Part shown: positions 1-64,000 of the stretch, piece after piece
Position numbering within the stretch: position 1 is the first letter of the stretch
How the letters are laid out: every line of letters begins with the position of its first letter
Assembly: GCA_026168455.1 (NCBI GenBank)
Contig: CM047427.1
Span: forward strand, 45,424,558-45,488,557
Direction of reading: 5' to 3'
DNA from: Theocolax elegans
Taxonomy: Eukaryota; Arthropoda; Insecta; Hymenoptera; Cerocephalidae
DNA: 64,000 bases
The notes under the pieces: model-generated
Databases searched by the model: none
What the model saw: the letters and a program-made list of their open reading frames with translations, nothing else
Told to the model about the DNA's origin: nothing
Translations under genes and position numbers: made by a program

Positions 1-1632
1 AAGGTTATCGTGAAAGGTGTGGCTGGACCAGCACTTAAAGTCCTTGGCCTTATCGACATTCTATTCTGCATAGAAGATCTTGATGGCAATATCCAACTGA
101 GAATTGTAGAGAATATTGAGCATTCCATCATTCTCGGTATGGATTTTCTACAACATTGGAATATGGAAGTCAAATTAGGCGAAGCTATCTGGCGTATTGG
201 CGAGAGTGATTGGAGACACTTCGTCAGAGATACAGCTCATGACATCGATTCGAGGATTTCCGCTGAATGTGCTGGTATAATTGAGATACAGGACGACCAG
301 CGGAAACAAGTCAAAGAGTTAGTTGAAAGCCTACTCTTGCCCTCGGGAGACGTCCACGGCTTCACGACGTTAACGGAGCACCACATAGAGGTTGGTGCAA
401 GACCGGTTCGGTATAAGCCAAGACGTATGTCTCCCAAGCCCTCGAATTTGCCCAGAGTGAGTTCAAAAAGATGTTTGACAAGGGCATTATTGAACCGAGT
501 GCGAGTGATTGGTCAGCTGCTCCGGTCATCGTCCGCAAGGACGAAGGAAGTTATCGCTTCTGTATCGATTTTCGAGACCTTAATGCAGTCACAAAACGTG
601 ATTCTTATCCAATTCCTAATATGGATACTATATTGGATAAGCTGCATGATGCAAGGTATATACAAAACTCGATCTTAAAAAAGCTTACTTCCAAATATTA
701 ATGGCCGAGGCGAGCCGGCATTATACTGCGTTTGCTGTACCAGGGTCGGGGCTGTGGCAGTTCACGAAAATGCCCTTTGGCCTCATGAATGCTCCTATGA
801 CCATTGCACGGCTTATAGATGAAATTTTCGGGCCTAAGGTGGAACTTCATGTGTTTGGTTACCTAGACGACTTGATCGTCATTACCGAAACTTTTGAGGA
901 CCATCTAAAATGGCTCGAATACGTACTAAGGACGTTGAATGACGCTGGACTCGAAGTGAATCGAGAGAAGTGTGAGTTTTGTTGATCTAGTATAACGTTC
1001 CTTGGGTACAAATTGGACGCGGACGGCTTGAGGCCTGATGAGGAACGAGTCGCTCCAGTCCTTATCTACCCTACTCCTCGTAATGTCAAACAGCTGAGAT
1101 CCTTTCTCGGGATGGTAGGCTGGTACTCTCGATTCATTAATCGACAAGCTGACATTAAAGCTCCCCTTACCAAGTTGCTGCGTAAAGACCAGGCTTGGGA
1201 TTGAGGCGAGGAGCAGGAGGAGGCGTTTTGTCAGCTTAGAGTTGCGTTAGCTGAAGCGCCTGTGTTATCCCGTCCAGACTTTTCTAAGCCATTTACCGTC
1301 CAAAGTGACGCTAGTGACTTAGCAATAGGTGCGGTGTTGACGCAACTGGACGACGAGGATTTCGAGCATCCGATTGTCTACGTCAGCCGATTATTAAATC
1401 GCGCTGATCGTAATTACATGACCACGGAAAAGGAATGCTTGGCTCTCATATGGGCTATTAAGAGATTGAGACCATACATTGAGGCCTATCGATTCACGGC
1501 TGTGACCGACCATAGTGCTCTCATATGGCTCAAAATTCTCAAGGAGCCGTCGGGTAGGTTAGCACGATGGATACTTGAAATGCAGCAATGGGACTTTGAA
1601 ATAGTGCATAAGAAAGGAGCCTTGCACGATGT
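1..1632 (+). pseudogene. Ty3/gypsy element 1, pol fragment (protease end, RT, RNase H)
   Basis: Broken pol gene entering from the left edge. Residues typical of the end of a retroviral-type protease (ILGMDFLQHW) come first, then an RT whose pieces include CIDFRDLNAVT, MPFGLMNAP and the catalytic motif YLDD (about 863-874), then the connection (FLGMVGWYSRFI) and an RNase H start (QSDASDLAIGAVL). The frame changes near 470-700. Stops sit at 983-985 (TGA where relatives have Arg or Gln) and 1202-1204 (TGA where relatives have Trp). The fragment stops inside the RNase H tail at about 1632, where unrelated minus-strand gypsy DNA begins. It is closest in this window to the elements at 18290-20858 and 40827-43840. 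Not functional. Confidence 0.85.
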
Positions 1633-3045
1633 CTGAGTTATAAGCATTCAAAGTTAACGGTTTTTTCGGTGAGATTTTCCATTATTTGTTTATATCTATC
1701 GTAAAAATGGCCATTGGACACTAAAACTCCGGCTTTCCGCGTGATTTTATAGTAGAAATTATATCCCAGAGTTTGGTAAGGATCGGTTTTCCAGAGGGTG
1801 TGACCTCTCCATGTAAGTACTGCTCCTATGGCGTAATTAGAAGCATCAGTTGTTAAAATGAATGGATTGTTAAAATCAGCATTTATTAATACGGGAGATT
1901 CACATAGGGCCTTTTTAATCCTTTTTTTAAGCCTTTTTAAATTAATGTAAATCGTTTAAAGGCTTAGCTTTCAGGGAGAAATCCTTAATGAACTTTCTAT
2001 AATAGCCTGCAAATCCCAAGAATTTTCTAATGTTGGAGACTGTCTTTGGAACTGGATAATTTTCTACGGATTTAATCTTTCCAGGGTCGGGTTTTACTCC
2101 GTATTGCGAAATCATATGACCTAAGTACTTGACTTCTGGTGTTAAGAATTCGCACTTTTCGGTTTGTAGTCGCAAACCAGCGGAAAACAGTCGTTCACAA
2201 AGTTTAAATACTTTATCCTTATGTTCTTCTAATGTATCGGCAAATATAATGTTGTCATCGAGGTATACGAATATTTCTATGCCTTGTAATCCTAACATCA
2301 CGTGGTCCATAAGTCTTTGAAAAGTTCTGGGGGCATTCTTAAGCCCGAAAGGCATCTTCACGAATTCGTAGTGTCCGTAAGGAGTACTGAACGCTGTTTT
2401 AGGGTAGTCTGATGGTTCCACTTCTATTTGATGAAAACCGTTGGCGAGATCCATCACGCTAAAATACTTAGAAAAATTCATCGTTTCCAGAATTTCGTTA
2501 ATTTGAGGTAGTGGGTATGAATCGTCAATGGTCTTATTATTAAGTTTTCGATAGTCTATCACTAATCTATAACGTTTTGAGCCATCTTTAGCACTCTTTT
2601 TAGGAACTATCCAAAGTGGTGAGTTCCAGGGTGAAGCAGAAGGTTGAATTACTCCGTCTTCTAACATTCTGGAAATTTGTTTCCTCACTTTCAAGTGTAA
2701 AGTTGGAGGGTAACGATATTGTTTAGTGTTTTCAGGTTTTTCATCGGTGCTTATTACCTTGTGTTTAGTGTAATGTGTAGTTGATGGACGATCGTTTTCT
2801 AGTTGGAAGAGATATGGATATGAGTTGACTATTTCGGTGATTTGCTGTATCTCTTCTTTGTTATGACTTGGTTTAATTAATTTTGCCAAGATTGCATCTT
2901 TCCTATCTTGTAAGTTTAATTTAACAGTTATATCTTCAAATTCTGAGTCTTCAAAGAATTCTTCTGAATATCCCAATTCGAATGGTGTTAACTCTTGTGG
3001 TTTCATTTCTACTTCGATTGGATCACTTCTAGTATTAATAGCCAT
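1633..3045 (-). pseudogene. Ty3/gypsy element 2, RT and start of RNase H
   Basis: Minus-strand ORF of 367 codons (3045 to 1942) with a full RT: the VIQPSASPWNSPLWIVPKK region, YRLVIDYRKLN, FHQIEVEPSDYPKTAFSTP, MPFGLKNAPRTFQRLMD and the catalytic box FVYLDDNIIF, then KYLGHMISQYGVKPDP and FLGFAGYYRKFI. After a stop at 1942 the reading continues in another frame into PFILTTDASNYAIGAVL, the start of RNase H. From about 1815 down to 1633 the predicted peptide no longer resembles RNase H, so the 3' part of pol, the integrase and the 3' LTR are missing. The style of pol and of the gag (no zinc knuckle) fits insect gypsy/17.6/297-type elements. RT looks intact in sequence, but the element is truncated. 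Confidence 0.85.
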
Positions 3046-3063
3046 TACATAACACTTTCCTTT

Positions 3064-3681
3064 TCAGTTTGTGACGGCGGCTTCACCTATGAATACTCCT
3101 GGAGGAGTTTTGATTAGTTTCATGTATGCTTCTCCCTGAATTGAGTCGGGAGTGACGGGTATATTTATTGGTATACGAAAGCGTGACGGTAATATAAACA
3201 CTCTGTTTTTGCCAGATTTAAAGGTTGTCACGTTCAACTTTGGTTTTACTTGATCACTTTTTAATATATCTGCCGCTACATTGGTGACTTCTTCAACTCC
3301 TGTTTTATCCTCAATCACGTCATTTTTTTCAAAATGGATGGGCTCTGTAGGGCGACTGATAGTCACGATAGTCTCAAAATCAAAATCTACCTTGGCTCTT
3401 TCTTTCTTTAAGAAAGGAAGTCCCAGGATTGCATCTTGATGTAATGGGCAGGTTAATGGTAATACATGAAAGATATGTTGCGAGTCTAATAACTTTAATG
3501 TAATTGCTCCCAGTGTTTTGATGGTTTGATCTGATAATCCGGTAATAGTGATTATATGACTAGTATCAATTGTTAATGAAGGTTTTATAGCTTCTCGTCG
3601 TATAACGTTGACTTCTGCAGTTGAATCAACTACAAAGTTTCCTTCTTCATTACTTAAGTCGCTGGTTTTTAATTTGATCAC
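3064..3681 (-). pseudogene. Ty3/gypsy element 2, aspartic protease domain
   Basis: Minus-strand ORF of 205 codons just upstream of the RT ORF. It has the fold signature of a retropepsin: FVVDSTAEVNVI near residue 16, then a long beta-rich stretch, and AILGLPFLKK near residue 90. The catalytic triad would normally be Asp-Ser/Thr-Gly; here it reads Asp-Ser-Thr, so Gly is replaced and the protease is probably dead or miscalled. It is separated from RT by 18 nt with a frame change, consistent with a fragmented pol. The C-terminal 100 residues are a linker without a clear domain. Confidence 0.7.
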
Positions 3682-3740
3682 TCTGCATTTGCCGATGGAG
3701 TTTCCAATGCAGTATATTCTGTCGCTTGCGCGAAGTGCAC

Positions 3741-4392
3741 TTAAGCGCGTGGGTTTTGCGGGTTGCTCATTGTTGCACTCTGACGACGAGCCCCGGTGTA
3801 GTTTAAATGCTCAGGTTTGTTATTTGGATTTAATTTTGCTAGTTGATATTCAGCTGAAGTTACTGGTATAGCGGGTAATGCATTATGTCCCATGTTAGGA
3901 TTATGGAAAAAGTTAGAATTGAAGGGTTGTGTCATAGGTTGTTGACACATCACATAATATGTTGGTTGCATCGACAGACTCTGTTGGTTGAATGGTTGAT
4001 TAGGCGTGACCGGGATTAATTGGAAAGCTTGTTGGTTCATTAAGTTTAAGCCGAAAAATGGTTGATTTTGGATCGGTTGCATTGCGGAATTAGCCATATT
4101 ATATGATTGTTGGTTAGCGTGACTTTGATTTCCATTTGTCATTTCGTTTCTTCGAAACGGTAAATTCGGTCTTTTTAGTATGCTACTTGGTTGATCATTT
4201 GTGAGATTTTTGAGTAGTGTTGACATCTGTTGTATTTTCTGCAAATTTAGAACTATTTCCATAACTTAATTGTGGTGGAGCGTTAATCTTTCCATCAGCA
4301 GTTATACTAGTGCGTGGGTAATTTGTGTCGCTCCTGTTGTAGTAATAAGGGACATTTTGGCGTTGAAAAATTGTTGAATCGTTCATATCCAT
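3741..4392 (-). pseudogene. Ty3/gypsy element 2, Gag C-terminal / linker region
   Basis: Two overlapping minus-strand ORFs (4392-4195 and 4262-3741) in different frames continue between the gag ORF and the protease. The larger is strikingly rich in Asn, Gln, Pro and Met (repeated NQQ, QPF and QPM motifs) and has no CX2CX4HX4C zinc knuckle. Low-complexity N/Q-rich Gag tails without a knuckle are usual in insect gypsy-like elements. The frame break at about 4200-4260 shows decay, or possibly a programmed shift. No enzymatic role is visible. Confidence 0.6.
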
Positions 4393-4401
4393 TCTTTTAG
4401 C

Positions 4402-5187
4402 TTATTGAACACGATCATAGTCTTGTTTGGTATCTTGAATATTTCTAGGCATAGTATCACGCATGTAACGTACATAAGAGGGATCTCCCCCCATTTCTTT
4501 TTGAATCTTTTCTAAACCAATGGCTACTTCCATCGCCTCACTTAGTGTCTTGGGTTTATCTACCGAAACACTGAACTTCCATTCGTCGGGTAAACCTTTC
4601 ATAAAATATTCTTTTGCAGCATGATCCATATACGGTTTTACTTCGTCTGGATGTCGATGTAATTCATCTCGGCCTTTGGATAATGTTTGGTTTAATAATG
4701 ACATTAATCGGGCGTGAAAGTCCGTAACGCATTCGTTATGTCGCATTTGGATGGTTGCTAGTTCGTGCAAAAGTTGTCCATAAGATTTTATAGGTGCGTA
4801 TAATTTCTTTGAATGATTTGCTAACTCGTCAACAGTTTGTATGGGTACACTTCTTAACGACTCGCGAGCTTTTCCTTTAATGTTTGATATTACGCTGCGT
4901 AGATATAACCCTTCTTGAGTAGAAGTCAGAAATTGTTGCCCGCTTTCTACATCTTGTAAAAATTCTTTTAGAGGCATGTTATACCCATCGAAAAATGGAA
5001 TATGTGCCACAGCTGATTGTAAAGCATAATTGGTACACATGTTTATTAATGTGTCGTTCGATAGACTCAGAATGTTCATATATAATCTGGTCTGATTTAC
5101 ATCAAAATCAGCGAACCTTTCTCCTTCCTGAGGTACGTTATTCGATCCCATTGTTGGAGTATGTGTAGAGTTGTTGTTTGTTGCCAT
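4402..5187 (-). CDS. Ty3/gypsy element 2, Gag protein
   Basis: Open frame of about 261 codons. The longest ORF extends upstream to 5313, but its first codons are the primer-binding site and leader, so the Met at 5187 (MATNNNSTH...) is the better start. The protein has the helical capsid pattern of insect gypsy-like Gag: IPFFDGYNMPLKEFLQDVES, followed by a long helical domain with KGKARESL, HELATIQMRHNECVTDFHAR and EYFMKGLPDEW. No zinc finger is seen. The reading frame is intact, the best preserved part of this element. Its role would be particle assembly with the element RNA in the cytoplasm. Confidence 0.75.
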   Translation of the reverse strand: MATNNNSTHTPTMGSNNVPQEGERFADFDVNQTRLYMNILSLSNDTLINMCTNYALQSAVAHIPFFDGYNMPLKEFLQDVESGQQFLTSTQEGLYLRSVISNIKGKARESLRSVPIQTVDELANHSKKLYAPIKSYGQLLHELATIQMRHNECVTDFHARLMSLLNQTLSKGRDELHRHPDEVKPYMDHAAKEYFMKGLPDEWKFSVSVDKPKTLSEAMEVAIGLEKIQKEMGGDPSYVRYMRDTMPRNIQDTKQDYDRVQ

Positions 5188-5295
5188 TTTAACAATTAAT
5201 CTAAATTGTATAGCTTCTAAAATTAATGATAATTTAGGTGACTCATTGATAACTCGATTAAAAATTAAATAGTTATTAAGAAACAAATAGTAGTT

Positions 5296-5315
5296 CCCCA
5301 CAATGGATGCCAAAA
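5296..5315 (-). other. primer-binding site of Ty3/gypsy element 2
   Basis: On the minus strand, directly after the LTR end (...cataaca, then tt), the sequence TTGGCATCCATTGTGGG occurs. It starts TGG as tRNA 3' ends require and lies at the expected place between LTR and gag. The complementary tRNA was not identified. Confidence 0.5.
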
Positions 5316-5953
5316 TGTTATGACCCGGCTTATCAAGACGGTGTCAGGCGTGAGTAGTTCACCTTAACATTGAATTATTTTTATTTTAATGTGAAACTAC
5401 TGTCAGCTCCGGAGCCTCTTAGTTCTGATAAGTCACGATTATGGTGTGTCACGCTTTGTATATTATGCGTAACGTAACTCTTGTATATTTCGCGTCACAT
5501 AACGTTTGTGTATTACGCGTCACATAACTCTTGTATATCACGCGTCACGTAACTTTTGTGTATTACGCGTCACGTAACTCTTGTATATCACGCATCACGT
5601 AACTCTTGTATATTACGCGTCACGTAACGTTTGTCACATGTGGTAGATGATGTTGTAGTTACGCATTACGTCACGCTAGTCATACAACGTATAACTAGGT
5701 TCCCTCGACATTATATGTAACGCTACTCTAAGTTGTTATGTATGTTTGCAAGCGTCACGCGTAACGTTCCAATAGGCGTAACTTTATGAAGTCGACGATT
5801 CGGTACTTACGTGTAAATGATGCGTGACGAATCCTGTGTTAATACTTCTTGATGAAGATATTGTGTTTGTCAGTTTCTTTAGGTTTATTTAATGAAATTG
5901 AGATAGCAGTTTTGTGTTTATTTGATTATTTATTTAATCCTTTTATTCTAACA
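5316..5953 (-). repeat. 5' LTR of Ty3/gypsy element 2 (candidate limits)
   Basis: It begins (plus coordinates) TGTTA next to the primer-binding site. A matching TAACA occurs at 5949-5953, giving a 638-bp LTR with 5-bp inverted ends. The inner edge is well supported by the PBS; the outer edge is inferred only from the inverted end. It contains the 25-bp tandem array at 5459-5633. Confidence 0.55.
5459..5633. repeat. 25-bp tandem array, seven copies, inside an LTR
   Basis: Seven consecutive 25-bp units of the form TATATTACGCGTCACGTAAC plus five more bases (CTTTG-like). They differ at a few positions and keep the CGCGTCACGTAAC core. Looser copies of the core recur around 5650-5680 and 5745-5770. 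The position in an LTR suggests an enhancer-like array, which is inference. Confidence 0.9.
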
Positions 5954-6289
5954 TAAGATTAAAAACTAAACGGATAGTCTCCGTGGCCAAATTCGAGTTT
6001 TATATTCTCTAAATACAATTCTAGGTTTTATATATTTTTCTAGAGACCTTGGTGAATCTCTGTTAGAAAAATATTGCACGAATAAATTTATACAAATCTA
6101 ACTACTCGTTTAGAAACCTTGGTGAATCTCTAAATTCAAGTAGCCTCCAAATGATCTATATATCTTATATCACGATTAGCTTAAAAGGGCAAGCATGTGG
6201 ACGATCTCTTATACTTTAAGCTTTTATATACTTTTTAAATTCTGTATATGAATTTCACAATATACTTACGCCGGAATCTAGAACGGCGG
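5954..6289. other. AT-rich stretch, no gene
   Basis: No coding signal. A short motif, CCTTGGTGAATCTCT, occurs twice about 70 bp apart (near 6047 and 6117), each time preceded by AGA and forming an imperfect palindrome. Otherwise nothing recognised. Confidence 0.5.
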
Positions 6290-6642
6290 GCACTTCGCTC
6301 AGAATTCATATAGTTTATAATTTACAGTTAACATTTAATATGTCTCTATTATTTTTATTATTTTTATTCTGATTTCATTACACTAAATTTTGGTAAAAAC
6401 TTTTCATTATAAATTATAATCGTATTTAAAACAAATTAAATTTTTGGTATAAAACCCAATACACTATAGCAGTACCTCCAAGGTGTTGCGTGAATCTGTT
6501 TAATTTTTAAGCTGTCCATGGTAGTGAAAAAATAATATAATTTAAAACATTATTTTAATAAATTAATTACAAAAAACCTTTTTCGAAATTAAAAATAGGG
6601 GGTTGGCGCGCGAAGCGCGCAGTGCGGCGCAGCCCCCCTAGT
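6290..6642 (+). mobile_element. Helitron-like non-autonomous element, 3' part
   Basis: About 350 bp shared, in inverse orientation, with 32815-33165. The end is GC-rich in an AT-rich setting, with a hairpin GCGCGCGAAGCGCGC, then a second GC-rich block and the terminus CCCCCCTAG followed by T. A hairpin followed by CTRR (here CTAG) is the Helitron 3' signature. The 5' TC end is not located and no Rep/helicase is present, so the class is an inference. Confidence 0.45.
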
Positions 6643-6654
6643 ATACATATATAA

Positions 6655-7060
6655 ATTTTGAGAACAGGCTGAAAATATCATCCAGAAATTAGGAAAAAAT
6701 TTTTAAGTGTTAAAAATAATTTGACTAAGAGTTTTTCCACCGTGAAAAATGGAAATTTTTCAATTTTTAAAACAAAATTGCTATTTTTAAAGCCATATAT
6801 CTCAAAATCTATTGATTTTTTGAAAATACATTACATACAACTTTTGTTTAAAAATAAAGAACTTATCTACCCAGTCTGCAATTCTTAAAATTGAAATCTC
6901 GAAAAAATTGGTTATCAAAAAAAGGCAACCACACCACAATTGATTTTGATCTAACGCCGCTCAAAAGATCACATTTTTGAAGAGCTTTCGAATGGCGGTG
7001 GTTTCATTATTGGCCAAGATCGCTGGTGAAAGTTATGCCATAAATTACATCAAAATTAGT
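6655..7060 (+). mobile_element. MITE-A family fragment
   Basis: Starts near TTTTGAGAACAGGCTG and matches the copy at 34753-35000 in its first half and, inversely, the copy at 56520-56960 in its second half (including the segment around GGCGGTGG and TTGGCCAAGAT). The terminal inverted repeat seen on intact copies is missing here. Non-coding. Confidence 0.7.
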
Positions 7061-7089
7061 GACTTTATGAGGTTTATGAGGTTTACATA

Positions 7090-8300
7090 GACACAATTTT
7101 ATACAAAAAATTAAAGACGTAATTATACCGAAAGGTTTTTCACTTATTAGTCCAGATATTCAATCATTGTTTACAAATATAGGCAGCTCTTTAGTAAGAA
7201 TAAGTATTGAAAAAAGATATAATCAAATTACAACAAAGTCAGAAATTCCAATTGACGAAATAATTAACGCTTCCGATTTTCTCATGAACAACACGTATTT
7301 TCAATTTCACAATAAGTTTTTAACAGACCTATGGCCTACCGATGGGTGCAGCAACGTCATGATCAATTACTTGCGGATATCGTAATGGAAGATTTAGAGA
7401 TTATAGCAATTAAGTTTTAAACCTATTTTTTATCCCAGATATGTAGACGACATAATAACTTGTATTCCTACTAATGAAATTAACGAAATTCTATTAATAT
7501 TAAATTCAGTTGATCAAAAACTAAAGTTTATTTATGAGATAGAAGAGAATAATAAAATTAATTTCGTGGACAAGATATTAAACAAAAATGGTAATAAAGT
7601 TATATTTGATTTGTACGCAAAACCTACTATTTCTATATGGTTTTTAAATTTTGAATCAGCACATTCTATATCACAAAAAATTGCTGTGGTCTATAACTTA
7701 ATGACAGAGCAACAAACTCTTCAAATAAAAAAATTCCATCATAATAATATACATAAAAAAAAAATATCTACTAAAAAACAATTATCCCGAATTTTTTATT
7801 GAAAAATACATTAAAAAACGTCTTTTAATCTTAAGCAACAAACATAATAATTAAAACAAAAAAGAAAATAATAATTATAAACTAGTCCTTACATTGCCAT
7901 ATTCTAGAAACCTTTACGAATAAATGTCAACTAATTTAAAACAGCACGGAATAAAACTATCTCATCTGTAGAAAAAATTAAAAAATATCATAATTAAAGG
8001 CAAAGGCAAAACAGTTAAAAATACTCTAAATAATGTTGTATATAATTACATTGTGTTGACTGCCACGCTTCTTATGTTGGACAAACTTTTTTATTGATCT
8101 TGAGGGTCAGCATTTAGATAAATAGAGCACTTCATTTAACGTAAGCACAACGATTCGTCTGCTAGATTCGCACTACTTTGTTAATAAAGAACCAATTAAT
8201 TAAAAGAATAACAACCCTGCTGGAAATGCTCAGTTAATTCCGATTTATACTGACAATTTTAGAGTCTTCGATTATCTAAATTAATCGGTTTACATCGATT
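7090..8300 (+). pseudogene. Penelope-like element, reverse transcriptase and GIY-YIG remnants
   Basis: Several frames are needed, but the order of motifs is diagnostic. IKDVIIPKGFSLISPDIQSL leads into FTNIG (about 7110-7180), then IPIDEIINASDFLMNNTYF and FHNKF (about 7248-7320), then a degenerate PTDG (where PMGS is usual), YVDDI (about 7440-7455, the catalytic box), then NFVDKILNKNGN and the KPT...FLNFES motif (about 7620-7660). Further on, CVDCHASYVGQT (about 8057-8095) is the C-x2-C and YVG-Q/T core of the GIY-YIG endonuclease carried by Penelope-like elements. Known: RT plus GIY-YIG is the hallmark of this class, which primes reverse transcription at nicked targets. Frameshifts and stops make it inactive. 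It may be the mobilising partner class for the hammerhead repeats in this window. Confidence 0.8.
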
Positions 8301-8459
8301 AATAAAGATGCCATTGTATGTCGATTCTACTCGGATTCAGTCGAGAATATGATATTGTTTGGGGTTATGTAATTAAAATCTATCCGCAATAATCGGTTAT
8401 ATATCGGTAATCTACAACGTCATTCTTAAGTATGGTTTTTTACTAATTTAGTGAGAATT

Positions 8460-8980
8460 TAATCTTTAATTTGATCAATCAAAATTTTAAATTGCACCAA
8501 ATTTTGGGTACACATTGCAAATGTTTTTCAGAATACAGAACAAAATTTTTAGGTACTGGAATCTATTTGCTCAAAAGGAATTCTAACCTCAAAAAGTGAA
8601 TTTTTCCACGTTCTTTTTTAACACCAGCTGGTTTTACCGCTATTTAACTCAAAATCTATCAACTTTTACTATAGAACATTATTTGTAACATTCGTTGCTA
8701 ATTATGTCTAGAATTTATTCTTTGGGTTAGAATTTATAAACTCAAGTTTAATGTTACATAAACTACATGTCAATATTCAACTTAAAAAAAGTGTAAGTGC
8801 GCTACAGTTGATTTTTTTATCCAAAAGTCTAAAAAAAAGCTTGAAACAATACCTTTCAAATGGTCTGTAGCATTTTTATGGCATTCAATTCTGTAAAAAG
8901 TTATGATAATTTAAAGAAACGCGAAATTTTTTTAAAAATTTAAATGGGAATTACCATGTTAATTTTTGTGACTTTTTTCT
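8460..8980 (-). mobile_element. MITE-A family fragment, inverted
   Basis: Reverse complement of the right half of the intact copy at 34702-35545 (shared landmarks: GGTGCA-ATTTTGGGTACACATTGC in split form, and ATGTCAATATTCAACTTAAA). The outer inverted repeat is not recognisable. The Penelope fragment lies between this piece and the one at 6655-7060. Confidence 0.75.
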
Positions 8981-8998
8981 CTTTCTTTATATAATAAT

Positions 8999-9000
<2 letters not shown>

Positions 9001-9045
<45 letters not shown>
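9001..9045. repeat. (TA)n microsatellite
   Basis: An uninterrupted TA run of about 22 dinucleotides next to the MITE-A fragment. The same association recurs at the intact MITE copies. Confidence 0.95.
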
Positions 9046-9049
<4 letters not shown>

Positions 9050-9684
9050 TAGTTGATAAGTATGTATATAAGTCAAATATAGTTGATTGACACTTGAAAA
9101 TATAACAATTATTAAAAATATTGCGGAATACGTATTACAAAGAGGTATATCTTTGCATCACGAAAGCAAAAGTTTGTGAATATTTTATTGCACCTCTAAG
9201 TCACTTGGTAATTCACATAAATAACGACTGTAATGTATATCAATAGCATAACTTTGAATTCAACCTCTTTAAGTGCTACAACGCTGTATCGCTCAAAATT
9301 TTCGGATTGTATTTTTTTTATATTATCTACATAAAATCGCTTATCTTCAAACACATTAATTGGTGAAATTTGAAAGTAACATTTTTTATCAATATATAAA
9401 ATAATTATAATCTGCCCATACTTTGAAGATATTAATTTTACGCTACAATTATGAGTACGTTGAGCCCGCTAATATTCCATGCTATGAAAATCTTTATGTT
9501 TATAAATGCATTTATTATAAACTTCCAAACGTGTAAAACAAACACATAAAAAATATACGTAAAAGACGCGAAGAAGACGTTGTTCTGTCATATTCACTTT
9601 TATTTTACGTGTTTATTTCACGGGTTTTTTTACGAAATTTTTACGCTTCTTTCACTTGTATATATCACGTGTATTTTTCAACAG
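9046..9684. other. AT-rich stretch, no gene
   Basis: No ORF of note, no similarity to other parts of the window, no RNA gene seen. Confidence 0.5.
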
Positions 9685-9803
9685 GGCCGATTTAGAGTTA
9701 CCATTTAGGAATTTTCTGTCCTCTATTATCTAATGTAAATGTGGTCGTACTGTGTGAGTGCAACAAAGAAAAAATACCTCTATCTGGCAACACTGGGCCG
9801 ATT
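9685..9803. mobile_element. hAT-type MITE with 8-bp target duplication
   Basis: A 103-bp element (9693-9795) with imperfect inverted ends (right end reversed: CAGTGTTGCCAGATAGAGG; left end TAGAGTTACCATTTAGG). It is flanked by a perfect 8-bp direct repeat, GGCCGATT, at 9685-9692 and 9796-9803. An 8-bp duplication with CAG-type ends is the hAT signature. A second copy is at 59540-59636. Confidence 0.8.
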
Positions 9804-9960
9804 GCAGTGGACTAAAAATTTTTATATTAATGGTTTTCATATAAAAATAAATCGCCTTTGTAAATTCTTCAATCAATATTAGATTACGTAAATTTAAATA
9901 TTCCGATAGGGATAATAAAACACAATCTCGGGTTCCCGTTTGTGCAACGTCATTACTTAC

Positions 9961-10634
9961 AAGGGGAGTACATGACCTCCGGGAAACGGAACTCATCCTA
10001 ACTTTGGTATGTCTTTTATAATATAAAAATATGAAGAAAGCCAAGTTATCTCTTGCCAATGGCCACTTTTACGGAAGTTATTCGACATCCAATAATAATA
10101 GCAGTAAAACATACTTCCAATTCGGTCGCTTATAACTCAAAAACAAATAAAGATAAACAATCAAACCAAAAACCGGAAGAAAGTTGAGTTCAAGTAGATA
10201 TCGTTTAAAAAAAAGAAGCTCAAATTGCTTAATTTGAAGCAAAGTTATGAAGAAAATAAGAAATTGAAGATTATTAAGCCAAAAGAAACAATAAATTTTT
10301 CTTATTAAATTTTGGCTTAATAATCTTCAATTTCTTATTTTCTTCATAACTTTGCTTCAAATTAAGCAATTTAAGCTTCTTTTCTTTTAAACGATATCTA
10401 CTTGAACTCAACTTTCTTCCGGTTTTTGGTTCGATTGTTTATCTTTATTTGTTTTCGAGTTATAAGCGACCGAATTGGAAGTATTTTTTACTGCTATTAT
10501 TATTGGATGTCGAATAACTTCCGTAGAAGTGACCATTGGCAAGAGATAACTTGGCTTTCTTCATATTTTTATATTATAAAAGACATACCAAAGTTAGGAT
10601 GAGATCCGTTTCCCGGAGGTCATGTACTTCCCTT
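9961..10634. mobile_element. foldback element 1: 324-bp inverted arms, 25-bp loop
   Basis: The left arm 9961-10284 and right arm 10310-10634 are near-perfect reverse complements with only a 25-bp centre. The ends are AAGGGGAGTACATGACC and its complement. No coding capacity; the ORFs crossing it are palindrome artefacts. A second, right-truncated copy lies at 57407-57995. Flanks show at best a poor 9-bp duplication, so the transposase class is unknown. Confidence 0.88.
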
Positions 10635-10822
10635 ATTAGTAATAAATAATTTTTTTTTATAAATATTCGTCAATGTTAAAAACATATAATATTAATACAA
10701 TTCCGGTAAAAAATAATACATTAAATAATATTATAAAAGTTGATAAAGATCCGACAGATAAATAGGATGTGACAGGTGTCCTTATTAAATTTATTTGGGT
10801 TTACTTTATATAAACTAGAAAT

Positions 10823-11311
10823 ACAATAAAATTAATTTGCATAATGGCCCCATGATCGGGATACACAATACAATCAAAGACTAATATTATCCCGGAAGCA
10901 ACAAATGCAATAAAATCTAGCTCTCACATTGCCCAGTATGCAAAAAATGCAATAAAATTTGTTTTCCATATGGTCCAATAAGTGAAAAATGAAATAAAAT
11001 TACTGACTGATATTACTCCGTGAGCAACAAATGTAATAAAATCAGTGTCTCGTAGTACCCCGTATGCTATGAATGCAATGAAATTATTTTCCAAATGGCC
11101 CGATAACCGAGATATAACTCATATTACCTCGGGAGCTATACATGCAATAAAATCAATTTCACACATTGCCCCATAAGCGACGAATGCAATAAAATCGATG
11201 TCTCATATTACCCCGTATGTTAGAAATAAAATAAAATCAATGACTGATAATATCCCGGGAGCTACAAATCCAATAGAATCAATGTCTCATATTACCCCGT
11301 AAGCGAATAAT
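10823..11311. repeat. degenerate 42-bp minisatellite, about 12 units
   Basis: Units start with variants of GCAATAAAAT and continue with a TTACCCCGTA/AGC-like core. Nine units are exactly 42 bp, two early ones add to 84 bp, and one is 69 bp (a unit plus a 27-bp partial). Divergence between units is high, so the array is old. Confidence 0.85.
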
Positions 11312-13207
11312 ACAACATTTTATACATGGAATATTATCTCGTTGATTTCCTTATATTTGTAATTTTCTTCCTAGTTTTGAAAGATATTTTCAATTTGAAA
11401 TAAAGCGTTTTTGAACGTTGCAGGTCTACCCCTACAAATTTAAGAAAATAAAATGCCTCCGAGACAGTACCTTCTTCAACTGAGCTCTGAGATGACATTT
11501 TTTACCTATCAAGCGTTGATAACTTAGTACTGTTAACGACGAAATCGAGAGTCTTCTTTTTTAATTTAAAAAATCCGTATAAAAGTTATATTTTTTACAT
11601 ATTTATAGATGCAATTCCCGCGCTTCTCTCGCGTGATTTTCATGGCAGAGTAGCTTGTAGCTAGGATGATATCAATCCTAGGCTATTAGATCCCTCGCGG
11701 AAGATTAATCCCAGCAGAAATGTGGATCAGCATGCGCAAAATAATTTGTGGCCGTTCTGGGTTGAGAAGTGGAGAGAAAGCGCTTCTATAAATGTACGCG
11801 ATCAGATGTTAGAAAGAAATCAATATTTGGCGTCGAAAAAAAGGGTGCGAGCAATGACCTCGATTTCGGCGTTGCGAAAAAACAAATTGCAGCAGCCGCA
11901 AAAACAATTGTAAGCGGCATAAGAAAAGAGGGGAAAAGGAGAGAAGCGCTCTCTTTTCCTTTTTTTTCAAAAAATCATTCATTCGCTCTCACCTTTTCAA
12001 GGAGCACACATCTGTAAAAATATTATAACTAATAAAGAATTGAATTTAAAACAAAAAATAAATAAAAATAATAAGATAGGTCTTTCTTCAATACGCCGCC
12101 GAGATAGGCTCTTCTCGTATGTGCAGCCGAGATAGATTTTTCTCCATGCCACTGCCGCGATAGACTCTTGTCTTTTTTCCACTCAGTCGTCCATATGTTC
12201 GAGTATGATCGTAACAGTACGCGACTAAAGCAATAATCATTTAAGAGGACTATCAGAATAGATGAATCTAATTAATCATTGAATTTTGACAATACGATTT
12301 TTAGGCATGATCATTAAACGGAATTGCTTTATATTTTCATCATCGAAAAATACGTGATACACCAAAAAATTATATATTTTAACATAAAAATATAATTTAT
12401 CCAACTTAAAACTCATCTAAACCTCTCTCGAAATTATATGTATGGATGTGTGTATAGATGAAATCCTGTGACTAAAATAACGCTACTAATTTTTTGTTTT
12501 AGAGTAAGTCTATGATGGTTAAAAAAATAACATGTGTATAATTTGAAATGTATCATTCCGCCATATTGTGCAATTATCGCATTTCAATTTTTTTTCGTAT
12601 AATAACCAATACTGGCTAAGAATTGTCAATATCTGTTCGTGTCAGTATACTTCTAAATTTATGTTGTATAATTTTGTTAATATTACATTTTAAACTCTGA
12701 TATTTTTAAAACGAACTTATTTTAAAACGGAAATACTGCCTAATTAGTTATTAGGACTGATATATGGGGGTTGGCATACACAATTTTCGTATACGTATGA
12801 CTGGTAATGAGAAGGGAAGAGCAGTAAGATAGATGCACCATCACAAGCAATAATAAAAAATAAATAAATGTTAAATTGAATTATAAATTAATTACATAAA
12901 TTAATATTTAATATTTTATATTCAATTAAAAAATTTTTATTAATTACTATTTAAAAGAATGATAAGGTACCAAGCGATGAACCAAAAATATAAATCGCGG
13001 CGAAGCAAGCATTTTCGGTTATTAAACTAATAATATTTTTTTATGACGAGAGACAATGCAATCATATTATATGCAGATCATTTTTAATCAACTGTATTTC
13101 TATAGAATACATTTATAGTTTATTTGAATTTTAATTAATTTTAAAGTTTAGGGCGGATTAAGAACAATGAGAATTATTACAATACTATTTCTTTCTAAAA
13201 AACATAC
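11312..13207. other. lysozyme gene: region downstream of the 13208-13281 exon, no further exon found
   Basis: AT-rich, with no recognised mobile element. Short ORFs (for example 11722-11913) have no known motif. I searched by eye for the remaining lysozyme exon (GGYGC-type end, Asn-Gly-Asp) on the minus strand and did not find it. Confidence 0.4.
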
Positions 13208-13281
13208 CTGTCCATATTTTTCCATATACTCTTGTAGAGCTCTGGCTGCGCAATAAACGTCATTGGCACAATTAGTATAGG
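13208..13281 (-). CDS. i-type lysozyme / destabilase gene, next exon
   Basis: Seen: on the minus strand an acceptor (ttatatttctag) precedes 74 nt that read CC plus 24 codons and end at CAG|GTATGT, a good donor. The peptide begins YTNCANDVYCAARALQEYME and continues KYGQ. It corresponds to the segment of the i-type lysozyme domain that directly follows the part encoded at 58682-58864 (YxNC-x-ND-x-YCA, then a helix with a Met/Tyr pair and GQ). The last base of the upstream exon (G) plus CC makes an Ala codon, so the join is in frame with no stop. Inference: both exons belong to one gene interrupted by a 45.4 kb intron. The last part of the domain (normally Asn-Gly-Asp and a GGYGC-like end) should lie at lower coordinates; I could not find it before position 1. 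Confidence 0.85.
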
Positions 13282-13910
13282 CTAGAAATATAAATTTATA
13301 ATGCCATAATTGTGAATATAAAGACGCTTTTATAATATCTATATTTTTCAATATATGTTAAATTATCTTAACAGAATTATTATTAATTGATAATTTATAA
13401 TAAATTTATTAAATTGCAAATAAACTCTAGGAAGTTGGATCCACGATCGGAAGTTATTGATAACAGTGTAATTGGCAAGGGATAGAGGAGTATAGAGAGA
13501 CGATAGAAGGAACCCTCCTGGGTTGAAAGGGAATCCCTGTATGGGCTTTCATCTAGGATACGGAATAGCACACAATATATCATATACACTTTTATCTAAG
13601 CTCTTTCAAGCGAATGAGAGAGATCCCTATAAAGGAATATTGTATACATGGATTATGAATTAACATACTGCTCTGGCGGGCGGGAGGGGTATTCACTGAG
13701 GTCCCGGGCTTGCACAATTAGCGAAGCTTCACTACCCTATTTGTCAGTCAATAATCCTGTCATAGGTAGTGCCGAATAATGACCTGATTGCACCTTGTTG
13801 CTCTTGCCGGGAGGGCTTTCCTATAATAATTCTGCCAGTGTTACCCAAATAAGCGATTATTTTTGTTTTACAGGTTATGCTACGCAGAACACAAGACAAA
13901 TATATCAATT

Positions 13911-14203
13911 TATTAAAACAAAATTGAATTTAACGTTCGGTGATATTTATATAAAGTATATTTGTCGATCTTTCCTCACTAAAGCTTTACTTTTGACATA
14001 AAGCAGGCTCACTTTTATCTTCGTCCACTATGGTTGGTAAAATTTCTCAAAGAATGGCCTTTTTAAAAAAATAAACAACATTTAAAGGCGTTTCATTCTT
14101 AATCTCCAGTTTGGACTCCTCAGTAAGGAACTAGATATCATACCTTAGATGCCTGTCGCAAGATGAACTGCGACGCCAACAAGATGTTCTGCGGCTATAG
14201 TAA
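13911..14203 (-). mobile_element. hammerhead retroelement copy D (decayed)
   Basis: Minus-strand copy of the unit found intact at 25833-26609 and 58024-58475: it runs from the GCCGCAGAACATCT segment through the ribozyme and the CCATAGTGGAC segment to CGAACGTTAAATTC. It is clearly more diverged than the others. No target duplication was recognised, so its borders are approximate. Confidence 0.8.
14086..14154 (-). ncRNA. hammerhead ribozyme, decayed copy D
   Basis: It has the same 69-nt length and order as the intact copies and keeps CTGAGGA and GAAAC. The cleavage triplet lost its pairing G (GGCATC instead of GGCGTC), stem II is broken (GTCC against GAAT), and the complementarity between the loops is lost. 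Predicted inactive. Confidence 0.75.
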
Positions 14204-16369
14204 GTACATTAAGCATGTTAGTATATTAAGCTGCTGACAGTAAATAGGAAGAGAGGAAATAGGGTTTGCAATTATTACCAATGTTACTTTGGTTTTTAAT
14301 TATTATTTATTTAACAAAAATACATTTATCTCTGTGGCTGCGATACTTCTGCTGCTGCTGCTGCTGCGAAAAGGGGGAAGAAGGGAGCGAAAGGAGAGAA
14401 GGGAGGTACGGGGTTACAATCTGCCGCGCTTTCGTTACATCTCCTAGTATAGCTCACTGCATCGCGAGCAATCGTTGGTGTGGAATCCTCTTATCCCACA
14501 GCTTCTGCAAAACAGATTGGCGGGGTTTGTGCTGCTTCACCAACTATGTCCTCTTCCGCCTCAGTTCCAGCATCCTGCTAACTGAAGATGATGGGTGAAA
14601 CTGAACTGAAACTGGAAAATCATCCACCCTCTCGCTGCTCGGGGATACTCGGGATGGCGGGGGGGGGGGGGGGCGGGAAGGTTTAGAAGGGATGGGATTA
14701 CTTGGGTTTGGGGTCTGAAAATCTTGAGGGATATTAGGAGTTTGGCTTTGGCTGTGGGGGTTATTTCAGGAGAGGGTCGGATTATGAGTGGGGATGGTGT
14801 CTGGGGCGGCGTAGGAATCCAGAAGTGGAGGAATTAGGGGATATTGGAGTTGGGTGCGGAGATGCTTCCTCCGCCTCGGAGCTGCTGCTGCTGATATTGG
14901 CGATTTCCGCCGGTCGGCTGATTGGACCCTAAGACAGAGCCAATCTCTGGAGTATTTGCTTCAGATCTTCAATAACCAACCGGCGGTTGCCTTTGTTATT
15001 ATTTATTATCAGTTATCATTTGGGCACGGACACTGCCCCGTCCCCTGCGTAATGCGGAAACTGATTCATGCTGCAAGGTTTGATTTTATATTGCTTTTGA
15101 ATTTGGTTTACGCTTACTCATCGCTGCCTTGTCATTCATTATTTGCTTGGGTACTTGCTTATTTGCGCGGTCTTAGTTCACGTTGTAAACAACAACACGA
15201 GCCGAGTACAAACGAACATAATTCTTGGAATTAACTCGAAATAATACTTATTATTTTCGATTTAAATTAAATTTAAAATATGAATTAGATAAATTTGCCA
15301 AAGTAATAATTTATAACATATATAAATTATATAAACAAATTAAAGTTTTCCCAAATTGAAAATTTTTGTTCAAGTTTTCCAAATTTTCCCAAAATTTAAA
15401 AATTTTCCGAAATTTTCAATTTTTTTCAAATTTTACAAAATTTTCAGAATTTTCGAATTTTTTCAAAATTTTTGAATTTGCTCAAATTTTTTGGAAGTTT
15501 TCAAATTTTTCCGATTTTTCAAAATTTTAAATTTTTTTTTACATTTGTAAATTTTTTTGTAGATTTCAGAATTTTTCAAATTATTTCGGAACTTTCGAAA
15601 TTTTTTTTCGTATATTTTATTTTTTTGCGGTAATCCGGAAAATTTTTAAATTGAATAGTACGATTTTACAAAGCAAAAAGTAAAGTGTGTGCGTCATAAA
15701 ATCGTAGACATCGCGAGCGATACCATATAGAAATTGTAATTTCTCGTCGTATGTTTCTGCGTAGCACAATAGGCGAGAGAGAGACAATAGATTTGGTGTA
15801 AAGTGTACGCTAAGCTTTAGCCAATTAATTAATTAGTTAATTAATTGGCATTAATTTAGTATTATAAAAATAAAAAGACTTATAATTAAAGTCTCCCTTT
15901 TTTTATAAATTTTCTTTAGTTTCATTTATCAATCAGAATTATCTTGATACACGTCTCAAAAAATTTTAATTGACGTGCTGAAAGATTATATGGGCACAAA
16001 TAAAACACTTATTGTCTTATTCGGGTTATTTTAAGTTTTTAAATTAAAGAGGTGATTGTAATACCCACATTTAATATTTATTAGTTAATTATTAAATTCC
16101 TACTCTGGTATAACCAAACCAGATTCGCAATAATCCACACAATCTTACCTTAGCGTACACGGTAGGACGAAGCCAGATCAATTCAATAATTAGGCCGTAT
16201 AGTCCGTATATATGTATATTTTTGTATTTTGCGATTGTAATTGTGCGCCTTAGGGAAAACGCGAGCGAACGACCCCACGATAGCCGCGCAATTGGACTGC
16301 TCTGGTAAAGCGAATTAAATTATTTTTTATATTTATTGTAAATTATTTATTTAAATCGTTATTTTAAAT
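14204..16369. other. non-coding stretch with low-complexity tracts
   Basis: Contains a (CTG)n tract at 14348-14367, a run of 15 G at 14659-14673 in a G-rich block (14640-14890), an AATTTT/TTTTCAAA-type low-complexity zone at about 15340-15640, and a TTAA-rich palindrome near 15818-15848 (GCCAATTAATTAA and its complement). The 110- and 126-codon ORFs here have no recognisable motif and I do not call them genes. 16040-16369 may be the leader of the Ty3 element that follows; no 5' LTR is recognised. Confidence 0.5.
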
Positions 16370-17725
16370 ATGGCGTGTTCGACACAACAGAAGATCGAAG
16401 ACTGGTGTTTGTTTTATACAGACAAAGATATTTGTCAATATCTTAACGACCTGTCACTTAAAAATACAGGCAATAAATTTGACAAGCTAGGTCGTCTGAC
16501 AAAATGGCTCCTAGGAGATTACGAGCCAAGGGATTTCGTTGAAGAACCTGAGCAGGACGAAATCACCGTCTGGCAACATCGGGAAGAACTCAGGCAAAAT
16601 TTTATCACAAAATATAGCTCGGCAGAACACCCGTGGGAGTACTCGACAATTGACGACAACACAAGCCATCCATTATTAACTCTTAACAACGATGAAAGAG
16701 TCAAAGAAAATATGGAAACGAGTCGTAGAAAAGTCCATCAATATCAACATAACGAAACCACGGCAATATTGCAAGAAACCACGGAATCAACATCAACGAA
16801 TGATAAAGCTGCCGACAGTATTTCAAACGATGATCAACATCCAAGCAGAATAAGACTCACTGCAACAGACGGAGGATCATTCGAAATCCCACTAGAATTC
16901 GCAAATTTTATGCAAGGAATGTCAGACACAGTTAAGCAATTAACTGAAAAAGTAAACGCGCTGACAGCAGCGCAAGCACAACCTATATTAACTAGCACCA
17001 GATTAGACCAGCCACGACACGAAGCCCGTAGCCAACGACAGCAAGTAGGATTCCAGGACACAATGACGTACCATTACCTGGACAATACAACCGAATTACC
17101 ACAACCTGACCCCCCAACACCACTCGCAAGGAGAGTCGGCCAAGCCTGGCAGGGGGGGAACTTCCAAGGTCAGGAAAGACTTGGAAATACGAGTGGTACC
17201 AGGACCGAAAACAGCACCTGACAGAGAAGTGTAGGACAGTCACTGAGAGACGTAGGTCAAATTGTCCGGAAATGGGGACTACAGTTCTCAGCAGATGGCG
17301 ACCAGAGCGTTGACTCATTTCTCGAACGGGTCGAGGAACGTCGGATTCTGGCCAATCTTTCAGAATCCGAATTGCTAAGCTCACTGCCAGAGTTATTCAA
17401 AGGCGTTGCAGCACTCTGGTTCAAAAACGAAAAAGATACGTGGTCGACGTGGTCCGAATTCCAAAAAGAAGCTCGTCACTGGTCCGGAACGAATAGGCGG
17501 TTTCAGAAGAGGTTGATTGCCGAAATAAATTCCCGGTATCAAGGACCCGGCGAGAAAACACGGGATTATATTACGTGTCTAGTCCACATGATCAGAAGAC
17601 TCGATCCAATCCTAAGGATCGAGCAGCAGCTAGAGACACTGCACGGCAACCTGAGCCCCGAAATACAAAATTTAGCGCAGGACGGATTGCGATTCAATCC
17701 ATACTCTTCTCGATCTTGCTGTTGA
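16370..17725 (+). pseudogene. Ty3/gypsy element 3, Gag
   Basis: Opens with MACSTQQKIEDWCLFYTDKD and runs 283 codons to a TGA at 17219-17221. The same frame then continues without another stop to 17725. The second part contains the capsid-like sequence (VRKWGLQFSADGDQSVDSFL, ILANLSESELLSSL, ARHWSGTNRRFQKRLIAE, YITCLVHMIRRLDP), closely related to the Gag at 37800-40236. After about 17700 the frame shifts and the basic/linker part continues in 17726-18188. Middle regions are rich in Gln and Thr. Start chosen: the first Met in the frame, 16370. No 5' LTR or primer-binding site is recognised upstream. The single in-frame stop plus the later frameshift make it non-functional as it stands. Confidence 0.75.
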
Positions 17726-18188
17726 AGCCGAGCTTACGCTGGAGGGACAGAAGGCGTATAGACACCCTCCACCACCCGAGACGGCCCTAATACCCGAGTC
17801 GGCTTACAAACCGAAGGATGAAAAGAGGGCCAAGACGAAGATTGCAGCGGTGCAGCCGACAGCACCAAATCTGCAGACCAAGAAGGATCCGCCAGAGGAC
17901 TTGGCGAAAACCCTGGCCAAAGTTCTCGAAGAGAAAATGAGAGAATTCGTCCCTTCGATGACCACATCCCGAGGCGGAATTGGTAAACCGAGGGAACCAA
18001 ATCGGACAAAGAGTACGAAGGATTTTGCCGAAAGGACGTACGGCGGACCAAAAGAAGAAAAAGACAATCAGAACGTGAGCGCGAGACCGCAGGCCACACA
18101 ACCGTTGAAATGCTTTGGTTGTGGACGGCTAGGGTATAAGCGCGCAGATTGCCCGGACTGTTCGGGAAACGCAAATAGGAGCGGTTAA
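17726..18188 (+). pseudogene. Ty3/gypsy element 3, Gag C-terminus with four-Cys knuckle
   Basis: The frame used at 17850-18188 ends in CFGCGRLGYKRADCPDC followed by SGNANRSG. Spacing is CX2CX9CX2C. In the canonical retroviral knuckle CX2CX4HX4C the His position is Tyr here, and an extra Cys two residues after the third Cys could supply the fourth zinc ligand. The related element at 40288-40686 has the same arrangement. Upstream is a charged linker. It would bind element RNA. Confidence 0.75.
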
Positions 18189-18289
18189 AAAGGGTCGTTC
18201 CCGTTCCTACCCCGCGTAAGACCCGAACAGATATCCCAATTACAGCCGAGCGTTGTGAGGAGAGTTCGGCAACAAAAGAGTCGTCGGAA

Positions 18290-19440
18290 GTGCCGACGAC
18301 ATCGGCTGATTCCGAGAGAGATAGCGGCTGTCTCAGCCCGAATTCTGTGGGATCGACGGAAAAGTCAGATCAACACCAGATAGCGGCCGCTACCAGAGAT
18401 CATGATGATAGGGCTGGAGGAGAAGACCCTCCGAGTGAAAAAGAAACTCGTTGGTGGGTCCAAGTGGGCATTGCCGGCTACCGCGTACGCGCCTTGTTCG
18501 ATGCGGGAGCATCGCGCACGGTAATGGGTTCGATTGGTCTACAATTGGCCACGGCCTGCGGCTGTCCACTCATCCCGAGCAACGAAAGGAAAGCGAAAGT
18601 GCCAGGAAACCAGACGGTGGCGATCGCTGGTTACGTAGACCTGCCTTTCGAGGTTGCCGGGATAAAGCGAGATATTCGCGTAGCCGTACTTCCGGACGAT
18701 CAAATCGACTGTTACGTCGGAGCGGACTTCATCCGTAGTTTTGGCACAGTTTTGGATCCGAACGACAATAAACTTTGGATCAAAGCGGCCAACCAGTCCG
18801 TAGATCTGGAAGTACCGAGCGTATCGCGAATCGATGCGTTGGAGATAGCATCGATAGGACTAGCAGACTTACTGCCAGAGGAGCAGGTAAGACTGCATAC
18901 ACTGGCTGACCAATACCTGGGTACAACGGGGAGGCCGTTGGGATGTACATCTCTGATTGAGCACGCGATCGACGTGGGTGCGACGCGGCCAATCAAACAA
19001 AAATATTATCCCGTCTCTAAGCGAATAGAGGAAGAGATGCACGCCCAGGTTAAGGAGATGCTCGACGCGGGGGTGATTGAGCCATCAACCAGTGGATGGT
19101 CGAGCCCCGTAGTAATGGTCCGTAAACCTAACGGGAAGTATCGGTTCTGTATTGACTATCGGAAGGTCAATGCAGTGTCGAAAACCCATGCTTACCCGCT
19201 GCCTGACATGGACGGCATTCTACGGAAGCTCAAGAACGCGAGGTACATCAGCACGCTAGACTTGAGTAGCGCGTACCACCAGATACCGCTAAGACCGGAG
19301 TCAGCGGCTATAACCGCGTTCACAGTACCTGGGTTAGGCTTATTCTAATTTAAAAGGATGCCTTATGGCCTATCCCAGGCAGGAGCCACGTTCCAAAGGT
19401 TAGTGGACAAAATCATAGGGGCTGAGCTCGAACTCGAAGA
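18290..19440 (+). pseudogene. Ty3/gypsy element 3, protease and N-terminal RT
   Basis: One frame holds a retropepsin-like domain (VRALFDAGASRTVMG near residue 62; the usual Asp-Ser/Thr-Gly is Asp-Ala-Gly) ending in CYVGADFIRSFG. The RT fingers/palm follow: VIEPSTSGWSSPVVMVRKPN, FCIDYRKVNAVSK, YISTLDLSSAYHQIPL. A TAA at 19346-19348 replaces a codon that is Gln in the element at 1-1632. After it the frame reads FKRMPYGLSQAGATFQRLVD and then breaks at about 19435, exactly before the catalytic YxDD segment. No enzyme activity is possible from this copy. Confidence 0.85.
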
Positions 19441-20858
19441 GAATTAACGAGGCTAGTCTCACAGTGAATCGGGATAAGAGCGTATTTGGACGTACTGAGG
19501 TAAAATATCTCGGAGTGCTGGTGAACCGCGATGGAATCAGGCCAGACCCAGAGAAAATCGAGCCGGTCATCAATTATCCGGCGCCCAAGAATCTAAAACA
19601 ACTTAGAAGATTCCTTGGTATGGGTTCGTGGTACCGGAAATTCTTACGAGACTTTGCTACCTTGGCCGAGCCGCTGACGAGGCTTACCAAGAAGGACCGT
19701 AAGTTTGAATGGCTCGAGGAGCAGCAACAGGCATTCGATAAGATTAAGGCGCTGATCGCAACTGCTCCCGTCCTAGCGAGGCCAGAGTTCGATGTGCAGT
19801 TTGTCATACAAACGGACGCGAGCGACACTGGCATTGGCGCAGTACTTGTCCAGGTGATTAATGGGGAAGAGAGAGTACTAGAGTTCGCCAGTAGGACGTT
19901 AAACCAGGCCGATCGCAATTATAGCGTTACGGAACGAGAGTGCCTGGCGGTTATATGGGCGATTGGTAAATATAGACCTTTTATAGAAGGCTATCACTTT
20001 CGCGTTATAACCGACCATAGTAGCTTACGTTGGCTGCGTAGCTTACACAGTCCAACGGGTAGATTAGCGCGATGGGCACTTGAGTTACAGGGACACAGTT
20101 TTGATGTGGAGCATCGAAAAGGCGCCCTGAACTACGTACCCGACGCGCTATCGCGGATGAGCGAGGAGGAGGCCCTCGCCATCGACGCAATATCTTGGGT
20201 AGAGGAGTCCCAAGACGAGTGGTTTCAGAATTGGCTGAAACGAGTAAAATCTAGTCCAAGGGATTTTCCTCGTTGGAAGTGTGTCGGAGGACGACTATAC
20301 TTTCACAAGCCAAACGAGTTAATCGACGAAATACTCGGAGACGAGGACGCGTGGAAGTTAGTGATTCCAAAGGAACACCGAAAAGCGGTCCTCGAAGAAA
20401 GCCACGACTCTCCTACGTCTGGCAATGCTGGACGTGAGAAGACGTTTGCCAGTCTGGCTAAGTATTACTACTGGCCAGGTTATTACGCCGACGTGAAGAA
20501 CTACGTGCGTCGCTGTCTCGTCTGCCAACAATGCAAGGTGGATCAGCGACCACCTGCAGGACTGATGGGAAAACGCACGGTCGAGCGTCCCTGGCAAGTC
20601 GTGGCAGGGGATATCACCGGACCCTTTGTACGGAGCAAGGGCGGATACGAGTACATCCTAGTATTCTTGGATTTATTCACCCGGTGGGCGGAGTGTGTAC
20701 CAATTCGCAAAGCCAACGTGAAAACCATTCTCAAGGAGTTTAAAGAGAGGATAGTTTTGCGATTTGGTACTCCCTACAAGGGGTGGGGATACATCATACC
20801 ACCACTCCGCCATATTTCCCCCAAGCGAATCCGGTTGAACGCGTCAACCGAACGCTGA
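19441..20858 (+). pseudogene. Ty3/gypsy element 3, RT thumb, RNase H and integrase N-terminus
   Basis: A long open frame resumes with INEASLTVNRDK, the sequence that normally follows YLDD by about 40 residues, so the catalytic box has been deleted cleanly. RNase H is complete in appearance (QTDASDTGIGAVL, TERECLAVIWAIGKYRPFIE, VITDHSSLRWL, HRKGALNYVPDALSR). The integrase zinc domain follows (an H-x-H pair, then YYWPGYYADVKNYVRRCLVC, QQCK) with the first catalytic Asp in GDITGPF. The sequence then jumps from FGTPY into another frame, missing the DNGTEF segment with the second Asp. Both deletions make the element dead. Confidence 0.85.
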
Positions 20859-21525
20859 AAACCAGGATTGTGGCTTTCATCGAAGAAAACCACTATACCT
20901 GGGACGAGAAGTTGCCGGAGCTTGTATTCTCGCTGAACAACACCGTCCACGAGTCGACGGGTACAACTCCGGCAATGCTGAATTACGGACGAGAGCCTAT
21001 GCCTCCCGGCACCATCTAGAGGAACCAAGAACAGGCTGGCATAGAAGAGGAGCAGCACCATAAGATAGAATTGTGGCAAGAGCGACTTCGAAAGCTCAGG
21101 GAAGCACACGAGTCTGCAGCTGCACGCTCAGATCAACAGCATGAGCGGCAAGCGAGCTATTATAACGCTAAAAGGAGGGACACACCTTTCGCCGTAGGAG
21201 ATCTGGTGTGAAAAAGAACAGAGTCCTGTCCTCAGCAGCTCAGGGTATTTCGGCTAAGCTGGCTCCGAAGGCGACAGGTCCGTATATCATAATAGGCCAA
21301 CCAGGATCCAATACTTATACGTTGTTGGATAAAGAAGGTAAGGTGACCGACCTGGCACACGCCGAACACCTCAAGCACTGCGTTTCACCGGATCTCGACG
21401 TAGATGAAGAAGAACATCCGCCGAGGGACATCGTGGGAGAAGGGCCGACGATTCAACGAGTTCGCCGTCGAAAAGATGAAAGAGCACTAACGCTATTTTG
21501 TGTGTGTTTGGCAGGGGACGCATAA
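20783..21525 (+). pseudogene. Ty3/gypsy element 3, integrase C-terminal part
   Basis: Resumes with MGIHHTTTPPYFPQANPVER, the region carrying the catalytic Glu (NPVERVNRTLK), then a TAG at 21017-21019, a helical basic stretch, and after a TGA at 21208-21210 the GPY/F-like end (KLAPKATGPYIIIGQPGSNT). No further ORF is seen before the LTR, unlike the related element at 40827-46449. Confidence 0.75.
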
Positions 21526-21744
21526 CCTATGTACATGCCCCAGTCGGTCGGACCACCACTAGCTAAGTCAGAAAGAGTCGATAGCTCCTGACAAATCTGA
21601 ATCAGGCCGAGATCACCAGGGTAAAAATCCCCTGACTATCGAAATCGTGATATAAAGCGATTTCATTCCGAATCAGACCCCTAAACACATCCTGACGCGT
21701 CTAGGAAAGGTCAGAGCATGATATATAGGAATATACCTTGCGTC

Positions 21745-21755
21745 TGGAAGGGGGG
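21745..21755 (+). other. polypurine tract of Ty3/gypsy element 3
   Basis: GGAAGGGGGG lies directly before the TGTAAC start of the 3' LTR, as needed for plus-strand priming. Confidence 0.8.
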
Positions 21756-22850
21756 TGTAACGGCAAACGGTCCACGCGAGACGAAAATCATACCGATCGC
21801 GTGAGTTTACCGTCGAAGACGCGTAAGGCGCATGCGCGAGCGCGTCGGAGAACCGGTGTGCACGACACACCGGCAGTATTGTTCGAACCTCGATCGAGCG
21901 CGATTCCGGGATTACAAGTCAAGGAGATAGAGAGAAGAATCGGGTGAGAGAAAGAGACGACGGAGAGACGAGCAGGAGAAGAGAGAGAGAGAGAGAGAGA
22001 GAACCGGACGCCAAGACGTAGCCCAACCAGGTCGTCCCGAAGTACAAGTAAGTCCTGGCCAGGCGTGCGCGAATAACCGCGAGTAACGCAAAGTAAGGTT
22101 AACGACGGGATACGCGCGGTATCCCGACGAGTGGGTTAAACGAGAGAATAGCCGCTCTCGTCGCGTCTCTCTCCGCAGCTTAGGCGCGTACACGGCAAAC
22201 CGGAGTGCTTAACACTCCGGCACGACCCTAACCGCGTCACCCGGTTTACAGCCAGGTAACTCGTACCTGGCGAATCGTCCTCGTCCTCGAGATCGACCAA
22301 CCCGTCGAATCTTAACGCCAATAGCGGCGGGCGCACACACACGCGTATTTGTTATCAATCTAATAGTTGTTTATTTTCGGGCCAAGGAATAGCATTGCCT
22401 TGGCCTGACCTTGTATTTATCATAGTCGGTTATTACACCGTTCATCTCATTTAATTGTAATAAATTCGTTCTGTAATTTTATACACGATATAGCATTTTA
22501 TTGGTTTCCCGACAGACCCTATCCCGGAGGCGAATACCGCCATGCCCCGCGGGTGTCGTGCATTGCACTTCGCACGACACATAGCTGACTAGCCGAGCAC
22601 GGGTATCGGCGAAAGATAACACTCGTTATCGAGGAAAAGCGTGTACTAGGTAAGTACACACGCTGTACACAGGGAAGACGTCGTCGTGCGGAGCTTGAGG
22701 CTAGCTCGCACCACCTCAAAGGACGGTTCTGCCGATCGGTTAGCTGTCTGGTAAAACAGCTGATCGTTACACCGAGAATATTTCCTGTGCATTGAGGATA
22801 TGCACAGGATAATCAAAACCCTCCCGACGAGTAAAATCAACCCTGTTACA
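21756..22850 (+). repeat. 3' LTR of Ty3/gypsy element 3
   Basis: 1095 bp beginning TGTAAC and ending GTTACA, a perfect 6-bp inverted end, right after a polypurine tract. Includes a (GA)n run at about 21980-22002. No matching 5' LTR is present upstream of 16370, so the element is 5' truncated or rearranged. Confidence 0.8.
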
Positions 22851-24109
22851 ATTTATTATATTAAATATTTATTTATTAGGATGCACAGGAATAAAAGGTT
22901 ACAACACTCAAAATGTTAGTGCGCATTAATTATATTTTATCTAAATTTTATACAGACAGATATACCGACGCGAAATATATTTATTACTTTAAATTAATTT
23001 ATCTATAACGCACAAAATATGAATTCATCAGGTAATATACAACGAGTTATAATTACGAACAAGATTCAAATATGAAATTAACGCAAACAAAGGTGAGTAA
23101 TTCAGTCTACGAAACTTAACTGATGATATGCGTGGCGTTGATTGATAGCCCCTCTTGTTCACACCATCGAGATGCACTCGACTTCTTCCGTAGTTGTATT
23201 CGGTAAAGCTTAGATACACCATGAATAAGGACGGCCTCGATGCCAGTGCCTGGTATCTGTCAAGATAATGGCTCGTCGCATTCGCGTGTATATAACAGTA
23301 AGGCCCAGTTTATCTTTGGCGGGGTCAATCCAGTGCTTAGTATTTCGGCGAGCAGGGAACGAGAGAGAGAGAGAGCTAATTGAGCGCCTCGGGTTTACTT
23401 ATACCCCGAAATTAACGCACCTTCCGGAGAATCCGCAAGATTTTTGATAGATAATGCGCGCGCTATTTAAACTCGTTACATTTCTTCCTCCTTTTTACTG
23501 GCCTTTGTTTAAAAGCAAGTAAAAATGAAATATAATATACGATAAAAAAACTTAGTATAACTCGTTAAATAATACATATTTTCGTATCCTTCTTTTGATT
23601 TGCGGTCTCGCTGACTAAGAGAATAACTTCATAATTATCAGTTATTAAGTAAAGAATACTATTGAAAAGATTGCTAAACATTTGTACTATATTAAATTCA
23701 ACTCGAATTTATCGGTGAAATAACTAGAATACATTTTATTCGGATGCGCATTTTAAGTCTTCGACGTCGAAATATATTATGCTAGAGATCTAATGTTAAC
23801 AAATCATTATCATAATACAAATAAATGTTTACATTTCTTTACTTCAATTGTCTCGCAGTTATATTCTTCGTCAATATTTTTTCGCAGTTAAGCTTAATTT
23901 CGATATTCGTTACGCTTACTACAATAAATCGTCCATCTATCCGCTTACATTTCTATTTTTATTTATATTGTACATATTTTAGAAATTTCTTACTATTCTA
24001 TTCATTTTTATTGGTTTATTTATTATTGTTAATGTAGATATATATATATATATATATATTGTAACGAATCAATATAATATTTGATTATATTATATTGCTC
24101 GTAACATTC

Positions 24110-24148
<39 letters not shown>

Positions 24149-24794
24149 AGCCTGTGTATTAATCTTTACAGCTGTTACATGTCGACGTTTGATGATTTTT
24201 GGCGATTTTCGCGGACCTTCGTAAAGGTAAAAGTAGGGAAAGAGAAAGAGTTTTCGGTTCGTAAGTGCGAGAGCACTTAGACTAATCTCAACCGGCGAGA
24301 TAATCACTGAGACTTATTTCAACCTTCGTGAGAGAGTTATTTTGTTTACTCTTCTCTCCATTTTTTGATTGCCTCGTGCCGCTTGTGATCCTGGTGCTGT
24401 GCTGGTGACCCAGTGAAGCCGTGGTAGTTTGTTCGGCGATGACGCAGCCCAGGAAGCTAAGGAGAGTAGCGACCACGCAGACTTTGTCTGGTCATTTGAT
24501 TATCCATCGCGGCTCACGCACTGTAAGTGCCAGTTTTGTAGTCTCTCTCTCTCTTTCTCTCTTTATTAATTTCGCGTATCGACCTGTGATCTCGTGTGCA
24601 TCGGCACGCGTGTATTACCTCTTTTTGATAATATACTCTTGTTTTTATTTTAAATTAAACATCGTGTTTTCACTCTTATTGTTTGCCCTTTCATTTTCGT
24701 TCGCGTTCGCTAAGTAAAGGATACCGCCGCCTCCGGCTATACGTGTCTTATAGACTCGTATTATTACTGAGCGGCTGATAGCGTAGTGAGACTA
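22851..24794. other. non-coding stretch with a possible minus-strand LTR edge
   Basis: At 23471-23497 the minus strand reads a purine tract (GGAGGAAGAAA) followed by TGTAACGAG, which looks like a polypurine tract plus LTR start of a minus-strand LTR element; the other LTR edge was not found. Also here: a (GA)n run near 23364, (TA)n at about 24038-24059, a CT-rich tract at 24107-24147, and an inverted AT repeat at 24072-24097. A 28-codon ORF at 24439 ends at a consensus donor (GTAAGT); see findings. No confident gene. Confidence 0.4.
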
Positions 24795-25342
24795 CTGTTT
24801 AATGGTAATCAATTGGTATTATTAATTATTATTATTATTATTATTTTTATTTTATTAAAACTTTATTTCGGCCTTATTGGCCCAGAAATGGACATTGGCT
24901 AGATTACATGTTCGCACACTCATACTTTTCCATACGTTTCACACTTCTCTTTTCCTATTTTACATTATCATTTCGTTTTATTTTGTATCATTTTCATTAT
25001 ATAATTTACTTTTCATATATTTGCTACAGACAATAAAACATCCCCTGATTAATATTAAAATTTTGATTTTATATCTAAATTTTCTTATTTTTATTACAAG
25101 TATTTTCTTTCTTTCCTACTTTGTATTTTTCTAACCTCATTACTTTTTTTCTATCTTTTTTTTTTTCTTTTTTTCTTCTTTATACATCAATTTATAATTC
25201 TACTTTACTATTACATTCATTTTTTACATTCTTTCACCCTGCATTCATCCTTTTTTTTTACATCATAGCGTTCCCGTGTTTATTTAAATTACACCTTTAT
25301 TTACACACAGCCGTTCTTATTTCGCATACATTAATAACTTTT

Positions 25343-25832
25343 CTACATTTTTTCTTTGATCGCCATCGAGATCTTCTCTATCGCTTTTACAATTTCTAAA
25401 TCGCATTTCCCTTCATACAGCTTTTTTAATCTTTCATATCTTTCTCCTGAAAGGTTTTCAGTCCACTGAACTGTTTTTTCGCACTCTTCCATATAATGGT
25501 CTATATTTCCCCAGTCTTCCTCGCATAATACGCATAATTTTTCTTTTTCTCCTAACCAGTATTTATTTATATTTTCTAAATTTCCGCACCTAAGTCTCGC
25601 GATTACAGAGTTATTTCTTCCGCTTATTCCCTTTTTCAGGTACAATGGTAAATTATCACAGACTATTTCCTTATATCTAACATTGTATTTAGAATTATTA
25701 ATTTTTTCATTTATCCTCTGTTTTTCAATATCTAAGCTCCTCCCATACGTTTCTACCTCAATCTCTATATTTTGTTCGATTTTGTCCCTAATATATTCTA
25801 AGCTAAAACCTAATGAATTGTAATATTTTTTC
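25343..25832 (-). pseudogene. LINE ORF2, C-terminal CCHC domain
   Basis: After the insertion the minus-strand reading continues and ends with CVLCEEDWGNIDHYMEECEK, a CX2CX8HX4C-type zinc motif usual at the end of insect LINE ORF2, then a helical tail to a TAA-type end at 25343. Continuity of the ORF across the duplicated target site shows that the insertion is younger than the LINE. Confidence 0.75.
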
Positions 25833-26027
25833 TTACAAAATTTTAACGTTCGGTAATATGTATATGTATAATAATTATCGGTCTCTCCGAACCAAATGCC
25901 TTACTTTTGGAATAATGCAGGCCTCTCGTACTCTTTGTCCACTATGGTTGGTGGAATCTCACAGAGCACGGCCTTTTATATATATAGCCGCAGAACATCT
26001 CGCTGGCGTCGCGGTTCATCTTGCGAC

Positions 26028-26096
26028 AGGCGTCTAAGGTAAGATCTCCAGTTCCTTACTGAGGAGTCCAAGCTGGAGATCGAGGACGAAACGCCT
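26028..26096 (+). ncRNA. type III hammerhead ribozyme, copy A
   Basis: All consensus parts are present. Stem III is AGGCG/CGCCT (26028-26032 with 26092-26096), and the cleavage triplet GTC ends at 26034. Stem I is TAAGG/CCTTA (26035-26039 with 26054-26058). Core CTGAGGA is at 26059-26065, stem II GTCC/GGAC at 26066-26069 with 26084-26087, and GAAA at 26088-26091. Open stem III makes it type III. Both closing loops are 14 nt, and loop I GATCTCCAG (26043-26051) is perfectly complementary to loop II CTGGAGATC (26073-26081). Predicted cut between 26034 and 26035. Confidence 0.9.
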
Positions 26097-26416
26097 TTAA
26101 TTATTTTAAAAGGCCGTGCTCTGTGAGATTCCACCAACCATAGTGGACAAAGAGTACGAGAGGCCTGCATTATTCCAAAAGTAAGGCATTTGGTTCGGAG
26201 AGACCGATAATTATTATACATATACATATTACCGAACGTTAAAATTTTGTAACAAACAACTCGCGATACGGTCTAAAAATTCGCGCTCTGGCTGGTGGCT
26301 TTTCCCACCACTAGAGGGAGACGACTATCTCTCTACACTCGTTGGAGAGATCGTCGTCTATTTTCTATATATATAGCCGCAGAACATCTCGCTGGCGTCG
26401 CGGTTCATCTTGCGAC

Positions 26417-26485
26417 AGGCGTCTAAGGTAAGATCTCCAGTTCCTTACTGAGGAGTCCAAGCTGGAGATCGAGGACGAAACGCCT
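26417..26485 (+). ncRNA. type III hammerhead ribozyme, copy B
   Basis: Identical to copy A and 389 bp downstream, same strand. Predicted cut between 26423 and 26424. Cleavage at both sites would release a 389-nt RNA with 5'-OH and 2',3'-cyclic phosphate ends, suited to circularisation. Confidence 0.9.
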
Positions 26486-26609
26486 TTAATTATTTTAAAA
26501 GGCCGTGCTCTGTGAGATTCCACCAACCATAGTGGACAAAGAGTACGAGAGGCCTGCATTATTCCAAAAGTAAGGCATTTGGTTCGGAGAGACCGATAAT
26601 TATTATACA

Positions 26610-27941
26610 TGTAATATTTTTTCCTTTCCATGTTATATAATGTTTCCAAATTTTCTCTTTGTCCCTCTATCCAGCACATTTTTATCAATCTGTCATTACT
26701 TAGTTTCCCTATTTTTTGTTCAAATCTAACAGCTCTTGACCCCCAGTGTAACGCTAATTTATTTGTCACCGTTTCTTTGTAAATTATATATTTTGGTGTC
26801 CATATGTCTAGTTTTAAAATCCACCTTATATAATCGGTTTTTATTTTTTCCAGCTCTTTTTTTTCTTGCCATCCCCATATTTCGACCCCATATTCCATTA
26901 CACTTCTTACTAGATATTGAAATAATTTTATTCTTCTTTTAAAATCCCCATTACAGTATTTTTCACCCAGTCCCCAAGTTTATTTGCTGCCGTTATTCCT
27001 TTTTTTTTTAATTCATTAATGTGGTCCTTATAGTTACCCTCTTTATTAAATGTAAAACCTAAATATTTAAATTGCCTCACTTCTTCTATTTCCTTATTCT
27101 CTCATAACCATTTATCTTTTTTGGAGTTCCTACCTTTGTTAAATACTAGAATTTTTGTTTTTTCTGTGCTTAGAATAAGCTTTCTATTTTTTAGAAACTT
27201 TTGTAACGTATCACACATATCAAGAAGTGCCTCTCGGTTCTCAGCTAATAAGACAATGTCATCCGCGTATGCTAACGACCAAATTCTATTGCTCCCTATC
27301 TTTATTCCTCCTATATTCCTGTCCTTAAATTCCTTTTCTAAACCCTCAATGTACAGACAAAAGAGAAGTGGACTCAGAACACACCCCTGCCTTAGCCCCA
27401 TGGTGATCCAGAATTCTTTTGAGGTTCCTTCTTTCATCCTAATTTTAACTTTGGTTTCTTCATAGATTCCTTTTAACCTTTCAATCAAGTATTTACTAAT
27501 ATCTTGTTTTTCCATGATCTCCCATAATAAACTCCTATCCACTGTATCGAATGCTGCCTTTAAATCTATAAACATTGAATATATTTTTTGTTTGCTTAGT
27601 TTCGACCTCTGTATTAAATGGTTTAAAATATATATATTGTCCAGTGTAGATCTTTCTTTCCTAAAACCTGCTTGTCCTTCTGGTAGCAGGTTCTTATCCT
27701 TAATCTCTTTTTCTAGCCTACCTCTTATCACCTCTGTATAAAGTTTATATGCCGTTGTTAATAGTGAAATTCCTCTGTAATTTTTCGCTATATTATGATC
27801 CCCTTTTTTATACAGTGGTACAATAACCGCTGTTTTCCATTCTTCTGGCATGTCATCTCCATCCCAAATTTTTCCTAGCACGCATATCATTCTTGTAATC
27901 AGATCCTCTCCTCCATACAACCATACTTCATCGACTTCCAT
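26610..27941 (-). pseudogene. LINE ORF2, reverse transcriptase
   Basis: The frame at 27941-27102 has the RT blocks in order: WKTAVIVPLYKKGD, NYRGISLLTTAYKLY, GQAGFRKERSTLDNIYIL, IDLKAAFDTVDR, GLRQGCVLSPLLFCLY, the catalytic LAYADDIVLL, and KTKILVFNKG. A stop occurs just after 27102 and short broken frames follow (GVEIWGWQEKKELEKIKTDY at about 26890, LALHWGSRAVRFEQ). The thumb region reads up to ERKKYY at 26610, where the hammerhead retroelement is inserted. The reading resumes on the far side at 25832. Confidence 0.85.
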
Positions 27942-29422
27942 CGATGCCCGCAGCTTTTTTCTTTTTTAATATCCTCCATGCTCTTTTTATTTCTATACCA
28001 GTCATTTTTTCTTCCTCCGTTAGTCCTTCTACTTTTTTCCTTTTTTCTCCTATTTGTTTTTCTTCGGTTCCTTGTAGTAATGTTTTAAAATGATTGATCC
28101 AGTCTTCTTCTTTTAAGTTATTATCTATTATTTCTTTTCTTTTCCTGAATCTATTCAAAAACTTCCATACGTCGTTTTCTCTTTTTATGCCTCTTAACTC
28201 TGCATCCTCCATTTCTTTAAATTGTTTTTCTTTTTCCAGGCAGTGCTTTCTCCACTCTTTTCTTTTCTTTATATAGACTTCTTTATCATTCCTACCATTT
28301 TTCCACTGTATTAACGCTCTGTTTACCTCTCTCTTTTTTCTGGCACAGCTTCTGTCCCACCATCTCTTCATACCTATTTTCCATTTTTTTATTTTGATTT
28401 CTTTTTTTTTAACCGAATTCCAAACTATCTTTTTTATTTCTTCCCAAGATATTTGAGCCGTATCACCATCCTTAATCTCTCCATCTACATTTGCGGTTAT
28501 TTCTTTAAATTCTGCTATGTCTTCTTCGCTCCATGTTATTATTTCCTTTTTTTTTGGTCCTTCTTGCTTTTTTCCTTTTTCTCTTTCTTCTTTATTATTT
28601 CTGTTACTTTTATCCATTGACACCATTGCGCATACAGGGACATGGTCCGAGCCCACCCTCTCCTCTATCACGTACTTAACTATCCGATCCCACATTTTTT
28701 CATTTACTATAATAAAATCTATTACTGAGCTACCTCTGTTACCTATAAACGTAAATTCTCCCTCCATATCCCCCTGTGTTCTACCATTTAGTATTACCCA
28801 TCCTTTATTTCAATGAAATCTACCATTTTTTTACCCCCATTACTAATAGTTTTGTCTTTACTAACTCTTTTATTTAACTTTTATTTACCCCTAATTCTTG
28901 GCCCAGATTATAATTTATTCCCTCCTCTCCTATCCGTATATTAAAGTCACCTCCAATAATTATTTCCCCCTCATCTATATAATCTTCCTCGTCCAGTTTT
29001 TCTCAGATCCTTTCACTATTACCTGTATTATAAACTGACCATACTGTTATTTCCTTCCCCTTTTCTTTTATTACCGATTTTATAAGTCCCCTTTCACACA
29101 TGATTCCTATTTTATTTTTATCAAACACTAAATCTTTTTTAACCCCTATTATAAAACCTCCTTTCGCTCTACCTTTTTTATGTTCCTTTACCGCTGATAC
29201 CACGCACCATTCAAACTTATCTGATAATTTCTGTTTTAAATTATTTGCGTCTTTTTCTTCCACCCATGTTTCTGATAAACTTATAAAAACTGCTTTTTCA
29301 ATATAAACCCAAAAATCTCTTTCTTTGTTCCATATTCCCGCTACATTCCAAAATATGAATTTTCTCACATTTCCCTCCTCGTAATTTTCTCCTGAATTAT
29401 CCCTTAAACTCCATTTCTGCAC
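27928..29422 (-). pseudogene. LINE ORF2, APE endonuclease and linker
   Basis: The first piece (29422-29003) starts MQKWSLRDNSGENYEEGNVR and contains FWNVAGIWN and LSETW, the first APE-endonuclease motifs. A stop at 29003 and an open but broken stretch follow. A second piece (28767-27928) carries the C-terminal motifs: SSVIDFIIV and GSDHVPV (the SDH catalytic His motif), then a long Lys/Glu-rich linker toward the RT. The frame breaks at about 27935 in the AAGIDG motif at the start of the RT. The enzyme would nick target DNA for target-primed reverse transcription; this copy is broken. Confidence 0.8.
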
Positions 29423-30471
29423 TATTGAAAATTTTTTTGTTGATTCCCCTCGTTTGTCTCGCTACTATTCGTTTCCCCCTCTCTATTTGTAGTTTCTAAT
29501 CTTTCTACGCTTTGGTTCTTCCCGTCTAATTCTATTCTATGTACTAATCTTTCCATGTCCTCCCACCTAAACCATGTATTTTTATAAAATATTTTACCGA
29601 ACCCTATTTTAAGCTGGATACCTCTCTCCCTTTTTTCTCTAACCCACGCAGTCATTTCTTCCTGTCTTTTTCTTTCCTCATAGCTTCTGTAATGCTCAAT
29701 ATATATTTTAGTCCCTACTAATTTATTCTTATTGCGCATAATCAACTCTTTGTCCTCCGCGCTCTCTAGTTTAATTACTATTACTTTTCCTTTAATTCTC
29801 ACGCTGTTTTGATCGATATCAATATCTACATTTAGCTTTTCTTTTAAAAATTTTACTACCGTTACTTTTACCGTTTCACTGTTCTGATTTATATCTAAAC
29901 CTTTCATCACTATCACATTTTGGTTTTCTCTTTTTTCTTTCTCCGCTAGCATTTTTTTCATCTGAATTACGTCCCTATCTGAAAAACTTAACCTACTCAA
30001 ACGACTAAATCCGCTCACGCCGGTCTGGTTGCTTCCCGCTGACGCGTTGCTTGCCCGACTCGATTCGCTCGCCAAACTTCGCGCCGATCCTTGCCACGAC
30101 TGCAAGCCAGATGCGCCCTCTCTTGCACGCCCGCCTAACTTATACTCCATCTCGGCCCGCCAAACTGCTTCCCGCTCATTTTTGCGCTCTTCTAATTCAT
30201 TCACTTTTCTTTCCATTTTTTCTAACCTTTCTATCATTTCTAGCTGACGCTCTTTCATTTCCGCTTTCATTTTTTCGATCGCTAACGCTTCCTGCCTAAT
30301 TTTTCTTACCTCCTCTTCTATCTTTTCTTTAAACTCCTTCTCTTTTTCCATGAATGCTATCTTCTTTACCTTGTTGTCTAGTGTCGGTAGATTCGGGTCC
30401 GTCGGTTGTTTGATTTTAGCTCTTGTTTCCCGCTTCGTTTCCTCCCCTTTGTTTGTAGATTTACCAGACAT
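29422..30471 (-). CDS. LINE ORF1: coiled-coil, RNA-binding protein
   Basis: Intact frame of 349 codons starting MSGKSTNKGEETKRETRAKI. Residues about 40-105 form a long charged heptad coiled coil (KEKEFKEKIEEEVRKIRQEA and on). A Ser/Ala-rich linker with SRLSRLSFSDRD follows, then a C-terminal part (about 190-310) with beta-alpha patterns (NVIVMKGLD, KVIVIKLESAEDKELIMRNK, GTKIYIEHYRSYEERKRQEE, GIQLKIGFGKIFYKNTWFRW) like the RRM plus C-terminal domain of L1-type ORF1p (Transposase_22-like). No CCHC knuckles. It lies directly before ORF2. Likely role: trimeric RNA chaperone packaging LINE RNA. Confidence 0.75.
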   Translation of the reverse strand: MSGKSTNKGEETKRETRAKIKQPTDPNLPTLDNKVKKIAFMEKEKEFKEKIEEEVRKIRQEALAIEKMKAEMKERQLEMIERLEKMERKVNELEERKNEREAVWRAEMEYKLGGRAREGASGLQSWQGSARSLASESSRASNASAGSNQTGVSGFSRLSRLSFSDRDVIQMKKMLAEKEKRENQNVIVMKGLDINQNSETVKVTVVKFLKEKLNVDIDIDQNSVRIKGKVIVIKLESAEDKELIMRNKNKLVGTKIYIEHYRSYEERKRQEEMTAWVREKRERGIQLKIGFGKIFYKNTWFRWEDMERLVHRIELDGKNQSVERLETTNREGETNSSETNEGNQQKNFQ

Positions 30472-30784
30472 CTTGCCTACCTATCTAACTTCTACGCGGA
30501 TACCTATTTTCGCTTACGTGCCGACCGAATGCACTTTCTCGTACGCACGTGTCGTAGCTCGCCAACCTAACCTTCGTCGATGACCTACTTTTTCTTACCC
30601 TTTTATTTAATCACTCACACACGCATTCTTGTAACTTATTATCTCTAAATGTTCAAAATCACTTTTTATACACTTAAGCACCTTATTCTTATTTATTATT
30701 ATCACTAATCTCACAAAAAACGCAAAATACACGGGAACGCATTCGCACGCGACCGCACACATTCACGCCCTCTAGCCAAGTCCC

Positions 30785-31059
30785 TTATTATTATTATTAA
30801 AAAAATAGCAAATCTGTTATATATATGTGTGTATATATATATATATTCCTACATTTACGCTATTACAACATTTTTTTTGTTAATTATTTTATTACTAGGA
30901 AAATTCAATTATCTGCATGCTTTCATGTGCAATCTGCATCTGCATGCTAACAAATTACGGAAGTCTATATTTTCTTAGATTTTTCTTATTATAAATTCCA
31001 ATCACTTTATTTTGATTATTTAAATCACCTTACATAAAAAAGATTTGCCCAAAACACAA
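30785..31059. other. non-coding gap with TA microsatellite
   Basis: Holds an ATT-rich tract (about 30785-30805), a TA/TG run at 30820-30846 and short unassigned sequence. Confidence 0.5.
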
Positions 31060-32530
31060 GCAGTCTTGTATGGCCCTTCAAACAAATTATAAAATTTTTT
31101 TGATACGCGATCAATAGCGTTGGATAAATGCCGCTTTCTTAATAGAACTGAATCTCCCTCGTTTAAAACGACCTTAGCAATCTTTTGTCTCTTCGTCTAC
31201 AGTCAAAACTACTTATTATTTTTTCTTTTGCCAGTGTAAGTAAATATTTATTATCTAGTTGAATTTTATCAGGAAATTGCACCAATTTCGCAACTTCATC
31301 TTTAATCGGAAGCCCGAAGTGCAAATCTTGGGGGTGCGCAGGCAGTGCTAAAGTGGGTTGCGATATTAAGTATTATTAGGTGACCAATTTCTCGTCTGAC
31401 CCTTTCGGTAGGGTCAGATTTTGGATGCCGTATCGAACTAAATACGACTTTTATTCCCTCACATTCTAATTACATTCGCCATTTAGGCGACGTAATTGCG
31501 TGCCGTTGTCGATCAATACCCGTTTCGGCTTACCACATTCCGGAATATAATTGTCAAAAATTTTCTTCAAAGATGTCTGTGTCGTTGCTCACTTCAACGG
31601 ATACAATCTTGCTAACTTTGAAAATGAATCAAGAATTACAAAAATATATTCAACTACCCCCGGGCGCGAGGGAGGGGCCCATAGTAATCGACTGTAATTA
31701 ACTCTCGTGGACCATCCGCACTTACGAGGTGATATTCTCCCTTCATCGCGACCGTTGGGTGTTTATCGCGCTGACAGAGGTCACAATATAAAACAAATTG
31801 CTTAAGATCTTTCTGCATTTTCTTCCAGTAATAAAATCTGTTTATATATGTCGAGGTCTTATACACCAGGATGTCCGATCTTTTCATGTACAATTACAAT
31901 TAACTTTTAGCTATTGCTTTCGGTATGACTATTCGCCACCTGTGTGTACAACGGAAATGGAATAAAATATTCACGTAAGTCATATATGAATTATCACTTT
32001 GATTATTTTATACTTAATCAATTATTTTATTTACGTCTTGATCCTCATTTTGTTTCGTTTCTAGCTGTTTTAATAATAATTTTAACGTATTATGGTAAAT
32101 ATATTTGAAAATTGACAACCCGTAATGTATCGACTTTCTGTTCATAAAATTTACTTTCAGGGTTCAAACTAAAAAATCAGCAACTTTATTATCTATTCTT
32201 CTACAATGAGAAACTTTGTATGAATACTTTTGGAGTAGTAAACTCCATCTAATCAGTCTGCTATTGTGATATTGTGTCGAATCTAAAAATATTAAACTTT
32301 CATGATCGGTTAAAATTTGAAATTCATTAGTTATAAGAAAATGACGCGCCTTATGGACCGTATAAACTATAGCGAAGAGCTCGTTCTCAGTCGTTGAGTA
32401 ATTAATTTCCGCGCTTGTGAGACACCGGCTTACTATAGAAATTATGCGTTCGTCACCGTTTTCATCGTTTTGATAAATAATTCCAGCAATGCCGTAATCA
32501 CTCGTATCGGTTTGGACTTTAAATTACTTT
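31060..32530 (-). pseudogene. Ty3/gypsy pol remnant: RNase H and integrase
   Basis: On the minus strand, from high to low coordinates: RNase H (SDYGIAGIIYQ, INYSTTENELFAIVYTVHKA, FQILTDHESLIFL, SRLIRWSLLLQKY), a linker with several stops, the integrase zinc domain (FYYWKKMQKDLKQFVLYCDLC, shown here as 21 residues split FYYWKKMQKD and LKQFVLYCDLC) and ITVDYYGPLP with the first catalytic Asp. Then comes EYIFVILDSFSKLARLYPL and, after a frame change, VLIDNGTQ with the second Asp. No RT, gag or LTR is recognised. The type differs from the other Ty3 elements in the window. Multiple stops; dead. Confidence 0.75.
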
Positions 32531-32814
32531 AAACGGGGTGAAAAAGGGGTAAAAATCGCTAAAAACGGTCTAGAATTATTCTTACTCCAAATCAGCAATC
32601 CTTAAACCCAAGTTTGCCAAATACACGTATTACAAACTCCAAATCCACAATCAGAAATCCAACAATCCTAATCACTTAATTAACATGAGACCCATTGCCT
32701 CTTACAAAATTACTTTACTTCTAGCACTACGACGTGGAGGTAGTGAGGATTGATTCCTTTGGAGTGCTTGATTAAAGTAAACGAATTATTTATAAATCAT
32801 ATATATATATATAT

Positions 32815-33165
32815 ATACGAGGGGGGCTTAGCCCCCCTGCGCGCTTCGCGCGCCAACCCCCTATTTTTAATTTCGAAAAAGGTTTTTCGTAATTAATTTA
32901 TTTAAAATAATGTTTTAAATTGTATTATTTTTTCACTACCGTGGACACCATAAAAATTAAACAGATTCACACATCACCTTGGAGGTATTGCTATAGTTAT
33001 TATAATTTATAAATAAAAGTTTACCAAAATTTAGTTTACCAAATTTTTAATGAAATCAGAATAAAAATAATAAAAAAAATAGAGACATATTAAATGTTAA
33101 CTGTAAATTTTAAACTATATGAATTCTTATATAGCTTAAATTTATATTTTAATAATTATAAATGT
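32815..33165 (-). mobile_element. Helitron-like non-autonomous element, inverted copy
   Basis: Reverse complement of 6290-6642. In plus coordinates it begins with two adjacent GC hairpins (GGGGGGCTTAGCCCCCC and GCGCGCTTCGCGCGC) next to a TA microsatellite. On its own strand the end reads CCCCCCTCG, where the other copy has CTAG. Confidence 0.45.
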
Positions 33166-34640
33166 TAATAAAAAATTAACTTACCAAAAATAGTAAAGTA
33201 CATATACTTACTAAATTGTAGTATTTTAGTTAACAACTTAATAATTTTGGATTATTTTAAACGGTTATAAATAGAACTTCACCTCCTAAAATTAATTTAT
33301 TTAATGACGAACGATCATCGCCAAAAGTCCTATGTCATTAATATTTTGTACTTTTAGAGTAATAAAACTTTCTTCTTAATTAAATTAATTTTTGTATTAG
33401 TTTTAAAGAATTATTTATAAAATTTTAGCGCTATATAAATAAAAACCTGTTTCTTCCATTTCTCCCGTGAGTCGTAATTTGCACCCTCTTTCAAAATTTG
33501 CGTTTTAAGGGGATGTCGGAGCTATAGCCTCCATCAAAAGCTGCTCGATCTCTCGGTTTCGAATGGCGCTGTAGTCAGGTGTCGATTTCTACGATAAACG
33601 TACTTAAAACATAAATTATAAATTTTACAGCTACATAGAGCTGTTGAAAGATACTTTCCTCCCTAGCTATGACTAAACTTAAGGTAATTATAATATTACT
33701 CTTGGAAGCAAATGTTTATTTTTTTAAAGAAATGTGAAATACGTCTCATATTCAATGAATCTATATCTGCCGTAATGCTACACGCAACGTATTTCACATT
33801 TCTTTAAAAAAATAAACATTTACTGCCAAGAGTAATATTACAATTACCTTAATTTTAGTTATAGCTAGGGGGGAAAGTATCTTTCAACAGCTCTATGTAG
33901 CTGTAAAATTTATAATTTATGTTTTAAGTACGTTTATCGTAGAAATCGACACCTGACTACAGCGCCATTCGAAACCGAGAGATCGAGCGGCTTTTGATGG
34001 AGGCTATAGCTCCGACATCCCCTTAATCCATAATTATATCCAATTCATTTTTACTATGCAGACCCCAAATATTTATTTTGATTATTATAAACAAATTCAT
34101 TTCTTAAATATCCTTCTGTTTCTAATAAATACATACTTGTTTATTTAAAATATTGTGTTATATAAATATAAATTATCTACATACTTATATATCCATACAA
34201 TTTTGAAATATTAATTTAAAAAATATTTAAATTAAATGCTCCTAAATTAATAGTTTTTGAAAATCTATTCTGTTAAAATTTGAATTTTCTTTTGCCTATA
34301 CTGTTTATAATAGAATTATCTTAAAAATGCAATAATTAATATATCTAATTTTTAACCCATTGTATATATCATATGGATATTTGGAAAAGTGTATGTTATA
34401 CTTATTTAATATTTATTTCATCTTCAAACAATTTTGCATCTGTATTTAAAGCATTACATTGAATTTTAGATCCGTTATTATTATTGAGTATACGTTTAAA
34501 AATTTAATGAGTTTTATCAAGAATGAGTAAACAAATACACATTCTTTCAAGTTATGTTCACAACTTTTTTTTTGCGCACGGAAAAAATACATATATTATG
34601 TATTCTTGAAAAAACAATTTTAAAATATATATATATTATA
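33166..34640. repeat. direct repeat, copy 1 (interrupted by a MITE)
   Basis: From ATTAACTTACCAAAAATAG to the GCGCACGGAAAAAA and TATTCTTGAAAAAACA segment it matches 35567-36485 in the same orientation. Copy 1 is longer only because of the 514-bp TTAA element at 33509-34022. No coding content. Confidence 0.8.
33505..34026. mobile_element. piggyBac-type MITE with long inverted arms, copy 1
   Basis: Element 33509-34022 (514 bp) starts GGGGATGTCGGAGC and ends with its complement. It is palindromic over most of its length (arms about 240 bp) and flanked by TTAA on both sides (33505-33508, 34023-34026). The unoccupied site is preserved in the second direct repeat at 35884-35887, which proves the TTAA target. 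Second copy at 60402-60915. Confidence 0.92.
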
Positions 34641-34701
34641 TAAATATTACGCCGCACGCAGACACACCCACATACATACATACATATATATACATATATA
34701 T

Positions 34702-35545
34702 GGTCTATTTCACGTCAAGTGGTACGATGAAAATTTTAAATCACTCCAAAATTTGAGAACAGGCTGGAAACATCTTCCAGAATATACAAAAAAAATTTAA
34801 GTGTTAAAAATAATTTGCTTAAGAGTTATTCGACCATGAAAAGTGGAAATTTTTCAATTGTTTAGAAAAATTTCTATTTTTAAAGCCATTTATCTCAAAA
34901 TCTGTTGATTTTTTTGAAAAAACATTACAAACAACTGTTGTTTAAATTAATCTTTAGAACTTATCTACCCTGGTTACATTTCTTAATTTTAAAATCTCGA
35001 AGAGGTAGAACACCCGGACAAAAAATTCACAAAAATTAACATGGTATTTCCCATTTAAATTTTTTAAAAAATTTGGTGTTTCTTTAAATTATCATAACTT
35101 TTTACAGAATTGAAGGCCATAAAAATGCTACAGACCATTTGAAATGTATTGCTCCAAACTTTCTTTTAGACTTTTGGATAAAAAAATCAATTGTGGCGCA
35201 CTTACCCTTTTTTTAAGTTGAATATTGACATGTAGTTTAAGTAATATTGACCTTGAGATTAGAAATTCTAATCCAGAAAAGTAAATTCTACATATAATTA
35301 GCAACGAATGTTACATATAATGTTGTATAGTGAAAGTTGATAGATTTTGGGTTAAATAGCGATGAACCCAGTTGGTGCTGAAAAAAGCTGGAAAAAGTTC
35401 ACTTTTTGAGGTTAGCATAACTTTTGAGCTAGTAAATACCAGTACCTAAAAATTTTTTTCTGTATTCTGAAAAACGTTTGCAATGTGTACCCAAAATTTG
35501 GTGCATTCTAAAATTTTGATCGTACCACTTCACGTGGAATACCCC
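34702..35545. mobile_element. MITE-A, longest copy
   Basis: 844 bp with imperfect inverted ends: GGTCTATTTCACGTCAAGTG then GTACGAT; the reversed right end is GGGGTATTCCACGTGAAGTG then GTACGAT. Flanked by AT/TA microsatellite sequence on both sides. Non-coding. Related pieces are at 6655-7060, 8460-8980, 56338-56374 and 56489-56992. Confidence 0.85.
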
Positions 35546-35566
35546 ATATGTATGGTAATGAACAAT

Positions 35567-36485
35567 TAACTTACCAAAAATAGTAAAGTGCATATACTTA
35601 ATTGTAGTATTTAGTAAAAACCTATTAAAATTTTAGATTATTTTAAACGGATCTAAATAGAACTTTACCTCCTAAAATTAATTTATTTAAATCATCGCCA
35701 AGAGTTCTATATGTCATTAATATTTTGTACTTTTAGAGTAATAAAACATTCTTCTTAATTAAATTAATTTTTGTATTAGTTTTAAAGAATTATTTATAAT
35801 ATTTTAGCGGTATATAAATAAAAACCTGTTTCTTCCATTTCTCCCGTAATTCGTAATTTGCACCCTCTTTCAAAATTTGCGTTTTAATCCATAATTATAT
35901 CCAATTTATTTTTCCCTTTAGTAACAGAGCCCATATATTTATTTTAATTATTATAAACAAAGGCATTCCTTAAATAACCTTTTGTTTCTAATAAATACAT
36001 ACTTGTTCATTTAAAATATTGTTTTATATAAATATACGTAATCTACTTACTTATATATCCATACAATTTTTAAATTTGATTTGAATAATATTTAAATTAG
36101 ATACTACTAAAATAATAATTTTCGAAAAACTTTTGAAATGTAATTCGTATTTTATATTGCCATTGTTAAAATTTGAATTTTCTTTTGCCATTACAGTTTA
36201 TAATAGAATTATCTTAAAAATGCAATAATTAATGTATTTAATTTTTAATTTATTGTATATTTCACATATAGATATTTAGAAAAGTGTATGTTATACTTGA
36301 TTAATATTTATTTTATCTTCGAAAAATTGTGCATATTTTTAAAAACATTACATTAAATTTTAGGTCCGTTTTTATTTTATGAGTTTTATCAGGAATAAGT
36401 AAACTAATACACATTCTTTCAAGTTATATTCACAACTTTTTTTTGCGCACGGAAAAAAAACATATATTATCTATTCTTGAAAAAA
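35567..36485. repeat. direct repeat, copy 2
   Basis: Same-orientation partner of 33166-34640 without the TTAA element; it carries the empty insertion site at 35884-35887. Its right end runs into the CA microsatellite. Confidence 0.8.
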
Positions 36486-36498
36486 CAAATAACACGTA

Positions 36499-36573
36499 CA
36501 CACACACACACACGCACACGCACACGCACACACACACACACACACACACGCACACACAAACACACACTCACAC

Positions 36574-36641
<68 letters not shown>

Positions 36642-36700
36642 ACACACATACACACACACACACACACGCGCGCGCACGCTCGCGCGCACACACATACACA
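36499..36700. repeat. (CA)n microsatellite with CG-rich tail
   Basis: A long CA run with scattered ATAC and ACGC variants, ending in GCGCGCGCACGCTCGCGCGC. Followed by a TATATATGTCAT/AACATAT-type array to 36806. Duplicated at 38247-38450. ORFs here are repeat artefacts. Confidence 0.95.
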
Positions 36701-36828
36701 CTTATATATATGTCATATATATAACATATATATAACATATATATATAACATATATATAACATATATATGACATATATATGACATATATATAAAACATATA
36801 TATATATGTTGAATTCTGAATTCTTAGA

Positions 36829-36853
36829 CACGGCGGCGGCGGCGGCGGCGGCG
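36829..36853. repeat. (CGG)n tract
   Basis: About eight CGG/GGC triplets just before the LTR, repeated at 38575-38600 in the duplicated copy. Confidence 0.9.
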
Positions 36854-36888
36854 AAATATTTATATATTATAGAGATATATATATATAT

Positions 36889-37711
36889 TATAACGGTAAG
36901 CTAGTTACCGGTCAGGTGAGTAACCGAAAAGACTATTGACATTGATGCGCGCGAAGGGAACGCGCGCGAGTATCGTGCGCGGGGGAGTAACTAGAAGGAG
37001 TTCGCGCGCGCACGGCAACAACATTGTGTTGACAACTGCCGAAAGATTTTTAACGATAAAAGTGTATAGAAAGATTGGTGCATTTAGTGTGTGGGTGTGA
37101 GGTTTTCTCCCCACCAATCTCCACGTCGGTGTGCAGAGCAGCACGTCCCACAGGGAGTGAGAGAAGGAAGCCAAGAGTCGACTGCCTTCCCGACCGTTGG
37201 AGCGAGAGAGAGAGAGAGATAAGCACGAGGACGAGCTATCTCTCCGTTGCCCAGTCGTTTCCCGCCGAGGCGAGATATTTAGTTACGCGGTAAGTGGTGC
37301 ACCACGTTTAGACCCGTGTGTCCGTCTAATATTTCGTGTCCCGATTTACCTGGTACGGTCCAGGTGAGAAAGCGTTCCTCTTTTTCCCCCTCTTCTGACA
37401 AATCCCGTCCGGATAGACAGGTCGGTGGTTCGCGGGAGTCACTTCACGAGAGATCATTCCCGCATCGGTTGCTCGTAACTCGTTAGTTAATAGGTTTTAA
37501 CTACTTGTTTTCGCGCTGACCGCGGGGGTAGTCATCGGTACGATTTCCCGTAAATTGTTAACGTTGATTTACAGTTAATTTGTTAATATTTAATTGTTTA
37601 TTTAATAAATTGACTCGGCGAGACAATCTTTCTCGCCGATTAACGTAAAATATCGATTGTTGATAGTGTTTTAACCGGTTACTGTCATATCCTACGAATA
37701 CCGCCTTCTCA
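36889..37711 (+). repeat. LTR of Ty3/gypsy element 4, copy 1 (3' part missing)
   Basis: From TATAACGGTAAGC to CCTACGAATACCGCCTTCTC it matches the solo LTR at 62251-63374 over its first 900 or so bases. It then jumps straight into gag-like sequence, so the LTR end, primer-binding site and gag start are deleted. The duplicated copy is at 38633-39453. Confidence 0.8.
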
Positions 37712-38093
37712 GCCAGCAACAACGCACTAGCGCCCATCAGACAAAGCCTGATGGAGCTTGGTAGTGGGGGAATGCGCGCGAATCCCAGAGGATTACTCAA
37801 GCGCGCAGCTCGCCAAACAAGAATCGGACATTCTCAACACCAAGCTTCTCTACGTCAAGGAGGTTGAATGGAACACTTCGGGACGTCGGCGGCATTGTTA
37901 GGAAGTGGCAGGTCAAGTTCTCTGGCGACAAGAGCCATAGCATCGACGCCTTCCTAACCAGGATCGAGGATTGCAGGATCCTGGCCAACCTGTCAGAGGA
38001 CGAGTTACTGCCGTCACTCGTGGCACTTGACAGACACTGCCGTCATGGTACCAGAACGAGAAACACAAGTGGCACTCCTGGCAAGATTTCGTG
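37712..38093 (+). pseudogene. Ty3/gypsy element 4, partial gag from the duplication
   Basis: Encodes LRDVGGIVRKWQVKFSGDKS and ILANLSEDELLPSLVAL, like the gag at 17222-17440, then breaks at the duplication junction. It has two 2-nt losses relative to the second copy. At 38082-38084 it keeps a CAA (Gln) codon where the second copy has TAA. Confidence 0.8.
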
Positions 38094-38243
38094 ACATTAC
38101 ATTAAATTTTAGGTCCGTTTTTATTTTATGAGTTTTATCAGGAATAAGTAAACTAATACACATTCTTTCAAGTTATATTCACAACTTTTTTTTGCGCACG
38201 GAAAAAAAACATATATTATCTATTCTTGAAAAAACAAATAACA

Positions 38244-38292
<49 letters not shown>

Positions 38293-38324
38293 ACACACAC
38301 ACACACACACATACACACACACAC

Positions 38325-38392
<68 letters not shown>

Positions 38393-38632
38393 ACACACAT
38401 ACACACACACACACACACGCGCGCGCACGCTCGCGCGCACACACATACACACTTATATATATGTCATATATATAACATATATATAACATATATATAACAT
38501 ATATAACTATATATGACATATATATGACATATATATAAAACATATATATATATGTTGAATTCTGAATTCTTAGACACGGCGGCGGCGGCGGCGGCGGCGA
38601 AATATTTATATATTATAGAGATATATATATAT

Positions 38633-39453
38633 TATAACGGTAAGCTAGTTACCGGTCAGGTGAGTAACCGAAAAGACTATTGACATTGATGCGCGCGAAG
38701 GGAACGCGCGCGAGTATCGTGCGCGGGGGAGTAACTAGAAGGAGTTCGCGCGCGCACGGCAACAACATTGTGTTGACAACTGCCGAAAGATTTTTAACGA
38801 TAAAAGTGTATAGAAAGATTGGTGCATTTAGTGTGTGGGTGTGAGGTTTTCTCCCCACCAATCTCCACGTCGGTGTGCAGAGCAGCACGTCCCACAGGGA
38901 GTGAGAGAAGGAAGCCAAGAGTCGACTGCCTTCCCGACCGTTGGAGCGAGAGAGAGAGAGAGATAAGCACGAGGACGAGCTATCTCTCCGTTGCCCAGTC
39001 GTTTCCCGCCGAGGCGAGATATTTAGTTACGCGGTAAGTGGTGCACCACGTTTAGACCCGTGTGTCCGTCTAATATTTCGTGTCCCGATTTACCTGGTAC
39101 GGTCCAGGTGAGAAAGCGTTCCTCTTTTTCCCCCTCTTCTGACAAATCCCGTCCGGATAGACAGGTCGGTGGTTCGCGGGAGTCACTTCACGAGAGATCA
39201 TTCCCGCATCGGTTGCTCGTAACTCGTTAGTTAATAGGTTTTAACTACTTGTTTTCGCGCTGACCGCGGGGGTAGTCATCGGTACGATTTCCCGTAAATT
39301 GTTAACGTTGATTTACAGTTAATTTGTTAATATTTAATTGTTTATTTAATAAATTGACTCGGCGAGACAATCTTTCTCGCCGATTAACGTAAAATATCGA
39401 TTGTTGATAGTGTTTTACCGGTTACTGTCATATCCTACGAATACCGCCTTCTC
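38633..39453 (+). repeat. LTR of Ty3/gypsy element 4, duplicated copy
   Basis: Second copy of 36889-37711, part of the tandem duplication; one A is missing in the TTTTAACCGG segment (about 39418) compared with copy 1. Confidence 0.85.
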
Positions 39454-40236
39454 AGCCAGCAACAACGCACTAGCGCCCATCAGACAAAGCCTGATGGAGC
39501 TTGGTAGTGGGGGAATGCGCGCGAATCCCAGAGGATTACTCAAGCGCGCAGCTCGCCAAACAAGAATCGGACATTCTCAACACCAAGCTTCTCTACGTCA
39601 AGGAGGTTGAATGGAACACTTCGGGACGTCGGCGGCATTGTTAGGAAGTGGCAGGTCAAGTTCTCTGGCGACAAGAGCCATAGCATCGACGCCTTCCTAA
39701 CCAGGATCGAGGATTGCAGGATCCTGGCCAACCTGTCAGAGGACGAGTTACTGCCGTCACTCGTGGCACTTGTGACAGACACTGCCGTCATGTGGTACCA
39801 GAACGAGAAACACAAGTGGCACTCCTGGTAAGATTTCGTGACTACGGCTAAACGTTGGTACGGAATGAGCCAACGTTTCCAGCAAAGGATCATCGCCGAG
39901 TCCAACGCACGGACTCAAGGACCCGATGAACCGGTTAGGGACTATATGACGTGCTCTATCGCAATAATGCGAAAGATGGTCCCTACGCCGACTGAAGCGC
40001 AGCAGCTCGATCATTGGTATCGGAACATTCTGCCACAGCTTCAACGGCTGTTCAAGAGAGCAGAAGTGAGCTCAATTGAACAAATGCTGGACCTCGCCAC
40101 GGAAGCGGAGCAGACGATAGAAGGTGAGAAAGTATACCGACCACCATCTACGGAGGAAGGGTCTCTGCTTCCCGAAATGGCATATAAGCCGAAGCGGAAA
40201 AAAGGATCGCCGAAGGCTAAGGTAGCGGCCGCTTAG
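39454..40236 (+). pseudogene. Ty3/gypsy element 4, Gag capsid region
   Basis: The frame is continuous from about 39454 to 40236, interrupted only by a stop at 39829-39831 (TAA, CAA in the duplicate) and closed by TAG at 40234-40236, where the related Gag has Gln. Capsid-like motifs: LRDVGGIVRKWQVKFSGDKS, AKRWYGMSQRFQQRIIAESN, VRDYMTCSIAIMRKM, QLDHWYRNILPQLQRL. Related to the Gag at 16370-17725, but about 270 N-terminal residues are missing. Confidence 0.8.
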
Positions 40237-40686
40237 GTAAACTCAGCCAAACCAAGCGGGCCAGACGTCGTCGACCGCATCGTAAAGATGCTGGAGGATG
40301 CGCTGCGACCCATCATCTCTCAATTGGCGTCGACGACCCGACAGTTCCGTAGGACAAGCCCAAGGTCTGGCTCTCCAAAGAAAGGCTCGCCGGCCAGCCG
40401 ATCTCCGAAGAGTAGGAGGTTTGGTAGATCTAATGGCCCGAGCAAGAGCTTCGGACACCGGCAGGAGAAGAAGAGTGCTAGTCCACCAAGGGAAAAAGGG
40501 AAGGAACAGCCAAAAAAACGAATGGGCTCGACTTTTGATCCGACTAAGCCTCTTACCTGCGGTAGCTGCGGGAAAATTGGATATTCCCTCAGGTACTGTC
40601 CGGTGTGCTCGGGAAACGCCAAAGGGAGCGGTCAACCGGGACAAAAACCGCGACCCAAGAGCTTGAGTCCCCGCTGTCCCAGGTGA
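40237..40686 (+). pseudogene. Ty3/gypsy element 4, Gag nucleocapsid with four-Cys knuckle
   Basis: Same frame as the capsid part. A basic Ser/Lys/Arg-rich linker (RRTSPRSGSPKKGSPASRS) ends in CGSCGKIGYSLRYCPVCSGN, spacing CX2CX9CX2C, with Tyr at the usual His position. The matching arrangement at 18105-18160 argues that this is a family trait, not damage. Confidence 0.8.
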
Positions 40687-40799
40687 GTTTGGGACAGATC
40701 CGCTCCGACCGATAGGATGGTCGAGAGAGGAGCGGAAATGGGCCTCAAAAGGAGGAATAGTCCCAAGAAGCCAGCAGACCGACCTCATCCTATAAACCA

Positions 40800-42713
40800 G
40801 AGGATGAGAGTCGTTGGTGGCTTCTCGTGGAGATTGAGGGCTTTCGTATAAGAGCCTTATACGATCCCGGAGCCTCCACAACCGTGATGGGACCCAGCGG
40901 TCTGCAAATCGCCGCAGCATTGGGCAAGGAGCTCATTGTGGCGAACGTCGGACGCGTCAAGATGGCGGATGGTAGTTATCAACCGCTAAACGGTCATGTG
41001 ATCTTACCTTTCACTGTCGGAAATGAGACACGTGAAATAAGTGTAGCGATCATACCAAACCTTGACGCCGAATGCTACATAGGAGTAAATTTCGTACGAG
41101 CATTCAGAGCCATAATGGATCCGGATTGCGACCGCCTGTTCCTCAAGGACAGCAAGCAGCAGATCCACCTCGAAGTTGCTGGAATAGGGGGTATGGCCAC
41201 CCTCTCGTCCGCTGGGATAGCGGACGCAACTGAGGCGGAAAGGGAAGATCTGCGAGCGCTAGTAAGCAAAGTGCTGTCTAATACTTCGCCCAAAATCATG
41301 CGAACCCAACTCATCGAGCACTCGAATGAAGTGGGATCAGCTCGCCCAATAAAGCAGAAGTATTACTCGGTGTCGGAGAAGATCCAGGAGGAGATGCACC
41401 GGCAAGTCCGAGATATGCTAGATTTAAAGATCATAGAACCCTCAGGCAGCGGTTGGTGAAGCCCCGTGGTGATGGTACGCAAGGAGAACGGATCACGTCG
41501 GTTTTGCATTGACTTTAGGAAAGTCAATGCGCTGACGAAACCAGACGCTTATCCCCTCCCGTTCATGCAGGATATCTTGCGCAAGCTGAAGAAATATCAG
41601 TACATTAGTACTCTGGACATGAACTCAGCGTACCATCAAATACCTCTCCAGAAGGAATCGCGTCCTTATACGGCTTTCACAGTCCCGGGGATGGGGCTGT
41701 ATTAGTTTAAGCGGATGCCATACGGATTGGCATACGTCGGCGCGACCGTCCAATGCATGATTGACCAAGTTGTTGTTTCTGATATCGAGCCCAATGCCTT
41801 TTCTTACCTCGATGACATTATTATAGTCAGCGAGACATTTGAAGGGCATAAGAAATATCTCGAGATGGTGCTGAAAAGACTGATCGAAGCTAACTTGACA
41901 GTAAATAAAGACAAGTGTGTCTTTTGTCAAGATGAGGTGAGATATCTTGGCGTGCTGGTCAACAGGCATGGAATTCGTCCCGACCCAGCCAAGACAGAGC
42001 CTATAATGGTTTATCCGGCTCCCAAGAACCTCAAACAGCTTCGACGATTCCTCGGCATGGCGTCGTGGTATCGGCGTTTTATGCCGGATTACGCCACGAT
42101 TGCCGAGCCGCTTACCCGTCTCACAAAGAAGAACCAAGTGTTCGAGTGGTTAGATGAACAGGAACAAGCCTTTCAGCAGCTGAAGGCCCTGATCATGACT
42201 GCTCCAGTTCTTCAACGTCCCAGTGCAGATGGACTGTTTAGCCTGCACACGGATGCGAGCGATACCGCCATAGGAGCCGTGCTCGTCCAAGAGATAGACG
42301 GAGAGGAAAGAGTCATTGAGTTTGCCGGTCGCATTCTCACAGCACCCGAGAAGAATTATAGCGTTACGGAGAGGGAATGCTTGGCCGTGGTCTGGGCTAT
42401 TAATAAGTTCAGACCTTACATCGAAGGGTACCACTTCAAAGTGATAACGGACCATAGTAGTCTTCGCTGGTTGTGTAATATGAGAAATCCAACCAGCCGA
42501 CTAGCGAGATGCACTCTAGAGCTTCAAGCTCATGACTTTATCGTCGAGCACAGAAAAGGAGCTCTGCATCACGTTTCCGATGCCCTATCTCGCATGTATG
42601 AAGACGACGAGCCTACAGTAGCAGCAATGTCGTGGGCTCAAACTACTGAAGATCCTTGGTATCAAGACTGGATCAAGAACATTTCCGACAGACCTCGAGA
42701 TTTCCCCGACTGA
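40800..42713 (+). pseudogene. Ty3/gypsy element 4, protease, RT and RNase H
   Basis: One frame from 40827 to 42713, interrupted by stops at 41457-41459 (TGA), 41703-41705 (TAG at a Gln position) and 42711-42713 (TGA at a Trp position), with no frameshift. Protease: IRALYDPGASTTVMG (Asp-Pro-Gly instead of Asp-Ser/Thr-Gly) and CYIGVNFVRAF. RT: IIEPSGSGW, FCIDFRKVNALTK, YISTLDMNSAYHQIPL, RMPYGLAYVGATVQ, catalytic SYLDDIIIV, KQLRRFLGMASWYRRFM. RNase H: HTDASDTAIGAVL, TERECLAVVWAINKFRPYIE, VITDHSSLRWL, HRKGALHHVSDALSR. The RT active site is present, unlike in the related element at 18290-20858. Confidence 0.88.
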
Positions 42714-43840
42714 AAAATAGTTGGAGGAATACTATACATCTAACGCCCCGACTAGGAGTTAGAGAAAGTGATGGATGACGAGCAAACATGGAAGCTGGTC
42801 GTATCCGTAGAGAATCGTCACTCTTTTCTAGGAGAGTGTCACGACGATCCCTCAGCTGGCCATCTCGGAAGGGAAAAGACATTCGCCCGCGTGGCCCAAA
42901 ACTATTATTGGCCACGGTTCTACGCAGAAGTTGCGGATTACGTCAGGCGATGTCAAGTGTGCCAGCAATGTAAGGTCAAGCAACGTGCTCCTTCAGGGTT
43001 AATGGGTCACCGTCAATCGGACAGACCATGGCAGGTGGTATCAGGAAATATCACTGGCCCGCTTCCACGCTCTAGCCGAGGATACGAATACATCCTAGTA
43101 TTCCAGGATTTATTCACGCGCTGGATTGAAGCAATCGCGATAAGAAAAACTAACGCAAAGTCGATAGTCCGCGAGCTTCACGAACGAGTGACCAACCGGT
43201 TCGGCACCCCGGAAGTATTTCATTTGACAACGGGACCGAGTTTAAAAATAAACTCGTAGACGAATATCTCAAAACTAAGGGAGTGTATCATTCGACGACA
43301 CCCCCTTATCACGCACAGGCCAATCCTGTCGAGAGGGCCAATCGGACCCTTAAGACCATGGTGGCGTCGTATATCCAGGATAAGCACAGCGACTGGGACG
43401 ACAAGCTGCCAGAGTTAGTCTTTGCACTAAACACAGCGGTGCAAAGTTCTACTGGATGGAGCCCGGCTATGCTGAACTATTGTTGCCAACCTGAGGCGCC
43501 TAGTACAGCTCGTCGAGAGCAAGACCGGCTTGCCCAGCAACTGTTTGAGTTCCTTAGACTGCAGAATTGGAACGACAAAATCAAACAGTTGCCAAGACTG
43601 CACGAGAACGCAAATCGTCAGTCGGCTGCCAGTAAGGCCCGGCGAGCCGAAATCTTCAACTCACGACGAAGGCCAGCAGAATTCAAGGTAGGAGATCTGG
43701 TGTAGAAACGCAACCGGATCCTCTCGTCCAGCGCACAAGGTATCTTGGCTAAGCTTGCTCCGAAATACACAGGGCCATATCTAATCATCAGTAGGAAAGG
43801 TATGAATACATATGTCATACAAGATGATCAAGGGGACCAA
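42714..43840 (+). pseudogene. Ty3/gypsy element 4, integrase
   Basis: Continues in the pol frame with stops at 42739 and 42748, then the HHCC zinc domain (HSFLGECHDDPSAGH, RRCQVCQQCK). The first catalytic Asp of the core is Asn here (GNITGPL, where the related copy has GDITGPF). A run of A at about 43242 shifts the frame inside DNGTEF, and the reading continues at 43250 with TPPYHAQANPVERANRTLKT (catalytic Glu present). A TAG at 43703-43705 lies in KVGDLV. The C-terminal GPY-like end follows to about 43860. The segment from 43131 on is tandemly duplicated. Confidence 0.85.
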
Positions 43841-44210
43841 GAAACTCTCATATCGAGCATTTAAATAGATACGTCCCAGAAAATGATGCCGGATCAACCG
43901 ATGAAGAGCAACCTGCGAGATCTCAATCGCCGAGGGACCAACAGGTGAAGTGCGACCCACCTGTAGCGAGCGAAGCCTCCCCTGCGAGGGAGTATAATGC
44001 GAGCGAGTCACCTAGCGTTGGGACTAGTCTAGTGGTCGTCCCCGGAAAGCGAATGCGACCGAGCGACGCCGATCCCCAGTAAGACAGCATATCGATGCGC
44101 AGCCAGAAACTGTTCCCCTTAGACGAGGACGAGGGCGTACTCGTGGATCTAAATCCAAATAAAGAACAGTATCGTTTGGAACGATGGGCCATAATCTGAG
44201 ATCGTGATTT

Positions 44211-44457
44211 TTGTTGCAGATGATCATCGAGGTTGAGCAGGAAGCCCTGGAGTTCCTCCTAGCCAGGATGATCGCCACCCTGGCCAGCCACGGCGAGATG
44301 CAGACGGCGGACGTTCTGTCTGCAGTAATTGCTGCCGTAGATCATTGGCAGCAACAGCTCCAGGAGGAGCATCGCCGTGGCCAGGAGGATATCGCCGCCG
44401 TCGTTCTGGAAGAGGTCCTGGAGGATGGCCAAGGCCAGGACACGGCCTACGTAGCAA
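44211..44457 (+). pseudogene. element 4 accessory ORF, first copy, cut by the duplication
   Basis: Encodes MIIEVEQEALEFLLARMIAT and on to QGQDTAYVA, identical to the start of the ORF at 45542, then fuses to integrase sequence at the duplication junction. Preceded by TTTTTGTTGCAG. Confidence 0.7.
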
Positions 44458-44458
44458 T

Positions 44459-45185
44459 CCCGATAAGAAAAGCTAACGCAAAGTCGATAGTCCGCGAGCT
44501 TCACGAACGAGTGATTAACCGGTTCGGCACCCCGGAAGTATTTCATTTGACAACGGGACCGAGTTTAAAATAAACTCGTAGACGAATATCTCAAAACTAA
44601 GGGAGTGTATCATTCGACGACACCCCCTTATCACGCACAGGCCAATCCTGTCGAGAGGGCCAATCGGACCCTTAAGACCATGGTGGCGTCGTATATCCAG
44701 GATAAGCACAGCGACTGGGACGACAAGCTGCCAGAGTTAGTCTTTGCACTAAACACAGCGGTGCAAAGTTCTACTGGATGGAGCCCGGCTATGCTGAACT
44801 ATTGTTGCCAACCTGAGGCGCCTAGTACAGCTCGTCGAGAGCAAGACCGGCTTGCCCAGCAACTGTTTGAGTTCCTTAGACTGCAGAATTGGAACGACAA
44901 AATCAAACAGTTGCCAAGACTGCACGAGAACGCAAATCGTCAGTCGGCTGCCAGTAAGGCCCGGCGAGCCGAAATCTTCAACTCACGACGAAGGCCAGCA
45001 GAATTCAAGGTAGGAGATCTGGTGTAGAAACGCAACCGGATCCTCTCGTCCAGCGCACAAGGTATCTTGGCTAAGCTTGCTCCGAAATACACAGGGCCAT
45101 ATCTAATCATCAGTAGGAAAGGTATGAATACATATGTCATACAAGATGATCAAGGGGACCAAGAAACTCTCATATCGAGCATTTA
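44459..45185 (+). pseudogene. Ty3/gypsy element 4, duplicated integrase C-terminal part
   Basis: Second copy of 43137-43863: AKSIVRELHERVINRFGTPE, then after a frame change TPPYHAQANPVERANRTLKT and the TAG at 45025-45027 in KVGDLV. Same decay marks as copy 1, so most stops predate the duplication. Confidence 0.85.
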
Positions 45186-45541
45186 AATAGATACGTCCCA
45201 GAAAATGATGCCGGATCAACCGATGAAGAGCAACCTGCGAGATCTCAATCGCCGAGGGACCAACAGGTGAAGTGCGACCCACCTGTAGCGAGCGAAGCCT
45301 CCCCTGCGAGGGAGTATAATGCGAGCGAGTCACCTAGCGTTGGGACTAGTCTAGTGGTCGTCCCCGGAAAGCGAATGCGACCGAGCGACGCCGATCCCCA
45401 GTAAGACAGCATATCGATGCGCAGCCAGAAACTGTTCCCCTTAGACGAGGACGAGGGCGTACTCGTGGATCTAAATCCAAATAAAGAACAGTATCGTTTG
45501 GAACGATGGGCCATAATCTGAGATCGTGATTTTTGTTGCAG

Positions 45542-46449
45542 ATGATCATCGAGGTTGAGCAGGAAGCCCTGGAGTTCCTCCTAGCCAGGATGATCGCCAC
45601 CCTGGCCAGCCACGGCGAGATGCAGACGGCGGACGTTCTGTCTGCAGTAATTGCTGCCGTAGATCATTGGCAGCAACAGCTCCAGGAGGAGCATCGCCGT
45701 GGCCAGGAGGATATCGCCGCCGTCGTTCTGGAAGAGGTCCTGGAGGATGGCCAAGGCCAGGACACGGCCTACGTAGCAAACCCTGCGGATCGCTTGGCGC
45801 AAGCAAAGGGGACGATACCCCTGCTCTCTCCGTCGATGCCAACATCAGCGAGAGTAGAGCGGATGGAGAAGGACAACCAGGTATCGGATCACCCGCAGGG
45901 GAAGACTGCGCCGGAACCAGCTACCACCAGACCCCAGCTCAGTCGGCCCCACTCCAACGGGTCCCAACCGCAACCTCTGCGGCGACAGAGGAGACGCGAC
46001 ACAAGACGCAAGAAGAGGAGTAGCAGGAAACGGAGGCTGCCCTCAGGCACATGAAAGCCCTGAGGGTTCAGCTACGGACAGCCGAGCAAGAGGCCTTGGC
46101 AAAGTTTGATGCTTTTGCCGAGGCTCTTCCGACGGCTCCCATCACAAAGGGTGTCTGGGGTGAGCGCGTCCAAGACCTCAAAAAGGAGCGCGAGGTTCTG
46201 GCAACGTTCCGTCCTCAGCAGCGTGAGGCCAAGGAAAAGGCGACGGCAGAAGAGAGGAAGCGCGATGAGGAGCTGAGGCAGCCTATAGACAGGCTGCTGA
46301 AGAGCACCGGCGTCTCCAGCAGAAAGCGGATGACGCTAAAAGATGAGCCGCTGAGCTGGAGGCGTGGTTGCAGCCTCAGCCCTCCACGAGCGGAACGAGC
46401 GGTTATAAGGAGCCGAAGTATCCGCTCTGCCGCTGCAAAGGGGCGTTGA
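45542..46449 (+). pseudogene. post-pol accessory ORF of Ty3/gypsy element 4
   Basis: An extra reading frame after integrase, absent from the related element at 16370-22850. It starts MIIEVEQEALEFLLARMIAT directly behind a 3' splice-site-like TTTTTGTTGCAG (45530-45541). A Gln/Glu/Leu-rich helical part follows (WQQQLQEEHRRGQEDIAAVV), then a frame change near 45780, an acidic and Thr/Pro-rich stretch, a TAG at 46021-46023, and a second helical part (EALAKFDAFAEALPTAPITK, ERVQDLKKEREVLATF, AEERKRDEELRQPIDRLLK) likely to form coiled coil. No signal peptide or membrane segment is seen, so I see no sign that it is an envelope gene. I do not recognise the family. ORFs continue weakly to about 46574. 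Confidence 0.5.
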
Positions 46450-46574
46450 CCCGAAGAAATGCCCTCGCTTCAGAACCCATGCCGAAATCAAGGCGGCACG
46501 CAGGAAGCAGGGCTAGAGGACCACAAGGAGCCAACGACCTACCGCCTAGGGACTATAACTCGGCAGTGCCGTAG

Positions 46575-46865
46575 CAACCGATCCCTTTACCCCTACCTAC
46601 ACGAGAAATTGTACCCCGTTACATAGTATAGAAAAATAAATATTTGCTGCTGCTACGTGAAAAGTTTCGGCAATATAACAGATTAACCATAACTATATAG
46701 TTTTATTTTAATTATGAATCGATGCTACTATATAAAAAAAATTTAATTAATGCTTATTTTACGCAAAGAGAACGACAAAAATCAATCCCTAATAATTTTT
46801 AACATTGGCCAAGTTATATTAAGGTGCCGCCATCTTAATGGACAATAAGAATACGTTGCCGATGC
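46575..46865. other. end of element 4 and leader of a lost minus-strand LTR element
   Basis: TACCCCGTTACA at about 46613-46624 equals the last 12 bases of the solo LTR at 62251-63374 and may be the only trace of the element 4 3' LTR. The rest is AT-rich and resembles the leader region next to the primer-binding site that follows. Confidence 0.4.
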
Positions 46866-47400
46866 TGAAAAACCACGTTGGGCACGAATGTAACGGTTAC
46901 GCTGGGGATTAGGGCGTGGCGTCTAAAGCGAAATAAATGCTTTATTAAAAGAAATAATAATAATTTATTATAAAAATAAATAGATTTGGGCGCCAGCCGC
47001 GTATCATCGCGGCGAATTTCTAGAAGGGGCGTAGGGGGTGATTAGGGAAGCACTCACCCCGAGAAGAAAGACGGTGCATCGTCTGCAATGGTTTGCACCC
47101 ATCTTTGAGGAGAGCTGATCTTCTCCAGGAGTTGCTGCTTCTTGCGGCTCGTACACACGAGGAAATCTACTGGGCGACAAAATCGGTCAGTAGGGATCTT
47201 GCCACGTTGGCCTCCCGATGCACTCTCTCGAGCTCCGACTTGTTCGGCTACCGTCGTCTCGCTTGCATCGTATAATAAGTGCTTGCGGCCGTACTGACAC
47301 GAAGCGGACGACTTCGCATGGACTGTTTCTTCCCACGGAGAGAACAGTATTCGTGGTGATATTGTCTACGAGATAAATATTTAACATCGTTCCATTTATG
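46866..47400 (-). repeat. LTR fragment with primer-binding site of a minus-strand Ty3 element
   Basis: On the minus strand a degenerate tRNA-Lys-type primer site (TTCGTGCCCAACGTGG, where the classic form is TGGCGCCCAACG...) abuts an LTR that begins, in plus coordinates, TGTAACGG at 46889. The inner end resembles the LTR at 55352 (shared GGCGCCAGCCGCG and CTGGGGAT segments). The element body is missing and the outer LTR edge is not determined. Confidence 0.6.
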
Positions 47401-47679
47401 TTCGATTATAATCAATAATTACCCAATATTAAGGTATTTGTTAGGAATTCCGAGATATTTTAATGTATTCGGCAATAACTGCACTAAAAACGAAATTTTT
47501 TAGGAATATTGGAAATTTTTAATTTTTACAGGACGAATACAAACTATAAAATAGTTTTAAGATGAAAATAATGTACTTAATAACAGAAAAGTAGAAAAAA
47601 AAGTTTTAAAGGTGTCCTTGACCTTGAAAATCATCATTTCAAAGTCAAATTTTTTCTGCTATATGAGCTTCAAAATATG

Positions 47680-47721
<42 letters not shown>

Positions 47722-48100
47722 TTTCGATGCGCTGAGTTAAAAAAATAATGAAAAAATTCCGGAAAGGATTCTTGACCTTGGAGAATGCTACTTTAAAGAC
47801 AAAATTTTTTTTTGATATTTTGTCCCTGAATTTGGTTATGCCCACATTGTTTGATGCGCTAATTGTATGTTCGAAGTAATACTGCGCATCGCAAAATTCA
47901 TTTTATTATCTATGTAAATGTAAGGTCCAAAATATAACTAATTATAAGTATTTACAATGAAGTAAGTACTTTCTTTCTTTTAGAGGTTTAACATTTATCA
48001 CAATTGGATTGTACTAAATTCGTAGCAGATCAATACAATTGATTCGTAATCTATTACGATTAGAATTCTTATAGGACACGTACACATTTTCTTGTTGTAT
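47401..48100. other. non-coding stretch with TA microsatellite
   Basis: AT-rich; (TA)n at 47689-47718. Two copies of a CTTGACCTTG...AAAG-(T/A)-CAAATTTTTT-like motif (near 47618 and 47772). No gene. May include the 5' flank of the piggyBac element that follows. Confidence 0.4.
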
Positions 48101-49500
48101 TACTATAAGTTTTTTGAGATTGTTATATAAATATTTTATCAGATTATCCTATCTTTGATAAAATGGAAATTGATGTTTGAAATAGTGGCGAATCCGATTC
48201 AGAGGTAGAAGAAAACGTAGAAAATGAAGAAATTGATGAGGTCTGCGATGGCTCGGTCGGTAGGGCCTCGTAATCTGGAGGTCTCAGGTTTGATTCCCGG
48301 CCCCGGCCGATTGATACAAGCACCATTGATGAATGTATTTTCAATAAGTGCTTTCTTCACAAAGACATCGTATGACTTCCGTCGCTGATTAGCACCGATT
48401 TGGGAGCATAAAAAGAGCGACGTTAAAATAATAATAAAAAGAAAAGATATTGATGACATTAATTTTGAAGATAATTATGATGAAAGTGAAAATTCATGAC
48501 GCGTATTTTTATCTATCAATCAAAGTTTTTGAAGATAGTTCAAAATAAATCCGAATATTTGTATATCAGGAACTAATCCAATCGATTATCTAAATATTTT
48601 TTTTTGATTCATCATTACTTCGAATGATTGTAGACGAGACATATCATTATGAAATTCAAGATAATGGAAAACGATATAAACATACAATATCTTGGAATCC
48701 TCTTACAAAGATGAACTTGAAAAATTTCTTGGTCTTTTGATTCTAATGGGTCATATACGAAAAGGTACTTTGAAAGAGTATTGTTCTACAGATTCCTTAC
48801 TGTATACTCCAATTTCTTCTTAAATTATGTCTCGCGATAACAAAGAAATTGTAAATCACCTTTTAGAGAAAATAAAACCAGTCATTGATTACCTGCAAAG
48901 TAAATTTTCAGCAGCTCTTAATCTAGGGAAAAATTTGTGAATAGATGAAAGTCTGTTACTATGGAAAGGTACGCTGCGATTTAAATAATATATTTCTTTG
49001 AAGAGAAATCCTTTTGCATCAAACTTTTTATGATTGTAAATTGTCAGACTGGATTCATATTAGGGTTTGTTGTTTATACTGATGCAGATACTGATTATCA
49101 AAAGCTTGATTTGTGCACTACTGGTGATATTGTAGCTGACTTTTCACAACCTTATTTTTATAAGGGTCATGTTATGTACGTAGACAACTGGCATACATGA
49201 CCTATTTTGGTAGAGTTTTTACATGAACGCGATACAGGAATTTGCGGTGCAGTGAAAGAAAATAGAAAAGGAATGCCACACTAGGAAACAAATTAGAACC
49301 AGGTAATGTACAAGTCGCACATAATTATATTTGGATGGCACTTTACACAAATGGGAAGATAATCGTAGTGTTCGAATACTTACAAGTGTGCATGAACTTG
49401 AAAAAAAAGTTACTTCTGCGTAACTGGAAAAAAAATTATCTAACAAGGAAACATTATAAAACCAAATTGTGTTCAGAGATACAATAAAAATATGGGTGTA
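48100..49500 (+). pseudogene. piggyBac transposase pseudogene
   Basis: Pieces in several frames follow the piggyBac transposase order: an acidic N-terminus (about 48160-48500), then TKMNLKNFLGLLILMGHIRK (about 48708), EIVNHLLEKIKPVIDYLQSKF (21 residues, here described as EIVNHLLEKI then KPVIDYLQSKF), IDESLLLWKG with the first catalytic Asp (about 48942-48972), LKRNPFAS, GDIVADFSQPYF-like and YVDNWHT with the second catalytic Asp (about 49176-49196), CGAVKENRKGMP (about 49240-49278) and a tail. Stops and frameshifts are frequent. A tRNA-derived SINE is inserted at 48241-48447. No TTAA-flanked ends identified. Confidence 0.85.
48241..48447 (+). mobile_element. tRNA-derived SINE inside the piggyBac pseudogene
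   Basis: Begins GTCTGCGATGGCTCGGTCGG. RNA polymerase III box A (TGGCTCGGTCGG, 48249-48260) and box B (GGTTTGATTCC, 48287-48297) are at tRNA-like spacing. A roughly 130-bp body and an A-rich (AAT/AAAAG) tail follow. Flanked by an 11-bp near-repeat (GAAATTGATGA at the left, GATATTGATGA at the right), the expected target duplication in the coding sequence of the host transposon. Confidence 0.8.
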
Positions 49501-49740
49501 AAATAAGTTTGCCGCGTACAACCTTAAATCGCCCTTTTTCAGGTTGCCTCCGTGCATTGGAGGCAAAACCCCGACGATACCGATACATGGCGCCCAACTA
49601 GTTAGCACTGGGCATAGGGAATTATGTAAGAAAATATACTTTTATCATTACCGGATACCTCGCTAACTTAAAAATGGGATAGATCGAGTAGACGAAACCT
49701 CAAGGCCAACGAATTTCATGAAGAGAGAATATATATATAT
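49501..49740. other. short non-coding gap
   Basis: No assigned feature except a TA run at 49728-49741 where the following foldback element begins. Confidence 0.4.
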
Positions 49741-51366
49741 ATGGGTGGTTCTCTGTGACATCGAAGATGAAAAAAATAAATATTGCTATAACTGTGGGAA
49801 TATGTTTTAGAGGTATCCAGTAGTTCTCCTGAATTTTTTCAGATTTTTTCTGGGCCATTATTTTAAGTTACAGAGAGTCAAAGTTGACATTTTAGCACTT
49901 TTTTGCATTATATGCCCATTTTCATGAATTTTTAGCTCCCAGGGGATGCATTTTTCACTAAAAACATAAGTATGAATTTTTTTGTAAAATTTTCCGAACT
50001 TTTCACTAAAAATACTTTTAAAGACATAAATGTATGCTGTCACACTCTTGTAAGTCATTTAAACCTTAAATAGTGAAAATCAGCAATTCTGCTCCGGACT
50101 CTGGTAACCTAATACTGTCTAAAAGATGTCTTTTTATAGTCAGCAACTGCCTAAAAATTTCCAGAGTGGCTCTAAATCATTAAGATCACTTATGGTCAAA
50201 ATATCCGGGAAAAGTGCCCGAAATATTAATAGAAATGTACATTTGTTGCCTCATAACGATGAATCTATTAGCATGATCATTGCAAAAAAATTGATGCACT
50301 TACCTTGGAATGGTAGAAAAGTATCTTCACTTGTTTCAGTATCCATCTAATCCCCTGTAAGCTGCTAAAAATGCAAATATTATTATACAAATGTAAAAAA
50401 TTAATTTTTAAACATTTATAATGCTGAATTTTTAGCTTTACATCCCTTATAAGAATTATAATACTAATCTGAAGGATTACTATAAATATATAAACATCAT
50501 TATTACAATAACTGAATATACGTATTTAATACAAAAGATATATAAATAAATCGGATATATAATTATAATGAATAATATGATAACGTGACAGTGACAAGTT
50601 TATGAAATCTAAACAATGTATTGCTGAATAATAATAATAATAATGTTGATACTTTTATAGTAATCCTTCAGATTAGTAATATAATTCTTGTAAGGGATGT
50701 AAAACTAAAAATCCAGCATTATAAATGTTTAAAAAATAATTTTTTATAATTATATAATAATATTTGTATTTTTAGCAGCTTACAGGTTATTAGATGGATA
50801 CTGAAACAAGTAAAGATACTTTTCTACCATTCCAAGGTAAGTGCATCAATTTTTTTGCAATGATCATGCTAATAGATTCATCGTTATGAGGCAACAAATG
50901 TACATTTCTATTAATATTTCGGGCACTTTTCCCGGATATTTTGACCATAAGTGATCTTAATGATTTAGACCCACTCTGGAAATTTTTAGGCAGTTGCTGA
51001 CTATAAAAAGACATCTTTTAGACAGTATTAGGTTACCAGAGTCCGGAGCAGAATTGCTGATTTTCACTATTTAAGGTTTAAATGACTTACAAGAGTGTGA
51101 CAGCATACATTTATGTCTTTAAAAGTATTTTTAGTGAAAAGTTCGGAAAATTTTACAAAAAAAGTCATACTTATGTTTTTAGTGAAAAATGCATCCCCTG
51201 GGAGCTAAAAATTCATGAAAATGGGCATATAATGCAAAAAAGTGCTAAAATGTCAACTTTGACTCTCTGTAACTTAAAATAATGGCCCAGAAAATATCTG
51301 AAAAAATTCAGGAGAACTACTGGATACCTCTAAAACATATTCCCACAGTTATAGCAATATTTATTT
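49741..51366. mobile_element. foldback element 2: arms of about 715 bp
   Basis: The left arm from 49774 to about 50490 and the right arm from about 50650 to 51366 are near-identical reverse complements around a centre near 50570, with a loop of about 160 bp. The paired 66- and 74-codon ORFs seen on both strands are mirror images. The left side extends beyond the arm as ATGGGTGGTTCTCTGTGACA behind a TA run, probably the true terminus; the right terminus is lost. It abuts Ty3 element 5 inside its RNase H. Non-coding; class unknown. Confidence 0.85.
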
Positions 51367-52300
51367 CTTGGATAAGCACACTGACTATAGCATAGTCGCT
51401 AGCATCGGTTTGGAGGGTAAAAGGGAGGGAAAAATCGGGGCAAGCTAAAACAGGGGCTTGGGTAAGTGCTAGCTTCATTTTCTCGAATGCATCATGCTGT
51501 ACTTGATGCCATTGCCATCTAACATCCTTTCGCGTTAAATAATTTAACGGTGCTCTGTATTCGGCTAATTTCCCGATAAACCTTGAATACCAACCAATTA
51601 AGCCAGTAAAACGTCTTAGTTGCTTTAAATTGGTTGGGGCTGGATACTCTAGTATCGGTCGTATCTTATCTATATTTGTTTTGAGGACATCCTCATTAAC
51701 AATATATCGTAGATAAGTTACTTCCGCGCAACAGAATTCGGACTTTTCTTTGTTAATTTGTAGATTTACCTTTTTGAGGTCGGTTAGTACTATTCTTAAC
51801 CATTTTAAGTGATCCTCGAAGGCTTTGGCTGTAATAATTATATCGTCCAAATATGCGAATACGTTTGGCTTCCATTCTGGTATTATGAGCTTGTCCAACA
51901 TTTTGTGGAAAATTGCAGGTGCATTCGATAGGCCGTAGGGGACTCGGGTAAACTGAAATAATCCTTTACCGGGAAGTGAAAAGGCTGTAATTTCGCGGCT
52001 TTCTGGTGCTAGAGGGACTTGGTGGTAAGCTTGCGATAAATCAAGCTTACTAATGTAACGACTTTCTCTCAGCTGATCGAGAATGTCGTCCACATATCGC
52101 ATAGGGTACGCTATTTTCTTGGTAACAGCGTTAACCTGCCGGAAATCAATGCAAAAGCGGTATTTTCCGTTTGCTTTCGAAACTATAATTGGGCAGCTGC
52201 AATATAATTGGATACCTTCCTTTAGCATCCTGTCGATTTCCTCGTATCCAGCCTGCAGCCTGCAACTCGATTTTATGGGAATCTTGGTTAGTTACACCTA
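51367..52300 (-). pseudogene. Ty3/gypsy element 5, RT and start of RNase H
   Basis: Minus-strand frame with CIDFRQVNAVTKKIAYPMRY, YISKLDLSQAYHQVPLAPES, RVPYGLSNAPAIFHKMLD, catalytic FAYLDDIIIT, EVTYLRYIVNEDVLKTNIDK, LKQLRRFTGLIGWYSRFIGK and TLQTDASDYAIVSVLIQ. It is cut there by the foldback element, so most of RNase H, integrase and the 3' LTR are missing. The join to the protease frame near 52150-52230 needs a frameshift. The RT core residues look intact. Confidence 0.85.
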
Positions 52301-52961
52301 GCGTTCTTGTTGTTGGGGGAATCATCTCATTTAATAGCTGATGTAATCTCCATTCTTGTTCCGGTGTAGCTGGTTTCAATCCTCCTATGCCTGCTGGCGC
52401 GGGTAAGCAACTCGGGTCTTTGCCATAAGGATAAAAATGATGAATGATACCTTTATCAGTCCACCACGTATCATTTTCGTAGCATATTTTCATGTTCGCT
52501 TTCCGCCTAAAGTCGATACCTAATATGCAATCGTAATGCAAGCCGTCTGCTACTTGGAAGGGCATTATAATAGTTTCACCATCTATTTCCATGGTTATAT
52601 CTATTATACCTTGTATTGGTACAGCTGTACCATCTGCTACTTTAACGGCTGAATTGCTGACTTTTCGCCATTTATGCTGTAATACTTTACTCATTCCTCG
52701 CCCAATGAATGAGTGTACTGACCCATCGTCAAGTAAAGCTGTAAGTTTTTGTCCATTTAACTCTATGTTAAAGAAATGGCGTGCATCGATGCCGGGTATT
52801 TGCTGTATTAGGGAATTATTTGCTGCTAAGTGGGAGGGTATTGACCCTTTTGGGTGTTTGGGTGAGAAAATACGGGTCTCTATTTTCTCTGGCTGTAGTT
52901 TCCCTGGTTTCTGTTTTTGTTGCAGCGGCAGTTTGTGTAATTTGTGCCTTGAGCACCGCAA
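52146..52961 (-). pseudogene. Ty3/gypsy element 5, aspartic protease region
   Basis: Frame of 271 codons. Residues about 60-160 are protease-like (NIELNGQKLTALLDDGSVHS, then MPFQVADGLHYDCILGIDFRR). The catalytic triplet reads Asp-Asp-Gly where Asp-Ser/Thr-Gly is usual. The C-terminal part (GLKPATPEQEWRLHQLLNEM) leads toward RT. Confidence 0.75.
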
Positions 52962-54231
52962 TTACGACAGGTAGCAGGTTCTGGACATTCTGCTATCTAA
53001 TTCCCAAGTTTATTACACCTATAGCAAGGCTCTTTGAATTTTCTTGGGTGAATTGGCTTTTGCTCTACGTAGTTTGGCGTGCTAAATTTATTTGGCTTCA
53101 ACTCCTGCTTCTTTGGTGATTCAGCTCTTTGTTTAGCCCTGTGCTCGCTGCCAATAACTGCTATTTTTGTTATTCTTTACAGCTTCGCTGTACTGCTGCT
53201 TCGACTCTTGCTTAGAAGGTGCTGTATATTTTCTTGCTGCTTGAGGGCTGTTTTGCTTCCATAGGCACTGGTGCTGTATTTTCTTTAGTGGGTTGGTGGC
53301 TATGGGTGCTATGAACTTTGGGGATACTACAATATTTTCGCTCGGCTCTGAGGAAACTGCTGCTAATTTGCGCGTTTTTGTTTACATAGGATCAACGTAT
53401 GCATACTTTGCTAGACCGTAATTTTGAATGACTGGTGGAGGTTTGTACGTTTCATCCGTCGCTGCAGCTGTATGAAATTATCGAAATGGTGTCTTTCGAT
53501 TTTTGTTCTGTAGCTAGGGTGCAGGTTCCGATACGCTCTATCCAGCTGTTCGGATTGAGGCATTGTTGGCTTAACCTGGTCTAGCATGCCTCTTAGCTTA
53601 GTGAGGTATGTGGAAATATCCTCGTTCGGTCCTAGTGTGCGATTTTAAATAGCTTGTCTAATCTGGCCCTGCGTTTCCTCTGTTCCATATTGTAGTCTCA
53701 GCACATCTACAAAATCATATTTGCCATCGCGTGGCTGTTATCCCTTACAGCCGATTGCATTTCCCATCCGCATTCCATTTTCGGTAATGACAACAAATAC
53801 TCATTACTTATGGAGGTTGGATCTCGGTATTGTCCTCTTGATTGACCGGTTGGCAATTGAATATAAAGCATCCGTCTTGCTTTACTACTACTTGCTGGAG
53901 CTGTATTTATAGCGATATTGGGGATATTTTCTCTATCTGAATTCGTTAGTGACAAATCTGTTTCTATGATTGGGTTAGCCTCGTCTACTGCTGCATTCCA
54001 GTCAGCAGACGATGGTCCGAAATTACGTCTAATTTCGTACCTAGCTAACCTATCTCTAATAATTTTGCTATCCGCGTCTATGTTTATTCCGATTTTACTC
54101 GCGTATACCGAAATTCTATCGTCACTGGTATTATTAATACTGCGTCGTAATACACCATCACCTATTGCTGGTTGTAAAACCGATAAGTCTTCTCCCAAAA
54201 TTAAATCAAGATCATCACCGTTGTGAGACAT
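52900..54231 (-). pseudogene. Ty3/gypsy element 5, Gag
   Basis: The start is MSHNGDDLDLILGEDLSVLQ at 54231, with 174 codons to a stop at 53707. In other frames the capsid continues (GQIRQAI, EDISTYLTKLRGMLDQVKPT, QSEQLDRAYRNLHPSYR around 53500-53680). At about 52930-53040 there are two zinc-knuckle-like motifs (CYRCNKLGN and CRNCGAQGTNYTNC). At least three frame breaks. The order gag, protease, RT on the minus strand and the primer site at 55337 fit one element. Confidence 0.75.
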
Positions 54232-55336
54232 TTTGATTAATTTATTGTAGCTTATTTTATCTTAATAATTAAATAAATATTATTACTAATAGCTCTTTTA
54301 AGCTCGATTGCAGTGAATTTTCTTAGCTCTTGTTTAATTACATCTAATGTAAATTAAACACATCAAGCAAAAATCAATAAATACCAATGAAAAGAAAAAA
54401 GACAAAAAAAATAAACAAGCTTGCTTTATTATCAGCTGGGCAGTACGGGAATAAATACAGCGGGAAAATATGTATATATATGTTTATTATTAATTATTAT
54501 TGGGGAGCAATTAGTAAGAAACTAAATTTTCGTCACAATGGGTATAGCAAGTCAACAAAATTTAATTATTATTATTTATAATGTTCACAATAAATAAATA
54601 AAGCAAAATGTATATGTTAATTCAATCAGTGTTAATTGTATATAAGCAAAAACACAATCTAACTAAACGTGATAATAGCAAGGGGAACATTCAATAGCAG
54701 TAATATGTATTATATATATAGACAAGGGAAATTAATATGTTTAAAAAAAAAAGAAACAATAAATAATGATTAAAGCAGCTTCGAGTTATTAATATAACTA
54801 AAAAATGCAAAAATGGTTATCAATTATATGTATTACAATTTACAAGAAAAATAATAAAAATATTATTCTCTTATAGAAGCTCTCAAAAAATAAAAATTTA
54901 TTAATACTTGGTTATTGTAGCTGTATGGGTTAGAAGGAGTGGGAAGATGACTTATTTTTATATATATATTTAACCAGCGTACCCAAAAAAAAACAACTAT
55001 ATATACCCAAATATATCCAAAGCAGTGCAAATATTATTTAAAGAAAAAAATCAAAATTATATTTCCGTGCACGTGCTCAATTATTACTACTTGCTGAAAA
55101 TGGCCGTCAAAATAGCCAACCGGCTTCTTCCGGTGTGTGTGCGAGCTTGCTGAAGGAAAGGAAAAGGCAATATGGCCGCTTGTTTGCGTCGCGCTTCGAC
55201 ACTTACAGTAATTCTATTCACTCGCTTTTAACTACAAGAGAAACAACTATTAATTACGCCAATTTACGCTGAACTATTAATTTTTACGCCGAAAGCTGTT
55301 CAATTTTACTTTAGGAAAAGATCCCTTAAAAACAAC
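54232..55336 (-). other. leader region of Ty3/gypsy element 5
   Basis: AT-rich, non-coding on both strands (the 64-codon plus-strand ORF at 54387 has no motif). Lies between the LTR/primer site and gag. Confidence 0.5.
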
Positions 55337-55711
55337 CACATAGGGCGCCAATGTAACGCTGCACTGGGGATCAGGGTGCAGGTTAATAAGGGTCAACCGT
55401 TTATTAATAATTAAAAGGTTTTATTAACATATAAACAAATATAGTGGGTGGGCGCCAGCCGCGTTATTACGCGACGAACTCACGATAACACGCGGGTTAT
55501 CCTAGCCGAACAATATATAAACGGCTGCACACTCACCGGCCCGAAACGTGGCCGGGTTTCGGGTACACCGGGATACGCGGTATGGAGGGAAGGGGAAGGA
55601 TGGAAAGGAAGGGGATGCTCGCACGCACACGACGGTACCGTCAGCAAAGAGAGAGGTAATGACACACCAACCTTTGTGGAGAATCCTGGACACTTGGTCG
55701 GGAAGCTGCTA

Positions 55712-55744
<33 letters not shown>

Positions 55745-56335
55745 GCTTTCATTCGTACTTAATCGCACGTTCGCACTCAAAAAAATGGCAGGTATCGGCT
55801 GCTGCGGGTTGACTCGGGAAGTCGTCGCATCGACCGACCGTAGAGCTCTGACTCTCGGCGTGCTCGAGAGCTCCGTGTTCGTATCGCGCGCCTGCGCAGT
55901 ACGTACTCGCGCGCGGCACCTCGATCTCGCGTCGCACGAGCGAGTCAAGTACCGCTGTATTCAGGCTGTATCGGTACAAGTCAGCTATATGGTGTATGAT
56001 GACCTGGTGTTGCTTCCGTCTCGGAGATGCAGGACAACCTCCTCCCAGGTAACTAATAATTAGTTCCTTCTCGCTTCTTCAACTAATTAGTACGATGTGA
56101 GTTTCAGGTACGAAACTCACCCGCCGCCGCTTTGCGGGCCGAGTCACCCCTCTCTCCTCGACGACGTCAACTTTGGTGATGGACAGCCGCTCCATCTACG
56201 GCTCTAGGTAAATACTTGGTCGTGAGGTTTTTGCGAATATGCGTATCTGTTTGCGTGCTTATCCAAGAGATCGGCTGGGCACGTTGTTTGTGTACAGCAA
56301 CCTAACCTCAATTTGTCCTATACTTTTCCTTGAAC
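55337..56335 (-). repeat. 5' LTR and primer-binding site of Ty3/gypsy element 5
   Basis: The primer site TTGGCGCCCTATGTGG (minus strand, about 55336-55351) adjoins an LTR starting, in plus coordinates, TGTAACGCTGCACTGGGGAT at 55352. It contains GGCGCCAGCCGCG and a short stem (CGCG-TTATTA-CGCG) also present, with different bases, in the LTR at 46889, and a (CT)n tract at 55718-55744. The outer edge is not found; a MITE end interrupts at about 56338. Confidence 0.65.
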
Positions 56336-56337
56336 AG

Positions 56338-56374
56338 CAAAATTTTGATTGGACCACTTCACGTGGAATACCCC
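56338..56374. mobile_element. MITE-A right terminus (orphan end)
   Basis: AAAATTTTGATTGGACCACT followed by TCACGTGGAATACCCC matches the right end of 34702-35545. The body is missing and a 114-bp TA-rich microsatellite follows to 56488. Confidence 0.75.
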
Positions 56375-56457
56375 ATATATATATATATATATGTTACATA
56401 TATGTTATATATATGTTATACATATATATGTTATACATAAATAAGATATATATAAAT

Positions 56458-56488
<31 letters not shown>

Positions 56489-56490
<2 letters not shown>

Positions 56491-56992
56491 GCTATTTCAC
56501 GTCAAGTGGTACGATGAAAATTTTAAATCGCTAGCGGCCTTGGCCAATAAGATAACCACCGCTGTTCGAAAGCTCTCGAAAAATGTGATCTTTTGAGGGG
56601 TCTTAGATCAAAATCGATTGTGGCGTGGTCGCCTTTTTTTAATATTCAATATTTCCGGGTGTTCTATCTCTTCGAGATTTAAAAATTTAGAATTATAACC
56701 CAGGTAGATAAGTTTTATTATTTAATTTTTAAGATTATTTTTTTATTATTTAAGATTATTTTGAACAAAAGTTGCTTATAATGTTGTTTCAAAAAAATCA
56801 ATAGATTTTGTGATAAATGGCATTGAAAATAGTAATTTTCCTAAAAATTGAAAACCTTCGTTTTTTCATTGTGGAATAACTCTTAGGCAAATTGTTTTTA
56901 ACACCTAAAACTTCTGGAAGATATTTCCAGCCTGTTCTCAAATTTTGGAGCGATTTAAAATTTTTATCGTAACACTTGACGTGAAATAGCCC
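56489..56992. mobile_element. MITE-A, short copy with clean inverted ends
   Basis: 504 bp; ends GGGCTATTTCACGTCAAGTG...; inverted repeat of about 44 bp with two or three mismatches. Flanked by TATATA on both sides. The interior includes the CTTGGCCAATAAGATAACCA segment shared with 6900-7060. Confidence 0.88.
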
Positions 56993-57020
56993 ATATATAT
57001 ATATGTGAATGTGTGTGTGT

Positions 57021-57405
57021 GTTTTTTTTTGTTTTTTTTTTATAAGAGGAGTCGGACAAAAATGCACTTGCTCTTGCAAACGCTCTGAGTGTGGGGCTCG
57101 ATCGGCTTGACCTATACCCACTAAAAACCACCCTACTATAATGGAACTGCAGGGCTCCTCCTCTCTGCCGCGAGGCATTACTTCGAGAGGCAGTCACGAC
57201 ACAATGAGCCTCTCCTACTAAACTAACGACCCACATTAGCGGGCGGCTGATGTTATTACCGCCTCTGCCGTCTTCTTCCTCCTTCCTTATGTGGTTCAGC
57301 CGTTTCACAATGGCAGCTGCAAAGGTCACCACGGTATTCCAAACTTCCTGTGAACCAAGAAGGCATGTCCCGATGCTCTCCGGGGTTAAAGGCCCCTTCC
57401 ACTAA
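57021..57405 (-). pseudogene. R1-like LINE, ORF2 C-terminal end and poly(A) tail
   Basis: The minus-strand reading gives PLTPESIGTCLLGSQEVWNT then VVTFAAAIVKRLNHIRKEEE, the pattern of the very end of ORF2 in R1-clade LINEs (PLTPENI...W..V..F...I...KEE.E). A 3' untranslated part and an A-rich tail follow (T-rich in plus orientation, 57021-57042). 5' truncated, as usual. Clade assignment is tentative. Confidence 0.5.
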
Positions 57406-57406
57406 C

Positions 57407-57995
57407 AAGGGAAGTACATGACCTCCGGGAAACGGATCTCATCCTAACTTTGGTATGTCTTTTATAGTATAAAAATATGAAGAAAGCTAAGTTATTGCTT
57501 GCCAATGGCCACTTTTACGGAAGCTATTCGACATCCAATATAATAGCAGTAAAAATTACTTCCAATTCGGTCGCTTGTAACTCGGAAACAAATAAAGATA
57601 TACAATCAAACTAAAAACCAGAAGAAAGTTGAGTTCAAGTAGATATGGTTTGAAAAAAAAGAAGCTCAAATTGCTTAATTTGAAGCAAAGTTATGAAGAA
57701 AATAAGAAATTGAAGACGATCAGGCCAAAAAAAACTATAAATTTTTCATATTAAATTTTGGCCTAATAGACTTCAACTTCTTATTTTCTTCATAACTTTG
57801 CTTCAAATTAAGCAATTTGAGCTTCTTTTTTTCAAACCATATCTACTTGAACTCAACTTTCTTCTGGTTTTTGGTTTGATTGTTTATCCTTATTTGTTTC
57901 CGAGTTACAAGCGACCGAATTGGAAGTAATTTTTACTGCTATTATTATTGGATGTCGAATAAGTTCCGTAAAAGTGGCCATTGGCAAGCAATAAC
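57407..57995. mobile_element. foldback element 1, second copy, right-truncated
   Basis: Starts AAGGGAAGTACATGACCTCC and matches 9961-10634 through both arms, but the right arm stops at about 57995, missing roughly 90 terminal bases. Confidence 0.88.
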
Positions 57996-58023
57996 CCGAA
58001 CATAAAAGAGAACTTTAAGATTT

Positions 58024-58475
58024 GTATATAATATTATAATGATACTAACGGTCTCTCCGAACAAAATGCTTTACTTTAGAATAAAGCAAGCCTATTGTAC
58101 TCTTTGTCTACTATAGCTAGTGGAATTTCCCAGAGCAGGGCTTTTTAAAACAATTAAAGGCGTTTCGTCCTCGATCTCCAGCTTGGACTCCTCAGTAAGG
58201 AACTGGAGATCTTACCTTAGACGCCTGTCTCAAGATGAACCGCGGCGCCAGCAAGATGTTCTGCGGTTATATATATAGAAAAGAGACGACGACCTCTCCA
58301 ACGAGGGTAGAGAGATAGTCGTCTCCCTCTGATGGTGGAAAAACCACGAGCCAAAGCGAGACGTAATTAGACCGAGTCGTAAGTTATTTGAACAAAAATT
58401 GAAATTAATTATAGTATCATTATTATATTATATACACATATATATTACCGAACTTAATTTCAATTTTTTTCAAAT
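58024..58475 (-). mobile_element. hammerhead retroelement copy C, next to the lysozyme exon
   Basis: A 452-bp insertion flanked by the 13-bp direct repeat AACTTTAAGATTT (58011-58023 and 58476-58488). It has one ribozyme on the minus strand, the AGACGACGACCTCTCC...GGTAGAGAGATAGTCGTCT hairpin (58279-58322, given as its two arms), and a short inverted segment at its 5' side (58380-58410 against 58450-58475). Same family as 25833-26609. Confidence 0.88.
58158..58226 (-). ncRNA. type III hammerhead ribozyme, copy C, sense to the lysozyme gene
   Basis: Its 69 nt match copy A in every core position, in both stems and in the 9-nt loop-loop complementarity. The cut is predicted after the GTC whose C is at 58220 (minus strand). 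It lies about 460 nt downstream of the splice donor of the lysozyme exon at 58682-58864, on the same strand. Confidence 0.9.
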
Positions 58476-58681
58476 AACTTTAAGATTTCTTTAGTTGGAA
58501 AAGTGCGCTGATTGGGTTATTTGATTATTATAGCAAAGCCAAGTATTATAAATATGATAAAAAGTTAGGAGCTAATCAGCGAATATTAGTTATAATGTTT
58601 TATGTTATCTGAGAAATTTCAGCATGTTTGGAAAATGATGCAACTTTAAGGATCGGTGAAATAATAGAATTTCAAGTATAC

Positions 58682-58864
58682 CATTATTGTTTGAGCTGAA
58701 TTCCCCGCTAAGAGTAGGCTTGCCGCTGTCAGACCAATAATTCCAAGTTATATGAAATGGTCCGCAAATGTCTCCAATGCATCCTACCGTAGTGTTACAT
58801 CCTGAAGCAGCTTCACAAATACAGCCTAGACATACTTCAGTAATACCTTGACGCTGTTGCTGAC
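58682..58864 (-). CDS. i-type lysozyme / destabilase gene, internal exon
   Basis: Seen: read on the minus strand, an acceptor (tatacttttcag) is followed by 183 nt without a stop: 2 nt, 60 codons, 1 nt. The peptide is cysteine-rich, with ITEVCLGCICEAASGCNTTV, then CIGDICGPF, ITWNYW and GKPTL, in the order typical of the invertebrate-type lysozyme (destabilase) domain. The exon ends at G|GTATAC, a usable but weak donor. Known: these are secreted, disulfide-rich proteins acting on peptidoglycan or isopeptide bonds. Bivalve enzymes have a catalytic Glu just before Ser-Gly-Cys; here that residue is Ala, as in many insect members, so muramidase activity is doubtful. Neighbours: the next exon of the same domain is at 13208-13281 on the same strand, and the phases fit. 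The preceding exon must end with one extra nucleotide (phase 1); I did not find it. Confidence 0.88.
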
Positions 58865-58929
58865 CTGAAAAGTATAAATAAAATATTTATTTTCGTATAT
58901 TATATGGAACAAATTATCGTAGAGCAGAA

Positions 58930-59275
58930 TGGCACAGTACAGTCTTGGTGCGACAACTGAATTTTTATATAAACCCTGCACAAAAGTCTGTCAAATTAAA
59001 TACAGTAATGGAAATATATAAGAATAGCATTAAATTCATACTCAAATATAACGACATAATGTTGTTTATAAGTTCTTTTAAGCTAATAGGTCTAGACGTC
59101 ACATCTTTATTCACAAACATTGGAAGCTTTATCATAAGTAAAATCATAGAGGTAATATAAGTAAATTAATGCAAGCATTTAATAATTTTATAAATAACAA
59201 TTATTTTGAATTTTGCAACGAGCATTAAATGCATGTGCAAATAATAATATATTATTTAATATTAATTACTTATTA
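58930..59275 (+). pseudogene. Penelope-like element RT fragment
   Basis: FYINPAQKSVKLNTVMEIYK (about 58962) leads to GLDVTSLFTNIGSFIISKII (about 59088-59148), the first catalytic block (D-V-T-S-L-F-T-N) of Penelope-like RTs. After a stop, FNNFINNNYFEFCNE is comparable to the NNTYFQFHNKF block at 7290. Only this N-terminal RT part is visible. Confidence 0.7.
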
Positions 59276-60140
59276 GTGATATTATTTCGTTATATTAGTT
59301 TATATAAGATATAAGTATCGTAGCATGTGCGTTAGATCCGCGATAAACAAGTGCCGCTAAACCCAAGGTCAATAACCCGGGGACTTTAAAAGGAAGTCTA
59401 TAAATAGACTCATATCCCCACTACTACCGATTCTAAAATAGACTCCCGTCACCGAAGTGGGAGAATAGTGTTAAACGCATGCGCGCGCTCGCACTGGGTA
59501 TTTAAAGGGCACCGATATCCATAGGTAGTCAGCCTGCAGCAGGGTTACCATATAGGGTTTTTCTGTCCTCTATTATCTAATGTAAATGAGGTCATACTGT
59601 GTGAGTGCAACAAAACACCTCTATCTGGCAACACTGGACTCTGCAGCAGGTGGTAAAGATATACTGGTCGTGAGCATACGTCCAGCCTACGTTTCTTACC
59701 TAGGGCAGCCATCGTGGATATAATCGTGAGCACACGTTCGTATACTCGTCCGACCGTAATCGTAACCGTAATCCGACCGTTACCGTCACTACATCCTTAC
59801 CGTATACGATTCGTGAGCACACGTTCTTATAATCCCTTAAAAAAGGTCGTACCAAAGCTTATTACCGGTCTGCGTCAGTCGCATCCATTAGGGCCCGTAA
59901 TTATAAGACATTTTAAGATTATACAACTCTTAGGTCGCGTAATAATTTAGGTTATTTGTTTGTTTGATTCCAGACTAACTGAACAAGAATTTTCATATTA
60001 ATTACGGTTAAGAAGTATTGTAAATACTATTAATTTATTTTATTAAAATATAGTTAGTTATTAAATTTAAAGTTGTGTCATTCCCAGCTAAATCTTGGAA
60101 TCTGAGCAATACTCTGGCGAAGATTCACTTCGTTACAATT
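59276..60140. repeat. possible solo LTR region
   Basis: GC-richer than its surroundings, with a repeated CGTGAGCACACGTTC/CGTGAGCATACGTCC motif (three or four copies, about 59670-59830) and an end ACTTCGTTACA (about 60127-60137) like the LTR ends in this window. The left edge is uncertain and no target duplication was found. A hAT-type MITE is inserted at 59540-59636. Confidence 0.3.
59540..59636. mobile_element. hAT-type MITE, second copy
   Basis: 97 bp with ends CAGGGTTACCATATAGGG and CTATCTGGCAACACTG, matching 9693-9795. The flanks share CTGCAGCAGG, but a clean 8-bp duplication cannot be fixed. Confidence 0.75.
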
Positions 60141-60397
60141 TATTAATAAATATTAGGTTATAAATTTAAATGTTTTAGTTATCTAAAGATTATAATGCTT
60201 GCTTTATGTTTTAAATAAATTAGTTTTTTAATTTTGTACTTACAATGAATTTAAAATGTATCATTTTTATATAAAATTTTATGTTGAAGAAATGTTTATC
60301 TCAAAATAACGTAACTTTTAACTGTAGGACACTTTATGATTGGAATAGTTTTTTAAAGGTAAAAATACAAGAGTGATGAAAATGATGGAAACTCTAC

Positions 60398-60919
60398 TTA
60401 AGGGGATGTCGGAGCCATAGCCTCCGTCGATAGCCGCTCGATCTCGAGGCTTCGAATGGCGCTGTAGTCAGGTGTCAATTTCTACGATAAACGTACTTCA
60501 AACATAAATTATAAATTTTACAGCTACATAGAGCTGTTGAAAGATACTTTCCCCCCTAGCTATAACTAAAATTAAGGTAATTGTAATATTACTCTTGGCA
60601 GCAAATGTTTATTTTTTTAAAGAAATGTGAAATACGTCTCATATTCAATGAATCTGTATCTGTCGTAATACTACACGCAATGTATTTCACATTTCTTTAA
60701 AAAAAGAAACATTTGCTGCCAAGAATAATATTACAATTACCTTAATTTTAGTTATAGCTAGGAGGGAAAGTATTTTTCAACAGCTCTATGTAACTGCAAA
60801 ATTTATAATTTATGTTTTAAGTACGTTTATCGTAGAAATCGACTCCTGACTACAGCGCCATTCGAAGCCGCGAGATCGAGCGGCTTTTGATGAAGGCTAT
60901 GGCACTGACATCCCCTTAA
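60398..60919. mobile_element. piggyBac-type MITE with long inverted arms, copy 2
   Basis: Element 60402-60915 is also exactly 514 bp, starts GGGGATGTCGGAGC, and is flanked by TTAA at 60398-60401 and 60916-60919. Nearly the same sequence as 33509-34022. Confidence 0.92.
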
Positions 60920-62250
60920 AAGCACAGATCTACATTCAGATCATCATATTATAAATACCATATTAATAGTGGACAAAAGTTTTCATTTTAACGACGAATC
61001 AATATAAAGTGTAACCCACCACCTTAAGGGGATACCATACCTGAATTAAATCCTACTATGCCGACACCTGTATATTACACGCACTATTTCTCATATTACT
61101 ATTATTTAATACAATGACAACCTATAAACGCAGTGGAGGCATATTCGTAGTACATATATTAAATCAATTATAAGTACAAAGGTTTGAATTATGTTAAAAT
61201 GTGCTTAGAATTTCAAAAATACGATCTCAAACATAACCTCTCTTTGTCAACGGGCAACAACGATTTAATGTAATATTATAAAAACTGGACAGTGTCTTAA
61301 AATATACAGTGCTGATACACAATTTCACGATATTGGTAAAAGTTGGAATACTAAAAAAGCAGTCAAAAATGTACGACAAAAAATTAAATAGAAAAATACG
61401 ATGGATACTACGACGGAGGGAAGCTTGTATCATATATTTGGAATGGAAATAAACGTTTCTTCGTTATGCGTCGGTTCTAAAAAAAAATGCGCTACTCCTT
61501 TAACAACTTATTTGAAATACCGTAGTTTGTTGGATTTTTTTATCGATTCAGATAGTTTAACATTGGTTATATAGTAATCGCAAATTTCAACATTTAACTT
61601 CAATAAAGACAAAATGATAAAAAAAAAATCAGTTCCACTTCAGATTATTGCGTGGTGAGACAATTTCAGCAAAAAAGGAACTTTTTTTACCTCACATATT
61701 TTACGGTTTATAAACACAAACACTGTTATAAAATTAATATAATACATGCTACAATAAATTAGGTTATTGCTTTCGAATTCTCGATGGATACCTGTGAGGC
61801 GAGACAATCTCAGCGATGCGCCGAGAGTGTCTCGCCTCGCAGGTTCTTCGCGAGTATAATCAACCTCTGAAGCCTTCCGAGACAAAAAATGTTTTGTTTC
61901 TGTAACTTTTGTGAATGCCTTTCCTACATGTTTTGGATATGGTGGTCTAAATTTTTAATTACCGAAAATGGTAATTTAGACACTTTATATTTTTTCTTAT
62001 TTTTTAATCTTTTATAATTCAAAATGGTCTATTTCAATGTAAAAATATAAAAGCCTTATTTTCTGCATTACATGAAGTTTTAACTCATTTAAACTCATGA
62101 TTTAATTTTGCAATTAGTAGTCGAAATTTTAACTATGTCAGCCTAAAAAAATGTTTATTATTTGTAAGTACTTAATATTTAGTTTAAATTCATTAATCTT
62201 CAATTTATTGTTATATAAATAATATTTCATATATATTGCAATTTATACAA
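60920..62250. other. non-coding stretch with a hairpin
   Basis: AT-rich. CTTAAGGGGATACCATACC near 61024 resembles a TTAA MITE end without a partner. An 11-nt-loop inverted repeat with 21-bp arms (19 paired) lies at 61791-61843 (GAGGCGAGACA and complement). The minus-strand ORF 61885-61640 includes a hydrophobic MYYINFITVFVFIN segment; see rejected items. No gene called. Confidence 0.5.
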
Positions 62251-63374
62251 TATAACGGTAAGCGAGTTACCGATCAGGTGAGTAACTGAAAAGAGTATCG
62301 ACAGCGCGGCGCGCGCAGGGAACGCGCGCGAGAATCGTGCGCAGTAGAGTATCGGTAGAGAGTTCGCGCGCGCACGACAACAACACGGTGTTGGTGACCG
62401 GTGATTGTTTTTTTTACGGGATAAACGAGCGAAAGACTAGTGCATTTTTGTGTGTGGGTGCGAGGGTTCCTCCCCACCAACCTCCACGTCGGCGTGCAGA
62501 GCAGCACGTCTCACGGGCAGTGAGAAAGAAGGAAGAAGAGTCGGCCGCCTTCCCGACCGTAGGAGTGAGAGAGAGAGATAAGCATGAGGACGAGCTGTCT
62601 CTCCTTTACCTAGTCGTTTCCCGCCGAGGCGCGATATATATACAAGCGGTAAGTGGTGTACCACACTTAGACCCGCGTGTCTACTTAATATTTCGCGTCC
62701 CGATTTACCTGGTACGGTCCAGGTGAGGAAGCGTTCCTCCCTTTCCCCCCTCTCGTGACAATAACCGCACGGATAGAAAGGTCGGTGGTTCGCGGGAGCC
62801 ACTTCACGAGAGAAGGCGCGCGTGACGTAGTAAGCTTCTACGTAAAAGCTCTCTACGTCAGAGATTCATACGTCACACGGTGTGACGTATGCCATCAGGT
62901 TAAGCAGCCGATCATATCCGGATCGGTTGCTCGTAACTCGTTAGTTGATAGGGTTTAACTACTTGTTTTCGCGCTGACCTCGGGGGTAGTCATCGGTACG
63001 ACTCCCCGTAAATTGTTGAAGTTCAGTTATTGTTTATTTATTAATATTTATTTGTTAATTTAATAAATTGACTCGGCGAGACAATCTTTCTCGCCGATTA
63101 ACAATAATATCACTTGTTAATAATATTTTACCGGTTAACGTTCTGTCCTACGAATACCGCCCTCTCCGGTGTTTATCCTAGTTGGCAATTTTGGGCATAG
63201 GGCCCAACATACGGTATATAAGTCAAACGGAGTGTTTGACGTTGTTAACGGCATTGCACGGGAATCAAAGGGATTCCCGGCCGCATCGTGGGACTGCACA
63301 CTTAAGGTTGGTAAGTTGGGACAGATTGGGCCTAACCGTGGGCCTTACGTATCCCCAGTACCTACCCCGTTACA
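62251..63374 (+). repeat. solo LTR of the element 4 family
   Basis: 1124 bp from TATAACGGTAAGC to CCCCGTTACA, flanked by the 4-bp direct repeat ACAA (62247-62250, 63375-63378). Matches 36889-37711 except for an extra block of about 100 bp at 62816-62925. No internal element sequence is present, so it arose by LTR-LTR recombination. It shows the family's LTR end, which is missing at 36889. Confidence 0.8.
62867..62891. promoter_or_regulatory. ACGTCA palindrome in the solo LTR
   Basis: A perfect palindrome with 12-bp arms (CATACGTCACAC and complement) around one base, inside a block with further TGACGTA and TACGTCA motifs (62823, 62855). CRE-like factor sites are possible; function is inferred only from the motif. 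Confidence 0.45.
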
Positions 63375-63378
63375 ACAA

Positions 63379-64000
63379 TTTCTATAATTAATATAATTTT
63401 ATTTATTTATTTTTTTATGTATCTTCGTACATAAGAATGTGACTATTAATGAATTGTAATTTATTATTTACAATAAAAAATTTCTATGATTAAAAATAGT
63501 GCATAAAGGTACTGTATAAAACACTTGTTATAATTAAATTATACATTAACAAAAATTGTACTACCTTTTATTTTAATAAACATTTTTGCTAATTTCTAAA
63601 TCAAGGTTATTAGTCTGAAATAATTAATGTTTCCACTACTAATTTTAAATGAAAAATTTTCTATTTTATTTCGCGAGATAGGACCTTTCTATTTTATTTC
63701 GCGAGATAAGACCTTTCGGACTGGAGCCATCAATGTAATATATTTAGGGTATTGTTTTCAAAAATTATCAACCTTTGACAAAAATTAGAAAGAACAAAAA
63801 ATGCTTAAAATTTATTAGTGAATATATTAGTATTTATTCTGATTTTTTTGTAAATTTTTGGAAATTTTCAAAAATTCAAAAATAAAAAATTTCTAAATAT
63901 TGTAATAAAAAATCTTTAAAAATTTTATTGTATTTCCCGATGAATTCTAAGAACTTTTCATTGTTAACATTTTTAAGAAAAGCTCATAGTTTTCAACTTA
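63379..64000. other. AT-rich end of the window with a 28-bp duplication
   Basis: Two adjacent 28-bp copies of CTATTTTATTTCGCGAGATA plus GGACCTTT (63661-63688, 63689-63716; one mismatch). Otherwise no feature. Confidence 0.6.

Follow-up and report, generated by a model that had tools for sequence, protein, structure and literature searches.

A small non-coding element with tandem type III hammerhead ribozymes and Penelope-like insertion anatomy in a hymenopteran-like genome

Introduction

In insertion anatomy, the closest described systems are the Penelope-like elements (PLEs). The protein of the PLE studied in vitro cuts and extends both target strands, reverse transcription is initiated internally, and the "tail" is equated with the interval between two observed reverse-transcription start sites (PMC11167929). 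In that system hammerhead ribozyme (HHR) mutants left insertion unaffected, no difference in start site was seen between top and bottom strands, and the RNA had to include the first 172 nt of the open reading frame (ORF). A rotifer PLE is described as carrying an optional 31-bp tail at one of its two inverted pLTRs (PMC3846280, in part). The element reported here shares with PLEs its head-to-head arms, partial tandems, apparently internal initiation, short target duplications (8–10 bp in the rotifer) and an optional tail of 30–40 bp at one end, but PLEs encode a protein and have minimal type I HHRs, whereas this element is non-coding and has type III HHRs (PMC11167929; PMC3846280, in part).

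The metazoan non-LTR retrozymes are non-coding units of ∼170–400 nt with less than 50% GC, arranged as tandem copies that each carry an HHR, in genomes that also contain PLEs (PMC7229834, in part; Cervera and de la Peña 2020). A unit of 389 nt and 44.7% GC conforms to this pattern, as do its tandem arrangement and the PLEs found in the same genome. However, the HHRs in the available part of that account are of type I, and PLEs are there only a strong candidate mobilizer, whereas the insertions described below bear the PLE end signature. The LTR retrozymes of plants do have dimeric type III HHRs, and a circular RNA intermediate is a feature of those elements, but they are 600–800 nt long with LTR features and 4-bp duplications, compared to 389 nt and 14 bp here (PMC4918200, as described in PMC7229834).

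Type III HHRs with loop I–II pseudoknots have been described in termite and dipteran genomes and in termite and toad delta-like RNAs (PMC7936874, in part; de la Peña 2021), and elements with type III HHRs in insects receive a passing mention elsewhere (PMC7761336, in part). The ribozymes reported here resemble them in having a 5-bp stem I, enlarged stem I and II elements and Watson–Crick pairing between loops I and II; however, the four delta-like HHRs pair GCCR with YGGC (4 nt), as opposed to 9 nt here and mostly 10–13 nt in a second family, and the termite genomic motifs are isolated rather than tandem mobile units (PMC7936874, in part). About 40% of hammerheads are estimated to use a stem I–II pseudoknot (PMC3088659, in part), so the pseudoknot itself is not new. 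The preliminary description of this locus called a type III form unusual in an insect; that is borne out to the extent that the structure search in the available part of PMC7936874 found no type III HHR in hymenopterans, but termites and dipterans were already known to have them. In the open-access literature searched, we recognized no report describing either a type III retrozyme in an animal or a hammerhead in a hymenopteran.

Results

A 777-bp insertion in a decayed LINE

The window analysed is a stretch of 64,000 nt. Positions 25833–26609 are a 777-bp insert that interrupts a LINE and is flanked on both sides by an exact 14-bp target duplication, with the following parts:

25819–25832, no strand: left target-site duplication TGTAATATTTTTTC, direct repeat
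25833–25978, minus strand: inverted arm, terminating on the outside in a 3′ end (unit ∼218; the long end, carrying the tail)
25974–25978: arm overlap (microhomology) common to the inverted and direct arms
25974–26609, plus strand: direct arm, 1.63 units of 389 bp, terminating on the outside in a 3′ end (unit 186; the short end)
26220–26253, plus strand: 34-nt "tail", the interval between the two 3′-end positions (unit ∼186 to ∼219)
26610–26623, no strand: right target-site duplication TGTAATATTTTTTC, direct repeat

The bounds given in the preliminary description are exact, being set by the direct repeat. Removal of the insert and one repeat copy restores a single LINE frame that stays open for 281 codons through the junction, whereas the longest frames in the interrupted sequence have 204 and 185 codons. 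The two tandem cores and retrozyme-like organization reported earlier stand, but the left 146 bp (25833–25978) had been overlooked as an inverted copy of 26107–26252, so the insert is not a plain dimer, and with it the main feature, an insertion anatomy like that of PLEs, had been missed. That the insert is a non-coding retroelement is supported. The only listed overlapping ORF of at least 150 aa (26365–26898, minus strand) extends into the insert from the LINE and lacks a Pfam match, and since the element has no ORF for a reverse transcriptase and GIY-YIG endonuclease, it could only be a non-autonomous dependant of a PLE.

The interrupted LINE spans about 24800–30471 on the minus strand, with an RVT_1 domain at 27102–27941, and one of its homologues carries the name jockey-like. 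Its reverse transcriptase is 74% identical to a Trichomalopsis sarcophagae protein; further named matches are from Trichogramma, Copidosoma, ants and a bee, and lower ones from a beetle, a fly and non-insects. The nearest named proteins of the PLEs described below are from Leptopilina and Trichogramma, and these Hymenoptera-like proteins lend indirect support to the insect origin proposed earlier. Judged from these transposon proteins, the host is probably a member of the Hymenoptera, and likely a parasitoid wasp. Three other stretches of the window (18290–20858, 40827–43259 and 51317–52961) resemble LTR retrotransposons, with aspartic protease, reverse transcriptase and RNase H domains, and integrase domains in two of them.

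Type III hammerhead ribozymes with complementary loops

Each unit carries one HHR and one long hairpin:

26027–26097, plus strand: type III HHR copy 1 (RF00008, 36.5 bits; predicted cleavage 26034/26035)
26043–26051, plus strand: loop I segment GATCTCCAG, complementary to loop II segment CTGGAGATC at 26073–26081
26416–26486, plus strand: type III HHR copy 2 (RF00008, 36.5 bits; predicted cleavage 26423/26424)
26432–26440 and 26462–26470, plus strand: complementary loop segments of HHR copy 2, as in copy 1
26035–26423, plus strand: 389-nt unit (44.7% GC) releasable by predicted cleavage at both HHRs
26320–26358, plus strand: long hairpin GACGACTATCTCTC...GAGAGATCGTCGTC, one per unit

The RF00008 matches (E 4.3e-6 per HHR in a relaxed Rfam search of 841 bases) confirm the two identical, intact, same-strand cores 389 bp apart that had been reported. 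The model search that had been proposed as a check was positive in this relaxed form, but over the whole window Rfam gave no match at gathering score (48.5 bits for RF00008). Loops I and II are far longer than in the RF00008 model, and the sub-cut-off score weakens strict Rfam assignment, not the structural match to a type III HHR. The CUGANGA...GAAA core, a UH cleavage site and stems I–III with stem III open are all present, in agreement with the type III topology assigned earlier. In order, the motif consists of stem III (GGCGT/ACGCC, five pairs in the descriptor match) with predicted cleavage after GTC; stem I (TAAGG/CCTTA, also five pairs) with a 14-nt loop, then CTGAGGA; and stem II (GTCC/GGAC) with a 14-nt loop, then GAAA. 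The earlier reading recognized both full cores but not the complementarity of loops I and II over 9 nt. The whole unit folds better than 100 of 100 shuffled sequences (z −4.94); a fold restricted to the tail region gave no information (z +1.18).

The chance of 9 complementary nucleotides in such loops is ∼1e-4 (4 of 40,002 simulated), and of 12, ∼5e-7 (analytic). The loop I–II Watson–Crick run is at least 9 nt in 12 of 22 parses of this family (family 1) and 5–8 nt in the other 10. A generic core pattern recovered at least 120 stretches from IMG/VR, among which 10 distinct type III motifs were parsable, suitable for a loose comparison only; the longest run among those 10, from the matches listed, is 4. 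Relative to the papers cited here, the length of the putative pairing appears to stand out. The exact patterns of both HHR families have no match in the viral contigs. Family 1 pattern matches in two bacterial metagenome-assembled genomes were rejected, as the downstream sequence is no hammerhead and ∼7 chance matches are expected.

Conservation of the ribozyme among copies

The insert has at least 399 matches in the 658-Mb source assembly. Loci fetched from it (see below) yielded 194 full-length HHR copies, 38 of them distinct, with 17 partial matches left out. The core pattern is kept in 179 of the 194, which together with the number of genome matches indicates that the HHR is not due to chance. 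In 170 of the 188 copies of standard length (25 of 32 distinct), each of the nine loop pairs is a standard one. Within family 1, 11 changes were counted over the 13 core positions, 9 over the 18 loop-pairing positions and 32 over the other 49. Substitutions are thus no sparser in the core than around it, as expected if copies decay after insertion, and selection on the core within the family was rejected. Of four divergent family 1 copies that were read, the 78%-identical one has retained its core together with the nine loop pairs (two as G-U), and the other three have damaged cores. A 69%-identical copy with a damaged core appears, as read from the alignment, to carry two compensatory double changes in the loops. 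The evidence for loop I–II pairing, as we read it, lies between the families and not within family 1.

Insertions with one short and one long end

Thirty-eight places, the window's own included, were fetched; they were picked from the best-scoring matches listed, and the sample is therefore biased toward good copies. A script delimited 43 insertions in them, some being segmental duplicates (L149–L151, L163–L165). Thirty insertions are two-armed and head to head, 12 have a single orientation and one is mixed. An exact target duplication of at least 11 bp flanks 24 of the 43 (two of these duplications, at L143 and L155, are of low complexity). The remaining 19, which have none at the script-found ends, were dropped from the count of ends; nine of them are of single orientation, and one of the 19, L139, shows an inexactly placed 15-bp repeat around a single-armed array with a short end. 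L163, L164 and L165 (G000 C7:34618000-34657500) are three copies of one single-arm insertion, repeated every ∼18.4 kb and probably produced by segmental triplication; they were set aside, leaving 21 two-armed insertions.

In all 21 both outer ends are 3′ unit ends. In 17 of them one end lies at unit position 183–188 and the other at 215–222 (mean difference 33.7 nt, range 30–39). Three (L129, L144, L157) combine a long end with a shortened one (165–175), in one (L138) both ends are short (184 and 191), and none has two long ends; at L131 one end was assigned from the end sequence, the script placement being wrong. One short plus one long end in 17 of 18 departs from even odds (p = 1.4e-4). Of the 24 rows, 13 have a target duplication of exactly 13 bp, which corresponds to 11 of 22 events, and the duplications are 81% A+T.

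The inner ends, by comparison of 56 after two duplicate loci were dropped, fit a uniform spread over the unit (p 0.68), and only two lie within 5 nt of the predicted cleavage site, about chance level, which argues that cut linear monomers are not the usual templates. The longest arm has 13.48 units. An excess of arms with nearly equal inner ends was rejected, with one case (L154) among 28 two-armed insertions; at L154 (G000 C6:31788200-31791900) the inner ends are 2 nt apart (unit 32 and 34) and the junction is near-palindromic. At the compared positions, L138 and L154 are free of substitutions, both inside each arm and from one arm to the other, which suggests recent movement.

Homogeneity of the arrays

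Twenty-five arrays comprise at least five unit pieces; sites with a variant common to a subset of the units are absent from 13 of them, number 1–2 in six and number 4–28 in six. In L134 (G000 C2:43084800-43092200) and L156 (C7:3675000-3684900) the units alternate in a partly regular dimer pattern, which could reflect either a dimeric template or a DNA-level higher-order repeat. The two arms of an insertion differ less from each other than from the closest other insertion in just 9 of 25 cases, so homogeneity within insertions was not accepted as proof that one circular template had been used. The data do not distinguish between circular or dimeric-circular templates, linear multimers and later DNA-level expansion.

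A second family and autonomous PLEs

RF00008 was run over the whole genome, with scores for 68 of 79,098 candidates. The 14 places recovered all score below cut-off and all belong to a second family; family 1 is not among them. Family 2 has a unit of about 512 bp that is unrelated in sequence to family 1 (best RF00008 score 42.9), and in spite of this it retains both the core and the loop complementarity, with a Watson–Crick run of 10–13 nt in 11 of 15 distinct parses and 3–7 nt in the other four. Five distinct insertions have a target duplication (11–14 bp), and each of these pairs a short end near unit positions 286–295 with a long end near 328–334 (untrimmed coordinates); the other family 2 loci are cut within arrays or had no duplication that was found.

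There are 98 GIY-YIG matches in the genome. At L187 (G000 C2:55231300-55241200) a PLE with a 2888-bp unit has an 884-codon ORF, open in both arms, with RVT_1 (1.9e-10) and GIY-YIG (5.6e-6) domains; its head-to-head arms are 99.9% identical, the duplication is 15 bp and one end is about 30 nt longer. The open frames and arm identity suggest recent activity. L185 is the same PLE with a 13-bp duplication and its tail on the opposite side. A CTGATGA...GAAAC motif at the start of its ORF may be read as the minimal type I hammerhead published for PLEs; at E up to 5, Rfam listed no hammerhead in either L185 or L186. Among the nine PLE or GIY-YIG loci fetched (L185–L193, six of them 901 bases each), no PLE has the retrozyme tail sequence. 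The 12-mer TAACAAACAACT, common to the long end of the unit and the PLE ORF, was rejected as a chance match, since ∼500 nt separate it from the positions at which the PLE itself ends.

Discussion

With its observed anatomy, outer ends, target duplications, copy number and retained cores, and with PLEs of the same anatomy in the same genome, family 1 is very probably a non-autonomous, non-coding retrozyme of the metazoan type that is mobilized by PLE-type machinery. It consists of small, mobile, non-coding tandem HHR units like the published members, and is classed as a variant of them because its HHR is of type III instead of type I. A multimeric transcript would be cut by its HHRs into 389-nt units, which would probably be circularized. 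A Penelope-type protein (reverse transcriptase plus GIY-YIG endonuclease), presumably that of a PLE of this genome, would take up the RNA and make two cuts in an AT-rich target, one per strand and about 13 bp from each other. Reverse transcription would then be primed inside the RNA by each of the cut strands, judging from the insertion ends mostly at unit ∼185 and ∼34 nt further 3′; the two cDNAs would follow or circle the template, sometimes for several units, stop at variable positions and join head to head, and sometimes just one arm would be synthesized.

The Penelope-type signature of inverted arms, a short duplication and a tail of ∼30–40 nt at one end is present strictly in 17 of 21 family 1 insertions, 5 of 5 in family 2 and 2 of 2 of the PLE, yet 12 of 43 family 1 insertions are single-armed, which, like the 19 of 43 without an exact duplication, speaks against a PLE mechanism. 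The mechanism also does not account for two findings on the in vitro PLE, whose start sites showed no difference between the strands and whose protein required RNA from the start of the ORF (PMC11167929). Two further points weigh against it, namely that none of the loci L185–L193 has a PLE with the tail sequence of the retrozyme and that the family 1 core is not depleted of substitutions. Against a single monomeric circle stand the six of 25 arrays with 4–28 subset-shared variant sites.

These arrays would also suit templates that are linear, uncleaved multimeric transcripts, in which case neither HHR nor circle would be necessary for movement, a possibility that we regard as somewhat unlikely. 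HHR mutants had no effect on insertion in the sole PLE studied in vitro (PMC11167929), six of 25 arrays are heterogeneous with two (L134, L156) partly alternating, and the array data as a whole are compatible with such templates, since a young homogeneous array would look alike; but 19 of 25 arrays have 0–2 subset-shared variant sites (though many have few units), the inner ends are spread across the unit, and intact ribozymes should cleave long transcripts. That the HHR-like motif is an inactive relic whose complementary loops mainly form one long hairpin is improbable. When pseudoknots are left out, the minimum-energy fold is indeed that hairpin (−28.9 kcal/mol, vs −13.5 for the three stems), but the 9-bp loop duplex contributes −13.8, which, if loop entropy is disregarded, brings both folds to about the same energy, and the core and loop complementarity are kept in the unrelated sequence of family 2.

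Long tandem arrays, the alternating higher-order pattern in two of them and segmentally duplicated copies (L149–L151, L163–L165) are what a satellite-like repeat amplified at the DNA level, by unequal crossing over or through extrachromosomal circular DNA, would also produce. Such an origin is extremely improbable, given exact target duplications around insertions of widely differing length, fixed outer ends, inverted arms and the clean insertion within the LINE frame. Twin priming likewise yields inverted 5′ segments, and the window contains LINE and other reverse transcriptases, so an ordinary LINE-type target-primed insertion, with no PLE involved, could account for the inversion. It is nonetheless highly improbable, as the ends are internal to the unit with no poly(A) tail, the two end positions are 34 nt apart with one on each side, and the GIY-YIG PLEs of the same genome have the same end pattern.

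Within the reading preferred here, mobilization of a retrozyme by PLE machinery, a more specific version can be put forward as a speculation that is doubtful in its full form. A single circular 389-nt RNA would sit on a dimer of the PLE protein, both strands of the same double-strand cut would prime reverse transcription from start sites 34 nt apart, and rolling-circle synthesis could extend an arm to 12 units or more. Loops I and II might then act as a two-state switch between a kissing complex (active) and the long hairpin (inactive), the latter shielding the circle from re-cleavage.

As the mobilizer of animal retrozymes, PLEs had previously been only a strong candidate (PMC7229834, in part). 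A non-coding element with the two-start-site signature of PLEs, in a genome that also has PLEs with long open frames and that signature, would make mobilization directly testable, and because the unit is only 389 nt, each arm should record the number of template units passed. The rule of one long and one short end constrains how both strands may be primed, and the type III HHRs of animals would gain a hymenopteran-like host and an extended loop–loop interaction.
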